DNA of 64,000 nucleotides, from positions 248,001-312,000 of the forward strand of contig JAHBXC010000001.1 in assembly GCA_019636675.1 (NCBI GenBank), in the 5' to 3' direction. The stretch is from Phycisphaeraceae bacterium (lineage in GTDB: Bacteria; Planctomycetota; Phycisphaerae; Phycisphaerales; UBA1924). Below the pieces are notes generated by a model. That model was given only the letters and a program-made list of their open reading frames with translations. It made no database searches and was not told the DNA's origin. Of the stretch, positions 1-64,000 are shown one piece after another. A program made the translations under genes and the position numbers. The first letter of the stretch is position 1. Every line of letters begins with the position of its first letter.

Positions 1-1
1 G

Positions 2-358
2 GGCAAAATGGTGTTCCTGACCGGGCCCGCGACCCGCGGCGATTCTGAGTTCGCAGTGCTCACCATGCTCGACTACAACCTCGGCGTCATCGTGGGCGAG
101 CGCACCGCAGGCGCCCCTGCGATGGCCGCGATCGGCGTGCTCCCCGGCGGGCTCGAGATCGCGTGGACCGGCATCGAGTCGCGCAGTCTGTCCGGGGAAG
201 AGATCTTCGGCCACGGCGTGCCGCCGAACGTCGAGGCGCCTCGCACGCGCCGCTCGCTCGCGGCCGGACGCGACGACGCCATCGACGCGGCGGTCCGCAC
301 GCTCGACGAGATCTTCGAGGCGATCCGCGGCGAGATCGACGCGCCGCCCGAGCCCTGA
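2..358 (+). CDS. S41-family peptidase, C-terminal part (truncated by window start)
   Basis: The frame is open from base 2, so this is the last 118 residues of a protein that begins before the window. The segments VIVGERTAGA, LPGGLEIAWTG and GHGVPPNVEAPRT are typical of the end of the S41 (tail-specific/C-terminal-processing) protease domain, normally an exported serine protease. In active members the nucleophile lies in an S-x-x-E-x-F type motif; the matching stretch here reads TRGDSEF, so arginine seems to occupy the serine position, though this alignment is by eye. It ends 19 bp from the stop of the convergent M28 gene. The rest of the domain and any signal peptide cannot be seen. Confidence 0.7.
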   Translation, partial: GKMVFLTGPATRGDSEFAVLTMLDYNLGVIVGERTAGAPAMAAIGVLPGGLEIAWTGIESRSLSGEEIFGHGVPPNVEAPRTRRSLAAGRDDAIDAAVRTLDEIFEAIRGEIDAPPEP

Positions 359-377
359 GCACTCGCGCTTCGCGAAC

Positions 378-2510
378 TCAGTCCGAACGCAGCGCCAGCT
401 CGATCGCCATGTACAGCGTCGCGATCTGGTCGAAGGCCGCGTTGTACCTCGCGACGGCCCGATCGAGCGCCGCCTGATCGTCGTTCTCGACCGCTCGGCG
501 CAGCGTCGGCAGAGGCCACGCGGCGTACCCGCTCGTGTCGTCGGGGCCGATGTACAGGTTCCGGTGCCACAGCCCCTCGCTGTGCTGCGCCGGCACGACC
601 CACGACCGCTCCATCACACCGAGAATCCCGTTGATGCCGCGAACGCGATCGGCGTGGATCGACCCGGCAGCGAGTGCAGCCAGCAGTTTCGGCTCGACCT
701 CGCCGGCGCGCCGTTCGAGGAAAAGCGCACGCGCTTCGAGTCGCTCGGCGTCGAAGGACAGCCCGCGCTCCTCCGCCATCGCCGAGAGTCGCGCCAGGTG
801 CGCTCGGAAACTCACGAGGACCCGTCGCTGGTCGAGCGGCACGATGTCCGCGTTCGCGAGGCGCGCCACGAGCGCGCCCGAGACCCGCGCGAGCTTCGCC
901 GCGGGTTCGTAGTCTGGCAGCACGAAGGTCTGGTACCAGTGCAGCGAGTCGTACACCGAGTGGTAGTTCGGCACGGGCGTCCCTCCCACGCCCAGTCCGG
1001 CGCTGGGGATTCCGGCGTGGAACAGGAACGCGGCGTGGTCGGAACCGCCTCCCATGTCGCCGATCCGCGGCGAGGCGTCCGCGCCGCCCTGCGCGCCGAT
1101 CCACTCGTCGAGCACCGTCGGCGCCTCGTCCTCGCCCATGCGTCCGAGCGCGGGGACCGCGTCCGCCGCGTCGGCAATGATCGGGCGCAGCGAGGGCCAC
1201 GCGCTCGCGTTGAACCGCGGCCCCGACACCGCGGCGTCGAGATTGATGTACGCGATCGCGTCGCGCGTCAGTCGCTGGAGGTGCTGCTCGACCCACTCGG
1301 TCGAGCCGATCAGCCCGTATTCCTCGGCGTCCCAGCCGACAAAGAGGACCGATCGCTTCGGGCGGAGCCCGTTCTTCGCGGCCTGAGCCATGGCACGCGC
1401 CGTCTCCATGACGACCATCATGCCCGCCGCCGGATCCCACGCGCCGTAGACCCACGCGTCGTGGTGGCAACCGACGACGACGAGCTTGTCCGGCTCATCT
1501 GCGCCGCGAAGCAGCCCGACGACATTCGCGATGCGCTTCACCTCGCGTGTCTGTTCGACCTTGAGGCGCACGCGCAGATCGTCTCCGCCGGTCAGCGCGT
1601 ACTCGAAGCCGAGCCCGCTCTGCCATTCCTGCGGCGCCGCCCTGCCCTTCATGCGCGAGAGGATCTCGCGCGCCGCGTCCCAGCCGATGGGCTGCACGGG
1701 GATCTTCGGGAGCCCCTCGACCTCCTCGATGGGGAGACGACGCGAGCCGGGCGTCGACGCCCAGCCCGGCGTGAGCGGATCGCCGCGAGTCTCGAGCGTC
1801 AGGATCGACCCGCGCTGGATCGTGGATCCGTTCGCCCAGACTCCGTCGGGATACTCCGCGCCGCGCGACGCGTCGGCCGGATCGGTGAACATGATCAGCC
1901 CGGCTGCGCCGGCGAGTTCGGCGTAATACGCCTTGTAGCCCCGGAAATTCCCGCCGAACCGCGCGAGCACGATCGCGCCGCGCACATCGACGCCCATCTC
2001 GGCGAGCTTCTCGAAATCCTGCTTGCGCCCGTAGTTCGCGTACACGACTCGCGCCGTCGCCTCGCCGCTGGCGCTGTAGGCGCTCCAGCCGATCTCCCGC
2101 TCGGCGACCGACGACCACGGGTCTTCCTCGAGCACGCGCTCGCGCACCGGGAGCGTCATACGCGTCGGCTGAACGATCTCGACCTCCGCGCTGATCGGCT
2201 CGGCCAGCAGGACATCAAACTCCGCGAGCGACGCCTCCAGCCCCATCTCGGTGAACTGATCGCGGACCCATCGCGCCAGACGCATCGAGCCGTCTGCCCC
2301 GGCGCGGTGCGGCTCAGCGGCGAGGCGCTCATGAAACGCGCGGAGCGAATCTTTGCTGACCGATCCGATCAACCCTCGCTCGTACGCGAGGTGCGCGTCC
2401 CATCGGGTGGGCGCGAAGCGCTCACGGGTGAACTTCGCGTCCTGCGCGATCGCGCCGGCGCACACCGATCCGAACAGGACCGCGCCCAGAACAACATCAG
2501 GAATCCGCAT
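378..2510 (-). CDS. Exported M28 peptidase of the glutamate carboxypeptidase II type
   Basis: A 710-residue zinc exopeptidase expected in the periplasm or outside the cell. The chosen ATG gives a signal peptide (MRIPDVVLGAVLFGSVCAGA, cleaved near IAQ) and follows an AAGGAGCGG ribosome-binding site; an upstream ATG would add an unlikely 30-residue leader. A protease-associated (PA) domain lies at about 155-290 and the M28 catalytic domain at about 320-570. Dinuclear-zinc residues match glutamate carboxypeptidase II: His349 (GCHHDAW), Asp359 (WDPAAG), the Glu396-Glu397 pair (WDAEEYG), Asp425 (INLDAA) and His517 (NYHSVYD). The rest looks like the helical dimerisation domain. It follows pfkB on the same strand after 58 bp and is probably cotranscribed. 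Family assignment is firm; the substrate (acidic peptides or other) is unknown. Confidence 0.9.
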   Translation of the reverse strand: MRIPDVVLGAVLFGSVCAGAIAQDAKFTRERFAPTRWDAHLAYERGLIGSVSKDSLRAFHERLAAEPHRAGADGSMRLARWVRDQFTEMGLEASLAEFDVLLAEPISAEVEIVQPTRMTLPVRERVLEEDPWSSVAEREIGWSAYSASGEATARVVYANYGRKQDFEKLAEMGVDVRGAIVLARFGGNFRGYKAYYAELAGAAGLIMFTDPADASRGAEYPDGVWANGSTIQRGSILTLETRGDPLTPGWASTPGSRRLPIEEVEGLPKIPVQPIGWDAAREILSRMKGRAAPQEWQSGLGFEYALTGGDDLRVRLKVEQTREVKRIANVVGLLRGADEPDKLVVVGCHHDAWVYGAWDPAAGMMVVMETARAMAQAAKNGLRPKRSVLFVGWDAEEYGLIGSTEWVEQHLQRLTRDAIAYINLDAAVSGPRFNASAWPSLRPIIADAADAVPALGRMGEDEAPTVLDEWIGAQGGADASPRIGDMGGGSDHAAFLFHAGIPSAGLGVGGTPVPNYHSVYDSLHWYQTFVLPDYEPAAKLARVSGALVARLANADIVPLDQRRVLVSFRAHLARLSAMAEERGLSFDAERLEARALFLERRAGEVEPKLLAALAAGSIHADRVRGINGILGVMERSWVVPAQHSEGLWHRNLYIGPDDTSGYAAWPLPTLRRAVENDDQAALDRAVARYNAAFDQIATLYMAIELALRSD

Positions 2511-2568
2511 CGACCGCTCCTTGAGTCGCCGCACGGGCGGCGGGTGAAAGCCCGGGCTGTCGCACAGG

Positions 2569-3519
2569 TTACCCGATGATGGCGGCGATGCGCTCGACAT
2601 CCGCTCGCCGGCACAGGGCCGTCCCCGAGGTGATGCAGGCCGCCGTTCCCGCCGCGAGGCCCAGGCGCACCGCCCGCGACATATCGCACCCTCGCGCGAG
2701 CGCGAGCACGACGCCTGCGACCATGCTGTCGCCCGCCCCGACCGTGCTGACCACCCGCACCGTGGGGGCGAGCACCCGCTCGCGAGATTTCGCGGTCACG
2801 AACAGCACGCCCCCTCCTCCCAGCGAGACCAGCACCGCCTCGCTCCCGCCCAGCGCCCGGAGCGACTCCGCCGCGTCGCCCAGCGCCGCGTCGTTCTCGA
2901 GCGCCCGGCCCGCGAACTGCTCGAGCTCGTGCTGGTTCGGCTTCAGGAGCGTGGCCCCCGCTTCTGCGGCGCGCTGAAGCCAGACACCGGACACATCCGC
3001 GATCACGCGGAGCCCGACGGCCTTGGCGGCGTGGGCGATCGTCATGAAGACATCTTCGGGCACCCCGTCCGGGAGCGAGCCGCTGACGACCAGGAACCCT
3101 TCGCTGGCCCGCCCGGCGAACGCCTCGCGCAGACTGCTCCCCACGCGCGCCAGATCGTCGGGCGTGAGCGTGGGCCCCGGCATGACGAACCTGTAGAGCG
3201 CGCCGGTGGCGCGAACGTTCACGGCGATGTTCTCCCGAGTCTCGCCCATGATTTCGACCGGGATATGCGTGACCGAGCAGCCCTCGACAAGATTTCGGAG
3301 GAGGTGGCCCGTCACGCCGCCGCAGGTGTAGACCGCCGTCGATTCGCCCCCCAGTTCGCGGATGACGCGTGAGACGTTCAGTCCGCCTCCTCCCGGCTCG
3401 CGCGTGGGCGAATCGCAGCGCAGCTTCCGCTGCGCCACGAGCCCGTCGACGGTCGTGGTCAGATCGATCGCCGGGTTGAGCGTGAGGGTGACGATCGGCT
3501 TCTGGGGTTGGGCGTTCAT
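2569..3519 (-). CDS. pfkB: 6-phosphofructokinase, PfkB type
   Basis: A 316-residue ribokinase-family sugar kinase, expected to phosphorylate fructose 6-phosphate (or a related phosphorylated sugar) with ATP in the cytoplasm. The N-terminal EPGGGGLNVSR sugar-binding motif, YRFVMPGP, the LLKPNQHELE motif and the ATP/anion-hole motif GAGDSM (261-266, catalytic Asp264) are all present. The order and wording of these motifs resemble E. coli PfkB closely, more than 1-phosphofructokinase FruK or tagatose-6-phosphate kinase, but those activities cannot be excluded from sequence alone. A TAGGAG ribosome-binding site sits just before the start. The M28 peptidase follows 58 bp downstream. Confidence 0.82.
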   Translation of the reverse strand: MNAQPQKPIVTLTLNPAIDLTTTVDGLVAQRKLRCDSPTREPGGGGLNVSRVIRELGGESTAVYTCGGVTGHLLRNLVEGCSVTHIPVEIMGETRENIAVNVRATGALYRFVMPGPTLTPDDLARVGSSLREAFAGRASEGFLVVSGSLPDGVPEDVFMTIAHAAKAVGLRVIADVSGVWLQRAAEAGATLLKPNQHELEQFAGRALENDAALGDAAESLRALGGSEAVLVSLGGGGVLFVTAKSRERVLAPTVRVVSTVGAGDSMVAGVVLALARGCDMSRAVRLGLAAGTAACITSGTALCRRADVERIAAIIG

Positions 3520-3599
3520 CTCCTACATCGTGCGCACCGCGTCGGCTCCGGGCAAGCGACGTCCGAATCCCCTGGTTCAACCCCGCGCCCCGGTTCTGC

Positions 3600-3605
3600 T
3601 ATAAA
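3600..3605 (+). promoter_or_regulatory. Candidate -10 element of the M14 peptidase gene
   Basis: TATAAA stands out in GC-rich sequence, 35 bases before the start of the M14 gene and inside the divergent pfkB/M14 spacer. The TTCAAC located 18 bases upstream is only a weak match to a -35 element. Confidence 0.35.
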
Positions 3606-3640
3606 CAGACCCCAGCCCCCCCACCGACGAGAACCTGACG

Positions 3641-6289
3641 ATGCCCAGAAGGCCCGCCTTACCCTGCTCACTCCTCGCGATCTCCCTCGCGCTGATCGCC
3701 GGGTGCGCATCCACGACGCCCTCATCGGCCCAGCCCCCTGCGCCCGAGCACGCGGCGCGAGGGGCGTCGGGCGTCCCGGCGAACCACTACGACTACTTCG
3801 GCGGCCTGCGCTTCGACGACGCCACCCCGCGACCCGTCGACACGATCGGGCACGAGATCGGCGAGCGGTTCACCCGCCAGCACCTGATGGCCGACTACCT
3901 GACCAGACTGGCCGCGCAGTCCGACCGCGTTCGCATCGAGCAGTACGGCCAGTCGCACCAGCGTCGCCCGTTGCACCTGGTGACGATCTCGTCCCCGAGG
4001 AACCTCGACCGCCTCGACGAAATCCTCGCGAAGAACCGCGAGCTGTTCGACCCTCGCGCCACGTCGGACACCCGCGCGCGACAGATCATCGAGACCAACC
4101 CGGCGATCGTGTGGTTCTCCTTCAACGTGCATGGCAACGAGGCGTCCTGCTCCGAGGTCGCGATGCAGGTCGCGTACACCCTCGCCGCCGGGCAGAACAA
4201 ACAGGTGCAGGACATCCTCGACAATGTCGTGCTCATCATCGACCCGCTCCTGAACCCCGACGGACGCGAGCGATATCTCTCGTTCTTCGACAACGCGGCC
4301 GGCGCCTCGCCCAACCCCACGCCGGCGACCGCCGAGCACGACGAGCCCTGGCCCAGCGGGCGCCCAAACCATTATCTCTTCGATCTCAACCGCGATTGGC
4401 TCTGGATGGTGCACCCCGAGTCGCGCTCTCGCATCGCGCGATTCGTGCGGCACAAGCCGCAGCTGCACATCGACTACCACGAGCAGGGCGCCGAATCGCC
4501 CTACTTCTTCGGCGCTGGCGACTCTCCGTACAACGCGAACATCCCGGCCGAGACCCGGGAGTGGCTCGACATCTACGGCAAGGCCAACGCCGCGGTCTTC
4601 GACGAGCGCGGGCTCGAGTACTCCACGCGCGAACGCTTCGATTACCTCTACCCGGGCTACGGCAAGGTGCTCCCGGTCTACCACGGGGCCGTCGGCCTGC
4701 TCACCGAGAAAGCCGGTCACGGTCGAGCCGGGCTGAGCATCATGGTCCGCGACCGGTACGAGTTGCTCCTGCGCGATCGTGTGCGCGACCACTTCCTGAC
4801 CGCGATGAGCTACCTCGAGACCACCGCCGAGAACCGCGTCGGGCAGCTCGAGCGTTTCCACCGCTTCGCCAAAGAAGCGATGACGCTCGCGCCCGACGAG
4901 CCGACCGCCTACCTCGTCACCACGGACACCGACCCCGCCATCCTGACGCGACTGTGGGATCTGCTCACGCCGCACGGCATCGAGATCCACTCCCTCGAAC
5001 GCGACGCCGAGGTCGCCGGGCTCATCGAGTACCGCGACGGCAAGACCCTCGACCCCCGCGCGATCGCCAAGGGCGCGTGGGTCGTGCGCGTCGATCAGCC
5101 GATGGGACGGCTCGTGCGCGTGCTCTTCGAGCGCGAGACGCACGTGGAGGACCCGGACACCTACGACATCACCGCGTGGTCCATGCCGATCGCCTTCGGG
5201 CTCGACGCGTACGCGATGACCGGGCGTGTCGAACTGCCCATGACGCGCCTCGAGAAATGGGACGCGCGCCGGGGCGAAACCACGGGCGACGGCCGCGCGG
5301 CGCTCGTTGTCAACGCCAGCCAGCACGCGTTCCCCCTCGCCGCGAGCGCCGCGGCCCGCCACGACCTCTTCGGTCGCGTCGCGGCCCGCGCGTTCACGCT
5401 CGAAGACCAGCGTTTTTCGGCCGGGTCGCTCATCTTCGCGACGTCGCGCAACGACTCCGGCGCCCTCGACGCCTTCGCCGCCGAGATCAACGGCGCGGGG
5501 CTGAACGCGCACCGCGCCGGCGCAGGCATCCCCAGCGACGGCCCGGCGCTGGGCGCCGACATGAACCGCTACTTCGTCAAGCCCAGAGCGCTGCTGCTGA
5601 GAGGCCCGCAGTTCAGCTCGCTGTCCTTCGGGCAGCACTGGCACCTGTTCGATGTGGACACGCCCATCCCCTACGACGCCGTCAACGCCGACTCGATCGG
5701 CTCGGTGAAGTGGGACCTCTACACCGCGCTCGTCCTCCCAGAGTCCTCGCAGCTCGGGCGTGTGTTCGAAGGGGCCCGGCTCGACGCGCTCAAGTCCTGG
5801 GTCCGGTCGGGGGGCGTGGTCGTCGCCAGCGGTTCCTCGGCGGTCTGGGCCAGCCGAACGCTGCTCGATCTCAAGTTGGACGAGCCCGAACGCGACGAGA
5901 CGAAGCTCAGCGAACTCTCCTGGGAGGAGCGTCGCCTGCGAGCCATCGACAACCGGGTCTCGGGCGTGCTGCTCCGCGCCGCGGTCGATCAAACCCACCC
6001 GATGGCGTCCGGCGCCCCAGCGTGGTTCGGCCTGATCAAGCGTGGTGCGAACACCCTGCCGATCGGCGACAGCGGCTCCGCCGTCGCCCGGTTCGAGAGC
6101 CCGGCGCTCGTGAGCGGGCTGATCAACGAGCGCAACGCCGCCCGCTTCGACGGCTCCCCGGCGATCACGCACCACCGGCTCGGCCGGGGTTCGGTGATCT
6201 GTTTCGCCGACGACCCCACCTTCCGAGGCTTCAACCACGCCGGCGCCCGGCTGCTCCTCAACGCGATCATCTTCGGCCCATCGATGTGA
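3641..6289 (+). CDS. M14-family zinc carboxypeptidase lipoprotein
   Basis: An 882-residue exported metallopeptidase. The N-terminus is a lipoprotein signal with lipobox LIAGC (Cys22), so it should be anchored to a membrane. The M14 domain spans roughly 60-390: zinc ligands His164 and Glu167 (HGNEASC) and His280 (DYHEQG), the NPDGRERY and FDLNRDW segments, and a late catalytic glutamate in LLTEKAGHG (Glu356). The C-terminal part (about 635-880) contains LPESSQLGR, LKSWVRSGGVVVASG and related strands that look like a class-I-glutamine-amidotransferase-like fold, as in large M14 proteins of this type; no catalytic cysteine is evident there. It probably trims peptides outside the cytoplasm. The substrate is unknown. 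Confidence 0.88.
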   Translation: MPRRPALPCSLLAISLALIAGCASTTPSSAQPPAPEHAARGASGVPANHYDYFGGLRFDDATPRPVDTIGHEIGERFTRQHLMADYLTRLAAQSDRVRIEQYGQSHQRRPLHLVTISSPRNLDRLDEILAKNRELFDPRATSDTRARQIIETNPAIVWFSFNVHGNEASCSEVAMQVAYTLAAGQNKQVQDILDNVVLIIDPLLNPDGRERYLSFFDNAAGASPNPTPATAEHDEPWPSGRPNHYLFDLNRDWLWMVHPESRSRIARFVRHKPQLHIDYHEQGAESPYFFGAGDSPYNANIPAETREWLDIYGKANAAVFDERGLEYSTRERFDYLYPGYGKVLPVYHGAVGLLTEKAGHGRAGLSIMVRDRYELLLRDRVRDHFLTAMSYLETTAENRVGQLERFHRFAKEAMTLAPDEPTAYLVTTDTDPAILTRLWDLLTPHGIEIHSLERDAEVAGLIEYRDGKTLDPRAIAKGAWVVRVDQPMGRLVRVLFERETHVEDPDTYDITAWSMPIAFGLDAYAMTGRVELPMTRLEKWDARRGETTGDGRAALVVNASQHAFPLAASAAARHDLFGRVAARAFTLEDQRFSAGSLIFATSRNDSGALDAFAAEINGAGLNAHRAGAGIPSDGPALGADMNRYFVKPRALLLRGPQFSSLSFGQHWHLFDVDTPIPYDAVNADSIGSVKWDLYTALVLPESSQLGRVFEGARLDALKSWVRSGGVVVASGSSAVWASRTLLDLKLDEPERDETKLSELSWEERRLRAIDNRVSGVLLRAAVDQTHPMASGAPAWFGLIKRGANTLPIGDSGSAVARFESPALVSGLINERNAARFDGSPAITHHRLGRGSVICFADDPTFRGFNHAGARLLLNAIIFGPSM

Positions 6290-6546
6290 CCAGCACGGAT
6301 TCCCTCGCCCGGGCGGCGTAACTTTCCTCTCTGGCGCCCGACCCGAACCCCAACCCGTCAGGCGATCCCGCCAGGCGTCGCCGCTCCCGGAAACGATCGC
6401 GCAGACCGAATCGCGACGGCGCCCTCCCTGCGCCCGCCGGAGCCCCGACCGGGCCCGACGCGCCCACGAAACCGCCGCCGCGCGGCCCATCGCTCCCCAA
6501 CGCGCCGCGCCTGCTCGCGGATCTCCGCGCCGCGCTCCCGCGCTGC

Positions 6547-9500
6547 ATGGGCGCCGACAGGCCCCGGCTCGCGTCGCGCCTGAAGGGGCTCGAGCGCTCG
6601 ATGCGCGAGGGCTCGCTCAACCCGGGCGCCCTCGACTCCGTACGCAGGGGCGTCGAGCGATCGGTCGCGCTGCGCGAGCGACGACTGCGCGCCAGGCCGC
6701 AGCGCATCCTCTACCCGACGGAGCTCCCCGTCGTCGAACGGCGCGAGGAGATCGCCGCCGCCATCCGCGATCACCAGGTCGTCGTCGTCTGCGGCGAGAC
6801 GGGCTCGGGCAAAACAACGCAGCTGCCCAAGATCTGTCTCGACCTCGGCCTGGGCATCGACGGGCTGATCGGGCACACGCAGCCCCGGCGCATCGCGGCG
6901 CGCACCGTCGCGGCCCGCATCGCGGAGGAACTCCGCGTCCCGCTGGGCACGACGGTGGGCTACAAGATCCGCTTCACCGACGAAGCACGCGACGACACGC
7001 TCGTCAAACTCATGACCGACGGCGTGCTGCTCGCCGAAACGCAGAACGATCCGGATCTCGAGCGCTACAGCGCGATCATCATCGACGAGGCGCACGAGCG
7101 CAGTCTGAACATCGACTTCCTGCTCGGATACCTGCGCCAGCTCCTGCCGCGACGGCCGGACCTGAAGGTCATCATCACCAGCGCAACGATCGACCCTCAG
7201 CGATTCGCCGACCACTTCGGCGGCAGCGAGGGCCCGGCGCCGATCGTCATGGTCTCGGGGCGCACGTACCCGGTCGAGGTCCGCTACCGCCCCCCCACCG
7301 ACGGCGATTTCGGTGACGTCGACGCGCAGGGCGTGAGCGAGCTGGACCTGCAGGACGAGATCCTGCACGCCGTCGAAGAGCTCGCGCACGAGGGGCCCGG
7401 CGACATCCTCGTGTTCCTGTCGGGCGAGCGCGAGATCCGCGAGACCGCCGACTCGCTGCGCGACCGGTACGTGAACAGGCACCCGCAGACCGAGGTGCTG
7501 CCCCTCTACGCGCGACTGTCGACGCAGGAGCAGCAGCGCGTCTTCGAGCCACACCAGAACCGGCGCATCGTGCTGGCGACCAACGTCGCGGAGACCTCGC
7601 TGACGGTGCCCGGGATCCGGTACGTGATCGACCCGGGCTTCGCGAGGATCAGCCGCTACTCGCCGCGCACGCGCGTGCAGCGACTCCCGATCGAGAAGAT
7701 CTCGCAGGCGTCGGCGAACCAGCGGTCGGGCCGGTGCGGTCGCGTCGCGCCGGGCGTCGCGATCCGCCTGTATTCCGAGGAAGACTTCGCGGCGCGTGCG
7801 CCCTTCACCGATCCCGAGATCCGGCGCACCGATCTGGCGAGCGTGATCCTCACGATGCGCGCCCTGCGTCTCGGGCAGCCATCCACTTTCCCGTTCATCG
7901 ACCCGCCCGAGGGCCGGTTCGTGCGCGAGGGCGAGGAGACGCTGCGCGAGCTCCACGCTCTCGACGAGCGCAACGATCTGACCGACATCGGGCGCACGCT
8001 CGCGCGCCTGCCCGTGCACCCGCGCATCGGGCGGATGCTCGTCGCGGGCGACGAGATGGGGTGCCTGGACGAGACCCTCGTGATCGCGTCGTTTCTCAGT
8101 GCGCAGGACCCGCGCGAACGTCCTCGCGACCGACAGGACGACGCGGCGGCCGCCCACGCGAAGTTTGCCGACGCCGATTCAGACTTCGTCTCCATCCTGA
8201 ACCTCTGGAAGTTCTGGCGTCATCTCGCCGAGACGCTCTCGTCGAGCAGGCTGCGCAAGGCCTGCCGCGAGTCGATGCTGTCGTTCGTGCGGATGCGCGA
8301 GTGGCAGGACGTTCACCGCCAGCTCAAGGACCTGGCGCACGAGCTGGGGCTGCGGATCAACGAGAAGCCCTGCGACCCCGGCAGCGTGCACACGGCCCTG
8401 CTGACGGGCCTGCTCACGAGCGTGGGGCGGAAGGGGGAGGACGGCTTCGAGTACGCCGGCACGGGCGGGAACAAGTTCGCGATCCACCCCGGGTCGAACC
8501 TCTACCAGAACCGGCCCAAGTGGGTCGTCGCCGGCGAGCTGGTGCGCACGACGCGCCTCTACGCGCGCACCGCGGCGCGCGTGCAGCCCGAGTGGATCGA
8601 GCGCGCCGGCGCCCACTTGCTGACGCGCCAGCACTCCGACCCGTACTGGGACCCTGAGCGAGCGAAAGTGTTCGCGTTCGAGAAGGTGTCGCTCTTCGGG
8701 CTGGTGCTCGTCGAGCGCCGCCGCGTGGACTTCGGCTCGGTCGATCCGCGCCAGGCGCGCGAGATCTTCATCCACCACGCGCTGGTCGAGTCAGAATTCG
8801 CGACCGACGCGAAGTTCGCCCAGCACAACGCCCGCCTGATCGAGGACATCCGAGATTCCGAATCGCGCCTGCGCCGGCGAGACCTGCTCGCCGACACCTC
8901 GGCCCGCTTCGCGTTCTTCGACGCGCGCGTCCCCGCCCATGTGTGCAGCGGCGAGAAGTTCGAGTCCTGGCGGCGCCAGGCCGAACGCGACAACCCGCGA
9001 CTGCTCTACATGACACGCGCCGACCTGCTCTCGCGCGTCGGCGCCGAGGCTCTCGGCGCCTTGTACCCCGACCACCTCGACCTGTTCGGCGAGCCCCTGT
9101 CGCTCGAGTATGTCTTCGAGCCCGGCGACGAGGCCGACGGCGTGACGCTGGTCGTCCCCATCGACCTGCTCCACCGCCTCGAACCAACGCCCTTCGAGTG
9201 GCTCGTGCCCGGCATGATCGAGGAGCTGATCGGCGAGCTCATCCGAACGCTCCCCAAGGGGGTTCGCAAGAGCATCGGGCCGACCCCCGACGCGACCGGC
9301 GCGATCCTGGGCATGCTCCGATTCCGCGAGGGCTCGTTCCTCGAGCAACTCGCGTCGGCCCTGCGCGAGGTCCGCGGCGCCCCGGTCGAGCCCGCACAGT
9401 TCGACCGGTCGCAGCTCCCGGCGCACCTGCGGATGCGATACCGCGTGATCGACGGGAAGCACCGCTCGCTCGACGCCGGGCGCGACCTCGCCGATCTGCA

Positions 9501-10434
9501 ACGGAAGCTGCGCGCGCACGCGCGCGAGCGCCTCGACGCGATCGCCGACGAGGAGTGGTCGCGCGACGGCATCACGAAGTGGGACTTCGACGCGCTCCCC
9601 TACGCGGTCACCATCCGCCGGGGCCCGAGCGAGACTCTGGGTTACCCGGCGCTGGTCGAGAAAGACCGCGCGGTCTCGCTGCGCCTGCTCGAATCGCCGG
9701 AGGCGGCGCGCGACGCCACGCGGCTTGGGCTGCGCCGCCTCTTCGCGCACGCGATCCGCACGCAGTTCAAGATCCGCGCGCGCGACATCCCGCACCTCAA
9801 CACGCTCGCCACGCTCTTCGCGCCGCTCGGGTCGACCGAGACGCTCCTCGATCATCTCATGCTGATGTTCGCCGACGCCATGTGCCTGCAGGGCGTCGAC
9901 CACTCGACCATCCGCGACCTCGCGTCCTTCGAGCGCCGGCTCGACGACGCATGGACCCGCTTCGGCAAGGTGCGAGACGATGTCTGCGTTCTTGCGCAGA
10001 GCGTGCTGAGCGCCCGCCACGTCGCGTCGCTCGCGATCGACAGCACGAAGAAGATGATCCCCCTGTATGCGAAGACCGATGTCGAGGAGCAGCTCGCGCG
10101 TTTGGCGCCGGCCGACATGCTCGTCGCGCACCCCCTCGAGCGACTGCCCCACCTGCCTCGCTATCTCCGAGCCATCGATGTCCGTCTCGCGAAACTCATC
10201 CGCAAGGGTGAGGCCCAGGACCGGGAGAAGTTTTCTCAGGTTGACATCTTCCTTCGCGCCTACCTGCTTCGCAAGAGCCAGCACGAAGGACGCGGCCTCG
10301 TCGACCCCGAGCTCGACACGCTCCGCTGGATGATCGAGGAGTTCCGCGTGCAGCTGTTCGCGCAGGAGCTGGGCGCCGGCAAGGGCGTCTCGGTGAAGCG
10401 GCTGGACGAGCAGTTCCGCAAGGTCAGGGCCTGA
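6547..10434 (+). CDS. hrpA: ATP-dependent RNA helicase HrpA (start uncertain)
   Basis: A DEAH-box RNA helicase of 1295 residues from the first ATG, the usual length for HrpA. Motif I GETGSGKT (83-90), motif II DEAH (180-183), motif III SAT (211-213), the QASANQRSGRCGR motif VI region, the HA2/OB region and the long C-terminal HrpA domain (about 640-1295) are all visible. Family members act on structured RNA; in E. coli HrpA processes fimbrial mRNA and helps resolve stalled ribosomes. The reading frame stays open upstream to the stop at 6319-6321, and codons just before this ATG encode LLADLRAALPRC, which resembles the usual HrpA N-terminal helix. No ATG, GTG or TTG exists there; a CTG at 6331 is the only upstream candidate noticed. 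Function is secure, start is not. Confidence 0.93.
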   Translation: MGADRPRLASRLKGLERSMREGSLNPGALDSVRRGVERSVALRERRLRARPQRILYPTELPVVERREEIAAAIRDHQVVVVCGETGSGKTTQLPKICLDLGLGIDGLIGHTQPRRIAARTVAARIAEELRVPLGTTVGYKIRFTDEARDDTLVKLMTDGVLLAETQNDPDLERYSAIIIDEAHERSLNIDFLLGYLRQLLPRRPDLKVIITSATIDPQRFADHFGGSEGPAPIVMVSGRTYPVEVRYRPPTDGDFGDVDAQGVSELDLQDEILHAVEELAHEGPGDILVFLSGEREIRETADSLRDRYVNRHPQTEVLPLYARLSTQEQQRVFEPHQNRRIVLATNVAETSLTVPGIRYVIDPGFARISRYSPRTRVQRLPIEKISQASANQRSGRCGRVAPGVAIRLYSEEDFAARAPFTDPEIRRTDLASVILTMRALRLGQPSTFPFIDPPEGRFVREGEETLRELHALDERNDLTDIGRTLARLPVHPRIGRMLVAGDEMGCLDETLVIASFLSAQDPRERPRDRQDDAAAAHAKFADADSDFVSILNLWKFWRHLAETLSSSRLRKACRESMLSFVRMREWQDVHRQLKDLAHELGLRINEKPCDPGSVHTALLTGLLTSVGRKGEDGFEYAGTGGNKFAIHPGSNLYQNRPKWVVAGELVRTTRLYARTAARVQPEWIERAGAHLLTRQHSDPYWDPERAKVFAFEKVSLFGLVLVERRRVDFGSVDPRQAREIFIHHALVESEFATDAKFAQHNARLIEDIRDSESRLRRRDLLADTSARFAFFDARVPAHVCSGEKFESWRRQAERDNPRLLYMTRADLLSRVGAEALGALYPDHLDLFGEPLSLEYVFEPGDEADGVTLVVPIDLLHRLEPTPFEWLVPGMIEELIGELIRTLPKGVRKSIGPTPDATGAILGMLRFREGSFLEQLASALREVRGAPVEPAQFDRSQLPAHLRMRYRVIDGKHRSLDAGRDLADLQRKLRAHARERLDAIADEEWSRDGITKWDFDALPYAVTIRRGPSETLGYPALVEKDRAVSLRLLESPEAARDATRLGLRRLFAHAIRTQFKIRARDIPHLNTLATLFAPLGSTETLLDHLMLMFADAMCLQGVDHSTIRDLASFERRLDDAWTRFGKVRDDVCVLAQSVLSARHVASLAIDSTKKMIPLYAKTDVEEQLARLAPADMLVAHPLERLPHLPRYLRAIDVRLAKLIRKGEAQDREKFSQVDIFLRAYLLRKSQHEGRGLVDPELDTLRWMIEEFRVQLFAQELGAGKGVSVKRLDEQFRKVRA

Positions 10435-10503
10435 GACCCCAGACCCCTTCAACGCCCGAACCGGCCGGCTCCGGGAACACTTGACAAGCCCCCGGCGTTC
10501 ATC

Positions 10504-10902
10504 ATGATGATGTCGATGCCTTCGCGCGTGCTGCTGGCGCTGCTGTTGATGCTGCACACCACCCTCGGGTGGGGGGCGTTCGCGCGGGGTGTCGGGGCGT
10601 CGGGCGCCGCGCGGACGATCCTCATCGATCCTTGCGGCGACGAGTGCTGCTGCGGCCCATCGCACTGCCCGTGCGTTTACGAGCTTCCGGTCCCTGGATC
10701 GAACACTCCGACACCCGCGGTCCCCTCGCAGCGGGGCGACCACGACGGGCCGCGTCTCTCGACGCCAAGGCCCGACCCGATCACCCCGGTGATCCAGCCC
10801 GAGGACGACAGCGTGGCCCACGCGTGGGCGACGCTGCACGCGAGACCGGCGGGCGATCTCTCCCGACGGGTCATGCAGCTCCAGTGCGTCTGGCGACATT
10901 GA
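10504..10902 (+). CDS. Small exported Cys-rich protein (hypothetical)
   Basis: A 132-residue protein I do not recognise. A hydrophobic N-terminus (SRVLLALLLMLHTTLGWGAF) looks like a signal peptide. After it comes a dense cysteine cluster, DPCGDECCCGPSHCPC, with six cysteines in fourteen residues (44-57), then a Pro/Thr-rich low-complexity tail with one more cysteine near the end. Several ATGs are stacked at 10504-10516, so the exact start is open. The cluster could bind metal or form disulfides. Its position 94 bp upstream of an HMA-domain lipoprotein and a beta-barrel protein, all on one strand, points to metal handling; that is inference from context. Confidence 0.6.
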   Translation: MMMSMPSRVLLALLLMLHTTLGWGAFARGVGASGAARTILIDPCGDECCCGPSHCPCVYELPVPGSNTPTPAVPSQRGDHDGPRLSTPRPDPITPVIQPEDDSVAHAWATLHARPAGDLSRRVMQLQCVWRH

Positions 10903-10996
10903 GCGACGCGTCCGGGGGGACGGTGCGCGCCCAGCGCGCCGCCACTGCGTCGTTCTGAGCGTCCAGACCAACATTCTCACCACTGGAGCACTCATC

Positions 10997-11368
10997 ATGC
11001 GAATCGTGCATGTCCTTCTTGCCGTTCTCGTTCCCCTGACTCTTTCGCTCGTGCTCACCGGCTGCGCTGCGACGGATTCGTCGCAGGCGTCCGCCGACGC
11101 CAGCGCGAACTTCTCGCGCGACACCACCCCCCTGACGACCGACGACGCGACCCTCAGCGTTCGCGGCCTGTCGTGCCCGAAGTGCGCGAACAACGTGAAT
11201 CTCGCCCTCGGCAAACTCCCGGGGATCTCCGACACCCACATCGACATGGGCAAGGGCGAGGTCCACGTCGTCTTCGACCCGATCGCCAAGACCCGCCCGA
11301 GCAAGGCCCAGCTCGCCAAGGCGATCACCGACGCTGGCTTCACCATCGTCGACATCCGCACCAACTGA
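10997..11368 (+). CDS. Heavy-metal-associated (HMA) domain lipoprotein
   Basis: A 123-residue protein made of a lipoprotein signal (lipobox LTGC, Cys23), a short Ser/Ala linker and one HMA domain (about 51-121). The metal-binding loop is GLSCPKC (Cys60, Cys63), and the HMA fold is recognisable in the following NNVNLALGKLPGI and GEVHVVFD segments. HMA domains bind Cu(I), Hg(II) or Zn(II) through this CxxC pair. Most stand-alone HMA chaperones are cytoplasmic, so an exported, lipid-anchored copy is unusual. A GGAG site precedes the start, and the beta-barrel gene follows after 22 bp, presumably in the same transcript. The metal cannot be told from sequence. Confidence 0.85.
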   Translation: MRIVHVLLAVLVPLTLSLVLTGCAATDSSQASADASANFSRDTTPLTTDDATLSVRGLSCPKCANNVNLALGKLPGISDTHIDMGKGEVHVVFDPIAKTRPSKAQLAKAITDAGFTIVDIRTN

Positions 11369-11390
11369 CCGCGCGAACAAGGAGACCCCC

Positions 11391-12218
11391 ATGCGAACGC
11401 TTCGCATGTTTCTCGCGCCGGTCGCGTGCTGCCTCATGTGCGTCCCTGCGCTCGCGCAGCAGGCGGTCTACACCACCGCCCCGACCCTGCCCGGCAAGGG
11501 CCAGGTCGTCACGCGCCACCTGCTCCACTTCACCAGCTACCACGACGACGGCGTCAGCGGCGACGATGTGACCCTCCTCAACTCCATCTCCTACGGGCTG
11601 ACCAGCGACCTCGCGGTGCAGTTCGATCTCCCCTACCGATGGCGCGATGTCGAAGGCCTCCCCGGAGGCGACATCGACAACTCGGGGCTGCTCGATTCCT
11701 CGCTCTCGTTCAAGTGGCGCGTGTGGAAGCACGATCCCGGCCCGGTCGACACCATCCGACTCGCGCTCATCGGTGGCCTGCAGCTCCCCACGGGCGCGGA
11801 CCGCTCGTCGAGCGACTCGTTCGACCCGTTCCTCGGCGCGTCGCTGATGCGGATCACCGGGAGGCATGGCTTCGGCGTCTCGGCGCAATGGCTGTTCACC
11901 ACCGGGGGCGTCGACGGCGACCCGGTCAGCCCCGGCGACACGACCGATGACGTGCTCAACCTCGATGGGTCGTATCTGTTCCGAATCGCCCCGGCGACCT
12001 ACGGCGAGGACTTCGCCGCCGCCCTCTACGCCGTGCTGGAAGTGAACACGGTCTACGAGACCAACGGCGACGCGGAGTTGTTTCTGTCCCCAGGCCTGCT
12101 CTACGAGGCGCCCCGGTTCGCGATCGAGGCGGCCGTCCAGCTCCCCGTTGCGCAGGACCTCTCCCACCGCCCCGAGCGCGAGTATGTCGTCACGCTCGGC
12201 CTGCGCCTGCTGTTCTGA
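11391..12218 (+). CDS. Outer-membrane beta-barrel protein, transporter-like
   Basis: A 275-residue protein with a signal peptide ending at ALAQ, followed by alternating polar/hydrophobic strands and a C-terminal phenylalanine, the usual barrel-assembly signal. Strand patterns such as SYGLTSDLAVQFDLPYRWR and LALIGGLQLPTGADR resemble the transporter-type barrels annotated as MetA-pathway-of-phenol-degradation-like. Such proteins often sit beside metal-resistance genes. AAGGAG lies seven bases before the start. It closes the Cys-rich/HMA/barrel set and is followed by two strong hairpins. A role in metal or small-molecule passage across the outer membrane is inference from neighbours. Confidence 0.72.
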   Translation: MRTLRMFLAPVACCLMCVPALAQQAVYTTAPTLPGKGQVVTRHLLHFTSYHDDGVSGDDVTLLNSISYGLTSDLAVQFDLPYRWRDVEGLPGGDIDNSGLLDSSLSFKWRVWKHDPGPVDTIRLALIGGLQLPTGADRSSSDSFDPFLGASLMRITGRHGFGVSAQWLFTTGGVDGDPVSPGDTTDDVLNLDGSYLFRIAPATYGEDFAAALYAVLEVNTVYETNGDAELFLSPGLLYEAPRFAIEAAVQLPVAQDLSHRPEREYVVTLGLRLLF

Positions 12219-12228
12219 CAGGCCCTCC

Positions 12229-12254
12229 GACCGGGCGGGCGCACCCGCCCGGTC
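12229..12254 (+). repeat. Perfect 11-bp hairpin after the beta-barrel gene
   Basis: Arms GACCGGGCGGG and CCCGCCCGGTC enclose a CGCA tetraloop. There is no T-run after it. It lies 10 bases after the barrel stop codon and 8 bases before a second, terminator-like hairpin, so it may protect the mRNA 3' end. Confidence 0.6.
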
Positions 12255-12262
12255 CATCTCCC

Positions 12263-12312
12263 CCCGGCAAGGGGCCTCCAGGACGAGGACCCCTTGCCGG
12301 GTTTCTTGTTTC
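12263..12312 (+). terminator. Rho-independent terminator of the metal-handling gene set
   Basis: A 12-bp stem (CCCGGCAAGGGG pairing with CCCCTTGCCGGG) with a 15-base loop is followed at once by a T-rich tract (TTTCTTGTTTC). This is the best intrinsic terminator in the window and separates the Cys-rich/HMA/barrel genes from the sigma factor gene. Confidence 0.8.
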
Positions 12313-12439
12313 TCAGGAATCCGAACGCTTCCGCCGGAGGTGGCGCGTCCTTCGCCGCCAGTGTCCGCTTCCCGGTGCACCCCGCGCATCTAGACCTTGA
12401 CACGCGAGTTACGCTGTAGCGACCCACCCAGATGTAGGC

Positions 12440-13039
12440 GTGCCCCAACCGATGGCGGACGAACAACCGATCGGACAACCTGCGCCCGATGAGCCGCCGC
12501 ACGAACCCCACGGGCTCGTGCACGGGGGCTCCACAGCCGAGCTGTTCTCGACGCTGGAGGAGGAGTTGCGCCAGATCGCGCGCCTCGCGCTCGCGAAAGA
12601 AAGAGGCGATCACACCCTCCAGCCGACCGCCCTTCTGAACGAGCTCTGGCTGCGCCTCGCGCGAGACCACCGGCTCGCCTTCGAATCGCGGAGCGCGTTC
12701 CTGGCGTTCGCGGCTCGAGCGGTCCGAAATATCCTGGTGGACCATGCGCGCAAGCGACTGGCGAGGAAGCGAGGCGGCAATCTTCAACGGACCGACCTTG
12801 GCAGCGCAGACCACGCCCTCGACGACTATGCCCGCTCGATCCTCGACCTGGAAGATGAGCTTCTGCGACTCGCCGAGATGCACCCGCGCTGCGCGAGGGT
12901 CTTCGAGCTTCATTACTTCGGTGGGCTCAGCATGAGCGACATCGCACCCCAGCTCGACATCGCGGAACGCACGGTCAGGAACGACTGGGCGACCGCGAAA
13001 GCCTGGCTTCGTGTCCGCCTGGACGGAGAGACGGACTGA
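12440..13039 (+). CDS. ECF-type RNA polymerase sigma factor
   Basis: A 199-residue sigma-70-family regulator of the ECF group common in Planctomycetes (TIGR02999-like). Region 2 is seen in HTLQPTALLNELWLRL and AAFLAFAARAVRNILVDHARKR-type text at about 55-110, and region 4 in the helix-turn-helix LSMSDIAPQLDIAERTVRND (about 165-185). The start used is GTG at 12440; ATG at 12452 is an equally possible start, and neither has a strong ribosome-binding site. The stop codon directly touches the ATG of the downstream Ser/Thr kinase gene, a frequent planctomycete pairing in which the kinase is thought to control the sigma factor. The regulon is unknown. No anti-sigma factor is seen. Confidence 0.88.
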   Translation: MPQPMADEQPIGQPAPDEPPHEPHGLVHGGSTAELFSTLEEELRQIARLALAKERGDHTLQPTALLNELWLRLARDHRLAFESRSAFLAFAARAVRNILVDHARKRLARKRGGNLQRTDLGSADHALDDYARSILDLEDELLRLAEMHPRCARVFELHYFGGLSMSDIAPQLDIAERTVRNDWATAKAWLRVRLDGETD

Positions 13040-15481
13040 ATGTCCCCCGAGCGGTTCGAGCGCGTGCGAGACCTGTTCCTGCTCCTCCGGGAGCTTCCCG
13101 GAGAGGAACGAGACAACCTGCTGCGCGCCGAGTGCAAAGACGACCCCGAGCTGCTCACTCTGGTCGATCGGATGCTCAGCACCGACCGAGACGCCGCCCC
13201 CTCGCCGCTCGACGAGCCGCTCGTGCACGCGGCGCGCGTGCTCGCGAGCGTTGACGCACCGGACGGGGCGGCGCCCGTCCCCGACCGGATCGACAAGTAC
13301 CGGGTCGTACGCCTCCTGGGAAGCGGCAGCGTGGGCGATGTCTATCTCGCCGAGCAGCAGGAACCGATCGCCCGGATGGTCGCGCTGAAACTGCTCCGCT
13401 CGGTGGGCGCAGGTTCCCGGAGCGCGTCGCGCTTCGCCATCGAGCGGGAGGCGCTCTCGAAGCTCTCGCACCCGAACATCGCGGGCATCCTTGACGCTGG
13501 GCGCGCTCCGGGAGGGCGGGCGTACATCGTGATGGAGCTGGTCGACGGGATGCGCCTCGACGAGCACATCCGCACCCACCAACCAACGGTGCAGGAGCGC
13601 CTGCTGCTGTTCGTTCAACTGTGCGCCGGAGTGCAGCACGCCCACCATCGCGGCGTGATTCATCGCGATCTCAAGCCCGCGAATGTTCTCGTGGTGCACG
13701 AGCCGGGCGCAGCGAGCGTCAAGATCGTTGACTTCGGAATCGCGAAACTCCTCGACAGCGACCGCTTCTTCGAACGGACGCTGACAGCGAACGGGCAGTT
13801 GCTCGGCACGCTGTCGTACATGAGTCCCGAGCAGCTCGATCCTTCGCTCGGTCCTGTGGACGCACGCTGCGACGTCTACGCGCTGGGGGTGATGCTCTAC
13901 CAGCTCGTCAGCGGGCGAATGCCCTACGGGGACACGGACTCGGGACTTATCCACGCGATCAAGACCGCCGACCGCGTGTCGCCGCGGCCGTTGCCCGAAG
14001 CGCCCAAGGGCATGCGTCGGGACATCGAGACGATCGTGGAGCGTGCGATGGAGCACGACCCCGACAGGCGGTACCCCTCCCCGGCGCACCTCGCCGACGA
14101 CGTGCGCCGCGTGCTGGCGGGCGAGCCGATCCTGGCGCGCCGGGCCTCGCTGGCCGCGAGGGTCGCGATGCTCGCGCGAAGGAACCCCCGGATCGCTTCG
14201 GCGCTCGCCGCGTGTCTGGTGGTGATCGTGTCGCTGAGCGTCCTGAACACGATCGCCGTTGTTCGGCTCGATCGTCAGGTCAGCAAGGAGCGCGACGCGG
14301 TGGCCACCATGCTCGACGAATCGCTCGAGCGTGTCAGACGCCTGAGCGGCGCGATCGACAGCCGGCGCGCGATGGCCGAATCGTTGCTGGCCCAGACCGA
14401 GCGCCTGCTCGCTTCTCGCCCGCGTGACGCGACGCTGCTGGAGTCCAAGGCGAGAATTCTTGATGAGCTCAGCGACCTCGCGATGGCCGAGCGTGATCGC
14501 GAGCTATGCCTGGACCTTCGCGAGCAGGTCGTCGATCTCTACACGCAGCTGCGCGCTTCGAGCCCGGACGACATCGATCTGGCGCGCAGGCACGCCGAGG
14601 CCCTCGTGAAAATCGGCGACCTGCTTGGCTCGACACGCCATCCGCGGGGATCGGAGCCGCTGTACACCCAGGCGCTCGCGATCCACGAGCAGCTCGTCGC
14701 CAGACACCCGGATCACGCCGGGGCGCTCGACGACCTCTGCTGGAGCTACGAACGGATGAGCACCATGTACTGGTGGCTCGATGACCGCCCGAACGCGCTC
14801 CGGTACGCGATGAGCTCCGTCGCGGCAAGCGAACGATTGGTGTCGTTGTCCCCGGACCGTTCGCTCAGCCACCACGCCGCCAGAGGAGCGAACCTCCACC
14901 TTTTCAATCTCCTCATCGGCGACGACGAGAGCGAACGCGCCCGTGCGACACTGGACAAGGCGTTGCACCACGCCCAGGTGGCCGCGACCCTCGAACCCGA
15001 CCGGCTCGATTTCCTGCACGCGCGGGCGATCGTCCGGGATCGTGTCGCGGACCATGCGCTGGCAGCTGGACGTTTCGAGGAAGCGGAAGAACACACCCGG
15101 ATGATGATCAGCGACGCCGACAGACTGGCTCGCGATAACCCGGTCCGGGCCGATCTCTTGTGGCTGCCCGTCATGTCTCGTGTCCGACTCGCGAGCGTGA
15201 TGCTGGCGGCGTGCCGCCCGGCTGACGCGCATGCCGCCGCTCGGCTGGCCATCCGCTACGCGTACGCCCTTGATACCAGCGATGCCATCGTATCAATGGG
15301 GCGCCTGGATCTCGTGGTGTGCGATCTCCTGGACATGCTGGATCGAACGGCTGTGATGCTGCGGCCTTCATCCCCGGAAGAGCCGGTCACCTCCGGGCCA
15401 CGCTCCAGTGCAGAGCAGGACAGCAGACCAGCCCCGGCAACGGCGCAAACTGAACGACCGCTGTATGACATGGGTCTTTGA
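13040..15481 (+). CDS. Transmembrane serine/threonine protein kinase with helical-repeat C-terminus
   Basis: An 813-residue membrane kinase of PknB type. The kinase domain covers about 88-355: glycine loop GSGSVGDVYLAE, catalytic Lys117 (VALKLL), HRDLKPAN (208-215), DFG (231-233) and the activation-segment end GTLSYMSPEQ. All catalytic residues are present, so it should be active. One membrane segment lies at about 385-407 (SALAACLVVIVSLSV), followed by a coiled coil and an extracytoplasmic or cytoplasmic region of TPR-like helices (about 430-760). It starts on the base after the sigma-factor stop codon, so the two are almost certainly cotranslated. It probably transmits an envelope signal to the sigma factor; this coupling is inferred from family precedent. 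Confidence 0.93.
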   Translation: MSPERFERVRDLFLLLRELPGEERDNLLRAECKDDPELLTLVDRMLSTDRDAAPSPLDEPLVHAARVLASVDAPDGAAPVPDRIDKYRVVRLLGSGSVGDVYLAEQQEPIARMVALKLLRSVGAGSRSASRFAIEREALSKLSHPNIAGILDAGRAPGGRAYIVMELVDGMRLDEHIRTHQPTVQERLLLFVQLCAGVQHAHHRGVIHRDLKPANVLVVHEPGAASVKIVDFGIAKLLDSDRFFERTLTANGQLLGTLSYMSPEQLDPSLGPVDARCDVYALGVMLYQLVSGRMPYGDTDSGLIHAIKTADRVSPRPLPEAPKGMRRDIETIVERAMEHDPDRRYPSPAHLADDVRRVLAGEPILARRASLAARVAMLARRNPRIASALAACLVVIVSLSVLNTIAVVRLDRQVSKERDAVATMLDESLERVRRLSGAIDSRRAMAESLLAQTERLLASRPRDATLLESKARILDELSDLAMAERDRELCLDLREQVVDLYTQLRASSPDDIDLARRHAEALVKIGDLLGSTRHPRGSEPLYTQALAIHEQLVARHPDHAGALDDLCWSYERMSTMYWWLDDRPNALRYAMSSVAASERLVSLSPDRSLSHHAARGANLHLFNLLIGDDESERARATLDKALHHAQVAATLEPDRLDFLHARAIVRDRVADHALAAGRFEEAEEHTRMMISDADRLARDNPVRADLLWLPVMSRVRLASVMLAACRPADAHAAARLAIRYAYALDTSDAIVSMGRLDLVVCDLLDMLDRTAVMLRPSSPEEPVTSGPRSSAEQDSRPAPATAQTERPLYDMGL

Positions 15482-15686
15482 GGGGCAGACGACGCTGCAG
15501 AGTTTCCGCGCCGAGTTCAAGGCGGGCAACGGTGGCACAGCCGCGTCTCCGTGGCCCGCTGGGTCAACACGCGCGACGACGGGGGCGGTAGTCACAGGCG
15601 ACGACGCCGACGGTGACGGTGTAGGACGCAACGCCGGACAAGCTTTCGATGGGGCTCGCACGGTGTCTCAAACATCGGTTGAGTCG

Positions 15687-15692
15687 TACACT
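15687..15692 (+). promoter_or_regulatory. Candidate -10 element immediately before the MDR gene
   Basis: TACACT ends five bases before the ATG at 15698, and no Shine-Dalgarno sequence is present. With the usual -10 to start-site distance, the transcript would begin at or next to the start codon. No clear -35 element is seen. Confidence 0.45.
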
Positions 15693-15697
15693 CGCCG

Positions 15698-16681
15698 ATG
15701 CGAGCGGCGGTATACACACGGTTCGGGCCCCCGGAAGTGGTCCGCATTCAAGACATTCCTGACCCGTCGCCCGGCGAGGCGGATGTCATGATCCGCGTGC
15801 ACTCGACCTCGGTGACGACAGCCGACTGGCGGTTACGGGCCAAAGCGATGCCGGCGCCGGTGTTCACGCTCCTCGCTCCTCTGGCGCTGGGCATACGGGG
15901 CCCGCGCAAGCAGGTGCTCGGGACGGAGTGCGCGGGCGTCGTCGAGCGTGTGGGCGCCAGGGTCACAGCGTTCCGTCCCGGGGACCGCGTGGTGGCGGTC
16001 ACGGGCGCGAGGATGGGGGCGCACGCCGAACTCGTCTGCGTGCGGGCCGACTCCGTGATCACGAAGGCGCCAGCCAACCTCACCTTCGACGAGGCGGTGT
16101 CGATCCCGTTCGGAGGGCTCGTCGCGCTGCACTGCCTGCGAGACCTGGCCTCGCTCAAGCCGGGGCAGCGGGTGCTCGTGGTCGGCGCGTCGGGCGCGAT
16201 CGGCGTCGCCGCGGTCCAGCTGGCGCGGCACATGGGCGCAGAGGTCACCGGGGTGTGCAGCACGCCCAATGTCGACCTCGTCGCGGCGCTCGGGGCGGGC
16301 GCGGTCATCGACCGAACCAAGGTTGATTTCACGCGTGGACAGCCGGTGTACGACATCGTGCTCGACGCCGTGGGCGCGACGACCTTTGCCAGGTGCAAGG
16401 GCGTGCTGGCGCCGCGCGGGCAGTTCCTCGCGGTGCTGATGGGCCTGACCGAGTTCTGGCAGATGCTCTCGACCCGGCTCGGCGGCGGCCGGCGTGTGCG
16501 CGGGGCGATCGTGTCGGCGAAGGCCGCCAATCTCGAGTACCTGATGGGGCTGGCACAGTCGGGCGACCTCAAGCCCGTCATCGACAGCACCTACCCGTTG
16601 GAACGGATCGTCGAGGCGCACCGGCGCGTGGACAGCGGCCGCAAGGTGGGTAGCGTAGTCGTCAGCGTCGCACGGGCTTGA
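15698..16681 (+). CDS. Zinc-free NAD(P)H:quinone oxidoreductase-like MDR protein
   Basis: A 327-residue medium-chain dehydrogenase/reductase. The N-terminal GroES-like fold contains GTECAGVVERVGARVTAFRPGDRV (split here as GTECAGVV and FRPGDRV), and the Rossmann fold has the nucleotide motif VVGASGAIGVAAVQLA at about 165-180. The zinc-ligand pattern of alcohol dehydrogenases is absent, so it belongs with quinone oxidoreductase/enoyl-reductase-like members that use NAD(P)H without zinc. It is a single gene with a candidate -10 right before its start. The true substrate cannot be predicted. Confidence 0.85.
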   Translation: MRAAVYTRFGPPEVVRIQDIPDPSPGEADVMIRVHSTSVTTADWRLRAKAMPAPVFTLLAPLALGIRGPRKQVLGTECAGVVERVGARVTAFRPGDRVVAVTGARMGAHAELVCVRADSVITKAPANLTFDEAVSIPFGGLVALHCLRDLASLKPGQRVLVVGASGAIGVAAVQLARHMGAEVTGVCSTPNVDLVAALGAGAVIDRTKVDFTRGQPVYDIVLDAVGATTFARCKGVLAPRGQFLAVLMGLTEFWQMLSTRLGGGRRVRGAIVSAKAANLEYLMGLAQSGDLKPVIDSTYPLERIVEAHRRVDSGRKVGSVVVSVARA

Positions 16682-17101
16682 GTCAGACGCGGCTCTCGGG
16701 AGGAGCATGCGTCCGACGCCATGAAAGCAGGACCCCTCGCGATGGTGCAGAGCGCGCAGCGGCTCACGGACCGACTGTGGCTGGTGGATGCCGGCTCGCC
16801 CGCGCCGAGCGGCCCCGCCGCGCTCACGCTCCTGACCATGACCTCCGAGCCAAGTTTCTGCGTCCTTCGCTGAAGCCCGGTTCAACGCGTGCGACCGCGC
16901 ACAATATGAGGAGCCGCCGTCTGCTGCGCTTGCAGGGTCAACACTCAGCGGCGACCCAGAAGATGCTCACATACCGCCAACTCCCGCACCAAAGCGCCGG
17001 TGTTTGCGAGGTGGCTGAGCAACAGATTGAACTCTCAGCTTTGTTCCCACAACGAGAAAGCCCCTCGACGTACTCGCCGAAGGGCTTCTCTCTGAACAAA
17101 G
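16682..17101. other. Gene-poor spacer before tRNA-Pro, with one possible 50-codon frame
   Basis: This 420-bp stretch separates the MDR gene from tRNA-Pro. The only thing resembling a gene is a plus-strand frame at 16721-16873 (starting MKAGPLAMVQSAQRL and ending FCVLR). It has GC-rich third codon positions, but its closest purine-rich site GGGAGGAG is 16 bases away, and I do not recognise the peptide. The distal 60 bases form the hairpin described separately. I see nothing else with confidence. Confidence 0.4.
17040..17100 (-). terminator. Long hairpin at the 3' end of tRNA-Pro
   Basis: Read on the minus strand, outer arms TTTGTTC/GAACAAA and an inner stem AGAAGCCCTTCG/CGAGGGGCTTTCT (one bulge, one G-T pair) enclose a ten-base loop. 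The structure begins one base after the mature tRNA. There is no clear T-run, so it could be a processing signal rather than a simple terminator. Confidence 0.5.
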
Positions 17102-17175
17102 TCGGGGCGACTGGATTTGAACCAGCGACCTCTTGACCCCCAGTCAAGCGCGCTACCAAGCTGCGCTACGCCCCG
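17102..17175 (-). tRNA. tRNA-Pro (anticodon GGG)
   Basis: Read on the minus strand this 74-base sequence folds into a complete cloverleaf. The acceptor stem is CGGGGCG/CGCCCCG with discriminator A, the D stem GCGC/GCGC, the anticodon stem CTTGA/TCAAG around loop CTGGGGG (anticodon GGG, reading CCC and CCU), and the T arm GCTGG-TTCAAAT-CCAGT. The CCA end is not encoded. It lies alone between two plus-strand genes, with a long hairpin directly after its 3' end. Confidence 0.95.
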
Positions 17176-17335
17176 CGCTTGGTTATCGAGGGCGAGTCTA
17201 AGCAGGTCCACCCGTCCCGACAAGACCGCCGCGCGACAGGTGTGCAAGGTTCCGACCCCGGAGCCCGGGCGGGGCTGTGGGCTGGGTGTCGGGGGTTGGG
17301 GGGCTGGGGAGCCGTGCCGCGGACCGAGAACCCGC

Positions 17336-17341
17336 TATCCT
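17336..17341 (+). promoter_or_regulatory. Candidate -10 element immediately before pyrC
   Basis: TATCCT ends eight bases before the pyrC ATG and there is no Shine-Dalgarno sequence between them. The spacing predicts a leaderless or nearly leaderless transcript. Confidence 0.45.
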
Positions 17342-17349
17342 CGACCCAG

Positions 17350-18642
17350 ATGGAATCCATCCTTCTCCAAGGCGGGCGGGTGATCGACCCCGCGAACGGC
17401 ACCGATCGCGTGGCAGATGTCTCGATCCGGGATGGGCGGATCGACCGCGTCGAGCCGGGGGTCTCGACCGGATCGCACGATCGGGTCATCAACTGCCGCG
17501 ACATGATCGTAACCCCCGGCCTCGTCGATCCGCATGTTCACCTTCGCGACCCGGGCCAGACCCACAAGGAAGACATCGAGACCGGCACGCGCGCGGCGGC
17601 CTTCGGCGGGTTCACGACCGTCTGCTGCATGCCCAACACCTCCCCGGCGCTCGACACGCCCGAGACCCTCGAGCTCGTCGCGTCACGGGCGGCCAGGCGG
17701 GCGCACTGCCGCGTGTTCTGCGTCGCCGCGGCGACGAAGGGGCGCAAAGGCGAGGAACTCGCCGAGATCGCGCTGCTCGCCGACGCCGGCGCCGTCGGGT
17801 TCAGCGACGACGGCGACGCGATCGCCGATTCGGGCATGATGCTGCGCGCGCTCCGCGCGATCGCGCCGACCGGCAAGGCGTTCATGCAGCACTGCCAGGA
17901 CCCCTCGCTCACGCGTGGCTCATCGATGCACTCGGGCGAGGTGTCCGCGCGTCAGGGGCTGGTCGGCTGGCCGCGCGTCGCGGAGGAGATCATCATCGAG
18001 CGCGACATCCGGCTCGTGCGTGAGAGCGGATGCCCGTACCACGTCCAGCACATGAGCAGCGGCGGGTCGGTCGACCTGATCCGGCGGGCGCGCGGCGCGG
18101 GCCTGCCCGTGTCGGCCGAAGCGTCTCCCCACCACCTGCTGCTCACACACGAGTCGTGCGAAGGCTTCAACACCAGCGCGAAGATGAACCCGCCTCTGCG
18201 AGAGCGGGCGGATGTCGACGCGCTGCTGGCAGGCATCGCCGAAGGCGTGATCACCGTGCTCGCGACCGATCACGCCCCGCACACCGATGAAGAGAAGGCG
18301 TTGCCCTTCGAGGCCGCCCCGTTCGGCATCATCGGCCTGCAGACCGCGCTCCCGCTCTATATCCGCGCGCTGATCGGGCCGGGCGTGATCGGCTGGCCGC
18401 GTCTGATCGAGCTGATGACTCTGGAGCCGGCGCGCCTGTGCAGGCTCGATTCCTGCGGCATCGGCACGCTCTCCAAGGGCGCCGCGGCCGATGTGACCGT
18501 CATCGATCCCGACGCGAGCTGGACGATCCGGCGCGATGAGCTGCCGGGGCGCTCCCGCAACACGCCGTTCGACGGGTGGGATGTGCGAGGCCGGGCGGCG
18601 TTCACGGTCGTCGGGGGGCGGATCGCCCACGCGGCGGGGTGA
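17350..18642 (+). CDS. pyrC: Dihydroorotase, class I
   Basis: A 430-residue amidohydrolase that closes N-carbamoyl-aspartate to dihydroorotate in pyrimidine synthesis. Zinc-site residues are visible: His62 and His64 (DPHVHLRDPG), Asp153 in GFSDDG in place of a carboxylated lysine, as in the Aquifex-type class I enzyme, His181 (MQHCQD), His234 (HVQHMSS) and Asp307 (ATDHAPH). The ATG at 17350 is chosen because it starts the conserved strand ILLQGGRVIDP; upstream in-frame codons are low-complexity, and a -10-like element sits there. It is a single gene; its stop codon abuts the stop of the convergent operon without any gap. The assignment is secure at family level. Confidence 0.92.
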   Translation: MESILLQGGRVIDPANGTDRVADVSIRDGRIDRVEPGVSTGSHDRVINCRDMIVTPGLVDPHVHLRDPGQTHKEDIETGTRAAAFGGFTTVCCMPNTSPALDTPETLELVASRAARRAHCRVFCVAAATKGRKGEELAEIALLADAGAVGFSDDGDAIADSGMMLRALRAIAPTGKAFMQHCQDPSLTRGSSMHSGEVSARQGLVGWPRVAEEIIIERDIRLVRESGCPYHVQHMSSGGSVDLIRRARGAGLPVSAEASPHHLLLTHESCEGFNTSAKMNPPLRERADVDALLAGIAEGVITVLATDHAPHTDEEKALPFEAAPFGIIGLQTALPLYIRALIGPGVIGWPRLIELMTLEPARLCRLDSCGIGTLSKGAAADVTVIDPDASWTIRRDELPGRSRNTPFDGWDVRGRAAFTVVGGRIAHAAG

Positions 18643-19557
18643 TCACCCTCGGGACGGCGCCTGCGTCGCCGGCACCCACCCGCCCTCGCGCCAGATCGTT
18701 CTATCGGTGGGGACACGCAGGCGCTCTGCAAGACGGGCCGGGTCAATGTCCTGGAACGGCTCGACGCGCCCGGCGGCGGTCTGCGCGCTCCATGCAGCGT
18801 CGGCCCCGCTGAGCAGAAGGGACTCGACGCGCATCTGCGAGACGAGGTCGATGGGCGAAAGGGCCGGGCTCGGGTCGCCGCCGCAGGTCCTGCACAAGCG
18901 ACGGCGCGAGTCCGGGTTGAGGTCATCGCGCACGGCGCGGAGGTTCCGACACTCGCGGCAGCTGGGGCGTGACTCGATCTCACGGAGCATCCCGGCGACG
19001 TTCCGGAGCGTGGGCGCGTGCTGGGCCAGCAGCGACCGGACATCGGTTCTGGCGAGTGGCTCGCGCGCTTCGAGGAAGCGGCCGGCGCGATACTCCCCGA
19101 GCGCCGTCGCCAGCGCGAGCGACGCGTCGTCGCTGCCCTGCGAGCCGCGCGAGAGCATGAACATGCCGGGCGGCTCGTAGATGTCGTCGTCGCTGCGCAT
19201 CGCCTCGGCCAGGGCGCCGACATACTTCCGGTCCTCGTCGGAGTCGAGCAGGTCGAGCTCCAGGAGCGCGAGGCACACGCTGCGCGACAGCCGGGACGAC
19301 GCGCCGGCGGCTCGGTCGAGTTCGTAGGCGAGGACGAAGAGCCGGCGCGCCAGCGCTCGTCCCTCCGGGCCCTGGATCTCGGACGCGACCTCCTCCGCGA
19401 GCTCGAAATACGCGATGGGTCGCGACGGCGTCAGCGCGGCGAGGCGTGCGTCCAGCGACGCGATCCCGCTGCCGAGCTGCGCAACGGGCTGAGCGGCCGC
19501 TACGCCTGCGAGCGGAACCGCCCAGAGTACGGTCGCCAAGAGCACGGGCCTGATCAT
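18643..19557 (-). CDS. Exported hypothetical protein with a four-cysteine knuckle (last gene of the vWA operon)
   Basis: A 304-residue protein I do not recognise. It has a signal peptide (IRPVLLATVLWAVPLAGVAAA, cleaved near AQP), a helical middle and a paired-CxxC motif: Cys200-x2-Cys203 and Cys222-x2-Cys225, as in small zinc ribbons. Its ATG overlaps the TGA of the upstream gene by 4 bp, so it should be translationally coupled to it. It is the distal gene of a five-gene minus-strand cluster (vWA protein, two exported proteins, one membrane-anchored protein, this one). An exported zinc knuckle is unusual because zinc ribbons are mostly cytoplasmic. No function can be assigned. Confidence 0.75.
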   Translation of the reverse strand: MIRPVLLATVLWAVPLAGVAAAQPVAQLGSGIASLDARLAALTPSRPIAYFELAEEVASEIQGPEGRALARRLFVLAYELDRAAGASSRLSRSVCLALLELDLLDSDEDRKYVGALAEAMRSDDDIYEPPGMFMLSRGSQGSDDASLALATALGEYRAGRFLEAREPLARTDVRSLLAQHAPTLRNVAGMLREIESRPSCRECRNLRAVRDDLNPDSRRRLCRTCGGDPSPALSPIDLVSQMRVESLLLSGADAAWSAQTAAGRVEPFQDIDPARLAERLRVPTDRTIWREGGWVPATQAPSRG

Positions 19558-21974
19558 CGGGGGGACTCCTCACCAAATCGGAGCGCCCAGAGCGAGAGCG
19601 ACGCGAACTCGGCCGCCTCGATCTGGTCGGCGACGCTCGGGGCCGATCGAAGCCGATCGCGCAGCGTGGTCAGAACCTGTTCGATCGCCGGCTCGCGCGA
19701 GGGTCGCTCGACGGCGAGCAGCAGCGCGAACGACTCGGCGGCGTTCGTCGCCTCAGCGGCGAAACGCTGCATATCGCCCGTCGCGATCGTCCTTCTCGCG
19801 ATATGTCTTCGACGCAGGAGTTCGACCCGTTCGTTCGCCGACAGCCCCCCCGCCGCGGTCGCTTCGTGCAAGAGCGATGTGACAAGCTCCTCGGCGGCGG
19901 CGCGGGGCGTCGCGTTGGCGTCGAGCGTCACGCCGGCGCGCACGCCGAACGACTCCTTGATCGCGGCGGCGTACGAATCGGCGGGGTCCAGCGATGCACC
20001 ACCGGTCAGGATGGCCAGCAGACGGTTCACGAGCGCGCGACGAGTCTCCACGACCCACGACGCGTCCTCGATCGGGGGCAGCGACCGACCGGCGGTCGCT
20101 TCGAAGATGTCCTGCATCGCGCGAGCGCGCGGCGCCCTGGGCAGCGACTCGAGCGCCGCGTTGATCACGGTTGGGTCGCTCGCGCGGAACTCGACGATTC
20201 GACCCGCGATCCGGCGCACCTCGGCCGGCGTGCCGAGCATCGCGGCCTCGAAGACGACCTCCGCGTCGATCGGGCCGAGCTCACGCCCCTCGCTCAACAG
20301 GTTCCGGAGGATGTCGATGCGGTCCTGCGCGTTCTGCCTGGCGTTGAGGTAGCGGATCGCGAAGGCGCCGTCGCCGCTCCTGGGCGAGAGCGCGTCGAGA
20401 CGAGGCTGGCCAGGCGGGGGCGTCGACAGCGTGCCGGCCGGGTCGTCGATGATGCGACGGGCGGAGTCGGGCTCGCCCTTCCAGAGCAGGGCCGCCGCCT
20501 CGTTGAGACGGGCGATGTGCGCCGCTTCGCGAAGGCGCGCCAGCGGGTCGGCGCTCATGCTGTCCCACGGCTCCTTGCCGCGCAGCGAGACCGCCACCCT
20601 CCAGCGGTCGAGAACGGACGCGGCGATCACCGACTGACCGGAGCCCCACCGCGCGTTCAGGCGGCTGCGCAGTTCTGAACGCTGATAACTCGACGCCCCG
20701 GCGGACAGCGTGTCGTTGACGCTCATGCCCGACTCTGGCGCATTCATCGACAGCCACTGCGTCACCACGCCCAGCTCGCGCGTCGCGAACCGGCGATGGT
20801 CTTCGAGCCAGCCGATCAACCGGCCTCGCGCGTTCCCGCGCGCGCTCCAGTCGCACTGCGCGAGCAGAACAGTCAGGCGATCGCGGAGCTGCACATCGCT
20901 CGGCCGGGCTGAGGCGGCGGCGAGCACCGCTTCCGCCGCGTCGAGCGCGACGCCGGGCAGGGCGCCGGGGTTGAGCTCGGTCGCCGTCAGCAGCGCGCTG
21001 TCCCAGGCCTTCCACGCGTCGCGCGAGGCCGGCGCCGCGTCGGCAGACGGGGACGCCAGTCTGGTCGCGACGGCTCGCAGGGCCGCGATCGCGCCGAGTT
21101 CAAACGACGCGTCGAGCGAGGAGCCGAGCTGCACCCCGACCGCGCCCGCGCGCTGCTGGGCCGACTGGCGCAGCGACTCCGCGAGATCGCGCTCACGCAG
21201 CAGACGGGTCGCGACGCCGGCGGACCACACCGCGCGGAGCAGGGCCGTGGCGTCGAGCGATTCGCGCGAGAGCATCGCGTCGAGCGGGCCGAACGCGGCG
21301 GTGCTCGCGCGTGGTGCGTCGCGACCCTCGGACGACCGGAGGAGAAACTCGACCTGGAGCTCGAGCGCTGCGACTCGCTGGGATCGGTCGATCACGGTCC
21401 ACGAATCCCCCAGGACATCGACCGCCTGCGCGAACCGTGCAATCGCGTCAGACGGGTCCGAGCGGTATCCGAACGAGGCACGCCGGAGCGCACGGACGAC
21501 GCCGCTGGCGTCGATGGATTCGTCCGGCTCCCTCGTGATCGGCGCACGGGTCGTTGACTGGACACTCGTGTCACGCTCGCGTGTCGGCGACTGCCCCGCC
21601 CCCGCGTCGAATCCGGGGGATGGGTCGCGCGTCGGATCGTCGCCCCTGATCGCCGGGGCGCGACCGATGGAGAGGACCACTGCGGCAACGGCGCAGACCA
21701 GCGAGCCAGCGGACAGCGTGATCACGAGCGGCGTGTTCACGCCCTGCTTCTTTCGTGGCAGCTTTCCCGGCGTCGCGTGCGATGGGATCTCCCCGGGACG
21801 CGCAGTCGCGGCGGGCGCCGGCGTAAGTGGCGACGAGGCGGGCGCCGGGCCAGCTGCGAACGCGGGAAACGCCGACGCGAGGACGGCTCGACGACGACGC
21901 GACGTCGGCGACACGGTCGCAGGGCGCGGGCCCGCGAGAAAGGACGCGAGATCGAACGGCGGTGAGGATGTCAT
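19554..21974 (-). CDS. Large membrane-anchored helical protein (vWA operon, gene 4)
   Basis: An 806-residue protein of unknown family. The ATG at 21974 overlaps the upstream stop by 4 bp; a longer frame would read through a GC-rich shadow. The first 80 residues are Pro/Ala/Ser-rich with a basic RRRR patch, then comes a single membrane segment at about 82-104 (TPLVITLSAGSLVCAVAAVV). After a disordered linker the remaining 600 residues are predicted by eye to be helical repeats rich in Ala, Leu and Arg, without a recognisable motif. The topology suggests a cytoplasmic N-tail and a large periplasmic repeat region. It is co-translated with the neighbours and presumably part of the same envelope assembly. 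Confidence 0.75.
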   Translation of the reverse strand: MTSSPPFDLASFLAGPRPATVSPTSRRRRAVLASAFPAFAAGPAPASSPLTPAPAATARPGEIPSHATPGKLPRKKQGVNTPLVITLSAGSLVCAVAAVVLSIGRAPAIRGDDPTRDPSPGFDAGAGQSPTRERDTSVQSTTRAPITREPDESIDASGVVRALRRASFGYRSDPSDAIARFAQAVDVLGDSWTVIDRSQRVAALELQVEFLLRSSEGRDAPRASTAAFGPLDAMLSRESLDATALLRAVWSAGVATRLLRERDLAESLRQSAQQRAGAVGVQLGSSLDASFELGAIAALRAVATRLASPSADAAPASRDAWKAWDSALLTATELNPGALPGVALDAAEAVLAAASARPSDVQLRDRLTVLLAQCDWSARGNARGRLIGWLEDHRRFATRELGVVTQWLSMNAPESGMSVNDTLSAGASSYQRSELRSRLNARWGSGQSVIAASVLDRWRVAVSLRGKEPWDSMSADPLARLREAAHIARLNEAAALLWKGEPDSARRIIDDPAGTLSTPPPGQPRLDALSPRSGDGAFAIRYLNARQNAQDRIDILRNLLSEGRELGPIDAEVVFEAAMLGTPAEVRRIAGRIVEFRASDPTVINAALESLPRAPRARAMQDIFEATAGRSLPPIEDASWVVETRRALVNRLLAILTGGASLDPADSYAAAIKESFGVRAGVTLDANATPRAAAEELVTSLLHEATAAGGLSANERVELLRRRHIARRTIATGDMQRFAAEATNAAESFALLLAVERPSREPAIEQVLTTLRDRLRSAPSVADQIEAAEFASLSLWALRFGEESPR

Positions 21975-24661
21975 CGGTCGCCCCGTGTGCCGCGACCAGC
22001 GTCGACTCGCTCTCGCAGGGACGCGAATCTCGCGTCCCACGGAGGCGCCCCACCCGTGGGAAAGAGCTCGAAATGTCGGGAAAGCAGCGCCGCGGCGTCG
22101 GCCTCGCTGAAGCGCGCCGTCACGCGCGCAAGGTGGTACGACGCCTCGAACCAGGAGTCGGACCCGAACTCTGCGCCCGCCTTGAGCACCCTCCACGCGT
22201 CGGACGCGTCGGAGTATTCATCGGCGAGCTCCGCGAGCTGCGCGGAACGGCGGAGCGCCTGCGAGGACGACGGGTGTGCCACGAGAACGCGCCGGATGAG
22301 ACGTCGTGCGAGGCCGAGCGCCTCGCGGTCCCCTTCTTCGCTGGCGAGCAGCGCGCCGGCGTCGCTGACCGCGAGGTACACGCCAAGCACGGCGCCGTCG
22401 CGCAGGGTCGCCTCGCCAGTCCCGAACGAGTCGATCACCCGAACGCCGGAAGCGACGACGGCGCGAGCGTACGCGGTGGTGGAAGGCGACTCCCGCCACG
22501 CCGCCAACGCGCGACGGTACGCGAGGCGGTCGGCGGCGACGAGGAAGGCGCCGGCGCCGGGCGCGTCGATCGCGCGCAGCGAGGTGAGTGCGCTCTCGGC
22601 GCGAGTCGCGTCGTTGACGAGCAGGGCGATCTGCAGTTCGCGGTAGCGGAACTCGGCGAGCGTGTCGGGCTCGCGGACCAGACCTGCGCGAACGAGCGTG
22701 CCCAGACGGTCCGCGGCGCGCTGCGCGAGCGCTGGCTCCGAAACGGAGTCGGTGAGCATGACGGCGAGGATCTGCCTCGCGAGAAGAACGGCCCGGGCCG
22801 CAGCGTCGGAATCGCCCCCGAGCGCAGACTGTGTGTCGGCGTCCAGGAGCGGGCCAGCGATCTCGGCGAAGCGGAGCGCCTCGGCTCGGGCGGCGTCGCC
22901 GGGCGCGCTCTGCGCAGCGCGGAAGAGCATGGCCGCGGCCTGACGCCTGGCGGCGATGTACGACGAGGAGCCCGGTTCGATCGAGAGCAGCGCGTCGAGA
23001 AGATCGGGGTTCTGCGTCGTCGCGCTCTCGCGGGACGCGCGCTCGAGCACGAGCGCCCCGGCGCGCGGGTCGCTGGGGAAGCGATCGGAGAACTCCCGCC
23101 CCGCGTCCGCGGCGAGCGTCTCGAACTTCGAGCGGTCGTGCGACGCGTGCCTGGCAGCGAGGCGGAGCGATCGGACGCGGTTCCAGAGCGCGTCGGCGGC
23201 GCGAGGGCCCGACATCGACGATCCGGCCTGCTCGAAGAGCGCCGCGGCGGCGAGGAGCGCGTCGGGATCGGCGCCGGCGCTGAAGAACGCGGCGCTGGCG
23301 CGCAGCATCATCGCGTCGAGCATCGCGTCTCCGGCGGACTTCGCGTCGGGCGCTCGCAGCGCCGCCTCGAGCAGGCGGGACGCGTGCGCATAGAGCGACG
23401 CGAGCGAGGGATCAGCGCTGGGCTCGTCGGGCGCGCCCGCCTGGGAGTGCGCGTCCCGCGCCGCGCGGAACGCCTGTAACCCCCGGACGTAATCGGTCAC
23501 GAACCCGACATCGCCGAGCGCTTCGGTGCCGTAGCGCTGCGCGAGGTCGATGACCTGCGGCGTCTGGCCGGAGGCGACGAGATCGGCGAAGGCGACGCGG
23601 CGCAGCGCCTGCTGCGGCGCGGGCTGCCCCCCCTGGGGCAACTCGAACGCGAGAACCGCGACGAGGCGCGATGTGGCAGGGTCGAGCGGCTTTGTCGGCG
23701 CGCTCTCGGGCGCCGACGCGGGCACGCCGCGGAGCTCGCGGACGTATTCGAACAGTTCGGTCCACCGGGCGGCCCTGGCGAGAGTGATGATGCGTCGCTT
23801 CGCGGCGAAGGCGAGCAGTTCTGCGTTCTCACGGTTCGATTCCTCGACCGCGTCGATCCAGCGCGTCGCGAGCGCCGCGTCGCCCGAGACGCTGATGCTC
23901 GCCGAGACGCCCAGCGCGGCGCGGGCGACGTGCTCGAAGCGAAGCGTCTGATCTGGCACGCGGTCGAGCGTGGGCGGTTTGCCGGGCTCCGCGTTGAGAA
24001 TCCAGCCGAACCGCGGCAGCGCCTCGATCGCCGGGGCCCGCTGGTTCGTCATCTCGGCGAGATACGTCAGGCACCAACCCGCGAGATACATCGCCATTGA
24101 GCGCTGCCGGCGCGCGTCGGCGAGCTGCTGCGCGATGGCTTCCTCATCGGCGCCGTCGCGGGCGGCCTGCTCCATGCGTTCGAGATTGTCGACGCGCCGG
24201 TGCGCGACCGTGCCCAGACGCCCCAGCTCGGCGGCGAGCGTCGTGAAGACCCGGCGCGCCTCCTCTGCTTCTTCGGATGAGGCGAGGCGCAGACGCCAGC
24301 GCTCGGCGATCTGCTCGGCGTTCGAGTACGCGGCGCGATGAAGACTCAGACGCAGGTCCAGCGAGTCGGCCTCGGGGATGACATCGAGGAGTGCGCGCGC
24401 ACGGCGCTCCAGGTCGGCACGCCTCGACGCGTTCGTCGTGGATTCGAGTTCCTGAGCGACAAGCCGAGTCAGCCGCTCGGCGAGCGCGGCGCGTTCGGCG
24501 CCCCCGACGGCCGAGAGGCGCGCCTCGAGGTGCTCGATAAGGGCAGAGCCGAGGGAGTGCGACTCAAGATACCGCTCAAGCGCAAGGTCGCCTGTGCTCT
24601 GCGCGAGCGCGTGCGACGCGCACGCCGCCAGAGAGATCATCGCGAGGCACGCGCGGTTCAC
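21971..24661 (-). CDS. Large exported helical-repeat protein (vWA operon, gene 3)
   Basis: An 896-residue protein with a signal peptide (NRACLAMISLAACASHALAQ) and an almost wholly alpha-helical body with the spacing of TPR-like or similar solenoid repeats. No catalytic motif is seen. The GTG at 24661 is preferred as start because it overlaps the upstream TGA (GTGA) and supplies the basic n-region of the signal peptide; ATG at 24640 is the alternative. Its own stop overlaps the start of gene 4 (ATGA). Such solenoids usually serve as protein-protein scaffolds. Together with genes 2, 4 and 5 it may form a periplasmic complex around the vWA protein, which is inference. Confidence 0.75.
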   Translation of the reverse strand: MNRACLAMISLAACASHALAQSTGDLALERYLESHSLGSALIEHLEARLSAVGGAERAALAERLTRLVAQELESTTNASRRADLERRARALLDVIPEADSLDLRLSLHRAAYSNAEQIAERWRLRLASSEEAEEARRVFTTLAAELGRLGTVAHRRVDNLERMEQAARDGADEEAIAQQLADARRQRSMAMYLAGWCLTYLAEMTNQRAPAIEALPRFGWILNAEPGKPPTLDRVPDQTLRFEHVARAALGVSASISVSGDAALATRWIDAVEESNRENAELLAFAAKRRIITLARAARWTELFEYVRELRGVPASAPESAPTKPLDPATSRLVAVLAFELPQGGQPAPQQALRRVAFADLVASGQTPQVIDLAQRYGTEALGDVGFVTDYVRGLQAFRAARDAHSQAGAPDEPSADPSLASLYAHASRLLEAALRAPDAKSAGDAMLDAMMLRASAAFFSAGADPDALLAAAALFEQAGSSMSGPRAADALWNRVRSLRLAARHASHDRSKFETLAADAGREFSDRFPSDPRAGALVLERASRESATTQNPDLLDALLSIEPGSSSYIAARRQAAAMLFRAAQSAPGDAARAEALRFAEIAGPLLDADTQSALGGDSDAAARAVLLARQILAVMLTDSVSEPALAQRAADRLGTLVRAGLVREPDTLAEFRYRELQIALLVNDATRAESALTSLRAIDAPGAGAFLVAADRLAYRRALAAWRESPSTTAYARAVVASGVRVIDSFGTGEATLRDGAVLGVYLAVSDAGALLASEEGDREALGLARRLIRRVLVAHPSSSQALRRSAQLAELADEYSDASDAWRVLKAGAEFGSDSWFEASYHLARVTARFSEADAAALLSRHFELFPTGGAPPWDARFASLRERVDAGRGTRGDR

Positions 24662-25785
24662 GGGGCGACCTCGGCGCCGGCGCGGTCCATCCAGACGATC
24701 GCCGGGTGAGTCGGCATCGTCCGCTCGAGCTCGGTGCGCAGGGCCGCGGCGCGGGTGTCCTCGCCCCTGCGCCGGAATTCGACGGACGACCTGGCGAGCG
24801 CAAGGCCGGTCAGGTACCGCTGCGTCTGCGAGAACCGCGCCGGGAGGTGGAGGAGGTGGACGACCCCGAGCAGCCGCGTGCGTTCGTCGTCTGCGCCGAG
24901 TCGCGAGGCGCCGATCGCGTACCTGGCCCACGCTTCGCGCCAGGAACCCGCGTCGGCACGGAGATTCGGCTCGAGCGCGTCGGCGGCGCGTCGGGCCACC
25001 GCGGCTTCGGCGTGCTGCGCGAGGGCGAGGTTGAGCGCGAAGCGCACCTCGGGGTTCGCCCCGACGTCGCCGATGTCGGGGGCGGTCTGACCGCGCGCGA
25101 ACGACGCTTCCGCCGCCCATCGGTACACATCGAAGAGCGCCGACGCGACGGGGTCGCCCGCGATGACGGAGTTCGGCTCGGTCGTCGCCAGGCGCTCAAC
25201 CGCGAGCGAGTGCACGAACACCGGGGGAAGCTGCGGATCCAGCAACGCGATCGCGCTCGCGGCGTCGCCCGCGATCGACCGGCGCAGCGCGACCGAGGTC
25301 GCCCACGGCTCGACGGCGGCGGGCAGCGCGGATCGCATCAGCCGGACTCTGGCCGTGCCCTCAGCGATCACCAGCCCCGTCGGCCCGTCCAGTCTGACGA
25401 CGGCGTCTGCGTCGTCCGCTGCGTCGGCGTCGATGGCCGCCTTCCAGAGTCGTTCAAAGATCGGTTCGGCGAGTTCGATGTCGCCTCGCTGCAGACGCTG
25501 CCACCCTCGCCACGCGTCGTCGGAGAGCGAGCGGTAGTCCTGGGCGGCGCCCTCGAAGTCGCCCCCGACGCGTTTGACCTCGTGCCAGCCGAGCACGCGC
25601 GTGGACGCGTCGTCGCGAGCGACGCGCACGCCGGCGGGGCTTACCTCAACGACGACCTCGTCGACCCACGCCCCGCCGCGAAGCTCGACCTGCCCGGACG
25701 CGCCGGCTGTCAGCGCAAGACACAGCGCGCCGTGGAGGAGCGTTCGTCGGGGGATCGTGCGCGTGTGGATCGTCGGTCGTCTCAT
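24658..25785 (-). CDS. Exported hypothetical protein (vWA operon, gene 2)
   Basis: A 375-residue protein. The N-terminus carries an RR pair before a hydrophobic stretch (IPRRTLLHGALCLALTAGAS), compatible with a Sec or possibly a Tat signal. A short beta-rich part (VELRGGAWVDEVVVEVSPAG, GWHEVKRV) precedes a helical region (about 75-370) that resembles the repeat architecture of gene 3. The ATG at 25785 overlaps the stop of the vWA gene by 4 bp, and its stop overlaps the GTG start of gene 3. I do not recognise the family. The tight coupling implies stoichiometric production with its neighbours. Confidence 0.75.
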   Translation of the reverse strand: MRRPTIHTRTIPRRTLLHGALCLALTAGASGQVELRGGAWVDEVVVEVSPAGVRVARDDASTRVLGWHEVKRVGGDFEGAAQDYRSLSDDAWRGWQRLQRGDIELAEPIFERLWKAAIDADAADDADAVVRLDGPTGLVIAEGTARVRLMRSALPAAVEPWATSVALRRSIAGDAASAIALLDPQLPPVFVHSLAVERLATTEPNSVIAGDPVASALFDVYRWAAEASFARGQTAPDIGDVGANPEVRFALNLALAQHAEAAVARRAADALEPNLRADAGSWREAWARYAIGASRLGADDERTRLLGVVHLLHLPARFSQTQRYLTGLALARSSVEFRRRGEDTRAAALRTELERTMPTHPAIVWMDRAGAEVAP

Positions 25786-26801
25786 GGGCCGGGCACGTAC
25801 ACATATGTTCCGCCCGAGGCGCGCGCGATATCGCGCATCAGCGTCTCGGCCTCGCGGCTGACGAACGCGATGCAGTGTATCGGGACCGGCCGATCCGTGG
25901 CGCGATTGAGCCGGACGACCTGATCGGCGACGGCCGGGTCGAAGAGCCCGTCGGTCATGAAATAGATCGCGTCCGGACGCGGCTTGAGCGCGAAAGCGAT
26001 GTCGAACGCCGGAGCTGGATAGGTGCCGCCTCCGGCCACGATTTTGCTGATCATCTCGAAGGTGCGCCGCTTGTTGGGCTCGCTGGCGTCGACCCATCGC
26101 GAGCGCCCGCCGAGGGGGACCGCGTCGCTGTTGAAGAGGACGATCAGGAACGAGGACGCGCCGACGAGCCCGTCGATGGAGTTCGTCAGCTCGCGCTTGA
26201 GCGCCGTGAGGCGGTCGCCCTGCATGGAGCCGGAGACATCGACGACGTAGACGAATCGGGAGCCGCGCGCTTCGACGCCGAAGAATCGAGAGCCGCCCCC
26301 CCCGCCGCCGCCGGCGCTCAGGTCGCCAAACCCGTCGCTGGCGCCGTCGCCTGCGCCCGACCCGCCCCCCAGGCCCGCGCCCGAGATGCCCGAGAGCGCC
26401 GCGGGCGCGCCGCTGGAGAGGTCGATGGCCAGACCGCTGCCCCCGGCGAGCGCGTCGAGGTCGACGCTCGGGGTCTCGATGGTCGGGAGGTTGCTGGCCG
26501 CGGCGTCGGCGATCGCGAGTTCGCTGGCCGAGAGCGAGGTCAGCGTCGTCTCGGCGACGATTCCCCCTCCCTCACCGGACGCGATGAGCCGGTTTCCGCC
26601 CCCGCCCACTCCGCCGCCCCCGACGACGATGGTCGCGGCCAGAGCGGCCAGCACGAGGTGGACCAGCACGGAAACCGCGACGCCAGCCGACGTCGCGCTG
26701 CCGATCCAGATCGCGAGGCGCGTGAGGGGGCCGAAGCGCTGGGGCTCGTCGGCGTTCGCCTCGTCCGGCGAGATGGTTGAAGTTCCGGTGTTGATCGTCA
26801 T
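25782..26801 (-). CDS. Membrane-anchored von Willebrand factor A domain protein (vWA operon, gene 1)
   Basis: A 339-residue protein: short polar N-terminus, one membrane segment at about 38-60 (SAGVAVSVLVHLVLAALAAT), a long Gly/Ser-rich linker (61-171, with runs of up to seven glycines), then a vWA domain (about 180-335). The metal-ion-dependent adhesion site is intact: DVSGSM (188-193), Thr260 (GGGTYP) and Asp284 (MTDG). The FFGVEARGSRFVYVVD lead-in is a wording I associate with planctomycete vWA proteins. The ATG at 26801 is chosen because it starts the cytoplasmic tail; no strong ribosome-binding site is seen. vWA domains mediate metal-dependent protein interactions; the partner here is probably encoded by the following four genes. 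Confidence 0.88.
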   Translation of the reverse strand: MTINTGTSTISPDEANADEPQRFGPLTRLAIWIGSATSAGVAVSVLVHLVLAALAATIVVGGGGVGGGGNRLIASGEGGGIVAETTLTSLSASELAIADAAASNLPTIETPSVDLDALAGGSGLAIDLSSGAPAALSGISGAGLGGGSGAGDGASDGFGDLSAGGGGGGGSRFFGVEARGSRFVYVVDVSGSMQGDRLTALKRELTNSIDGLVGASSFLIVLFNSDAVPLGGRSRWVDASEPNKRRTFEMISKIVAGGGTYPAPAFDIAFALKPRPDAIYFMTDGLFDPAVADQVVRLNRATDRPVPIHCIAFVSREAETLMRDIARASGGTYVYVPGP

Positions 26802-26916
26802 GAAGGGGCGCCCTCGGTGCTGGTGTTCTCCATGTGATACATCGACAGAGTGTCGCCGGGTTCCTTGAGCCGGGGAGAATTCGGGCGCGAAAAACACCCA
26901 AGTCCCGCCCGCTGTG

Positions 26917-26922
26917 TACCAT
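26917..26922 (+). promoter_or_regulatory. Candidate -10 element immediately before pyrH
   Basis: TACCAT ends eight bases before the pyrH ATG, with no Shine-Dalgarno sequence between. It predicts a leaderless transcript. Confidence 0.45.
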
Positions 26923-26930
26923 GCGGCCCC

Positions 26931-27659
26931 ATGCCCGACCCTCGACGCAAACCGTTCAACCGTGTCCTCCTCAAGCTCTCCGGCGAGGCGTTCTGCGCCC
27001 CGGGCCAGATGGGCGTCGATTCTGCGGAACTCGAGCTCATCGCACGGGAGGTCGTCTCAGCGGTGCAGACCGGCGCCCAGGTCGCCGTGGTCGTCGGGGG
27101 CGGGAACATCATCCGTGGGGCGACGCTGGCGGAGGCGGGGCACATCCCCCGCTCGACGGCGGACCACATGGGCATGCTGGGCACGGTCATCAACGGGCTG
27201 GCGCTGAAAGAGATGCTGGGCACGCTTGGCCAGCCCGCGCGCTGCATGACGGCGATCGACATCCCCGCCGTCGCCGAGCCGTTCATCCGGGGGCGGGCGA
27301 TCCGGCACCTCGAGAAGGGCCATGTCGTGGTCCTGGCGGCGGGCACCGGCAATCCGTTCTTCACGACCGACACCTGCGCCGCCCTCCGCGCGACGGAGAT
27401 GGAGTGCCAGGTCGTCCTGAAAGCGACGAAAGTCGACGGCGTCTACACCGCGGACCCCAAGAAAGATCCGACGGCGACGCGGTTCGACAGCCTGACCTTC
27501 GACGAGGCCCTCTCACGCGGGCTGAAGATCATGGACGCGACGGCGCTGGCGATGTGCAAGGAGCAAAAGCTCCCGGTGCTGGTCTTCGACTTTAAGAAGA
27601 AAGGCAACATCCGGCGCGTCGTCGAGGGCGAGTCGATCGGCACGGTGATACATGCTTGA
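26931..27659 (+). CDS. pyrH: UMP kinase (uridylate kinase)
   Basis: A 242-residue amino-acid-kinase-fold enzyme that phosphorylates UMP with ATP. Characteristic segments are VLLKLSGEAF at the N-terminus, VVVGGGNIIRG, the DHMGMLGTVINGLAL helix, FTTDTCAALRA and VYTADPKKDPTA, followed by the MDATALAMCKEQ segment. Length matches the bacterial hexameric family. The ATG at 26931 is chosen because the upstream in-frame codons do not align with the family and a -10 element lies there. It is divergent from the vWA operon and is not joined to tsf or frr, its usual neighbours in many bacteria. It probably responds to GTP and UTP as other bacterial UMP kinases do. Confidence 0.95.
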   Translation: MPDPRRKPFNRVLLKLSGEAFCAPGQMGVDSAELELIAREVVSAVQTGAQVAVVVGGGNIIRGATLAEAGHIPRSTADHMGMLGTVINGLALKEMLGTLGQPARCMTAIDIPAVAEPFIRGRAIRHLEKGHVVVLAAGTGNPFFTTDTCAALRATEMECQVVLKATKVDGVYTADPKKDPTATRFDSLTFDEALSRGLKIMDATALAMCKEQKLPVLVFDFKKKGNIRRVVEGESIGTVIHA

Positions 27660-27669
27660 AGAAGGCGTG

Positions 27670-27745
27670 AGGCACGGGGCACAAGGCACGAGTAAGAGAG
27701 AGTTGCGCACTCTTTCCTAGTGCCTATTGCCCACTGCCTATTGCC
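27670..27745. repeat. Imperfect long inverted repeat with internal direct repeat between convergent genes
   Basis: The left arm AGGCACGGGGCACAAGGCAC (27670-27689) matches the complement of 27720-27739 at 16 of 20 positions. Between them AGAGTTGCGCACTCT (27699-27713) is a smaller palindrome. The right side also holds an 11-bp direct repeat, TGCCTATTGCC, at 27721-27731 and 27735-27745. The whole lies between the pyrH and TSCPD stops and overlaps the latter. It may act as a bidirectional terminator or be a copy of a dispersed repeat; base composition is lower in GC than the surroundings. Confidence 0.65.
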
Positions 27746-28142
27746 TTCTTCCCACAGCCTTCCGCTCGACGAACTCGACTTCCAGGTACCGCGCGATGTA
27801 ATCGATCACGCTGCTGGTGTCGGGGATGTCGGGGTTGGTCGTGTGGCCCAGGGGCTCGAAGCGCATGCCCTTGAAGCGGCGGATGGCCTCTTCGAGCGGG
27901 AGGCCGTACTGGAGCGCGAGACTGAACGCGCGGCAGTAGGCTTGGCAGAGGCCGCTGATCGTCGAGCCCTCTTTGGAAATCTTGAGGAAGACCTCTCCGG
28001 GTCGCCCCTTGTCGTCCAGGCCGATGGTGAGGTACCCCTCGTGCCCGCCTATGGAGAACTTGTGGGTGAGCGACTCTCTCGTCGCAGGCAGCGACATGCG
28101 GGTGGCGACCATGTTGCTCTCGGCGTCCTTTCCGGTGGGCAT
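27738..28142 (-). CDS. Stand-alone TSCPD-domain protein (C-terminal part of class II ribonucleotide reductase)
   Basis: A 134-residue protein consisting almost only of the TSCPD domain that forms the extreme C-terminus of adenosylcobalamin-dependent ribonucleotide reductase NrdJ. Recognisable segments are LPATRESLTHKFSIGGHEGY, KISKEGSTISGL, SLALQYGLPLEE and FEPLGHTTNPDIP. In some bacteria NrdJ is split in two genes (NrdJa/NrdJb), and this could be such a separate C-terminal piece, or a free-standing paralogue; the catalytic part is not in the window. A -10-like element lies six bases before the start. The last codons fall inside the inverted repeat, so the tail KAVGRRQ may not be ancestral. 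Confidence 0.82.
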   Translation of the reverse strand: MPTGKDAESNMVATRMSLPATRESLTHKFSIGGHEGYLTIGLDDKGRPGEVFLKISKEGSTISGLCQAYCRAFSLALQYGLPLEEAIRRFKGMRFEPLGHTTNPDIPDTSSVIDYIARYLEVEFVERKAVGRRQ

Positions 28143-28148
28143 GAACGC

Positions 28149-28154
28149 AGTGTA
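28149..28154 (-). promoter_or_regulatory. Candidate -10 element immediately before the TSCPD gene
   Basis: On the minus strand TACACT ends six bases before the ATG, without a Shine-Dalgarno sequence, again predicting a leaderless transcript. Confidence 0.42.
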
Positions 28155-28252
28155 TCAGCGCGACGGCTCCATGCGTCGCGGCAGGGAGAGCATCGGCGCG
28201 AAGACGGTGCGCGCCTGCAAGATTTGGAGCCACCGGCGCCCCGATGTCAGGG

Positions 28253-31735
<3,483 letters not shown>

Positions 31736-31815
31736 GCGCGTGCGCCGCGACAGGCGGGGAGGCCGGTCTCGGTCGTCGGGGTCCTGGGGGTGCGCCGGAT
31801 GGTACGCGCCGCGGC

Positions 31816-32133
31816 TCAGGGACCGAGCGCGACGAGATCGCGCAGACCCATGATCGTTCGTTCCCCCACCCCCCGGACGCGCCTCAGGTCGTCGACGCCC
31901 GCGAAAGGGCCGCCTTCTTCGCGCTCGGCGATGATCCGGTGCGCCAGGGCCGGGCCGACCCCGGGCAGCAGTTGCAGCTCGTGGACGGTCGCCGCGTTCA
32001 CGTCGATCAGGATCGTCGCCTTCGTCTGGTCCGTGCGTGCCGGAGACGCGCGGAGCGCGAGTGCGAGGGCAAGAGCACCGAGCATCGTCGCGCCGAACAC
32101 GCGCGGGCCACGCGTGGGGTCGGGCTTGCTCAC
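31816..32133 (-). CDS. ComEA-like helix-hairpin-helix protein
   Basis: A 105-residue protein: an N-terminal hydrophobic segment (VFGATMLGALALALALRA, signal or anchor) and a C-terminal double helix-hairpin-helix DNA-binding domain (IDVNAATVHELQLLPGVGPA and VRGVGERTIMGLRDL). This is the layout of ComEA, the periplasmic DNA receptor of natural transformation, and of related small exported DNA-binding proteins. The start is GTG at 32133, which overlaps the stop of the GH10-like gene (GTGA), so the two are translationally coupled. No other competence gene is adjacent. A role in DNA uptake is possible but not shown by context. Confidence 0.85.
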   Translation of the reverse strand: MSKPDPTRGPRVFGATMLGALALALALRASPARTDQTKATILIDVNAATVHELQLLPGVGPALAHRIIAEREEGGPFAGVDDLRRVRGVGERTIMGLRDLVALGP

Positions 32134-33707
32134 GGGCCGGGCCTTGCGCGAGTGTGCGCGTCCGGCGCGGCGACAAGCCCGAGGTTGGCGCGTCGGAGTC
32201 GAACGAGCCGGTCGAACGCGGGCTTGGGCAGGGCGTCGGCGTTGAGCACCCCGCCGCTGACCATCTCGGCTCCCGGCGCCCCCGGGGGGGCGTCGGCGAG
32301 CTGGTGCCAACCTGCGGCGATGACGCAGGGCTTGCCGAGCACGACGGTCATGGTCTGGTCGAGCCAGTCCGCCTGCGTCTGCTCGCTCCACCCGCCTCGC
32401 CACGCGCCGGGCTCCATGACGCACGCGAACTGCTCGCGTGCGGCCTGCTGCGTGCTGGGGGCTCCGAGCGTGACGGCGATGGGCTTCCCGAGCGAGCCGT
32501 AGCGATCGATCAGGTCGGAGACCTGCGTGATGTCTCGCGCACCGTGCCCCGACGACGGGTCGCCCATCTGGATGCGCAGGTCGAGCGCGTCGACCTGCAG
32601 CCCCTGCTGGACCGCCATCTCGGCGAAGAGCAGCGGCGGGACGGCGAGCGGGTTGCGCGTCGCGGACTCGCCGAAGGGCTGGTCGATCTCGAGGTGGATG
32701 CGCGCGTGTGGGTTGAACTTGCGCACGGCCATGATCGAGAGACGCACGAGATCGAGCATCTGCTCGACCGTGAGGATGAACGAGTCGTTGAGGTTCACGC
32801 CGCTGACTGGAGTCCACCGGGACACGACGCGAGAGAAGCGGCTGCAGACGCGCTGCAGGTGCTCGTAGGCGATCTCTCGCAGCGACTCGTAATCGTTGCG
32901 CCAGACGCCGGTCCATTGCGGCGCGCGCCCGGGGCGGAAGTCGACGATCGGACCCGCGACGACCGGGAGGCGCGCGTCGCGCGCCGCCCATGTCGCCCAC
33001 GCTTCGGCGTGCGCGAGGTTCAGCGCTCCCTCGGTCGCGTTGACTGCGCCCCAGGCCAGCGGGAGGCACACAGCATCGGCGCTGGCGCGGATCGCTTCGC
33101 AGTACTTCGGCTCGGGTGGCGCGAAGGGCGCCTGCACGCTGACCGCGGGTCGGCGCAGGCGTGCGGCGGCGGGCGACAAGCCCTTGATCTGATGCTCGCG
33201 TAGGCGCATCCCGACCTTGCCGACCCACAGCGAGAGCTTCTCGGTCGCGTCGATCGCCTGGGCGAGCGCCTCGCGCGCGAGGGCGTCCTGCGCAACAAGG
33301 GCGTCCTCTCCGGCGCGGGTGTCGACGGCGAGGGCGCGCATGAAGGTCGCCTCGGCGCGCTCGAAGGCGGTCATCGGCTCTTCGGGGGGGCTGGCGCCCT
33401 CGAGCCAGTCCTCAAGCTTCACGAGGAACAGCATCACGCGATGGCGCGCCAGTTCCAGCGACAGGAGGTAGGGCCTCTCGCGCCGAGGCAGAAGGCAGGT
33501 CTGGAGCAGCAGCACGCCGACCTCGCCCACGTCCACCTGGAGGCAGAGGGCGACCGCCTGGTTCGGATCCGCCTCGCAGACGATGTCGTCGCCCTCGAAC
33601 CGGACCTTGCCGGCGAGGGCGATGTTGTCCTGCCCCAGGATGTGAGCACGCCGGGGGATATCCCCCGTCAGGGCGCGTGAACCGGATGGCACACGAAATC
33701 GCAGCAC
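32130..33707 (-). CDS. GH10-like (endo-xylanase-fold) protein, probably not catalytic
   Basis: A 525-residue protein. The N-terminal 190 residues (RAHILGQDNIALAGKVRFEG, RPYLLSLELARHRVMLF) look like a beta-rich accessory domain, and about 200-450 follow the pattern of a glycoside-hydrolase-10 barrel (LPLAWGAVN near 217, RVVSRWTPVSGVNLND near 299, VDALDLRIQMGD near 374). Where GH10 enzymes have the acid/base glutamate in W-x-x-V-N-E and the nucleophile in T-E-x-D, this protein shows TPVSG and ALDLR, so both glutamates seem absent. No signal peptide is evident from the chosen GTG, which has AAAGG five bases upstream. It is coupled to the ComEA-like gene. Function unknown; the fold call is moderate. 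Confidence 0.6.
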   Translation of the reverse strand: MLRFRVPSGSRALTGDIPRRAHILGQDNIALAGKVRFEGDDIVCEADPNQAVALCLQVDVGEVGVLLLQTCLLPRRERPYLLSLELARHRVMLFLVKLEDWLEGASPPEEPMTAFERAEATFMRALAVDTRAGEDALVAQDALAREALAQAIDATEKLSLWVGKVGMRLREHQIKGLSPAAARLRRPAVSVQAPFAPPEPKYCEAIRASADAVCLPLAWGAVNATEGALNLAHAEAWATWAARDARLPVVAGPIVDFRPGRAPQWTGVWRNDYESLREIAYEHLQRVCSRFSRVVSRWTPVSGVNLNDSFILTVEQMLDLVRLSIMAVRKFNPHARIHLEIDQPFGESATRNPLAVPPLLFAEMAVQQGLQVDALDLRIQMGDPSSGHGARDITQVSDLIDRYGSLGKPIAVTLGAPSTQQAAREQFACVMEPGAWRGGWSEQTQADWLDQTMTVVLGKPCVIAAGWHQLADAPPGAPGAEMVSGGVLNADALPKPAFDRLVRLRRANLGLVAAPDAHTRARPGP

Positions 33708-33947
33708 GCGGCCTTTCCCGACGAGCGGCTCCGGCAGGGGACACCCCGACCCGAGGGCGCGGCGGCCGGCGCGACGAGCGACAGCCGCCTCTCCCGGGCA
33801 GGGTCGCAGGTCCGCGAGCGGGACGCAAGCCCCTCCCGGGAGGATTCTCAGACTGTGGAGCAGGCGCCCCAGCACGCTCACGGTTCGGGATCTCGCGTAC
33901 CGGCTTTCGCTGGCCGTCAACGCTCCGACTCGCCCGGGTGCATCGGC

Positions 33948-33953
33948 TACCAT
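33948..33953 (+). promoter_or_regulatory. Candidate -10 element of nuoB
   Basis: GCTACCAT is identical to the octamer upstream of the sugar-isomerase-like gene (36506-36513). Here it lies 49 bases before the nuoB start, which has its own AAGGA ribosome-binding site. Confidence 0.4.
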
Positions 33954-34002
33954 CCCCGGACCGAAGGATTTCTGTCAGGACGACACGAAAGGACGACCGA
34001 GC

Positions 34003-34575
34003 ATGGGTCTGGAAGCCGCCATCCCTACCGACGCTTTCGCGACGACGCAGCTGCGAAAGGTCGTCAACTGGGCCCGCCGCAGCAGCGTGTGGCCGATCCC
34101 CTTCGCCACAGCGTGCTGCGGCATCGAACTCATGGCCACCGCCTCGTCTCGCTACGACATCGCCCGCTTCGGCATGGAGCGCATGTCGTTCTCCCCACGC
34201 CAGAGCGACCTGCTCATCGTCGCCGGGCGCATCGGGATCAAGATGCTCCCCGTCCTGCAGCGCATCTACCAGCAGATCACCGAGCCCAAGTGGGTCATCT
34301 CGATGGGCGCCTGCGCCAGCACGGGCGGCGTCTTCGACACCTACGCGACGGTGCAGGGCATCGACCAGTTCATCCCGGTGGATGTCTACATCCCGGGGTG
34401 CCCCCCCCGCCCCGAGATGCTCCTCGAGGGCTGCATGGCGATCCATCGCATCATCGACGAGGACGGCATGCCCCCCATCGGCCCCGACGGGCGGCGCATC
34501 CCCCTCAAGATCGCGCTCCAGCCCTCTCACCGGCCCGCGGCCCAACCCCTGCCGCTGACGATCGGCGCGTCCTGA
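34003..34575 (+). CDS. nuoB: NADH-quinone oxidoreductase subunit B (solitary gene)
   Basis: A 190-residue subunit of respiratory complex I that carries the N2 iron-sulfur cluster at the quinone site. The four cluster cysteines are present: Cys38 and Cys39 (FATACCGIELM), Cys104 (SMGACAST) and Cys133 (YIPGCPPRPE). The C-terminal 30 residues are a proline-rich extension. AAGGA lies eight bases before the ATG. In most bacteria nuoB is inside a nuoA-N operon between nuoA and nuoC; here the neighbours are a GH10-like gene upstream (divergent) and an exported coiled-coil protein downstream. Membership of complex I is probable, yet the isolation makes a paralogous role possible. Confidence 0.92.
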   Translation: MGLEAAIPTDAFATTQLRKVVNWARRSSVWPIPFATACCGIELMATASSRYDIARFGMERMSFSPRQSDLLIVAGRIGIKMLPVLQRIYQQITEPKWVISMGACASTGGVFDTYATVQGIDQFIPVDVYIPGCPPRPEMLLEGCMAIHRIIDEDGMPPIGPDGRRIPLKIALQPSHRPAAQPLPLTIGAS

Positions 34576-34652
34576 AAAACCTTCGCTGAACCCGAACCCC
34601 TGCGATCAAGGGGCGTCGAACCCCACGGGCACACCCGCTCAGGAGGTATCAC

Positions 34653-35636
34653 ATGCGCCTGACCACCCTGTCGTTTGTTGCGCTCTCGCTCGTGATCGCC
34701 GGGGCGTCGGCGTCGCAGATCTCGCGCGCACCGGGCGCTCTAGGCGCACCGACCGATGCGTCGGCGCAGCGATACGAGCAGGCGCGCAACAACCTCATCG
34801 CCAAGTCGCTCAAGGCGATGGAGACGGGTGACCCGCTCGAGACCGCGATCCTGCTTCAGGGCGCGATCGAGCGCGTCGGGAAACACCCTGATCTCGTCGA
34901 CGCGTTGGAGACAGTGAAACCCCACGCAGCAGAGGCCGCCGAGGCGCGCGTCGACCGGATGCTGCGCGAGGGCAAGACTCGCGAAGCGGTGTCGCTGCTG
35001 GCGCGTGTGAGCGCGGCGACGCACTCGCCCCGGCTGGACGCCCTCCTCGATCGTGCGACCCTCGACCTGCGCCTGCTCGAAGCCGCCGAGTTCGAGGCGT
35101 CGGGCGATCGCCTCCTGGCGATGCAGGCCGCGGCCAGCGCGGTGCTTCTCGCGCCCGATGACCCGCGCGTCCGAGTCGCCGCGGAGCGACACGGACTTCG
35201 CACCGCTCCGGCTCAGGCGAGCGCCCCGCTCTCTCCCCCGGCCCCCGCCCCGACGGCGCAGACGCCCGTCGTCTCGCCGGCGCCGCAACGAGACGCAGGC
35301 GTGGACGCGCGCCTCGAATGGCTCGAGCAGCAAGTCCGGCGCATGGGGGAGTCCCCACGCACGGCGCCGACGGACCAGATGGGCGTTCGCCTCGACCAGC
35401 GGCTGGATCAGCTCGACACGGCGCTCCGGCGCCAGATGGGCGATCTGGATCGTGTGACGCGCCTGGTCGAGGAAATGAACTCGCGCCAGCGCCTCGACGG
35501 GCGCGCCGAGTTCGCCACCACCGAGTTGGACCGGCGCGTCCGAGAGCTTGAGCGGGTCAATTCCGCGCTTCAGCGTGAGGTATCCTCGCTCAGCAACGAG
35601 GTCCGCTCGCTCCAGCGCAGCGTCGGTCGGCCCTGA
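34653..35636 (+). CDS. Exported coiled-coil protein (hypothetical)
   Basis: A 327-residue protein with a clear signal peptide (MRLTTLSFVALSLVIAGASA) preceded by a near-perfect AGGAGGT ribosome-binding site. The middle (about 25-185) is helical with repeat-like character (ARNNLIAKSLKAMETGDPLE), followed by a Pro/Ala/Thr-rich linker (about 190-210) and a C-terminal coiled coil (about 215-325) rich in Glu, Arg and Leu (LERVNSALQREVSSLSNEVR). It could be a periplasmic tether or scaffold. I recognise no family. It lies between nuoB and superoxide dismutase genes on the same strand with short gaps (77 and 38 bp), so joint transcription is possible. Confidence 0.75.
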   Translation: MRLTTLSFVALSLVIAGASASQISRAPGALGAPTDASAQRYEQARNNLIAKSLKAMETGDPLETAILLQGAIERVGKHPDLVDALETVKPHAAEAAEARVDRMLREGKTREAVSLLARVSAATHSPRLDALLDRATLDLRLLEAAEFEASGDRLLAMQAAASAVLLAPDDPRVRVAAERHGLRTAPAQASAPLSPPAPAPTAQTPVVSPAPQRDAGVDARLEWLEQQVRRMGESPRTAPTDQMGVRLDQRLDQLDTALRRQMGDLDRVTRLVEEMNSRQRLDGRAEFATTELDRRVRELERVNSALQREVSSLSNEVRSLQRSVGRP

Positions 35637-35674
35637 ACGAATCCCCAATCACTTCACCCCAAGGAGGAACGCCC

Positions 35675-36469
35675 GTGGACCATTCTTCGCCCGAGCACGA
35701 GCCCGTTACGTCCCCGATCTCGCGCCGTCAGGCCATCGCGGGCGTCGGCGCCGCGGTCGGGGCCGTCGCGCTCTCCCCCCTCGCGTTCGCGCAGCAGGCC
35801 CAGGCGCTTGGCGGGTCGAAGATCGACTTCTCCTCGCTCGGATACGACGCCGCCAAGGGCGAGTACGTGCTGCCCCCCCTGCCCTACGCGTACGACGCGC
35901 TCGAGCCCCACATCGACGCGGCGACGATGGAGATCCACCACACCAAGCACCACGCGGGCTACGTCGCCGGGCTGAACAAGGCGCTCGCGGAGTTGAAGAA
36001 AGTCCGGGAGAGCGGCGACGCGTCGCTGGTCAAGCACTGGTCGCGCGAACTGGCCTTCCACGGGGGCGGTCACGTGAACCACATGCTCTTCTGGGTGACC
36101 CTGACCCCGCCCGATTCTGCCGGGGCCAAGGCGGGGCCGATCGGCCCGCTGGCGGCGGCGCTGCGCGAGAGCTTCGGGTCGGTCGACGCGTTCAAGGCCC
36201 ACTTCACCGCGGCCGCCAACGCCGTCGAGGGGGGCGGGTGGGCGTGGCTGATGTACGAGCCCGTCTCGCGCCGGCTCATCATCACCCAGATGGAAAAGCA
36301 GCAGGAGATCTACATGACCGGGTCGGTCCCCCTGCTGGGGGTCGATGTCTGGGAGCACGCGTACTACCTGCGTTACCAGAACCGGCGGGCGGACTACGTG
36401 AAGGCGTTCTGGAACGTGGTGAACTGGCCCATGGTCGGCGCGATGCTGATCGCGGCCCGGGGCAGCTGA
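35675..36469 (+). CDS. Superoxide dismutase (Fe/Mn family) with Tat signal
   Basis: A 264-residue enzyme that dismutates superoxide. The N-terminus has a Tat motif (SRRQAIAGVG) and a hydrophobic stretch ending at AFAQQ, so the folded, metal-loaded enzyme should be exported. Metal-binding motifs are intact: MEIHHTKHH, GGHVNHMLFW and the late DVWEHAYYL. Mn or Fe preference cannot be settled by eye. Start is GTG with AAGGAGG six bases upstream. A periplasmic superoxide dismutase of this family is less common than the cytoplasmic form and would protect envelope proteins. Confidence 0.92.
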   Translation: MDHSSPEHEPVTSPISRRQAIAGVGAAVGAVALSPLAFAQQAQALGGSKIDFSSLGYDAAKGEYVLPPLPYAYDALEPHIDAATMEIHHTKHHAGYVAGLNKALAELKKVRESGDASLVKHWSRELAFHGGGHVNHMLFWVTLTPPDSAGAKAGPIGPLAAALRESFGSVDAFKAHFTAAANAVEGGGWAWLMYEPVSRRLIITQMEKQQEIYMTGSVPLLGVDVWEHAYYLRYQNRRADYVKAFWNVVNWPMVGAMLIAARGS

Positions 36470-36507
36470 CGCCCGGGCACAGGCCCCCACACCCGCGATC
36501 TCGCCGC

Positions 36508-36513
36508 TACCAT
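36508..36513 (+). promoter_or_regulatory. Candidate -10 element of the sugar-isomerase-like gene
   Basis: GCTACCAT occurs here as upstream of nuoB. The hexamer TACCAT ends 24 bases before the first ATG (36538), and a GGAG site lies between. Confidence 0.4.
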
Positions 36514-36546
36514 CCGGGCCACAGCCCCCGACGGAGAATGCCCCGA

Positions 36547-37434
36547 ATGGTGAAGGTCGCTTTCAGCACGGTTGCCTGCCCCGATTGGACGCTCGATCGC
36601 GTCGCCGCCGCGGCGTCGCGCTGGGGCTTCCAGGGGGTTGAGCTGCGCACCTTCGGGTGGGCCGGGACGCGTCTGGCCTGCGAGCCGGCGCTGACCTCGG
36701 GGGCCAAGGTCCGGCGGATGTTCGGCGAGGCCGGTGTCGAGATCGCCGGCGTGGGAACGGGCGTGCGCTTCGACGAGCCGGTCTTCCCGCCCGTGATCGG
36801 CTACGCGATCAGCGACACGAACAAGAGCGTCATCGCGGCCAAGCGCACCATCGAGATCGCCCACGAGATCGGCGCGCCGTTCGTGCGCGTGTTCGGGTTC
36901 GAGCCGCGCCGGCGCGAGAAGTTCGCGCGCTTCCAGCAGCGCGTCGCCGGTCGCATCGCGCTGGCCGCCGACGCCGCCCGCAACATGGATGTCACGGTCG
37001 TGGTTGAGAACGCCGGGATCTTCGCCGGGGCGCAGGCGCTGAAGGACCTGCTCGACGAGGTGGAAGCGAGCCACTCGTCGATCCGCGTGCGCGCGTGCTA
37101 CAACCTGGCCAACGCCGTCAGAGCGGGCGACGACCTCGCGAAGGGAGTCGACATCCTCGGGGCCAAGCTCGTCACGGCGCGCGTCAAGGACCTCGACGGT
37201 GCGGGCATGCCCGTCCCGCTGGGCGCCGGCGTGCTGCCGGTGGGCGAGTTCGTGCGCGCCGTCGCGCACTCTGGCTCGGCCCGCTGGCTCGTGTTCGAAT
37301 GGGACAAGCTGTGGCTGCCGGAACTCCGCGACGCAGATGAGGTGATGCCGGGCGCGGCGTCGTCGCTCGTGCGCATGGTCGCCGAGGCGCGAGGCCCGAT
37401 TTTCCGCACCGGATCATCCACGAGCGCCGCGTGA
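36547..37434 (+). CDS. Sugar phosphate isomerase/epimerase-like TIM-barrel protein
   Basis: A 295-residue protein of the xylose-isomerase-like AP-endonuclease-2 superfamily. Typical strands are VAFSTVACPDWTLDRV, WGFQGVELRTF, GAPFVRVFGFEPRR, VTVVVENAG and the late ARVKDLDG, with acidic and histidine metal ligands expected at their ends. It should isomerise or epimerise a sugar or inositol derivative, but the substrate is unknown. ATG at 36547 is used because GGAG lies ten bases upstream; ATG at 36538 (MPR-MVKVAF) is the alternative. Its stop overlaps the GTG start of purC by 4 bp, an unexpected coupling of sugar and purine genes. Confidence 0.82.
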   Translation: MVKVAFSTVACPDWTLDRVAAAASRWGFQGVELRTFGWAGTRLACEPALTSGAKVRRMFGEAGVEIAGVGTGVRFDEPVFPPVIGYAISDTNKSVIAAKRTIEIAHEIGAPFVRVFGFEPRRREKFARFQQRVAGRIALAADAARNMDVTVVVENAGIFAGAQALKDLLDEVEASHSSIRVRACYNLANAVRAGDDLAKGVDILGAKLVTARVKDLDGAGMPVPLGAGVLPVGEFVRAVAHSGSARWLVFEWDKLWLPELRDADEVMPGAASSLVRMVAEARGPIFRTGSSTSAA

Positions 37435-38420
37435 GCACGGGCGTGACCGACCACCCACTCGACAACGCGGTCGTCTCGACCGATCTGCCCTTCCCCAACC
37501 GTCGTCAGGGCAAGGTGCGCGATGTTTACGACCTTCCTCGCGACGCGTCGCGCCCCAACTCCCCCCCGGCGCTGCTGATCGTCGCGACGGATCGACTGAG
37601 CGCGTTCGATGTCGTGCTGCCGACGCCCATCCCGGGCAAGGGACGGATCCTGACGGACATCTCGGCACGCTGGTTCGCGTTCATCGAGGAGCGCGGGCTG
37701 GCGAGAACCCACCTTCTGTCGACGAACGTCGACGACATCCCGGGGCTGACGGGCGCCCAGCGCAGCCAGCTTCGCGGGCGCGTGACGCTCGGGCGTCGCT
37801 GCCGCGTCGTTCCCATCGAGTGCGTGGCGCGAGGGTACCTCGCCGGTTCCGGCGTCAAGGACTACCAGCGCGACGGCGCGGTCTGCGGCGTCAAGCTCCC
37901 TGCGGGCATGCGCTCCGGCGATTCGATCATCGAGAAGCTCGGCGCTCCGATCTTCACACCCGCGACGAAGGAAGAGCAAGGCAAGCACGACGAGAACATC
38001 TCGTTCGAGCGCGCCTGCGAGCTCGTCGGGCGATCGCTGATGGAGCGCTTGCGCGACATGACGCTCGCGATCTACCTCGCGGCGCACGACTACGCGAAGC
38101 AGCGAGGCGTGATCCTCGCTGACACGAAGTTCGAGTTCGGCGTCCCGCTCGATGAGCGCGGCCAGCCCGAGGGCGACACGCTCCTGCTCGTCGACGAGGC
38201 GCTGACGCCCGACTCCTCACGGTACTGGCCCGCCGAGGCGTGGAACCCCGGGGGCGAGCAGCCCAGCTACGACAAGCAGTTCGTGCGGGAACACCTCGAG
38301 GCGCTCGTCGCGAAGGGCGAGTGGAACAAGCAGGCGCCCGGGCCCGTTCTGCCCGAGCGGGTCGTGCGAGGCACGCTCGAGAAGTACGAGGAAGCCCGGC
38401 GCCGGCTTTTCGGTTCCTGA
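37431..38420 (+). CDS. purC: Phosphoribosylaminoimidazole-succinocarboxamide synthase
   Basis: A 329-residue SAICAR synthetase, joining aspartate to CAIR with ATP in purine synthesis. Diagnostic segments are GKVRDVYDLP, ATDRLSAFDVVLPTPIPGKG, VVPIECVARGYLAGSG, and LADTKFEFGV followed by LVDEALTPDSSRYWP. The longer form, about 300 residues or more, is the one typical of eukaryote-like and planctomycete-type PurC. Start is a GTG that overlaps the TGA of the sugar-isomerase-like gene, so both are probably translated together. Other pur genes are not in the window. Confidence 0.95.
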   Translation: MSTGVTDHPLDNAVVSTDLPFPNRRQGKVRDVYDLPRDASRPNSPPALLIVATDRLSAFDVVLPTPIPGKGRILTDISARWFAFIEERGLARTHLLSTNVDDIPGLTGAQRSQLRGRVTLGRRCRVVPIECVARGYLAGSGVKDYQRDGAVCGVKLPAGMRSGDSIIEKLGAPIFTPATKEEQGKHDENISFERACELVGRSLMERLRDMTLAIYLAAHDYAKQRGVILADTKFEFGVPLDERGQPEGDTLLLVDEALTPDSSRYWPAEAWNPGGEQPSYDKQFVREHLEALVAKGEWNKQAPGPVLPERVVRGTLEKYEEARRRLFGS

Positions 38421-38429
38421 TCGAGGCGA

Positions 38430-38921
38430 TCAGGCGTCGGAGTCGTTGAGCTTCTCGACCTCGCGGAGCGTGCGCTCGAGCTGCTTCTTGAGCAGTCGCA
38501 CGCGAAGCAGACTCTTCACTCGCGTGATGAGCTCGATCCGGTGAACCGGCTTGGTCAGAAAGTCGTCGGCGCCGCTCTCGACGGCGCGCTCGACATCGGC
38601 GACCTCGTTGAGGGCGGTCACCATCACTACCGGGATGTCGCGAAGGACCGGGTCGCTTTTGAGGCGCGAGCACACCTGGAACCCGCTCATGCGGGGCATC
38701 ATGACATCGAGAAGGATCAGGTCGGGCTGGCTCTGCTCGACGGATCGCAGGGCTTCGAGCCCGTCACGCGCCGTCTTGACGCCGCAGCCGACGCCGTCTT
38801 CGACGTAGGCCTGGAGGAGCTCGAGGTTCTGCTCGTTGTCGTCGACGACGAGCACCGTCGCGGCGCGGATCTCCGCGGCGTCGGGTTCGAGCGAGACAGA
38901 CTGCTGAACGTCCTGGGTCAT
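38430..38921 (-). CDS. Single-domain response regulator with C-terminal coiled coil
   Basis: A 163-residue receiver protein. The phospho-acceptor Asp72 (LILLDVMMPRM), acidic pair Asp27-Asp28, Thr102 (VMVTAL) and Lys124 (FLTKPV) are all conserved. There is no DNA-binding or enzymatic output domain; after the receiver, a basic coiled-coil helix (about 130-160, RLLKKQLERTLREVEKL) follows, as in regulators that act through protein partners. A GGAG site lies eight bases upstream. No histidine kinase is adjacent, so the partner is elsewhere. It is convergent with purC, with 9 bp between stops. Confidence 0.88.
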   Translation of the reverse strand: MTQDVQQSVSLEPDAAEIRAATVLVVDDNEQNLELLQAYVEDGVGCGVKTARDGLEALRSVEQSQPDLILLDVMMPRMSGFQVCSRLKSDPVLRDIPVVMVTALNEVADVERAVESGADDFLTKPVHRIELITRVKSLLRVRLLKKQLERTLREVEKLNDSDA

Positions 38922-39026
38922 GGTCGGCTCCGGGGGCTTTCCCGTGGTGAGGACATGCTACGAAGGGCGTGGGAGCGGGTCGAGGGGCAAATCCGACCAT
39001 CCCCCTGACGGCGAGGGCGGCGCCCC

Positions 39027-39032
39027 TACCAT
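39027..39032 (+). promoter_or_regulatory. Candidate -10 element immediately before queG
   Basis: TACCAT ends six bases before the ATG, without a Shine-Dalgarno sequence. It is the clearest leaderless-type arrangement of this set. Confidence 0.48.
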
Positions 39033-39038
39033 CGCGCG

Positions 39039-40202
39039 ATGACGCCGCGCGGTCACCAGCACGATGGACACGCCGGGCCCGGCGATCCGCTCGACGCCGC
39101 CAGAGACATCATCGCGCGCGCGCGATCCCTGGGGTTCGCTCTGGCCGGGGTGTGCGAGGCGCGCCCAAGCGATCACGCCGAGCACGTGCGCGCCTGGCTC
39201 GCGGCGGGCAAGCACTCCACGATGGACTGGCTCGCGACGCAGGCCGAGCAGCGCCTCGACCCGGCCTCGATGCTGCCGGGCGTGCGCTCGATCCTCGCCG
39301 TCGGGGACCTCTACGCGTCGCGCGACGGGGCGTCGTCGGCGCGCGAGAGTCTCCCGCCGGGGCACGGGCGCATCGCCCGCTATGCGCGCGGCGGGGACTA
39401 CCACAAGGTCATCAAGAAGCGGCTCCACTCGCTCTGCGATCAGCTGCGTGAGGAACACCCCCCCCACGAGTTCCGCGCGTGCGTCGACATCGAACCCACC
39501 CTCGAACGAGAGCACGCTGCTCGCGCAGGCGTGGGATGGATCGGGCGTCACACGCTGCTCATCCACCCGACGCACGGCTCGTACTTTCTCCTCGGACTGA
39601 TTCTCACGACGCTCCCGCTCGCGACGCCTCCCGAGCAGGATCGCTTCGACGACCACTGCGGCGCCTGCACGCGCTGCATCGACGCGTGCCCGACCGGCGC
39701 GATCGCTCCGAGCGAGGAGCCGCGCAGCGTCGACGCGAGCCGGTGTGTGTCGTACCTGACCCTCGAGCGGCGGACGCTGGTTCCCCTTGATTTGCACAGC
39801 GGCGTCGGCGACATGATCGCCGGCTGTGATGTATGCCAGGAGGTCTGCCCCCATAATTCGGCTCGAACGCGTCCCGGGCCGAGCCCCCACGGGGCGTACG
39901 CGGCGCGCTTCGCGTCGCTCCCGCTGCTCGAGGTGCTCGGGTGGTCAACGCAGGACCGTTCGACGCGCCTCAGCGGGATGGCGCTGAAGCGCGCCACGAT
40001 GACGATGTGGAAGCGCAACGCGCTTGTCGCCGCCGGCAACGCGCTGCTTCACGGCTCGGTTCCGGCGGACGAAGCTGCGGCGCTGCGCGCACGGATAGCC
40101 CGGCTCGCGTCGGGCGAATCCGAGGACCCGGTGATTCAGCAGACCGCGTCGGACGTGCTGGCGAGGATCACTGGCCGCGAGGGGCGGGCGCCTTCATCGT
40201 GA
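39039..40202 (+). CDS. queG: Epoxyqueuosine reductase
   Basis: A 387-residue cobalamin- and iron-sulfur-dependent enzyme that reduces epoxyqueuosine to queuosine in tRNA wobble positions. The two [4Fe-4S] motifs CGACTRCIDACPTGAI and CDVCQEVCPHN lie at about 207-280, after the cobalamin-binding N-terminal domain (GWIGRHTLLI, YARGGDYHKVIKKR). A short HEAT-like C-terminus completes the normal length. It has its own -10-like element and no ribosome-binding site. The last 35 bases overlap the 3' end of the convergent M28 gene. Other queuosine genes are not here. Confidence 0.93.
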   Translation: MTPRGHQHDGHAGPGDPLDAARDIIARARSLGFALAGVCEARPSDHAEHVRAWLAAGKHSTMDWLATQAEQRLDPASMLPGVRSILAVGDLYASRDGASSARESLPPGHGRIARYARGGDYHKVIKKRLHSLCDQLREEHPPHEFRACVDIEPTLEREHAARAGVGWIGRHTLLIHPTHGSYFLLGLILTTLPLATPPEQDRFDDHCGACTRCIDACPTGAIAPSEEPRSVDASRCVSYLTLERRTLVPLDLHSGVGDMIAGCDVCQEVCPHNSARTRPGPSPHGAYAARFASLPLLEVLGWSTQDRSTRLSGMALKRATMTMWKRNALVAAGNALLHGSVPADEAAALRARIARLASGESEDPVIQQTASDVLARITGREGRAPSS

Positions 40203-42189
40203 CGGGGATGGTGATCTCCTGGCCTTCGCGCACGACGACCAGCTGGACGACCTCGCCGGGCTCGTGCTTGGCGAGCATGGTCATCATCTGCTCGACGTCG
40301 GCGAGTTCTTCGCCGCCCCACTTGATGATGCGATCGCCCTTCTGGATGCCGGCGTCGCCGGCGCTGGTGCCGGGGGTGACATCGCCCACCATGACGCCCG
40401 GGAGGGTGTCGCTGTAGTTGCCCGGGGCGATGCCCAGGCGCACGCGCGCCCGCGGCATGGCCCCCATGCGGCGCGTGGTGGTCTCGCGGAACTCGAGCTT
40501 CTGCGGCATCGTGGCGAGCGTGAGCGCGACATCGGCGGCGAGGTTCGCGGTCGCCACGGCGCCCTCGTGGTTGATGGTCCACGCCTCGTCGCTGGGCGCG
40601 TGGTACTCGCCGTGGAGGCCGGTGTGGAAGAAGAGCACCGGGATGCCCTTGGCGTTGAAGCTCGCGTGGTCGCTGGGCCCGCTGCCGCCGCCCTGGGGCG
40701 TGATGGGCAGGCCCGACGCGTCGAAGATGGGCTTGAGGATGTCCATGAACCCGCCGGCGGTTTCGACGCCGCCGATCTGGAGCTTCTGCTCGTCGCGCAG
40801 GCGCCCGATCATGTCGAGGTTGATCATCGCCTGGGCCTGCGACACCGAGAAAGGCATGTTCTCGACGAAGTAGCGCGAGCCGTTCAGGCCCGACTCCTCG
40901 GCGCCGAAGCCCATGAACACGATCGAGCGCGCGTCGGCGTCGGCCGCCAGCCCGTCGTAGGCCTGCTTGAGGCGCTCAGCGGCGAGCAGCACGCCGGCGG
41001 TGCCCGACGCGTTGTCGTCGGCGCCGGGGTGGATCTGCCCGACTGCGCCGACGCGCGAGCCGAAGTAGCCGTAGCCGACGTGGTCGTAGTGCCCGCCCAC
41101 GATCACGTACTCCTCGGCCAGCGCGCCCCTGCCGCGAAGAACCGCGGCCACGTTGTCGGTGGGGATGCGCGGGCGCTCGACGCCGCCCGCGATGGTCATG
41201 GTGACCTGCGGCATGGGCGTCACACCTCCGGACGCGTCGGCCTTCTTGCGCCAGTCGACGAGGGAACGCCCCGTCGTGTCGCGGAAGAGTCTGTCAGCGG
41301 CTTCGTGGCTGAGCGCGATCGCCGGGACCTGGGCGCCGAGGTTGAAGCTCGTGCCGCGGGCCGTTGGAAGCTCGGTCACGCGCGGGTCGTCGGCCTCGGG
41401 CGGGTTGATGAGGATCACGCCCGCGGCGCCTCGCTTCGTGACGGCGTCGATCTTCCCGGCGAGCCCGGCGCGCGGCGACCACGCGTTCTCCGCCCACTTG
41501 CTCTTGCCCTGCTCGTTCATGGGCTCGAAGCGGAACATCACGGCGATCTTGCCGCTGAGGTCGTCGTCGTCGCTGAAGGTCTTGTAGCCGTTCTCCCCGT
41601 TCTCGATCGCGTAGCCGACGAAGACGAGCTCGGCCGAGGCCTCGGCGTTGCCGGAGAAGCCGAGCACGTTGAAGTCCTTGCCCTCGGTCAGCGAGCGCGT
41701 CTGCCCCCGGGTGGTCCAGGACGCGCCGGAACGGACGACCTCGAGCGGGCCGGTCACGTCGAAGGTCTGGCGGAACGACGGCTCCCCGGAGTCATCGACG
41801 AAGAACGGCTCGAGCCCGATGCGCGTGAAGTAGAAATCGAGCATGTCGGCGGCGATCTCGACGCCCTTGGTGCCCGGGGCGCGACCCTCGAAGAAGGGGT
41901 CGGAGAGCGTCGTGACGATCTGGTGGTAGCGCCGGACCTGGTCGTCTCTCGCGGCGAGAGCGGCGGCGATCGCCGACTCGGTGGGCGCGGCCTTGGCGGT
42001 CAGCGCGATCGGGGTCGCGGAGCGGGTGGTCGCGCCGGCGCTCGCCGACGACCCGGAGGACGAGGTCGCTTCACGAGGAGCTGCACAGCCCAGCAGCCCA
42101 GCAGCCAGGACGATCGAAGCTGCCAGACCGGCGCGCCCCAGCAGGAGGCGGGCGGTCACGGGACGGCGGGCGGTGATCTGGGTCGGCAT
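40168..42189 (-). CDS. M28 peptidase lipoprotein with PDZ domain
   Basis: A 673-residue exported aminopeptidase-like enzyme. The lipoprotein signal ends in lipobox LLGC (Cys35). A PA-like insert (about 150-270, GAAGVILINPPEADD) precedes the M28 domain (about 350-570) with zinc motifs GGHYDHVG, HPGADDNASG, FGAEESGLNGS, NLDMIG and EYHAPSDEAW. A C-terminal PDZ domain (about 575-665, RVRLGIAPGNY, GDVTPGTSAGDAGIQKGDRI) may regulate substrate access. It is distinct from the GCPII-type M28 peptidase at the start of the window. Its 3' end overlaps queG. A TACAGT hexamer lies about 60 bases upstream on its strand. Specificity is unknown. Confidence 0.92.
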   Translation of the reverse strand: MPTQITARRPVTARLLLGRAGLAASIVLAAGLLGCAAPREATSSSGSSASAGATTRSATPIALTAKAAPTESAIAAALAARDDQVRRYHQIVTTLSDPFFEGRAPGTKGVEIAADMLDFYFTRIGLEPFFVDDSGEPSFRQTFDVTGPLEVVRSGASWTTRGQTRSLTEGKDFNVLGFSGNAEASAELVFVGYAIENGENGYKTFSDDDDLSGKIAVMFRFEPMNEQGKSKWAENAWSPRAGLAGKIDAVTKRGAAGVILINPPEADDPRVTELPTARGTSFNLGAQVPAIALSHEAADRLFRDTTGRSLVDWRKKADASGGVTPMPQVTMTIAGGVERPRIPTDNVAAVLRGRGALAEEYVIVGGHYDHVGYGYFGSRVGAVGQIHPGADDNASGTAGVLLAAERLKQAYDGLAADADARSIVFMGFGAEESGLNGSRYFVENMPFSVSQAQAMINLDMIGRLRDEQKLQIGGVETAGGFMDILKPIFDASGLPITPQGGGSGPSDHASFNAKGIPVLFFHTGLHGEYHAPSDEAWTINHEGAVATANLAADVALTLATMPQKLEFRETTTRRMGAMPRARVRLGIAPGNYSDTLPGVMVGDVTPGTSAGDAGIQKGDRIIKWGGEELADVEQMMTMLAKHEPGEVVQLVVVREGQEITIPVTMKAPAPRGQ

Positions 42190-42477
42190 CGGTTTCTCGC
42201 TTGCGCTGGTGGGCCGGACACGCTGGCGAGTCCGGTCAGGGGTTGGTGACGATCACTGTATCGGACGAGCGGGCTCCGGGGGGTACGGATTGGGGCGCAC
42301 CCCGCTCGCGACAGGCGTGGTACCGGACTTCCGCATAGGGCGTTGCGTTGGCTCGCGCGCCGCTGGCTCGGGCAGGAGTCGGGGCCATGCCTATTCTTTG
42401 GTGTTCGACCGCCCCGCAGGCGACGCCGCGTCGAGCGATCGCCCACGGGCGCCCCCACAGCAGGCGCCTCCCCACCC

Positions 42478-43848
42478 ATGAATTACACCTCGATCACGCC
42501 CGATCAGCGCGAGGAAATGCTCGCCGCGATCGGCGCATCGTCGATTGACGACCTGTTCGCCGTGATCCCCGAGAAGTCGCGGTTCAAGGGCGACCTCGAC
42601 CTCCCCCCGGCGATGAGCGAGCTCGAGCTGCAGCGTGAGCTCGCGAAACTCAGCTCGATGAACAAGCACATGCTCAACAGCGTGTCGTTCATGGGCGCCG
42701 GCGCGTACGACCACTTCATCCCGTCGTTCATCGATCAGATCGTGAACCGAGGCGAGATCCTGACCGCCTACACGCCTTACCAGGCCGAAGCGTCGCAGGG
42801 CTCGCTGCAGGCGTTCTTCGAGTTCCAGACGCAGATCGCTCGCCTCACCGGGCTCGACATCGCCAACGCCTCGCTCTACGAGGGCGCCAGCGCGTGCAAC
42901 GAGGCCGCCCTGCTCGCGCTCAACACCACCGGCAAGCGCCGCGTGCTGATCGCCGACACCGTGCACCCCGACTACCGCAAGGTCGTCGAGACGGGCCTGT
43001 CGGACCTGCCTGCCGAACTCGTAGTCGTCAAGAGCGAGAACGGGCGCATCAGCGCCGACGCCGTGAAGGCAGCGTCGAACAACGACACCGCGTGTCTGAT
43101 CGTGCAGTCGCCCAACTTCTTCGGGCTGATCGAAGACTGGAAGGGGCTCTTCGACGCTTTCCAGGCCACGAGCACATCCGGGCACCGCCCGCTGAACGTC
43201 GCGGTGTTCAACCCCACGGCGTGCGCGCTGCTCAAGAACCCGGGCCAGTGCGGCGCCGACGTCGCGTGCGGCGAGGGCCAGCCCCTGGGCGTGCCCCTCC
43301 AGTTCGGCGGGCCGTATCTCGGGCTCTTCGCCGCGAAGAAGGAGTTCATGCGCCGCATGCCGGGTCGCCTCATCGGCCAGACCGAGGACGGCGAGGGTCG
43401 TCGCGCGTTCTCGCTGGTCCTCCAGACGCGCGAGCAGCACATCCGCGGCGCCAAGGCGACGAGCAACATCTGCACCAACCAGGGCCTGCTCGCGATGCGC
43501 GCCACCATGTACATGACCGCGATGGGCCCCGCCGGCATCCGCGAGGTCGCCGAGCAGTGCTGGCACAAGGCGCACTACCTCGCGAAGAAGATCGCGGCGA
43601 TCCCCGGCTTCTCCCTGCGCTACCAGGGCGAGTTCTTCCACGAGTTCGTCGTGAAGTGCCCCGGCCCGGTCACCCCGATCGTCGAGCACTGCAAGAAGCA
43701 CGGCTTCCTGCCGGGCGTCGCGCTGAACGCGCGCCGCCTCGGTCGCCCCGGCGCACCGGATGAGTTGCTGATCGCCGTCACCGAGAAGCGCACGCGCGAG
43801 GAACTCGACGCGTTCGCGAAGTGCCTCTCCGAAGCCCCCCGCGCCTGA
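42478..43848 (+). CDS. gcvPA: Glycine decarboxylase (P-protein) subunit 1
   Basis: A 456-residue alpha subunit of the two-subunit P-protein, which decarboxylates glycine with pyridoxal phosphate in the glycine cleavage system. The N-terminal SFMGAGAYDHFIPSFIDQI, YTPYQAEASQGSLQ and GLDIANASLYEGASA segments are diagnostic. The ATG at 42478 is chosen because conservation starts there (MNYTSITPDQREEML). A TATTCT hexamer about 80 bases upstream is a possible -10. I looked for a glycine riboswitch in the 288-bp spacer and did not find its conserved core. gcvPB follows after 46 bp. T, H and L proteins are encoded elsewhere. Confidence 0.95.
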   Translation: MNYTSITPDQREEMLAAIGASSIDDLFAVIPEKSRFKGDLDLPPAMSELELQRELAKLSSMNKHMLNSVSFMGAGAYDHFIPSFIDQIVNRGEILTAYTPYQAEASQGSLQAFFEFQTQIARLTGLDIANASLYEGASACNEAALLALNTTGKRRVLIADTVHPDYRKVVETGLSDLPAELVVVKSENGRISADAVKAASNNDTACLIVQSPNFFGLIEDWKGLFDAFQATSTSGHRPLNVAVFNPTACALLKNPGQCGADVACGEGQPLGVPLQFGGPYLGLFAAKKEFMRRMPGRLIGQTEDGEGRRAFSLVLQTREQHIRGAKATSNICTNQGLLAMRATMYMTAMGPAGIREVAEQCWHKAHYLAKKIAAIPGFSLRYQGEFFHEFVVKCPGPVTPIVEHCKKHGFLPGVALNARRLGRPGAPDELLIAVTEKRTREELDAFAKCLSEAPRA

Positions 43849-43894
43849 CCTTGATCTCACACGCTTCCCCCGCCCCTCGAGGGTTCACGCTGAT

Positions 43895-45454
43895 ATGACC
43901 ACGATGCAGCCCAACACGCGTCCGGTTTCGATCGACCTCCACGGCGCCGACGGCGCGCCGGTCCGCGCCGCGTCCGTCGCGCAGACGCGCGGCGAGCGAC
44001 CGACCGAGCCGCTGATCTTCGAGAAGTCGGCGCCCGGCGCCCGCGCGATCGACATGCCGAATCTGGATGTCGACGCCACGCCCCTGCCGGCGTCGCTCGC
44101 CGGGAACGCGCCCGACTGGCCCGAGCTGGGCCAGCTGCAGGTGATCCGTCACTACACGCACCTCTCGCAGCGGAACTTCGGCGTCGACGGCGAGTTCTAC
44201 CCGCTCGGGTCGTGCACGATGAAGTACAACCCGCGCATCAACGAGTACGCCGCCGCCCAGCCCGGCTTCGCGCACATTCATCCTCTCCAGGACGACGCGG
44301 ACGTGCAGGGCGCGCTGAAGCTGCTCTACGAGACGCGCCTGATGCTACAGGAGGTTGCGGGCCTTCCCGAGGCGTCGCTGCAGCCCGCCGCGGGCGCGCA
44401 CGGAGAGTACACCGCCCTCAAGGTCATGCGCGCGTACTTCCGCGATATCGGCCAGGCCTCGCGCAGCGTCGTCTTCGCTCCCGACAACGCCCACGGCACC
44501 AACCCCGCCTCCTGCGCGATGTGCGGCGCCAACGTCGTCGCCATCAAGACCGTCAACGGCTACACCGACATCGACGCCCTCAAGCGCGCGATCGACGACG
44601 CCGGCGCCGAGAACGTCGCCGGGCTGATGATCACCAACCCCAACACCGCCGGCCTCTTCGACAGCTATGTCGCCGACATCGCCGACATCATCCACCAGGC
44701 GGGCGGCCTGCTCTATCTCGACGGCGCCAACATGAACGCCATCCTGGGCAAGACCCGCCCGGGCGACTTCGGCGCCGACATGATGCACTACAACACACAC
44801 AAGACCTTCAGCACGCCCCACGGCTGCGGCGGCCCGGGCGCCGGGCCCATCGCGGTGCGCGACTTCCTCGCGCCGTATCTGCCCGTGCCCCAGGTCATCA
44901 AGAAGCCCGACGGGACCTACGCGCTTGAGTACGACCGCCCCAAGAGCATCGGCAAGGTGCGATCGTTCATCGGCCAGGTCGGCGTGCTGGTGCGCTGCTG
45001 GACCTACATGCGCGCCTGCGGCCCCGACGGCCTGCGCGACGTGGCCGAGCTGTCGGTGCTCAACGCGAACTACCTCGCGGCGCGCCTGCGTCACCGCTAC
45101 GAGATGCCCTTCTTCGCCCCCGAGGAGGGCCGGTACGCGGCCCACGAGTTCGTGACCGTGCCGCAGAACCTGCTCGACAAGGGGATCTCGCTGCTCGACA
45201 TCGTCAAGCGTCTGATCGACTACCGCATCCACCCGCCGACCATGCACTGGCCGGTGCGCAACTGCCTGATGGTCGAGCCGACCGAGACCGAGGGCAAAGA
45301 TGTGCTGGATCGCTTCGTCGACGCCATGCTGCGCATCGCGGACGAGATCGAGAAAGACCCGAAGGGCATGGCCGAGGCGCCCCGCGACGCGATCGTCCGG
45401 CGTCTCGACATCGTGGCCGCCGACCGCAAGCCGATCCTCGTCCACGAGGGCTGA
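43895..45454 (+). CDS. gcvPB: Glycine decarboxylase (P-protein) subunit 2
   Basis: A 519-residue beta subunit carrying the pyridoxal-phosphate lysine in HYNTHKTFSTPHGCGGPG. Other landmarks are YPLGSCTMKYNPRIN, LQPAAGAHGEYTALKVMRAY and NPASCAMCGANVV. It pairs with the product of gcvPA just upstream to form the active P-protein. The first 45 residues are a poorly conserved extension compared with the usual 480-500-residue form. A strong terminator follows 26 bases after the stop. Confidence 0.95.
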   Translation: MTTMQPNTRPVSIDLHGADGAPVRAASVAQTRGERPTEPLIFEKSAPGARAIDMPNLDVDATPLPASLAGNAPDWPELGQLQVIRHYTHLSQRNFGVDGEFYPLGSCTMKYNPRINEYAAAQPGFAHIHPLQDDADVQGALKLLYETRLMLQEVAGLPEASLQPAAGAHGEYTALKVMRAYFRDIGQASRSVVFAPDNAHGTNPASCAMCGANVVAIKTVNGYTDIDALKRAIDDAGAENVAGLMITNPNTAGLFDSYVADIADIIHQAGGLLYLDGANMNAILGKTRPGDFGADMMHYNTHKTFSTPHGCGGPGAGPIAVRDFLAPYLPVPQVIKKPDGTYALEYDRPKSIGKVRSFIGQVGVLVRCWTYMRACGPDGLRDVAELSVLNANYLAARLRHRYEMPFFAPEEGRYAAHEFVTVPQNLLDKGISLLDIVKRLIDYRIHPPTMHWPVRNCLMVEPTETEGKDVLDRFVDAMLRIADEIEKDPKGMAEAPRDAIVRRLDIVAADRKPILVHEG

Positions 45455-45480
45455 GCCTGCCCATCCCGCTGTTTATTCGG

Positions 45481-45516
45481 ACGCCCGCCCGGTTCGCGAA
45501 CCCGGGCGGGCGTTTC
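45481..45516 (+). terminator. Terminator after gcvPB
   Basis: The arms ACGCCCGCCCGG and CCGGGCGGGCGT enclose a short TTCGCGAAC-type loop and are followed by TTTC. It ends 16 bases before the DUF3179-like gene, which therefore needs its own promoter or read-through. Confidence 0.7.
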
Positions 45517-45531
45517 GCGTCAGAAACGCCG

Positions 45532-46614
45532 ATGGAACACCTTGTGCGAACCGCCCTCGTCGTCGTAGCCAGTCTGTCGATCGTCTTCACCGCGTCGTGG
45601 GCCCAGCAGGGTTCGTCGCAGAACCAGACGCCGGCCGGCGTGCGCGTGATGATCACCTCGGATCGCGTCGCCGGGTTCGCCGATCACACGACGATGATGC
45701 TCGGCCTGTTCGACACCAGCGGGCTGGTGGTCACTCGAGAGCGGTTCCTCGCGCCAGGGTCGCGACGCGACCCGCTGCCGGCGCTGGTCGCGCCGGCGCG
45801 GAGGCCCGCGGACGGCGCGGACTTCCCCGGGGCGAAGGAGCCGGTCGTGATGCTGGAGGTCGACGGGCTGGCCGTCGCCTACCCGCTGGGGGCGCTGATC
45901 TACCACGCGGTGATCAACGACACCATCGGCGACACGCCGGTCGCGATCTGGTACGACCCGATCTCGGGCGGACTGGCGGCGTTCCGGCGCGACGTGCCCG
46001 CGCGACGGGCGATCTCCGGCGCCGAGACTCCTCGCGAGTTCCGCCTTTCCGGGTTGCTGCTGCACGGATCGTCGGTTCTCTATGACCGCGGGACGAAGTC
46101 GCTGTTCTCTCCGCTCGAAGGGCGGGGGCTCAGCGGCCCGTTCGCCGACGCGCGTCTCGATTCGCTGCCGTTCCGCGTCCTGTCGTTTGACGAGTTCCGC
46201 GCGATACGGCGCGCCGGCGAGGTCGTCGCCCGCCCCATGGGCACCACGTTCGATTACTCGGTGAACCCGTACGCCGAGTTCCAGCTCGACCCTGGCATCG
46301 TCTACATGCAGGTCACGAACGACCAGCGCACCCACCCGAAAGCCAGCGGCGTGGGCATCGCGAGCCCCACCCCCGAACGCAACGCCTTCTTCGTCCCGCT
46401 CACTGCGCTGGATAAAGGCGACCGGTCCTTCATGACCGACGCAGGGAGCGTGGTCGTCGGGCTCACGCCCGAGGGCACGGTGGTGATCAAGGAGTGTCCG
46501 CCGGGAGTGACGGTGGCGCAGACGTACTTCGCGAACTGGGTGAGCGCGCACCCGACGAGCAGTCTGGCGGTGAGCGTCGATGTGCGCGACCTGCCTATCT
46601 CGCAGCCGCGCTGA
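45532..46614 (+). CDS. Exported DUF3179-domain protein
   Basis: A 360-residue protein with a signal peptide (TALVVVASLSIVFTASWAQ). The body matches the DUF3179 pattern: VVMLEVDGLAVAYPLGALIY, HAVINDTIGDTPVAIWYDP, RLSGLLLHGSSVLYDRGTKSLFSPLEG and LDSLPFRVLSFDEFRA. In family members I know, the segment after the second strand is Y-C-P-L-C-G; here it reads YDPISG, so the two cysteines are missing. The role of DUF3179 is unknown. The gene is downstream of the gcvPB terminator and convergent with priA (6 bp between stops). Confidence 0.75.
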   Translation: MEHLVRTALVVVASLSIVFTASWAQQGSSQNQTPAGVRVMITSDRVAGFADHTTMMLGLFDTSGLVVTRERFLAPGSRRDPLPALVAPARRPADGADFPGAKEPVVMLEVDGLAVAYPLGALIYHAVINDTIGDTPVAIWYDPISGGLAAFRRDVPARRAISGAETPREFRLSGLLLHGSSVLYDRGTKSLFSPLEGRGLSGPFADARLDSLPFRVLSFDEFRAIRRAGEVVARPMGTTFDYSVNPYAEFQLDPGIVYMQVTNDQRTHPKASGVGIASPTPERNAFFVPLTALDKGDRSFMTDAGSVVVGLTPEGTVVIKECPPGVTVAQTYFANWVSAHPTSSLAVSVDVRDLPISQPR

Positions 46615-46620
46615 GACGAA

Positions 46621-48951
46621 TCAGAGCAGCGCGACGGGGTCGACATCGATCGCCGCCGTCGCGTCGCTTCGCAGCAGGCCGGCGTTGCGCATCGCCGTGA
46701 GCGCGCTCTGCAGGGGCCCGGCGCTGGGCGCGAGCAGTTCGATCGCGATGCGGTGCTTGCCGGCGATGCGGCTGAGCGGGCAGGGCATCGGTCCCCGGAT
46801 GAGGACGGTCTGGTCGGCGCCTTGACGCAGCGCGGATTCCAGATCGGACGCGCGGTCGAACGCCTTCGCGTAGTCGTCGTCCCGGATGACGATGCGGGCC
46901 ATCCGCGCGAACGGGGGGAGACCCGCTCGCTCGCGCTGCGACAGTTCTTCCTGCGCGAAACCCTCGTAATCGTGGCGTGAGGCGAACCGCACCGCCGGCG
47001 TTTTCGGCGCGAGCGTCTGGACGATGACGACGCCCGGCTTGTCGCTGCGCCCGGCGCGACCGGCGACCTGGCTGACGAGCTGGAAGGTCCGTTCGGCGGC
47101 GCGGAAGTCCGGCAGGTTGATGGCCGTGTCGGCGTGCACGACGCCGACGAGCCGGACGCTCGGGAAGTCCAGGCCCTTGGCGACCATCTGCGTGCCGAGA
47201 AGAACGCGTGCGTCGCCCTTGCGAAAGCGCTCGAGCGCGAGGAAGTAGTCGCGCCCGCCGCGCATGGTGTCGCTGTCGAGCCGGAGCATGGTGTCGCCCG
47301 AGCGCAGATCGGCGAAGTCGCGGGCGAGTTCCTCCTCGACGCGCTGAGTGCCGAGCCCGAAGACGCTGACCTTGCGTTCGCACGACGGGCAGTGCGAGGG
47401 GAGGAGCTTCTCAGCGAGACAGTGGTGGCATCGGACGACGCCCCCCCGGCCCGGGTCGAGGCGTTTGTCTTTGTGGAAGACCATGGTCGCGTCGCAGTCG
47501 TCGCAGGTCATGATCCAGCCGCAGCGATGGTCGGGGCAGCAGATGTAGTTCGCGTAGCCGCGCCGGTTGAGCAGCAGGATTGCCTGGGCGCCCTCGTCGA
47601 GCGTGCGGCGCAGGGCGGTCTCGAGCGTCGGGCCGAGCAGGCGGACCCGGTTCTCCGACCACGGGCGTTTGCGCCGCTCCTCCGCGAGGTCGACCACGAC
47701 GACCCTTGGCAGGCGCATGCCCGCCGGGCGGGTGCGCATCGTCGAGAGGACGAAGCGCCCGTCGAGGGCGTTTTTCCATGATTCGAGCGACGGGGTCGCG
47801 CTGCCGAGCACCACGGGGCAGCCCTCGATCTGGGCGCGCTTGATCGCGACATCGCGCGCGTGGTACCGAGGGAGCTGGTCCTGCTTGTACGAGTTGTCGT
47901 GCTCCTCGTCGACGACGATCAGGCCGAGCCGATGCGGCGTGGGCGCGAAGACGGCGCTGCGCGCCCCCACCACCACCCGGGCGGCGCCGCTCGCGACAGC
48001 CGACCACTGCTGGTTGCGCTGCGCCGAGGTCAGGCCGGAGTGCAGCACCGCCACGCCCTCGCGACCGAACCTTGCGAGGAATCGCGCCGAGGTCTGCGGC
48101 GTCAGCGAGATCTCGGGGACAAGCACGATCGCGGATCGCCCCTGCGCCAGCACCCGCTCGATCGCATCGAGGTACACCTCGGTCTTTCCCGAGCCGGTCA
48201 CGCCCCTGAGCAGGTGCACGGCGAAAGTGTCAAGGCCGCCGACGATCCTCGCGAGCGCGGCACGCTGCTCGTCGCTGAGAGTGACGCGGGCCGCGTCGCC
48301 TGGTGTGACCTCGCCCCAGGCGGCGCGCACCGTGGTCACGCGGACCTCGCGCAGGACGCCCTCGCGCACGAATCGGTTCACCGGCGCGATCGTCGCAGCC
48401 CCGAGCGCCTTCTGCAGCGCGCGCGGCTCGACGGGCCAGGCCGACGTGTCGCCCATTCGGGCGCGGAGCGCCTCGACCAGCGGCGCGAGCGAGGGCGTCG
48501 GCTTCATGGCATCGAGACGCTCACTCGCGTCGGGGGCGGGCTCGAGCGCAGAGCGCGTGACGACGCCGATGTCGTGCTTGACGGCGGCGGGCGTCATGCT
48601 GGCGAAGACCATGCCTATGGGGCAGAGGTAGTAGCGAGCCATCCACTTGGCGAGCTCGACGAGCGCCGGGGGAAGTCCGCCGCTGAGCCGGCGCTTCACC
48701 GGCTTGATGCGCGCCGGATCGAGTGTGGTGCTGTCGAGGATCTCGATGACGTACCCGGCGACCGGGGCGTTGCCCCTGCCGAGCGGAGCTTCGACGCGTT
48801 CACCCATGCGCACCGACGCGAGCGAGTCGGGCAGGGCGTAGGTGAGCCCGTCGGGGTGGTCGACGCCGCGTTCGGGCGCGAGGCGCACGAAGCGCCCTCG
48901 CGTTTCACCGTGTTCGGGTTCGGCTGCGGCAAAGAGTCCCGACGACTTCAT
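46621..48951 (-). CDS. priA: Primosomal replication restart helicase PriA
   Basis: A 776-residue superfamily-2 helicase that reloads the replisome at stalled forks. Walker A GVTGSGKTEVY lies near residue 250, DEEH (VVDEEHDNSYK) near 348, and the paired zinc-binding cysteines (CCPDHRCGWIMTCDDC, CHHCLAEKLLPSHCPSC) at about 475-520. The N-terminal DNA-binding domain begins FVRLAPERG. A TACGCT hexamer ends six bases before the ATG. Size and motif order equal the family norm. It is convergent with the DUF3179-like gene. Confidence 0.95.
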   Translation of the reverse strand: MKSSGLFAAAEPEHGETRGRFVRLAPERGVDHPDGLTYALPDSLASVRMGERVEAPLGRGNAPVAGYVIEILDSTTLDPARIKPVKRRLSGGLPPALVELAKWMARYYLCPIGMVFASMTPAAVKHDIGVVTRSALEPAPDASERLDAMKPTPSLAPLVEALRARMGDTSAWPVEPRALQKALGAATIAPVNRFVREGVLREVRVTTVRAAWGEVTPGDAARVTLSDEQRAALARIVGGLDTFAVHLLRGVTGSGKTEVYLDAIERVLAQGRSAIVLVPEISLTPQTSARFLARFGREGVAVLHSGLTSAQRNQQWSAVASGAARVVVGARSAVFAPTPHRLGLIVVDEEHDNSYKQDQLPRYHARDVAIKRAQIEGCPVVLGSATPSLESWKNALDGRFVLSTMRTRPAGMRLPRVVVVDLAEERRKRPWSENRVRLLGPTLETALRRTLDEGAQAILLLNRRGYANYICCPDHRCGWIMTCDDCDATMVFHKDKRLDPGRGGVVRCHHCLAEKLLPSHCPSCERKVSVFGLGTQRVEEELARDFADLRSGDTMLRLDSDTMRGGRDYFLALERFRKGDARVLLGTQMVAKGLDFPSVRLVGVVHADTAINLPDFRAAERTFQLVSQVAGRAGRSDKPGVVIVQTLAPKTPAVRFASRHDYEGFAQEELSQRERAGLPPFARMARIVIRDDDYAKAFDRASDLESALRQGADQTVLIRGPMPCPLSRIAGKHRIAIELLAPSAGPLQSALTAMRNAGLLRSDATAAIDVDPVALL

Positions 48952-48957
48952 CGCGTC

Positions 48958-48963
48958 AGCGTA
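48958..48963 (-). promoter_or_regulatory. Candidate -10 element immediately before priA
   Basis: On the minus strand TACGCT ends six bases before the ATG. It fits the TAnnnT pattern seen before pyrC, pyrH, queG and others, although TACGCT alone is a weak -10. Confidence 0.35.
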
Positions 48964-48986
48964 CGCGACGGTCGGGCCGGGCGGAT

Positions 48987-50399
48987 TCAGTCGGGCCTGG
49001 GGCCTTGCGCCTCCTGCTGGCGCCTGCGCCGGAGCTCGTCAACCGCGGCGTCCTCGACGCCTTTCTGGCGCTGGGCGATCGACTCGCGCAGCATCTCGGC
49101 GAGCGGGGCGCCGATCTCGGGATTGAAGCTCATGGCGATGCGCGTGGGGGTGAGCCCCTGCTCGGCGCCGGCGCTGGGGTCGGCGCCGGCGTTGAGCAAG
49201 CGACGGACGAGGGTCTGGTTGCCCGTCCCGACGGCCAGCATAAGGGGCGTCCAGCCCGAGTACTGGCTGACCTTGCACTGCGCCTCGATATCGGCTCCGG
49301 CTCGCACGAGCGGGTCGAGCGTCGCCATCGTGCGCGCCATGTGGATCGGGCGCCATCCATCGTTGTCGGTGATGTCGGGGTCGGCGCCGCGGCGCAGCAG
49401 CATCGCCGTCACGAGGCCGGCCCCCTTCGAGGTGGCGTAGTGCAGGGCGGTCCGCCCGTTCGAATCCCGCGTGTTCACGGGGGCGCCGGCGTCGAGGAGG
49501 CGCTTCACGACCTCGGGGCTGGGCGCGGCGGCGGCGGCCATGAGCGGGGTGAGTCCGAAATTGTTGCTCGCGTCGTTGCGCGCACCCAGCTCGAGCAGCG
49601 CCATCACGGGCTGCTCGCGAGCGTTGATCGCGGCGATGAGCAGCGGCGTCGACCCGTCGGCGGCCTGGGTTTCGACGGACATGCCCGCCTCGACGAGCGC
49701 GCGGACCGTGTCGGCGTTCGCGGTGCGTCCTTCGACCGCCCAGTGCAGCGCGTTGAGCCCCTGCGGGCTGCGGCGCGACCGATCGGCGTTGGCGGCGAGC
49801 AGGTAACGCACGGCTCCGGCGTTGCCGACGCGTGCCGCGGTCATGAGCGGCGTGCGCCCCCGGTTGTCGGCGAGGTCGATCAGCGCGCCGGCGTCGATGA
49901 GCGCCTTGACCATCCCGGGATCGCGACCCAGGCCGGCGGCCCAGTGCAGGGCGGTCGATCCGTCCTGGCTGCGAAGATTCACCTCGACGCCTCGCTCGAT
50001 CACGGCGAGGATCTTGGCGACCGAGCCCTCGGTGCTCGACGCCCACATGAGCACGCTGATCCGTCGGTCGTCCACGGCGCGCGGGTCAGCGCCGCGATCC
50101 ATGAGGTACCGCATCGTCGCGTCGTCGGCGTCCCGGCCCGCGAGCATCAACGCTGTGGCGCCCGCGAAAATTCCGCCCTGGATCCGCAGGTCGATCTCGA
50201 CGCCCTTGTCGAGCTCCTGCTGGACGGTCAGCACATCGCCCTTCATCGCGGCGACGTGGATCGGCTCGAACCGCGACATGTTCTGGGAGCCCTGCTCCTC
50301 CTGCGGCGGGGTGACCACCTGCACCTGCGCGAGGGCGGGGAAAGACATCGATGCGGCACAAATCGCGGCGAGGACGGCGAAGCGGGAGGGCGAGGGCAT
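48987..50399 (-). CDS. Exported ankyrin-repeat protein
   Basis: A 470-residue protein with a signal peptide (FAVLAAICAASMSFPALAQ) and about ten ankyrin repeats (about 45-430). Well-formed repeat units include DGSTALHWAAGLGRDPGMVK, NRGRTPLMTAARVGNAGAVR and NGRTALHYATSKGAGLV. The C-terminal 40 residues are basic and charged (AEMLRESIAQRQKGVEDAAV). Ankyrin repeats bind proteins; an exported form may act in the periplasm or outside. ATG at 50399 is used because it opens the signal peptide. It precedes priA on the same strand by 35 bp, so they may be cotranscribed. Confidence 0.9.
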   Translation of the reverse strand: MPSPSRFAVLAAICAASMSFPALAQVQVVTPPQEEQGSQNMSRFEPIHVAAMKGDVLTVQQELDKGVEIDLRIQGGIFAGATALMLAGRDADDATMRYLMDRGADPRAVDDRRISVLMWASSTEGSVAKILAVIERGVEVNLRSQDGSTALHWAAGLGRDPGMVKALIDAGALIDLADNRGRTPLMTAARVGNAGAVRYLLAANADRSRRSPQGLNALHWAVEGRTANADTVRALVEAGMSVETQAADGSTPLLIAAINAREQPVMALLELGARNDASNNFGLTPLMAAAAAPSPEVVKRLLDAGAPVNTRDSNGRTALHYATSKGAGLVTAMLLRRGADPDITDNDGWRPIHMARTMATLDPLVRAGADIEAQCKVSQYSGWTPLMLAVGTGNQTLVRRLLNAGADPSAGAEQGLTPTRIAMSFNPEIGAPLAEMLRESIAQRQKGVEDAAVDELRRRRQQEAQGPRPD

Positions 50400-50589
50400 A
50401 GGTCGTGCGTGCTCCAACACGGGATGACTCGGGAGATCGGTCGGCCTGGGGGGGCGTCGACGCCTGCTCGGACGCGAGGCTCGAGCCCGGGTTCCGGGCG
50501 GGAAGGCGGCGGAGTTGTATCGGCGTTCGGGGGGCCCAACGCGAGGGCCCGGGCCCGAGAATACCCCCCTCCGCTCGCGAAACCCTGTC

Positions 50590-50595
50590 TACACT
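50590..50595 (+). promoter_or_regulatory. Candidate -10 element immediately before carA
   Basis: TACACT ends ten bases before the carA ATG, so the transcript would start about three bases ahead of the start codon. Confidence 0.42.
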
Positions 50596-50605
50596 GAGCC
50601 CGAAG

Positions 50606-51838
50606 ATGCATCACACGACCCACGCCCGACTCGCGCTCGCCGATGGCTCCCTCTTCGAAGGAGCGGCCTTCGGCGCGACGGACAAGCCGCGCACTATCGC
50701 CGCCGAGGTGGTGTTCAACACCGCTATGACGGGCTACCAGGAATCGCTCACCGACCCCTCGTACACGGGCCAGATCCTCGTCGAGACCGCGCCGCTGGTC
50801 GGCAACACCGGGACGAACCCTCAGGACGTTGAATCGACCCGGGTGCAGGTCTCCGGGTTCGTCGTGCGCGAGCTCGCGCAGCGACACTCGAACTACCGGG
50901 CCGACAGCGATCTCTCGGCGTATCTCGCTTCCAACGGCGTGCTCGGGCTCGCCGATGTCGACACGCGCGCTTTGGCGCGTCGGCTCCGCGTCGCCGGCGT
51001 CATGGCGGGCGTTCTCTCGAACGACCCGACGATCTCCGACGCCGACCTCGTCAGACTCGCACGGGAGGCGCACGACACGACCGGGCAGAACCTCGTCCCG
51101 CTCGTTGGCTGCTCCTCTCGTCAGAGCTGGAGGGACACGCTCGGAGAGTGGGCCCCCACAGCGTCGCTGGGCGGTGCGCCCGGCAAGACCCTGCGCGCCG
51201 ACGGCGAGACCCGCCGGAGGGTGCTCGCGCTCGACTGCGGCGCCAAGTGGAACATCCTGCGTCACCTGACGCAGCGTGGCTGCGAGGTCGTCGTGGCGCC
51301 CCACGACACCCCCGCCGCCGAGATCCGCGCCGCGGCCGATCGGGGGGAGATCGACGGGCTGTTCGTCTCGAACGGCCCCGGCGACCCGGCGGCGGTGACA
51401 ACGACGATCGACACGCTCCGTGCGCTGGTCGGGGGCGAACCGGGGAGCGTCGTCCCGACCTTCGGGATCTGCCTTGGCCACCAGCTGCTGAGTCTGGCGC
51501 TGGGCGCGAAGACCTACAAGCTGAAGTTCGGGCATCGAGGCGTGAATCAGCCCGTGCGGAACCTGCTGACCGGGCGGGTGGAGATCACCAGCCAGAACCA
51601 CGGGTACGCCGTCGACACCGACTCGCTGTCCAGGGTCGGTGGGGAAGCGACGCACGTGAACCTGAACGACCATTCGCTCGCCGGCTTCCGGATGACGGAT
51701 CGCCCGGTGTTCGCGGTGCAGCATCACCCCGAGGCAAGCCCCGGGCCGCATGACGCGAATTACCTGTTCGACGGGTTCGTGCGGATGATGGAATCGAAGA
51801 GCCCGGTGTCCGCTGCGTCGCTGACCAGCGCCCGCTGA
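50606..51838 (+). CDS. carA: Carbamoyl-phosphate synthase small (glutaminase) subunit
   Basis: A 410-residue glutamine amidotransferase that feeds ammonia to CarB for arginine and pyrimidine synthesis. The N-terminal CPSase domain has EVVFNTAMTGYQESLTDPSY, and the class I amidotransferase domain holds the nucleophile in GICLGHQLLSLALG and the His-Glu pair in VQHHPEASPGP. The ATG at 50606 gives a normal N-terminus (HHTTHARLALADGSLFEG). A -10-like element ends ten bases upstream. carB is not adjacent, unlike in many bacteria. The 3' side is a 391-bp spacer before the secretin gene. Confidence 0.95.
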   Translation: MHHTTHARLALADGSLFEGAAFGATDKPRTIAAEVVFNTAMTGYQESLTDPSYTGQILVETAPLVGNTGTNPQDVESTRVQVSGFVVRELAQRHSNYRADSDLSAYLASNGVLGLADVDTRALARRLRVAGVMAGVLSNDPTISDADLVRLAREAHDTTGQNLVPLVGCSSRQSWRDTLGEWAPTASLGGAPGKTLRADGETRRRVLALDCGAKWNILRHLTQRGCEVVVAPHDTPAAEIRAAADRGEIDGLFVSNGPGDPAAVTTTIDTLRALVGGEPGSVVPTFGICLGHQLLSLALGAKTYKLKFGHRGVNQPVRNLLTGRVEITSQNHGYAVDTDSLSRVGGEATHVNLNDHSLAGFRMTDRPVFAVQHHPEASPGPHDANYLFDGFVRMMESKSPVSAASLTSAR

Positions 51839-52229
51839 CAGACCTTCTGGCGAACAGCCGATCGCTATCGCGAACATTCTGCGTCCGCGTGCCGGTGTTC
51901 CCGCCGGATTCAGGCCCCTGTCAGGCGTCGGGTCATCCGTGCCGACGGGGCGGCAAGGAAAAAGGGGCTCAGCGTCACAGAATTTCGCGCGCGGGTGCAG
52001 CACCTTCACAAAGAAGGGCGTATCGCTCCCGGGCTTGCGTCCGGGAAGCACGCGGGCTATGTTCCGCGTCCCAGCCCGACGGAGGCCCAAACCGTCTGCC
52101 TGTGAACCCTCGCCTTCTGTGTGTGCGTGTGTGTGACGCGGCGAGGAAAACAAAGGTCCAATGCTCACCGCGCGTAAAAATCCCCGACGGCGCGGTCTCC
52201 ATTTCGGGTGTTTCGTGGAGAGAAGCCGA
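51839..52229 (+). other. Structured spacer and leader upstream of the secretin gene
   Basis: This 391-bp region has no convincing gene. Between 52003 and 52100 four hairpins follow one another: CCTTC-ACAAA-GAAGG (52003-52017), GCTCCCGG/CCGGGAAGC (52025-52049, one bulge), CGGGCT/AGCCCG (52053-52078) and ACGG/CCGT just after it. A GTGTGTGCGTGTGTGTG tract lies at about 52118-52135. The pattern suggests a structured 5' leader, but it matches no riboswitch class I can name. The first 150 bases show nothing notable. Confidence 0.45.
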
Positions 52230-55200
52230 ATGCCAACCCCCCGGCGTCGTTCCCCCCGCATGCTGCTCAGCACTACCGCGGCGGCCATCTTCTTCGCCTC
52301 ACCTTTCTCGCTGGCGAGCGCCGATCCCGGCGCGTCGCTCGAGGAGGCGGCCACGCTGCTGCGCGACGGCCAGCTGGTGCGTGCTCGCCACGTCGTGGGC
52401 GAGTTGACGCCGGCGTCGCTCAGCGCCGAGCAGCGTGCCCGCGCCACCGAGCTGATCGCGTCGATCGATCGACGCCTCCGCTCGCTGGACGTCGTCGAGG
52501 TGAGTCTGCAGAAGGCAGAGCTCGCGATGGAGCTCGGCGATCTGCGCGAGGCGGACCGCCAGGCCTCCGCCGCCCGTCGCCATCGCGCCGCCAGCGAAGC
52601 GCAGAAGGCCCGCGCCTCGGAGCTGCTCGATCGTTCGGCGCAGTCGAAGCGTGACTTCGCGCCGCTCGTGGACTCGACCCTCGCGCAGGCCGTCAGCGAC
52701 TTCGTCGCCGGCGACTTCGGCGCGGCCAAGGCCGGCTTCGACGCGGTCTATCGCGCCGGCGTCGACCTCAACGGCGAGCAGATCCGCACCATCGAGCAGC
52801 ACCGCACGCGCATCATCGAGCTCGAGCGCGAGCGCGGCGAGGCGTTCACCCTCGACTCCGTGTCGCTCGGCTCCCTCCAGCCCGGGCGCGTTGATCGCAC
52901 GCAGGACCCGCGCCCCTCGCGCGGCCAGCAGCCCGACCAGCCCCCGGCCGAGCAGCCCGCGGAGCCGGCCCCGATCGAGCTTGATGAGCCCGAGCCGGTC
53001 CCCGCCGCCCAGCCGGGCGCCGGCGCCGTCCAGCCCACCAGCGACGACCTGTTCCAGCAGGCGTTCCGCTTCGAGGCGCAGCGTTACCTGGCGGAAGCCG
53101 ACGCGGCGTTCGTGAGCGGTCGCTACGCCGAGGCCGAGCAGAAGTACGCGCTGGCGCTTGGGCCCTATCGCCAGTTCCTAGGCGCCGAAGAGGTCCAGCG
53201 CGCCGAGTCGCGACTCCAGGAGTCTCGCGTGCTGCTGCAGGGACGCCCGGGAATCCTGCCCGACGAGATCCAGTCCCGCCAGCTCCAGCGCGACCAGGCG
53301 GTCGCCGAGTTCGAGAACTTCGTGCGCCAGGCCGAGGACGCTCTGCGGACCGGCGATTTCGCCCGGGCTTCCGAGCTCGCCGGGCGCGCCCGGCTCTCGA
53401 TCGCGCAGCGTCGCGATGTTTTCGCCGAGCGTGAGTACAACGATCGCATCACGCAGCAGGAGCGCCTGCTCCAGCGGATCCGCGACACGGAGGAAACTGC
53501 CCGCGTCGCCGCGATCAACCAGCAGGGCGCCGAGGCGGCGCGCCTGACCCGCGAGGCCGAGGCCCGCCAGGCGGCCGAGAAGTCTCGCAAGATCGCCGAG
53601 TCGATCGACCGGGTGCGTCAGCTCCAGAAGGAGCAGAAGTACAGCGAGGCGCTGCAGGTCGTCGACCAGATCCTCTTCCTCGAGCCCAACAACCCCACCG
53701 GTCTGCTGCTGCGCGACGTTCTCAAGGACGTCGTGATCTACCGCGAGTTCGACATGCTCCAGAGGGACAAGGCGTACTCGTACGCCAAAGAGTCCAACCG
53801 CATGCAGCGCGCGCTGGTGATCCCCGACGAGATCGTGAGCTACCCCTCCGACTGGCCCGAGATCAGCTTCCGTCGCGGCGAGCCCGTCGCGTACGACGAG
53901 CCTGTCGAGAACCGCGAGGTCCTCGCGAACCTCGAGAGCCGGCGCATCCCCGCGTCGTTCGCGTCGGCCCCGCTCGAGGACGTCCTCGAGTTCATCGCCG
54001 CGGTCGGCAATCTCAACGTCGACGTGGATTGGGACTCCCTGGCGAACATCGGCGTCAACCGCGACACCGAGATCACGCTGAACCTCCGACCCGTCCCGAT
54101 GCGCGTGGTCCTCAACCGCGTGCTCGAGAAGGTCAGCCCCGACGAGTTCAGCCGCGCCGGCTGGGCGGTCACCGACGGCGTGCTCGTCGTCGCGTCTGAC
54201 GAGGCCCTGCGTCGCAACACGTTCATTCGCATCTATGACATCCAGGACCTCATCTTCGAGATCCCCAACTACACCGAAGTGCCCCAGCTCGACCTCGACG
54301 CCGTGCTCCAGCAGGGCGGCGGCGGTGGCGGCGGCGGCGGCGGCCGAGGCGTCTTCCAGGTCAACGACCAGAACGACATCGAGCTCACCGACGCCGACCG
54401 AATCACCAACATCATCAACCTCATCCAGACCAACGTCGACTACGAGGGCTGGCAGGACAACGGCGGCACGACCGGGCGCATCCAGCAGCTCAACGGCAAC
54501 CTGATCATCACCAACACCGCGCGCAATCACCGCGAGGTCGCCAACCTGCTCCGCCAGCTCCGCGAGATCCGCGAGCTGCAGATCAACGTCGAGGCGCGCT
54601 TCCTCGAGGTCGCGCAGGACTTCTTCGAGCAGATCGGTTTCGACCTCGACATCTACTTCAACGCGCAGAACGACCAGTACGACGCGACGCTCTTCCAAGA
54701 GCGCGCGTTCGGCGGCACCGGCTTCAACCAGGTGACCCCGGGCGGCACCACCTCAACCGTCCCCTCCGACCTTGTCGGGCGCCGTCAGACCGACACCACG
54801 CAGTGGAACATCAGCAACATCGACCCGGCGACCGGCGAGATCGAGTACCAGTTCACCCCCGTGAACACCTCGGTCATCGCGCCCGACGGGCTGTCGATCA
54901 TCCCCGTCCAGAACGGGTCGCTCGGGCTGACCGAGACCCTTGCCAGCGGCAGCGCGCTCGCGGCGCAGATCCTCAGCGCCAACCCGGCGCTGGGCATCGC
55001 CGGCACCTTCCTCGACGAGATCCAGGTCGACTTTCTCGTCCAGGCCACGCAGGCCGACACCCGCAGCGTCTCGCTGACGGCGCCCCGCCTCACCCTCGTC
55101 AACAACCGCTACGCCAACATCGCTGTCGGCAACCAGCGCGCGTACGTCTCCGACCTCCAGCCCGTCGTCAGCACCTCGTCGGTTGGTTTCGACCCCACCG

Positions 55201-55673
55201 TCAGCTCGCTGAACACCGGCGTGACGCTGCTGCTTCGCGGCGTGGTCTCTTCCGACCGTCGCTACGTCACCCTCTCGATCGACACGCGCATCGCGCAGCT
55301 CGTGACCTTCCGCACCTTCGAAGTCACCGCGGCGGTCGCGGGCGGCGGCGACGGCGCGGGCGGCTCGGCGACGGCGACCGGTCAGCTGGCCCTCCCCGAA
55401 ATCACGATCTCCTCGATCCAGACCGCGGCGACGATCCCCGACCAGGGCACGATCCTGCTGGGAGGCCAGCGCCTCGTGACCGAGACCGAGGTCGAGACCG
55501 GCGTCCCGGTGCTCTCCAAGATGCCCCTCATCAACCGCTTCTTCAGCAACCGCATCGAGGTCAAGGAAGAGCGCACCCTGCTCATCCTCCTGAAGCCCAC
55601 CATCCTCATCCAGAGCGAGGAAGAAGAGAAGCACTTCCCCGGCCTGCTCGACCGCCTCGGCGTCGGGTACTGA
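52230..55673 (+). CDS. Secretin-family outer-membrane protein with helical-repeat N-terminus
   Basis: A 1147-residue protein. Signal peptide (RMLLSTTAAAIFFASPFSLA), helical TPR-like region (about 35-225), Pro/Glu-rich linker (about 228-270), a second helical and coiled-coil region (about 270-500), an STN/secretin-N-like segment (about 575-650, PLEDVLEFIAAVGNLNVDVD), a ten-glycine run (about 694-704), and the beta-rich secretin domain (about 780-1125) ending in ILLGGQRLVTETEVETGVPV and ERTLLILLKPTILI. Secretins form gated outer-membrane pores of type II/III secretion and type IV pili. The ATG at 52230 is preferred over 52161 because the intervening 23 codons lack the usual GC-rich third positions. 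No ATPase or pseudopilin gene is adjacent. Confidence 0.9.
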   Translation: MPTPRRRSPRMLLSTTAAAIFFASPFSLASADPGASLEEAATLLRDGQLVRARHVVGELTPASLSAEQRARATELIASIDRRLRSLDVVEVSLQKAELAMELGDLREADRQASAARRHRAASEAQKARASELLDRSAQSKRDFAPLVDSTLAQAVSDFVAGDFGAAKAGFDAVYRAGVDLNGEQIRTIEQHRTRIIELERERGEAFTLDSVSLGSLQPGRVDRTQDPRPSRGQQPDQPPAEQPAEPAPIELDEPEPVPAAQPGAGAVQPTSDDLFQQAFRFEAQRYLAEADAAFVSGRYAEAEQKYALALGPYRQFLGAEEVQRAESRLQESRVLLQGRPGILPDEIQSRQLQRDQAVAEFENFVRQAEDALRTGDFARASELAGRARLSIAQRRDVFAEREYNDRITQQERLLQRIRDTEETARVAAINQQGAEAARLTREAEARQAAEKSRKIAESIDRVRQLQKEQKYSEALQVVDQILFLEPNNPTGLLLRDVLKDVVIYREFDMLQRDKAYSYAKESNRMQRALVIPDEIVSYPSDWPEISFRRGEPVAYDEPVENREVLANLESRRIPASFASAPLEDVLEFIAAVGNLNVDVDWDSLANIGVNRDTEITLNLRPVPMRVVLNRVLEKVSPDEFSRAGWAVTDGVLVVASDEALRRNTFIRIYDIQDLIFEIPNYTEVPQLDLDAVLQQGGGGGGGGGGRGVFQVNDQNDIELTDADRITNIINLIQTNVDYEGWQDNGGTTGRIQQLNGNLIITNTARNHREVANLLRQLREIRELQINVEARFLEVAQDFFEQIGFDLDIYFNAQNDQYDATLFQERAFGGTGFNQVTPGGTTSTVPSDLVGRRQTDTTQWNISNIDPATGEIEYQFTPVNTSVIAPDGLSIIPVQNGSLGLTETLASGSALAAQILSANPALGIAGTFLDEIQVDFLVQATQADTRSVSLTAPRLTLVNNRYANIAVGNQRAYVSDLQPVVSTSSVGFDPTVSSLNTGVTLLLRGVVSSDRRYVTLSIDTRIAQLVTFRTFEVTAAVAGGGDGAGGSATATGQLALPEITISSIQTAATIPDQGTILLGGQRLVTETEVETGVPVLSKMPLINRFFSNRIEVKEERTLLILLKPTILIQSEEEEKHFPGLLDRLGVGY

Positions 55674-55735
55674 GCCGGAACCACCCGCCGCAGATGCCCT
55701 GAAAGGCCCCTTCGGCGGTCCGGAGACCGATTCCC

Positions 55736-55770
55736 CGCCCTCCCCGAGTTGCATGCCGGGGAGGGCGTTT
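55736..55770 (+). terminator. Terminator after the secretin gene
   Basis: An 11-bp perfect stem (CGCCCTCCCCG with CGGGGAGGGCG) around a ten-base loop is followed by TTTGTC. It lies 62 bases after the secretin stop. Confidence 0.75.
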
Positions 55771-55814
55771 GTCTGTACCCTGTCGAAGAATGTAACCCGA
55801 ACTACTCGCGACGG

Positions 55815-55844
55815 TTGACACACCGATTGCACCGTCGCTAGTCT
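55815..55844 (+). promoter_or_regulatory. Candidate sigma-70-type promoter of the STAS gene
   Basis: A perfect TTGACA (55815-55820) is followed after 18 bases by TAGTCT (55839-55844), 25 bases before the STAS start. GGAGAG supplies a ribosome-binding site. It is one of the few promoters here with a recognisable -35. Confidence 0.5.
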
Positions 55845-55869
55845 GACCGCGACACGCGGAGAGACACGG

Positions 55870-56229
55870 ATGCCCCCCGAAGATTCACGACTTCGCATCT
55901 ATCACGAAGGCGATGTGGTTCAGGTCCGATTTGTGGACCGGAACATCCTCGACGAAGCGAACATCCAGCGCATCGGCGAGGAGATCGTCACGGTCATCGA
56001 GCAGCGAGACCGGCCCAAGATCCTCATCAGCTTCGAGAATGTTGATCATCTCTCGTCTGCCGCCCTTGGCACACTGATCACGATCAACAACAAGGTCCGC
56101 GCCCGGAACGGCCAACTCCGCCTGGCCGAGATCGATCCGCAGATCTACGAGGTGTTCGTGATCACGAAGCTCAACAAGCTCTTCGAGATCCACGATTCCG
56201 CCGACGAGGCTCTCGCCAGTTTCGCGTGA
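55870..56229 (+). CDS. STAS-domain anti-sigma-factor antagonist
   Basis: A 119-residue STAS protein of SpoIIAA/RsbV type. The phosphorylatable serine lies in the DHLSSAALGTLI segment (about 58-69), and VVQVRFVDRNILDE and NGQLRLAEIDPQIYEVF match the fold. Unphosphorylated STAS proteins bind and neutralise an anti-sigma kinase. The HATPase-type protein 67 bp downstream is the obvious partner. No sigma factor or PP2C phosphatase is adjacent. A promoter and ribosome-binding site are visible. Confidence 0.92.
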   Translation: MPPEDSRLRIYHEGDVVQVRFVDRNILDEANIQRIGEEIVTVIEQRDRPKILISFENVDHLSSAALGTLITINNKVRARNGQLRLAEIDPQIYEVFVITKLNKLFEIHDSADEALASFA

Positions 56230-56296
56230 GCGTGCGGCCGCCTGACACACCCCCCGCTCGGCCGCGTCCCGGCCGAGGCATGCCCGTTCGGCGCGC

Positions 56297-56749
56297 ATGA
56301 CCAGCATCCCACCCAAGCCCGAGGCGCACGATCGCATCGTGCTGCACGACCGACGCGAGGACATCGAGCGCTGTGAGCGCGCGATCCTCGACGCCGTCGT
56401 CGCGCAGGGATTCCCCGAGGCCTCTCGTTTCGCGCTGCGACTCGCGCTCGAGGAAGCCATCGTCAACGCCTTCCGGCACGGGCACAAGGACCTCCCGGGC
56501 GAGCCGGTGACCGTCGAGTGGACGATCACCTCCACCACGTGCAGCATCACGGTCTGCGACCGCGGGCCCGGCTTCAAGCCCTCCGATGTCCCGGACCCCA
56601 CCCTCGACGAGAACCTCGACACCCCGTCGGGGCGGGGCATCATGCTGATGCGCGCCTACATGAGCGACATCCGCTACAACGAGAGCGGGAACTGCGTCAC
56701 GATGGTCTACACCAAGCCAGACGCGCCGGCCCCGAAGAAATCATCCTGA
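56297..56749 (+). CDS. RsbW-type serine kinase / anti-sigma factor (HATPase)
   Basis: A 150-residue GHKL ATPase of the anti-sigma-factor class. The N-box ALEEAIVNAFRHGHK, the G1 box CDRGPGF and the G2 region TPSGRGIMLM are all present. It would phosphorylate the upstream STAS protein and sequester a sigma factor or other target. The pair is a minimal partner-switching module; the target is not in the window. It is convergent with a hypothetical gene, with 16 bp between stops. Confidence 0.92.
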   Translation: MTSIPPKPEAHDRIVLHDRREDIERCERAILDAVVAQGFPEASRFALRLALEEAIVNAFRHGHKDLPGEPVTVEWTITSTTCSITVCDRGPGFKPSDVPDPTLDENLDTPSGRGIMLMRAYMSDIRYNESGNCVTMVYTKPDAPAPKKSS

Positions 56750-56765
56750 GCCGCCGCGAACGTGA

Positions 56766-57773
56766 TCAGGCGCCCCAGCTCCGGACCGCCAGCACCCGGC
56801 TCTCCGCAGGGGGCTCGAGCGATGGTTCCTGCCCGGCCAACTCGGCGAACGCTTCGGGGCGCAGCCGGATCGCCTCCAGCAGCTCCAGCTCGTCGCGCAG
56901 GGCGTCCTCGTCGTCGGTGGGAAGGGCGAGTTCCTTCGCGACCCCGACCACGGCGAGCGACTCGGCCTCACGCAGCGAGCCGGCGGTGAGCAGCACCTCC
57001 CAGCGGCCCTGCTCCTCGCCCAGCTCGTCGAGCCGGCGCACGTCGCAGCGCCACGAGGTGATGCCCAGCACCCGCCCGTCGTCGTCGGTGTTCGACTCCC
57101 AGTCGATGTTGAGGGAGAGCATCCACCGGTCGCGCAGGCGCTCGACTATGTCGGCGTGGCTCGCGAACTCCTGCCCTGCCAGCTCGAGCGCGAGCACGGA
57201 GCGGTGCTCGTGCTCGGTGGAGTCGACGCCCGAGAGCTCCTCGACGACCGGGAACTCGAACGCCGCAAGCAGCTGCTCGACGCGCTCCTTCATCGCGGAC
57301 TCGACGCGCACGGTGACGATCTTGTGTTCGTCGATGAAGACATAGACGAACGGGTCGAGACTCATCGCGCCGAAGCCGACCATGCCGTCCTCGAAGAACC
57401 AGCCCCGGTACCTGCGCACCTCGTCGAGGAAGCGGTCGAAGCCGACCGCCTCGTAGGCGATGTAGGGGTCGACCTCGCGGTACGCGTCCTCGCTGAGCAC
57501 GTCGAGGATGGGGAAGACGCGCCCCGGGAGCATGGAGAACAGCGCCAAGCAGAGCGACTCCACGCGTCGATGGGGCGTGACGATGTCGAACATGTAGCGG
57601 TCGGGCCATTCCTCCCAGTCGCCGGACTCGTCGCCGTCGGCCTGCTCGAAGTCGGTGACATACCCGGGGCTGGTGGACGCCTGCGCCGGGTCCACGGGAT
57701 AGACCCCGAGCGGGAAGTCGAAGTCGCCGCTGGTGACGCGCTGGATGGTCGGATCGATCGCGGAGTGCAGCAT
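56766..57773 (-). CDS. Hypothetical acidic cytoplasmic protein
   Basis: A 335-residue protein without signal peptide or membrane segment. It is acidic and has mixed alpha/beta character (RVESLCLALFSMLPGRVFPI, DPFVYVFIDEHKIVTVRV, MLSLNIDWESNTDDDG). I recognise no family. AAGGAG eight bases before the ATG fixes the start. A signalling link to the convergent STAS/HATPase pair is possible but unsupported. The conserved-looking hydrophobic strands suggest a folded single-domain protein rather than a remnant. Confidence 0.72.
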   Translation of the reverse strand: MLHSAIDPTIQRVTSGDFDFPLGVYPVDPAQASTSPGYVTDFEQADGDESGDWEEWPDRYMFDIVTPHRRVESLCLALFSMLPGRVFPILDVLSEDAYREVDPYIAYEAVGFDRFLDEVRRYRGWFFEDGMVGFGAMSLDPFVYVFIDEHKIVTVRVESAMKERVEQLLAAFEFPVVEELSGVDSTEHEHRSVLALELAGQEFASHADIVERLRDRWMLSLNIDWESNTDDDGRVLGITSWRCDVRRLDELGEEQGRWEVLLTAGSLREAESLAVVGVAKELALPTDDEDALRDELELLEAIRLRPEAFAELAGQEPSLEPPAESRVLAVRSWGA

Positions 57774-58083
57774 CTCTCTCCTTCGGGGCTGCCCGACGGG
57801 TCGGGGTGGGTCTCGCCCCCTGCCCCCGATGGGGCCAACTGTATCAGGCCCGATTCTGCGTGTGGGATCACGCCGCGACGCGACATGCCCGGGCGCTCCT
57901 GGCCCGGCTCGCCGGCGGCTGGCGCCGGGGGACCCGGGAGCTGCGGGGGCGGCGGCCGCGGAGCAAGATTGCCACGGCTCCGTGTTGCTTTCGACGCCGG
58001 TTTGCGTCACTATGCGTCGCTTCCGGCCTTGCCCTCGCGGCGCAGGCCGATGACCCGACTATCCACGAGCCCTGGAGCGGTGA
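57774..58083 (+). other. Spacer before the AGCS symporter with a signal-peptide-like frame
   Basis: This 310-bp divergent spacer holds no established gene. Its last 95 bases include a frame reading RRRFASLCVASGLALAAQA then DDPTIHEPWSGE, whose TGA overlaps the symporter ATG by 4 bp. No ATG, GTG or TTG starts this frame near the hydrophobic part. An ATG in another frame (58011) reads MRRFRPCPRGAGR. I see nothing else. Confidence 0.4.
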
Positions 58084-59877
58084 ATGAACGGCTTTCTGGA
58101 AAGCATGAACAACGTGCTCAACGCCGTGAACGGCGTGATCTGGCACGACTACGTCCTGATCATCGTGCTCCTCGTGGGCGTGCTCTTCACGCTCTGGTCC
58201 GGGTTCAGCCAGTTCCGGGCCCTGATCCACGGCACCGCGATCATCCGCGGCAAGTACGACGACAAGAACGACCCGGGCGCGATCAACCACTTCCAAGCGC
58301 TCTCCGCCGCCCTCTCGGCGACGGTCGGACTCGGCAACATCGCCGGCGTCGCGATCGCGATCGCCCTGGGCGGCCCGGGCGCGGTGTTCTGGATGTGGGT
58401 CGTCGCCTTCGTCGGCATGGCGATCAAGACCACCGAAGTCACCCTCTCGATGCTCTATCGCAACACCGACGACCCAGATAACCCGCACGGCGGGCCGATG
58501 TACGTCGCCCACCAGGGCTTCAAGAAGATGGGGCTCGGGAAGCTGGGCGCCGTCATCGGCGGGATCTTCTGCATCACCCTGCTGATCTCGACCATCACCG
58601 GCGGCAACATGTTCCAGGCGTGGAACGTCGGCGGCGTGACCGAGACCTACTTCAAGATCCCCAGCGTCGTGTCGGGCATCGTCCTCGCGGTCCTCACCGG
58701 CGTGGTCATCATCGGCGGCATCAAGCGCATCGGCGCTGTCGCCGGGCGGCTCGTGCCCTTCATGTGCGCGCTCTACCTGCTCGCGGCGATGTATGTCGTC
58801 ATCACCGAGATCGACCGCGTCCCGGCGATGCTCATCCTGATCGTCAAGAGCGCCTTCGTGGGCGCCGAGGCACAGAACGCCTTCCTGGGCGGCACGATGG
58901 GCTACGCCTTCCTCTGGGGCATGAAGCGCGCCCTCTTCTCCAACGAAGCGGGCCAGGGCTCCTCCCCCATCGCGCACTCGGCCGCCAAGACCGATGAGCC
59001 CGCCCGAGAGGGCATCGTCGCGGGCCTCGAGCCCTTCATCGACACCATCGTCGTCTGCACGCTCACCACGCTCGTCGTGCTCCTCACCGGCGCGTACAAC
59101 CGCGGGCCGGAAGCGATGTTCGACTCCGCGCCGCGCATCGTGGCCGTCGAGGGCCAGCAGGACCTCTGGACCGTCCAGAACGGCGACATCCCGGCCAAGA
59201 CCGTCGAGGCCCGGCGCATCAACGGCGAGTGGCGCGAACGCGACACCGTGTTTGTGCTCATCCGCGCCGACCTCGACCGCAACACCGGGCGCGAGATCCG
59301 GCGCCTCACCGGCGACATCACCATGGCGCCCGACGGAACGCTCGGGGTCACCTGGGCCCCGTACCGAAGCGTCAAGCAGCCGGAGCTGATCGCGCACACC
59401 GACCCCGACAATCCCGACATCGACGGGCGCATCGGGCTCTACAACAGCTTCGTCGGCGCCGCCCTGACGGCGCACGCCTTCGACCGCGTGCAACCCGGTC
59501 TTGGCAAGTGGCTGGTCGTCATGGCGTCGTGGCTGTTCGCGATCTCGACGCTGATCTCGTGGTCGTACTACGGCGAGCAGGGCGTCGTCTACCTGATGGG
59601 CAACAAGGCCGTGCTGCCGTACAAGCTCATCTACTGCGCGCTCATCGTCGTCGCGACGCTCGGGTTCATCCGCACCGACGCCGAACTCGACAACCTGACC
59701 GCGCTGGGCACCGGCGTCATGCTCTGGGCAAACATCCCCATCATGCTGATCTTCGGCTCGCAGGCGATGCTCGCGTACAAGAGCTACATCCGTCGCCTCA
59801 AGAGCGGCGAGCTCGATGTCACCTCGCACAAGCCCGCGCCCATCGCCGATGTCGTCGAAGGCAAGGACGTGCGCTGA
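58084..59877 (+). CDS. Sodium:alanine symporter (AGCS family) with large extra-membrane insert
   Basis: A 597-residue inner-membrane cotransporter for alanine, glycine or related amino acids driven by sodium or protons. The family signature HFQALSAALSATVGLGNIAG lies at about 69-88, GGPMYVAHQGFK at 136-147 and RALFSNEAGQGSSPIAHSAA at 282-301, with about ten membrane helices. Between the helix ending near 337 and the one starting near 455 there is a hydrophilic segment of some 115 residues (SAPRIVAVEGQQDLWTV, FVLIRADLDRNTGREIRRL, MAPDGTLGVTWAPYRS). Ordinary members have a short loop there. It is divergent from the hypothetical gene and convergent with lpxB, 10 bp between stops. Confidence 0.93.
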   Translation: MNGFLESMNNVLNAVNGVIWHDYVLIIVLLVGVLFTLWSGFSQFRALIHGTAIIRGKYDDKNDPGAINHFQALSAALSATVGLGNIAGVAIAIALGGPGAVFWMWVVAFVGMAIKTTEVTLSMLYRNTDDPDNPHGGPMYVAHQGFKKMGLGKLGAVIGGIFCITLLISTITGGNMFQAWNVGGVTETYFKIPSVVSGIVLAVLTGVVIIGGIKRIGAVAGRLVPFMCALYLLAAMYVVITEIDRVPAMLILIVKSAFVGAEAQNAFLGGTMGYAFLWGMKRALFSNEAGQGSSPIAHSAAKTDEPAREGIVAGLEPFIDTIVVCTLTTLVVLLTGAYNRGPEAMFDSAPRIVAVEGQQDLWTVQNGDIPAKTVEARRINGEWRERDTVFVLIRADLDRNTGREIRRLTGDITMAPDGTLGVTWAPYRSVKQPELIAHTDPDNPDIDGRIGLYNSFVGAALTAHAFDRVQPGLGKWLVVMASWLFAISTLISWSYYGEQGVVYLMGNKAVLPYKLIYCALIVVATLGFIRTDAELDNLTALGTGVMLWANIPIMLIFGSQAMLAYKSYIRRLKSGELDVTSHKPAPIADVVEGKDVR

Positions 59878-59887
59878 GGAACGCCGG

Positions 59888-61072
59888 TCAGCGGTCGAGC
59901 GCCCGCTCGATCACATCCGCCGCACGCGACGCCGCGTTGATCCCCTCGAACTGTCGCGAGACAGCGTCGAGGGCTTCACGCTGCGCCTCCCACGCGGCGC
60001 GATCGTCGAGCAGGCGCGACACCTCGCGCACCACCGGCGCGTGGTCGTCCGACAGCAGCGGCATCAGTTCGGGCACGATCCGAGCGCCCGCCACCAGGTT
60101 CGGCAGCGCGAGGTGCGCCGATTTCAGCAGCCACCTGCCCAGCAGGTTCCACTGCAGCGCGCCGGCGCGGAACATGATGACCATCGGCGCGCGATGGCGC
60201 GCGATCCGCAGCGTGTTCGTGCCGCTGACCGTCATCGCGACATCGCCCCAGCGGATCACCGCGTCGGGCTTGCCCACCACCGGGTGCAGGTTCGCGGGCC
60301 AGCCCCCGTGCTCGCCCGCGATGCGGCGGAGGCGCGTCAGCATCGCGTCGGTCGTCGCGGCGCACACGGCGCCCAGGCCCGGGCGCTGCGCGGTCAACTC
60401 GCGCAGCGCCGCCAGCATGATCGGGAAGTTCTTCTCCGCTTCCGCCGGGCGGCTGCCCGGGAACACGCTCAGGCGCACGCCCGCGTCGGGCAGGGCCGCG
60501 CCGAACTCGGGGAGCAGCCGGTCGATCTCGGCCTCGTCGATCGGGCGCGTGAAGATGGGGTGGCCCACGAAGGTCGCCGGCACGCCGTGCTCGCGGAACC
60601 ACGCCTCCTCGAAGGGCAGAAGGCACATCACATGGTCGGTGAGACGCTTCAACTTCCGCACGCGCCAGTGCCCCCACGCCCACAACTGCGGCGCCACCAT
60701 GTGGACGATCGGCACGCCCAGCCGGCGGCTGATCTTGCACACCGGGAAGTTGGCCGCCGGCGAGTCGACCGGGACATGCAGCACCGGGCGGTGCTCGCTC
60801 ATCCACGCCGAGATCCGCCGGTTGATCGCGATGTGCTCGCGGATCACCGCCACCCCGGGGATGCCCATGACGGCGTCCTCCCCGGTCCGCTCGACGACCT
60901 CCGCCCCCGCCGCGGCCATCTTCCGCCCCCCCCAGCCGCAGACCCGCAGGCCCGGGCGTCGCCTGAGCAGTTCCTCGATGATGACAGAGGCGTGCTCGTC
61001 GCCGCTGGGCTCGAAGGCGGTGAAGAGGACGGGTCGCTGATCGGGGACGGGGGCTTGGGAGTTCGTAGGCAC
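59888..61072 (-). CDS. lpxB: Lipid-A-disaccharide synthase
   Basis: A 394-residue GT19 glycosyltransferase that joins UDP-diacylglucosamine and lipid X to make the lipid A disaccharide. Typical segments are FTAFEPSGDEHAS at the N-terminus, VDSPAANFPVCK, VAPQLWAWGHWRVRKLK, LLPFEEAWFREHG, FVGHPIF, LSVFPGSRPAE and MTVSGTNTLRIA. The start is GTG at 61072; no ATG gives a normal N-terminus. It is alone, not beside lpxA/lpxD/fabZ. Its presence implies a lipid-A-bearing outer membrane. It is divergent from aspS. Confidence 0.92.
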   Translation of the reverse strand: MPTNSQAPVPDQRPVLFTAFEPSGDEHASVIIEELLRRRPGLRVCGWGGRKMAAAGAEVVERTGEDAVMGIPGVAVIREHIAINRRISAWMSEHRPVLHVPVDSPAANFPVCKISRRLGVPIVHMVAPQLWAWGHWRVRKLKRLTDHVMCLLPFEEAWFREHGVPATFVGHPIFTRPIDEAEIDRLLPEFGAALPDAGVRLSVFPGSRPAEAEKNFPIMLAALRELTAQRPGLGAVCAATTDAMLTRLRRIAGEHGGWPANLHPVVGKPDAVIRWGDVAMTVSGTNTLRIARHRAPMVIMFRAGALQWNLLGRWLLKSAHLALPNLVAGARIVPELMPLLSDDHAPVVREVSRLLDDRAAWEAQREALDAVSRQFEGINAASRAADVIERALDR

Positions 61073-61147
61073 TCCGCAACTGCAGCCGAGGGAAGGGGCG
61101 ATGTCAAACAGGATGAGAACACGAACGGGCGGACGCGCGCGGGCCGA

Positions 61148-61153
61148 TATACT
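61148..61153 (+). promoter_or_regulatory. Candidate -10 element of aspS
   Basis: TATACT matches the -10 consensus at five of six positions, 64 bases before the aspS ATG, in the lpxB/aspS divergent spacer. No -35 is evident. Confidence 0.35.
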
Positions 61154-61217
61154 CCCGCCCGTTTCCGCCGAACGCGACGCTCTCGGCGGGCCCCCCAGTT
61201 CTCCAGCAAGGCTCGCG

Positions 61218-63026
61218 ATGACCACCACCGCCCCCGGCGTCCCCTACTCTCGCACCCACCACTGCGGGCAACTCCGCCCCGACCACATCGGGCAGACCGT
61301 CACCCTCGCCGGCTGGGTCGACTCCCGGCGCGAGCACGGCGACGCGCTGGTCTTCATCGACCTGCGCGACCGCGAGGGGCTCACCCAACTCGTCTTCGAC
61401 CTCGAGGACTCCTCCAAGGATGTCGTCGACGGGGCCGACAAACTCCGCAGCGAGGACATCATCGCGGTCACCGGCGTGGTGCGCAAGCGCGCCGGCGGCG
61501 CCAACCCGCGCCTCTCGACCGGCGAGATCGAGATCGTCGTCTCGAAACTCACCGTGCTCACCAAGGCGCGCGACATCCCCTTCCACCCCAACGACCCCGA
61601 CAACCTGCCGGGCGAAGAGATCCGCCTGCGCTACCGCTTCCTCGACCTTCGCCGCCCTCGCATGCAGAAGATCCTGCGCACGCGCCACACCGTCGCCCAG
61701 ACGATGCGCCGGTTCCTGGACGAGAAGGGCTTCGTCGAGGTCGAGACGCCGAACCTGTGCAAGAGCACGCCCGAGGGCGCGCGCGACTTTCTGGTGCCTT
61801 CGCGTCTGCAGCCGGGGAGTTTTTACGCGCTGCCGCAGAGCCCGCAGATCTTCAAGCAGATCCTGATGATCGGCGGTCTGGACAAGTACTTCCAGATCGC
61901 GCGGTGCTTCCGCGACGAGGACCCGCGCGCCGACCGCCAAGCCGAGTTCAGCCAGTTGGACATCGAGATGTCGTTCATCACGCGCGACGACATCATCGGG
62001 CTGATCTCTGGGCTCGTCGCGGGCATCTGGAAGAACACGCTGGGCGTGGACATCGGGCAGATCCCCCACATGACCTACGCAGAGGCGATGGACCGCTTCG
62101 GCATCGACCGGCCCGACCTTCGCTTCGGGCTCGAGCTGGTCGATGTCGGCGAGATCGCGAAGACGATGGAGTTCAAGGTGTTCTCTGGCGCCGTCGAGGG
62201 CGGCGGCGTGGTGAAGGCCATCCGCGTGCCGGGCGGCGCGGCGCTCACGCGTAAGCAGTTAGACGGCTACACCGAGTATGTGAAGGCCCAGTTCGGCGCG
62301 GGCGGGCTGCCCTACGCCAAGGTCGAGAACGGCGCGTTCGCCACGGGCGTCGCAAAGTTCCTCGAGCCGGTGAAGGACGCGCTGGTCGCGAAGCTCGGGC
62401 TCAAGGACGGCGACCTGGTGATCTTCGGCGCCGACAAGAAGTCGCTCGTGAACAAGATGCTGGGCGAGATGCGTCTGCGACTTGCGCGCGACATGAACCT
62501 CGTGCCCAAGTGGGGCGAGCAGTGGAAGTTCGTGTGGGTCGTCGACTTCCCGATCGTCGAGTGGAACGAGGGCGAGCAGCGATGGGACTCGATGCACCAC
62601 CCCTTCACGGCGCCGCGCCCGGAGGACCTGGGCAAGCTCGAGAGCAGCCCGGGCGAGGTGCTGACCAACGCCTACGACCTGGTCGTCAACGGCAGCGAGA
62701 TCGGGGGCGGGTCGATCCGTATCCACGACCAGGAGACGCAGGCCAAGGTGTTCAAACTCCTGGGGCTCAGCGACGAGCAGGCGAAGATGAAGTTCGGCTT
62801 CCTGCTGGATGCGCTGCGCTTCGGCGCCCCGCCCCACGGCGGCATCGCGCTGGGGCTCGACCGCCTGGTTATGCACCTGTGCGACACGGACAACATCCGC
62901 GATGTGATCGCGTTCCCCAAGACGCAGATCGGCTCGGACCTGATGTCAGAGGCGCCCAGCGAGGTCGACGAGAAGCAACTCAAAGAGTTGCACATCGCGA
63001 GCACCTGGACGGGCGAGAAGCGCTGA
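61218..63026 (+). CDS. aspS: Aspartate-tRNA ligase
   Basis: A 602-residue class II aminoacyl-tRNA synthetase of bacterial type. The N-terminal OB fold (TVTLAGWVDSRREHGDALVF) binds the anticodon; motif 1/2 text includes PSRLQPGSFYALPQSPQIFK and FRDEDPRADRQAEFSQLD, the GAD insert follows (FGLELVDVGEIAKTMEF), and motif 3 is GIALGLDRLVM near 560. AAGG lies six bases before the ATG at 61218, whereas upstream in-frame codons add an unlikely basic leader. Whether it also charges tRNA-Asn cannot be decided by eye. The stop is 6 bp from the convergent symporter stop. Confidence 0.96.
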   Translation: MTTTAPGVPYSRTHHCGQLRPDHIGQTVTLAGWVDSRREHGDALVFIDLRDREGLTQLVFDLEDSSKDVVDGADKLRSEDIIAVTGVVRKRAGGANPRLSTGEIEIVVSKLTVLTKARDIPFHPNDPDNLPGEEIRLRYRFLDLRRPRMQKILRTRHTVAQTMRRFLDEKGFVEVETPNLCKSTPEGARDFLVPSRLQPGSFYALPQSPQIFKQILMIGGLDKYFQIARCFRDEDPRADRQAEFSQLDIEMSFITRDDIIGLISGLVAGIWKNTLGVDIGQIPHMTYAEAMDRFGIDRPDLRFGLELVDVGEIAKTMEFKVFSGAVEGGGVVKAIRVPGGAALTRKQLDGYTEYVKAQFGAGGLPYAKVENGAFATGVAKFLEPVKDALVAKLGLKDGDLVIFGADKKSLVNKMLGEMRLRLARDMNLVPKWGEQWKFVWVVDFPIVEWNEGEQRWDSMHHPFTAPRPEDLGKLESSPGEVLTNAYDLVVNGSEIGGGSIRIHDQETQAKVFKLLGLSDEQAKMKFGFLLDALRFGAPPHGGIALGLDRLVMHLCDTDNIRDVIAFPKTQIGSDLMSEAPSEVDEKQLKELHIASTWTGEKR

Positions 63027-63032
63027 CGCGGA

Positions 63033-64000
63033 TCAGGCGTACGCGGCTTCCTTGGCGGGGTCCGGGTCGTCGGGCGCGATGCGGGTGATGATCCGCGCGC
63101 CCACGCTGTCGCCCCAGACATTCACGGTCGTGCGGCACATGTCGAGGATGCGGTCGACGCCCAGGATGATCCCGATCGCCGAGAGGGGCAGTACGGGCAC
63201 GCCGGGGGTGGCGGCGAGCGTCGTGTTGACAGCGGCGATGACGATAAGCGTGGTGGCGATCGACCCGCCCGGCACGCCGGCGGCGCCGACGGCGGCGAGC
63301 GTGGCGGTGAGCACGATCACGAGGTACTGCGTGAAGTGCAGTTCGATGCCGAAGGCCTGGAAGAGGAAGATCACCGCGACGCCCTGGTAGAGCGCCGTGC
63401 CGTCCATGTTGACCGTGGCGCCCAGGGGCAGGACGAGGCCCGAGGCGCGGCGCGAGCAGCCGCCCTTGGTGACGCTGGTGGTGATGGTGACGGGCATGGT
63501 GGCGAGCGAGGACGCGCTGCCGAAGGCCATGAGCAGCGCCGGCTTCATCGACCACAGGTATTTGAAGGGGTTGATCTTGGTCAGCGCCCACAGCACGAGG
63601 GGCAGCGTGCCGAACATGTGGATCGCGAGACCCGCGAAGACGACCAGCACATACCACTTCAGGGAGTCGAACAGTTCCTTGAGGCCCATGCGCCCCACGG
63701 CCCAGGCGACGAGGAAGAACACGCCGATGGGCAGGAGCCAGAGGATCCAGCGCACGAGGGTCATGAGGATCTCGTGCAGCGACTCGACGACGACGACGAA
63801 GGGCCGGGCCTTCGTGCCGATGACGGTGATCGCGATGCCGAGCGCGATCGTGGCGGTGATGATGCTCAGGGTTTCGTTGTTGGCCGCGGCGGAGAAGAAG
63901 TTGTTCGGGACGAGCAGGTAGAGGATCTGGAGCCACGCGGCGCCGAGGCCCCCGGGCGGGGCTGAGGGCAGCGTCGCGGCGGCGTCGGCGACCTGGGTCG
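63033..64000 (-). CDS. Dicarboxylate/amino acid:cation symporter (truncated by window end)
   Basis: The visible part, about 321 residues, is the C-terminal three quarters of a DAACS/GltP-type transporter for glutamate, aspartate or C4-dicarboxylates. The frame continues past the window end (NNFFSAAANNETLSII reads in frame near the edge). Signature segments are LWLLPIGVFFLVA, FGSASSLATMPVT, VLPLGATVNMDGTALYQG and AAVGAAGVPGGSI followed by ILGVDRILDMCRTTVNVWGD. All residues of the sodium- and substrate-binding core I can recognise are present. The start and first helices lie outside the window. It would import acidic amino acids or dicarboxylates. Confidence 0.93.
   Translation of the reverse strand, partial: TQVADAAATLPSAPPGGLGAAWLQILYLLVPNNFFSAAANNETLSIITATIALGIAITVIGTKARPFVVVVESLHEILMTLVRWILWLLPIGVFFLVAWAVGRMGLKELFDSLKWYVLVVFAGLAIHMFGTLPLVLWALTKINPFKYLWSMKPALLMAFGSASSLATMPVTITTSVTKGGCSRRASGLVLPLGATVNMDGTALYQGVAVIFLFQAFGIELHFTQYLVIVLTATLAAVGAAGVPGGSIATTLIVIAAVNTTLAATPGVPVLPLSAIGIILGVDRILDMCRTTVNVWGDSVGARIITRIAPDDPDPAKEAAYA

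Follow-up and report, generated by a model that had tools for sequence, protein, structure and literature searches.

The window analyzed here is a stretch of 64,000 nucleotides from a Phycisphaeraceae bacterium. An earlier note on this DNA had claimed five open reading frames on the minus strand between positions 18643 and 26801, joined by four 4-bp overlaps (ATGA, GTGA, ATGA and ATGA), with DVSGSM, Thr260 and Asp284 in the vWA protein. Re-reading the sequence confirmed all of these points. The features of the locus are listed below.

25782..26801, minus strand: gene 1, membrane-anchored vWA protein, 339 aa (open reading frame and PF13768 match)
26622..26690, minus strand: transmembrane (TM) helix of gene 1, about residues 38-60, with S44-x3-H48 at 26658-26672
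26532..26561, minus strand: segment IVAETTLTSL after the TM helix of gene 1, a candidate motor box (in relatives, the strand V-E-F-A-V-M)
25950..26240, minus strand: metal-ion-dependent adhesion site of gene 1 (D188-S190-S192 at 26223-26240, T260 at 26022-26024, D284 at 25950-25952)
24658..25785, minus strand: gene 2, exported protein, 375 aa (open reading frame, AF2 model and distribution)
24658..24661, minus strand: GTGA junction of genes 2 and 3, the site of ExbB-ExbD-ExbD in 64/71 relatives
21971..24661, minus strand: gene 3, exported TPR solenoid, 896 aa, GTG start (open reading frame and TPR profile matches)
19554..21974, minus strand: gene 4, membrane-anchored helical solenoid, 806 aa (open reading frame; no Pfam or PDB match)
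18643..19557, minus strand: gene 5, exported helical protein, 304 aa (open reading frame and AF2 model)

The operon is convergent with pyrC, whose stop abuts that of gene 5 (18642/18643), and divergent from pyrH at the gene 1 side. In five loci (L187, L191, L192 and L193 of family f4, and L311), pyrH is co-oriented with the operon, and its linkage thus outlasts inversion. Downstream of pyrH, the window encodes a minus-strand TSCPD-domain protein of 134 aa (27738-28142), and the same gene is found near the L016 locus.

Among the other same-strand neighbour pairs of the window, a 4-bp overlap occurs in 1 of 21; therefore, the four overlaps of the operon are more than coincidence. The same overlap can be formed in relatives between genes 1 and 2 (60/71), genes 3 and 4 (59/66) and genes 4 and 5 (52/57). 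Because the genes stay together, encode exported or membrane-anchored products and keep their overlaps, a joint periplasmic assembly of the five proteins is likely. The fixed stoichiometry and metal-dependent docking proposed earlier go further than this, and the overlaps give no ground to infer either.

TonB and TolA pass energy from the inner membrane on to the outer membrane. Gene 1 has a TonB/TolA-like topology, with a cytosolic N-terminal tail, one TM helix, a Gly/Ala-rich linker of about 115 residues and a C-terminal vWA domain (PF13768, E 1.9e-12, residues 184-334). A domain profile search found no TonB/TolA C-terminal domain in the protein. The earlier note had treated the adhesion-site residues as the key element, and D188, S190, S192, T260 and D284 are indeed unchanged across 11 orthologs. 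However, it missed S44 and H48, which are the sole invariant residues of the TM helix among 11 orthologs and which we regard as the most telling residues, beyond those of the adhesion site. S-x3-H is present in 68 of the 69 readable TM helices of orthologous loci, the remaining one having T-x3-H, and is also found in vWA proteins adjoining ExbB/ExbD of Pirellulaceae and other planctomycetes. The pair forms the core of the motif (SHLS) by which TonB and TolA bind their motors. The other two residues of this motif, L and S, are not conserved in the relatives of gene 1; at what we take to be the TonB-equivalent positions, gene 1 has A55 and V59. The segment after the helix, a putative strand reading V-E-F-A-V-M in most relatives, has diverged in the window, L016, L254 and L163, and it is kept in most genomes whose motor genes have been relocated (see below).

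To follow the locus beyond the window, we searched 397 genomes of the class with a gene 2 profile and obtained matches in 75. These comprised all sampled genomes of family f1, most of f4 and all of f5, which belong to the same order; families f2 and f3 gave no match, and a single marginal match lay outside the order. Gene 2 had no match in a plasmid search. A contig scan with gene 2 alone returned pattern matches but no relatives, and the scan was redone with a vWA alignment. The nearby relatives of the locus belong to the Phycisphaerales, Planctomycetota. We then scanned 71 loci, consisting of 70 of the gene-2-positive loci and the window, with per-gene profiles, and the genes stay together in order across these 71 Phycisphaerales genomes, which supports this part of the earlier note's reading.

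The five-gene unit put forward in the earlier note is incomplete. In 64/71 loci, the order is pyrH, vWA, gene 2, ExbB, ExbD, ExbD, gene 3, gene 4 and gene 5, with the motor genes lying between genes 2 and 3. Where the contig reaches, the motor set of these 64 loci consists of one ExbB and two unlike ExbD genes, with one exception that shows a single ExbD; these are parts of a motor of the TolQR/ExbBD type, which is driven by protons. The motor genes are missing from the locus in 7/71, namely, the window and six others. In a conserved-gene tree, the seven motor-less loci (window with G107, G291 with G311, G279 with G338, and G096) are nested in four clades among motor-bearing relatives. Therefore, the ancestor had eight genes, and the window carries a derived, motor-less form. 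Read from this tree, in which some inner nodes are weakly supported, as they are in the ExbB tree, the motor-less five-gene form appears to have arisen at least four times. The terminal branches of the motor-less genomes measure 0.7 to 1.2 substitutions per site, so the loss of the motor is not recent. Once the motor genes had gone, a 4-bp overlap of gene 2 with gene 3 formed again in 5/6 such loci. In the G096 group, the two genes are fused into a single protein, which suggests that their products work side by side.

The retained Ser/His pair stands out when the motor-less loci are aligned with one another. S and H are found in 12/12 of these loci, and no other TM column does better than 9, most being at about 5; the 12 include L257, whose contig ends before gene 3 and which was called motor-less since its genome has no operon-type ExbB.

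The earlier note held that only the vWA domain was recognizable in the operon. In searches of the five proteins with Pfam, NCBIfam and PADLOC, vWA was the sole match, and an anti-phage role was dropped because PADLOC models matched none of the five. Profile and structure searches of the four remaining proteins overturned the statement for genes 2 and 3, which are TPR-like, and left genes 4 and 5 unmatched. For gene 3, the profile search picked out consensus TPR chains made by design (E 9e-7), and a member of its family matches TPR_6 (E 2.8e-6). The AF2 model of gene 2 (mean pLDDT 93.0, pTM 0.88) consists of a signal-like helix, a small five-strand beta domain (residues 33-73) and a TPR-like solenoid of about 14 helices. 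The top matches in its fold search were mostly TPR domains, all with E >= 0.14 and none significant. Gene 4 has a single TM helix at about residues 83-101 and is a helical solenoid as judged from its sequence. The N-terminus of gene 4 in relatives gave the impression of a J-domain, for which Pfam gave no support. Genes 4 and 5 had nothing significant against Pfam and PDB profiles. The AF2 model of gene 5 has a mean pLDDT of 84.1, and no solved fold matched it in a fold search (best E 0.48). The protein is helical with a cysteine-rich insert, in which C200, C203, C222 and C225 (18883-18960) form the CxxC-x18-CxxC pattern noted earlier. The pattern is present in the window but full in only 33/64 orthologs, and we rejected it as the defining mark of gene 5.

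Several known systems resemble this locus in part. The Bat (aerotolerance) operons of Bacteroides combine a membrane-anchored vWA protein with TPR proteins. In the window locus, by contrast, no MoxR ATPase or DUF58 gene was seen, and the topology of its vWA protein, with the S-x3-H helix, differs. The TonB-ExbB-ExbD system shares the TM S-x3-H, the linker and a C-terminal binding domain, as well as, in the relatives of the window, an ExbB/ExbD-type motor. In contrast, the window operon has vWA in place of the TonB C-terminal domain and several large periplasmic solenoids, its relatives carry two different ExbD genes, and no TonB-dependent receptor is present at the locus. Tol-Pal likewise joins a motor and a transducer to a TPR protein of the periplasm, CpoB. 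Part of the model of gene 2 resembles the YbgF/CpoB TPR domain (2xev), with an E-value that is not significant. However, there is no TolB or Pal at the window locus, the OmpA-family genes of the window-clade genome G000 all lie distant from it, and the Pal-like lipoprotein of G000 is near another, tsaE-type motor.

The closest likeness is to the SHLS-type vWA force transducers encoded near TolQ/TolR-like and TPR genes in the PVC group, which were published in 2025 (Williams-Jones et al., PMC12204202); the system is thus not wholly undescribed, contrary to the earlier note's proposal. In that work, models of vWA transducers encoded with motor genes placed them on the motor by way of the conserved His, TolA and TonB were described as able to use each other's motors via this motif, and the motif was attributed to "many", not all, vWA transducers, with adjacent TolQ-like and two TolR-like genes "often" present (PMC12204202). 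The core of this family, a vWA protein with its motor, is thus already known. The window locus shares with these transducers the single N-terminal TM helix with the S and H of the motif, a probably disordered linker of about 100 residues, the C-terminal vWA domain, an adjoining TPR gene (gene 3, gene 2) and its occurrence in Planctomycetes; in 64/71 orthologous loci, it also shares the adjacent TolQ-like and two unlike TolR-like genes. It differs in that motor genes are lacking from the window operon, the candidate motor-box strand is divergent, conservation of the motif is limited to S and H, and three more conserved genes (genes 2, 4 and 5) accompany the vWA gene. Going by the papers found in our literature search, there appears to be no earlier account of the motor-less form, of the relocation pattern or of the companion genes.

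We then asked where the motor had gone, and the ExbB tree sorted the motor-less genomes into three outcomes. Nine genomes (G096, G403, G404, G405, G279, G338, G399, G400 and G402) keep an operon-type trio elsewhere; no vWA gene lies beside the relocated trio in G096, G279 and G338, the three inspected closely. Since the displaced motor often survives elsewhere in the genome, driving in trans is plausible. In the window clade (G000, G107, G397 and G398), a genome search found no operon-type ExbB, and each genome carries two Tol-type ExbB-ExbD-ExbD trios, the second copy being a duplication found in that clade only. In G291, G311 and G401, neither an operon-type trio nor a second Tol-type copy was found.

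One Tol-type trio of G000, with ExbB and ExbD at C1:511193-512585, lies beside tsaE, and in G000 and G107, a Pal-like (OmpA-family) gene is found no more than about 8 kb from this trio. In the region L086:7382-11515 of G000 C4, the second trio, with ExbB and ExbD at C4:68804-70200, immediately precedes genes for an FtsX-like permease and an ABC ATPase, and a similar pair follows the trio of G107 (L089). G000 also encodes a lone TonB/TolA-like protein of 374 aa (C1:773195-774316; L235:3196-4320) with an S-x3-H helix and a borderline TonB_C match, which was found in 16/19 related genomes tested and is likely the transducer of the Tol-type motor. Other loci of this kind were seen in passing. G090 has a further vWA gene, whose product also carries an S-x3-H helix (L090:9278-10282); together with the ExbB, ExbD, ExbD and 771-aa exported protein that follow, it forms a paralogous force-transducer locus. 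A region of G096 (L110:2808-7974) is arranged similarly; its first gene has an S-x3-H helix and no match to the vWA profile used. In G311, a very divergent ExbB-like protein (C35, L241:5781-8358) precedes two proteins, each with an apparent single N-terminal TM helix, and this cluster is possibly an unrelated proton-driven motor system.

Overall, we propose a putative mechanism in which the locus encodes a trans-envelope force transducer that lacks dedicated motor genes and is now energized in trans by a Tol-type motor, a reading in which we place about even confidence. By analogy with TonB and TolA, the TM helix of gene 1 would dock through S44 and H48 against the flank of a proton channel of the ExbB/TolQ type, and pulling would be transmitted across the periplasm through the flexible linker. 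The vWA domain would grip a periplasmic partner, most probably the TPR and helical scaffolds from genes 2 to 5. In the ancestor, the ExbB-ExbD-ExbD trio located between genes 2 and 3 would have been the driver. In the window clade, where this trio is gone from the genome, the Tol-type motor, of which the clade has an extra copy, would most likely energize the transducer. Of all this, the conserved locus, the loss or relocation of its motor, the retained Ser/His pair and the Tol-type duplication confined to the window clade are established computationally. That gene 1 is force-coupled at all is inferred from the same analogy, and synteny, overlap and fusion lead us to infer that the vWA domain has the products of genes 2 to 5 as its load or scaffold. 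The role of the duplicated Tol-type motor in driving gene 1 is speculative. We consider somewhat less likely than not the full version of a motor swap, in which the vWA transducer lost its own ExbB-ExbD-ExbD and came to be driven by the lineage-specific Tol-type duplicate while its motor-box strand changed and Ser/His stayed fixed.

Here, the divergence of the V-E-F-A-V-M strand in the window, L016, L254 and L163 is read as a change of motor partner, with loss of coupling as the main alternative. The degradation of this strand in the window and its nearest relatives may mean lost coupling rather than a switch. Other points also speak against a transducer driven in trans: a relocated operon-type motor and a duplicated Tol-type motor are both absent from G291, G311 and G401, the L and second S of SHLS are not conserved, and the Tol-type motors may be fully taken up by the 374-aa TonB-like protein.

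The main rival is a motor-free static complex, which we consider possible but less probable than a transducer driven in trans. According to this explanation, an unpowered envelope assembly persisted after motor loss, the vWA protein became an anchored adhesion module, and S44 and H48 serve for packing on the TM helix of gene 4 or for folding. The absence of the motor genes from window-clade genomes and the degraded strand in the window, L016, L254 and L163 are consistent with it, as is the otherwise intact operon with its overlaps kept. Moreover, the cytosolic N-terminus of gene 4 is 82 residues long in the window compared with a median of 213 in motor-bearing relatives, and its shortening goes with the true-loss lineages (Mann-Whitney nominal p 0.001, with related genomes counted as independent and few independent events). 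This correlation is weakened by the few independent events and by the relocated-motor genomes, some of which keep the N-terminus (L262, L265 and L267) and some of which lack it (L304 and L312). However, invariance within the TM helix is confined to S and H across the 12 motor-less loci, the same pair as in motor-bearing loci, and a Ser and a His within a membrane helix are unlikely to be retained unless they are used. Additionally, in other lineages whose locus has lost its motor or had it moved, one is often still present in trans.

An improbable explanation is that a single ancestral Tol-type, tsaE-adjacent motor drives the vWA protein and is shared with the TonB-like protein, the second copy serving, for example, the neighbouring FtsX-type ABC transporter. 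The position of the second copy beside the permease and ATPase fits this view. Also in its favor, a tsaE-type ExbB is present in all motor-less genomes of family f1 examined, possibly excepting G402, and G291 and G311 carry a tsaE-type trio only, besides MotA-like or divergent matches. However, sharing leaves unexplained why the duplication coincides with exactly the four window-clade genomes, and the G096 group (family f4) is without a tsaE-type copy in the ExbB tree, though it keeps an operon-type trio. Finally, that motor genes are present but were missed through assembly or annotation error is very improbable: nothing more than the use of draft genomes speaks for it, whereas gene 2 shares 4 bp with gene 3 well inside a 1.57-Mb contig, the independent assemblies G107 and G397 show the same junction, and a whole-genome search of G000 turned up nothing beyond a MotA and two trios at other sites.

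Machines of the TonB/TolA type drive essential processes at the outer membrane, and the present case bears on how a transducer selects its motor. The repeated removal or relocation of the motor with the transducer kept separates the residues tied to the channel (S and H) from those with a possible tie to the ExbD dimer (the motor box). Moreover, with genes 2, 4 and 5, the locus provides this class of force transducers with three conserved families of companion proteins. If the motor swap is true, it would represent a natural exchange of a transducer's motor in the window clade.
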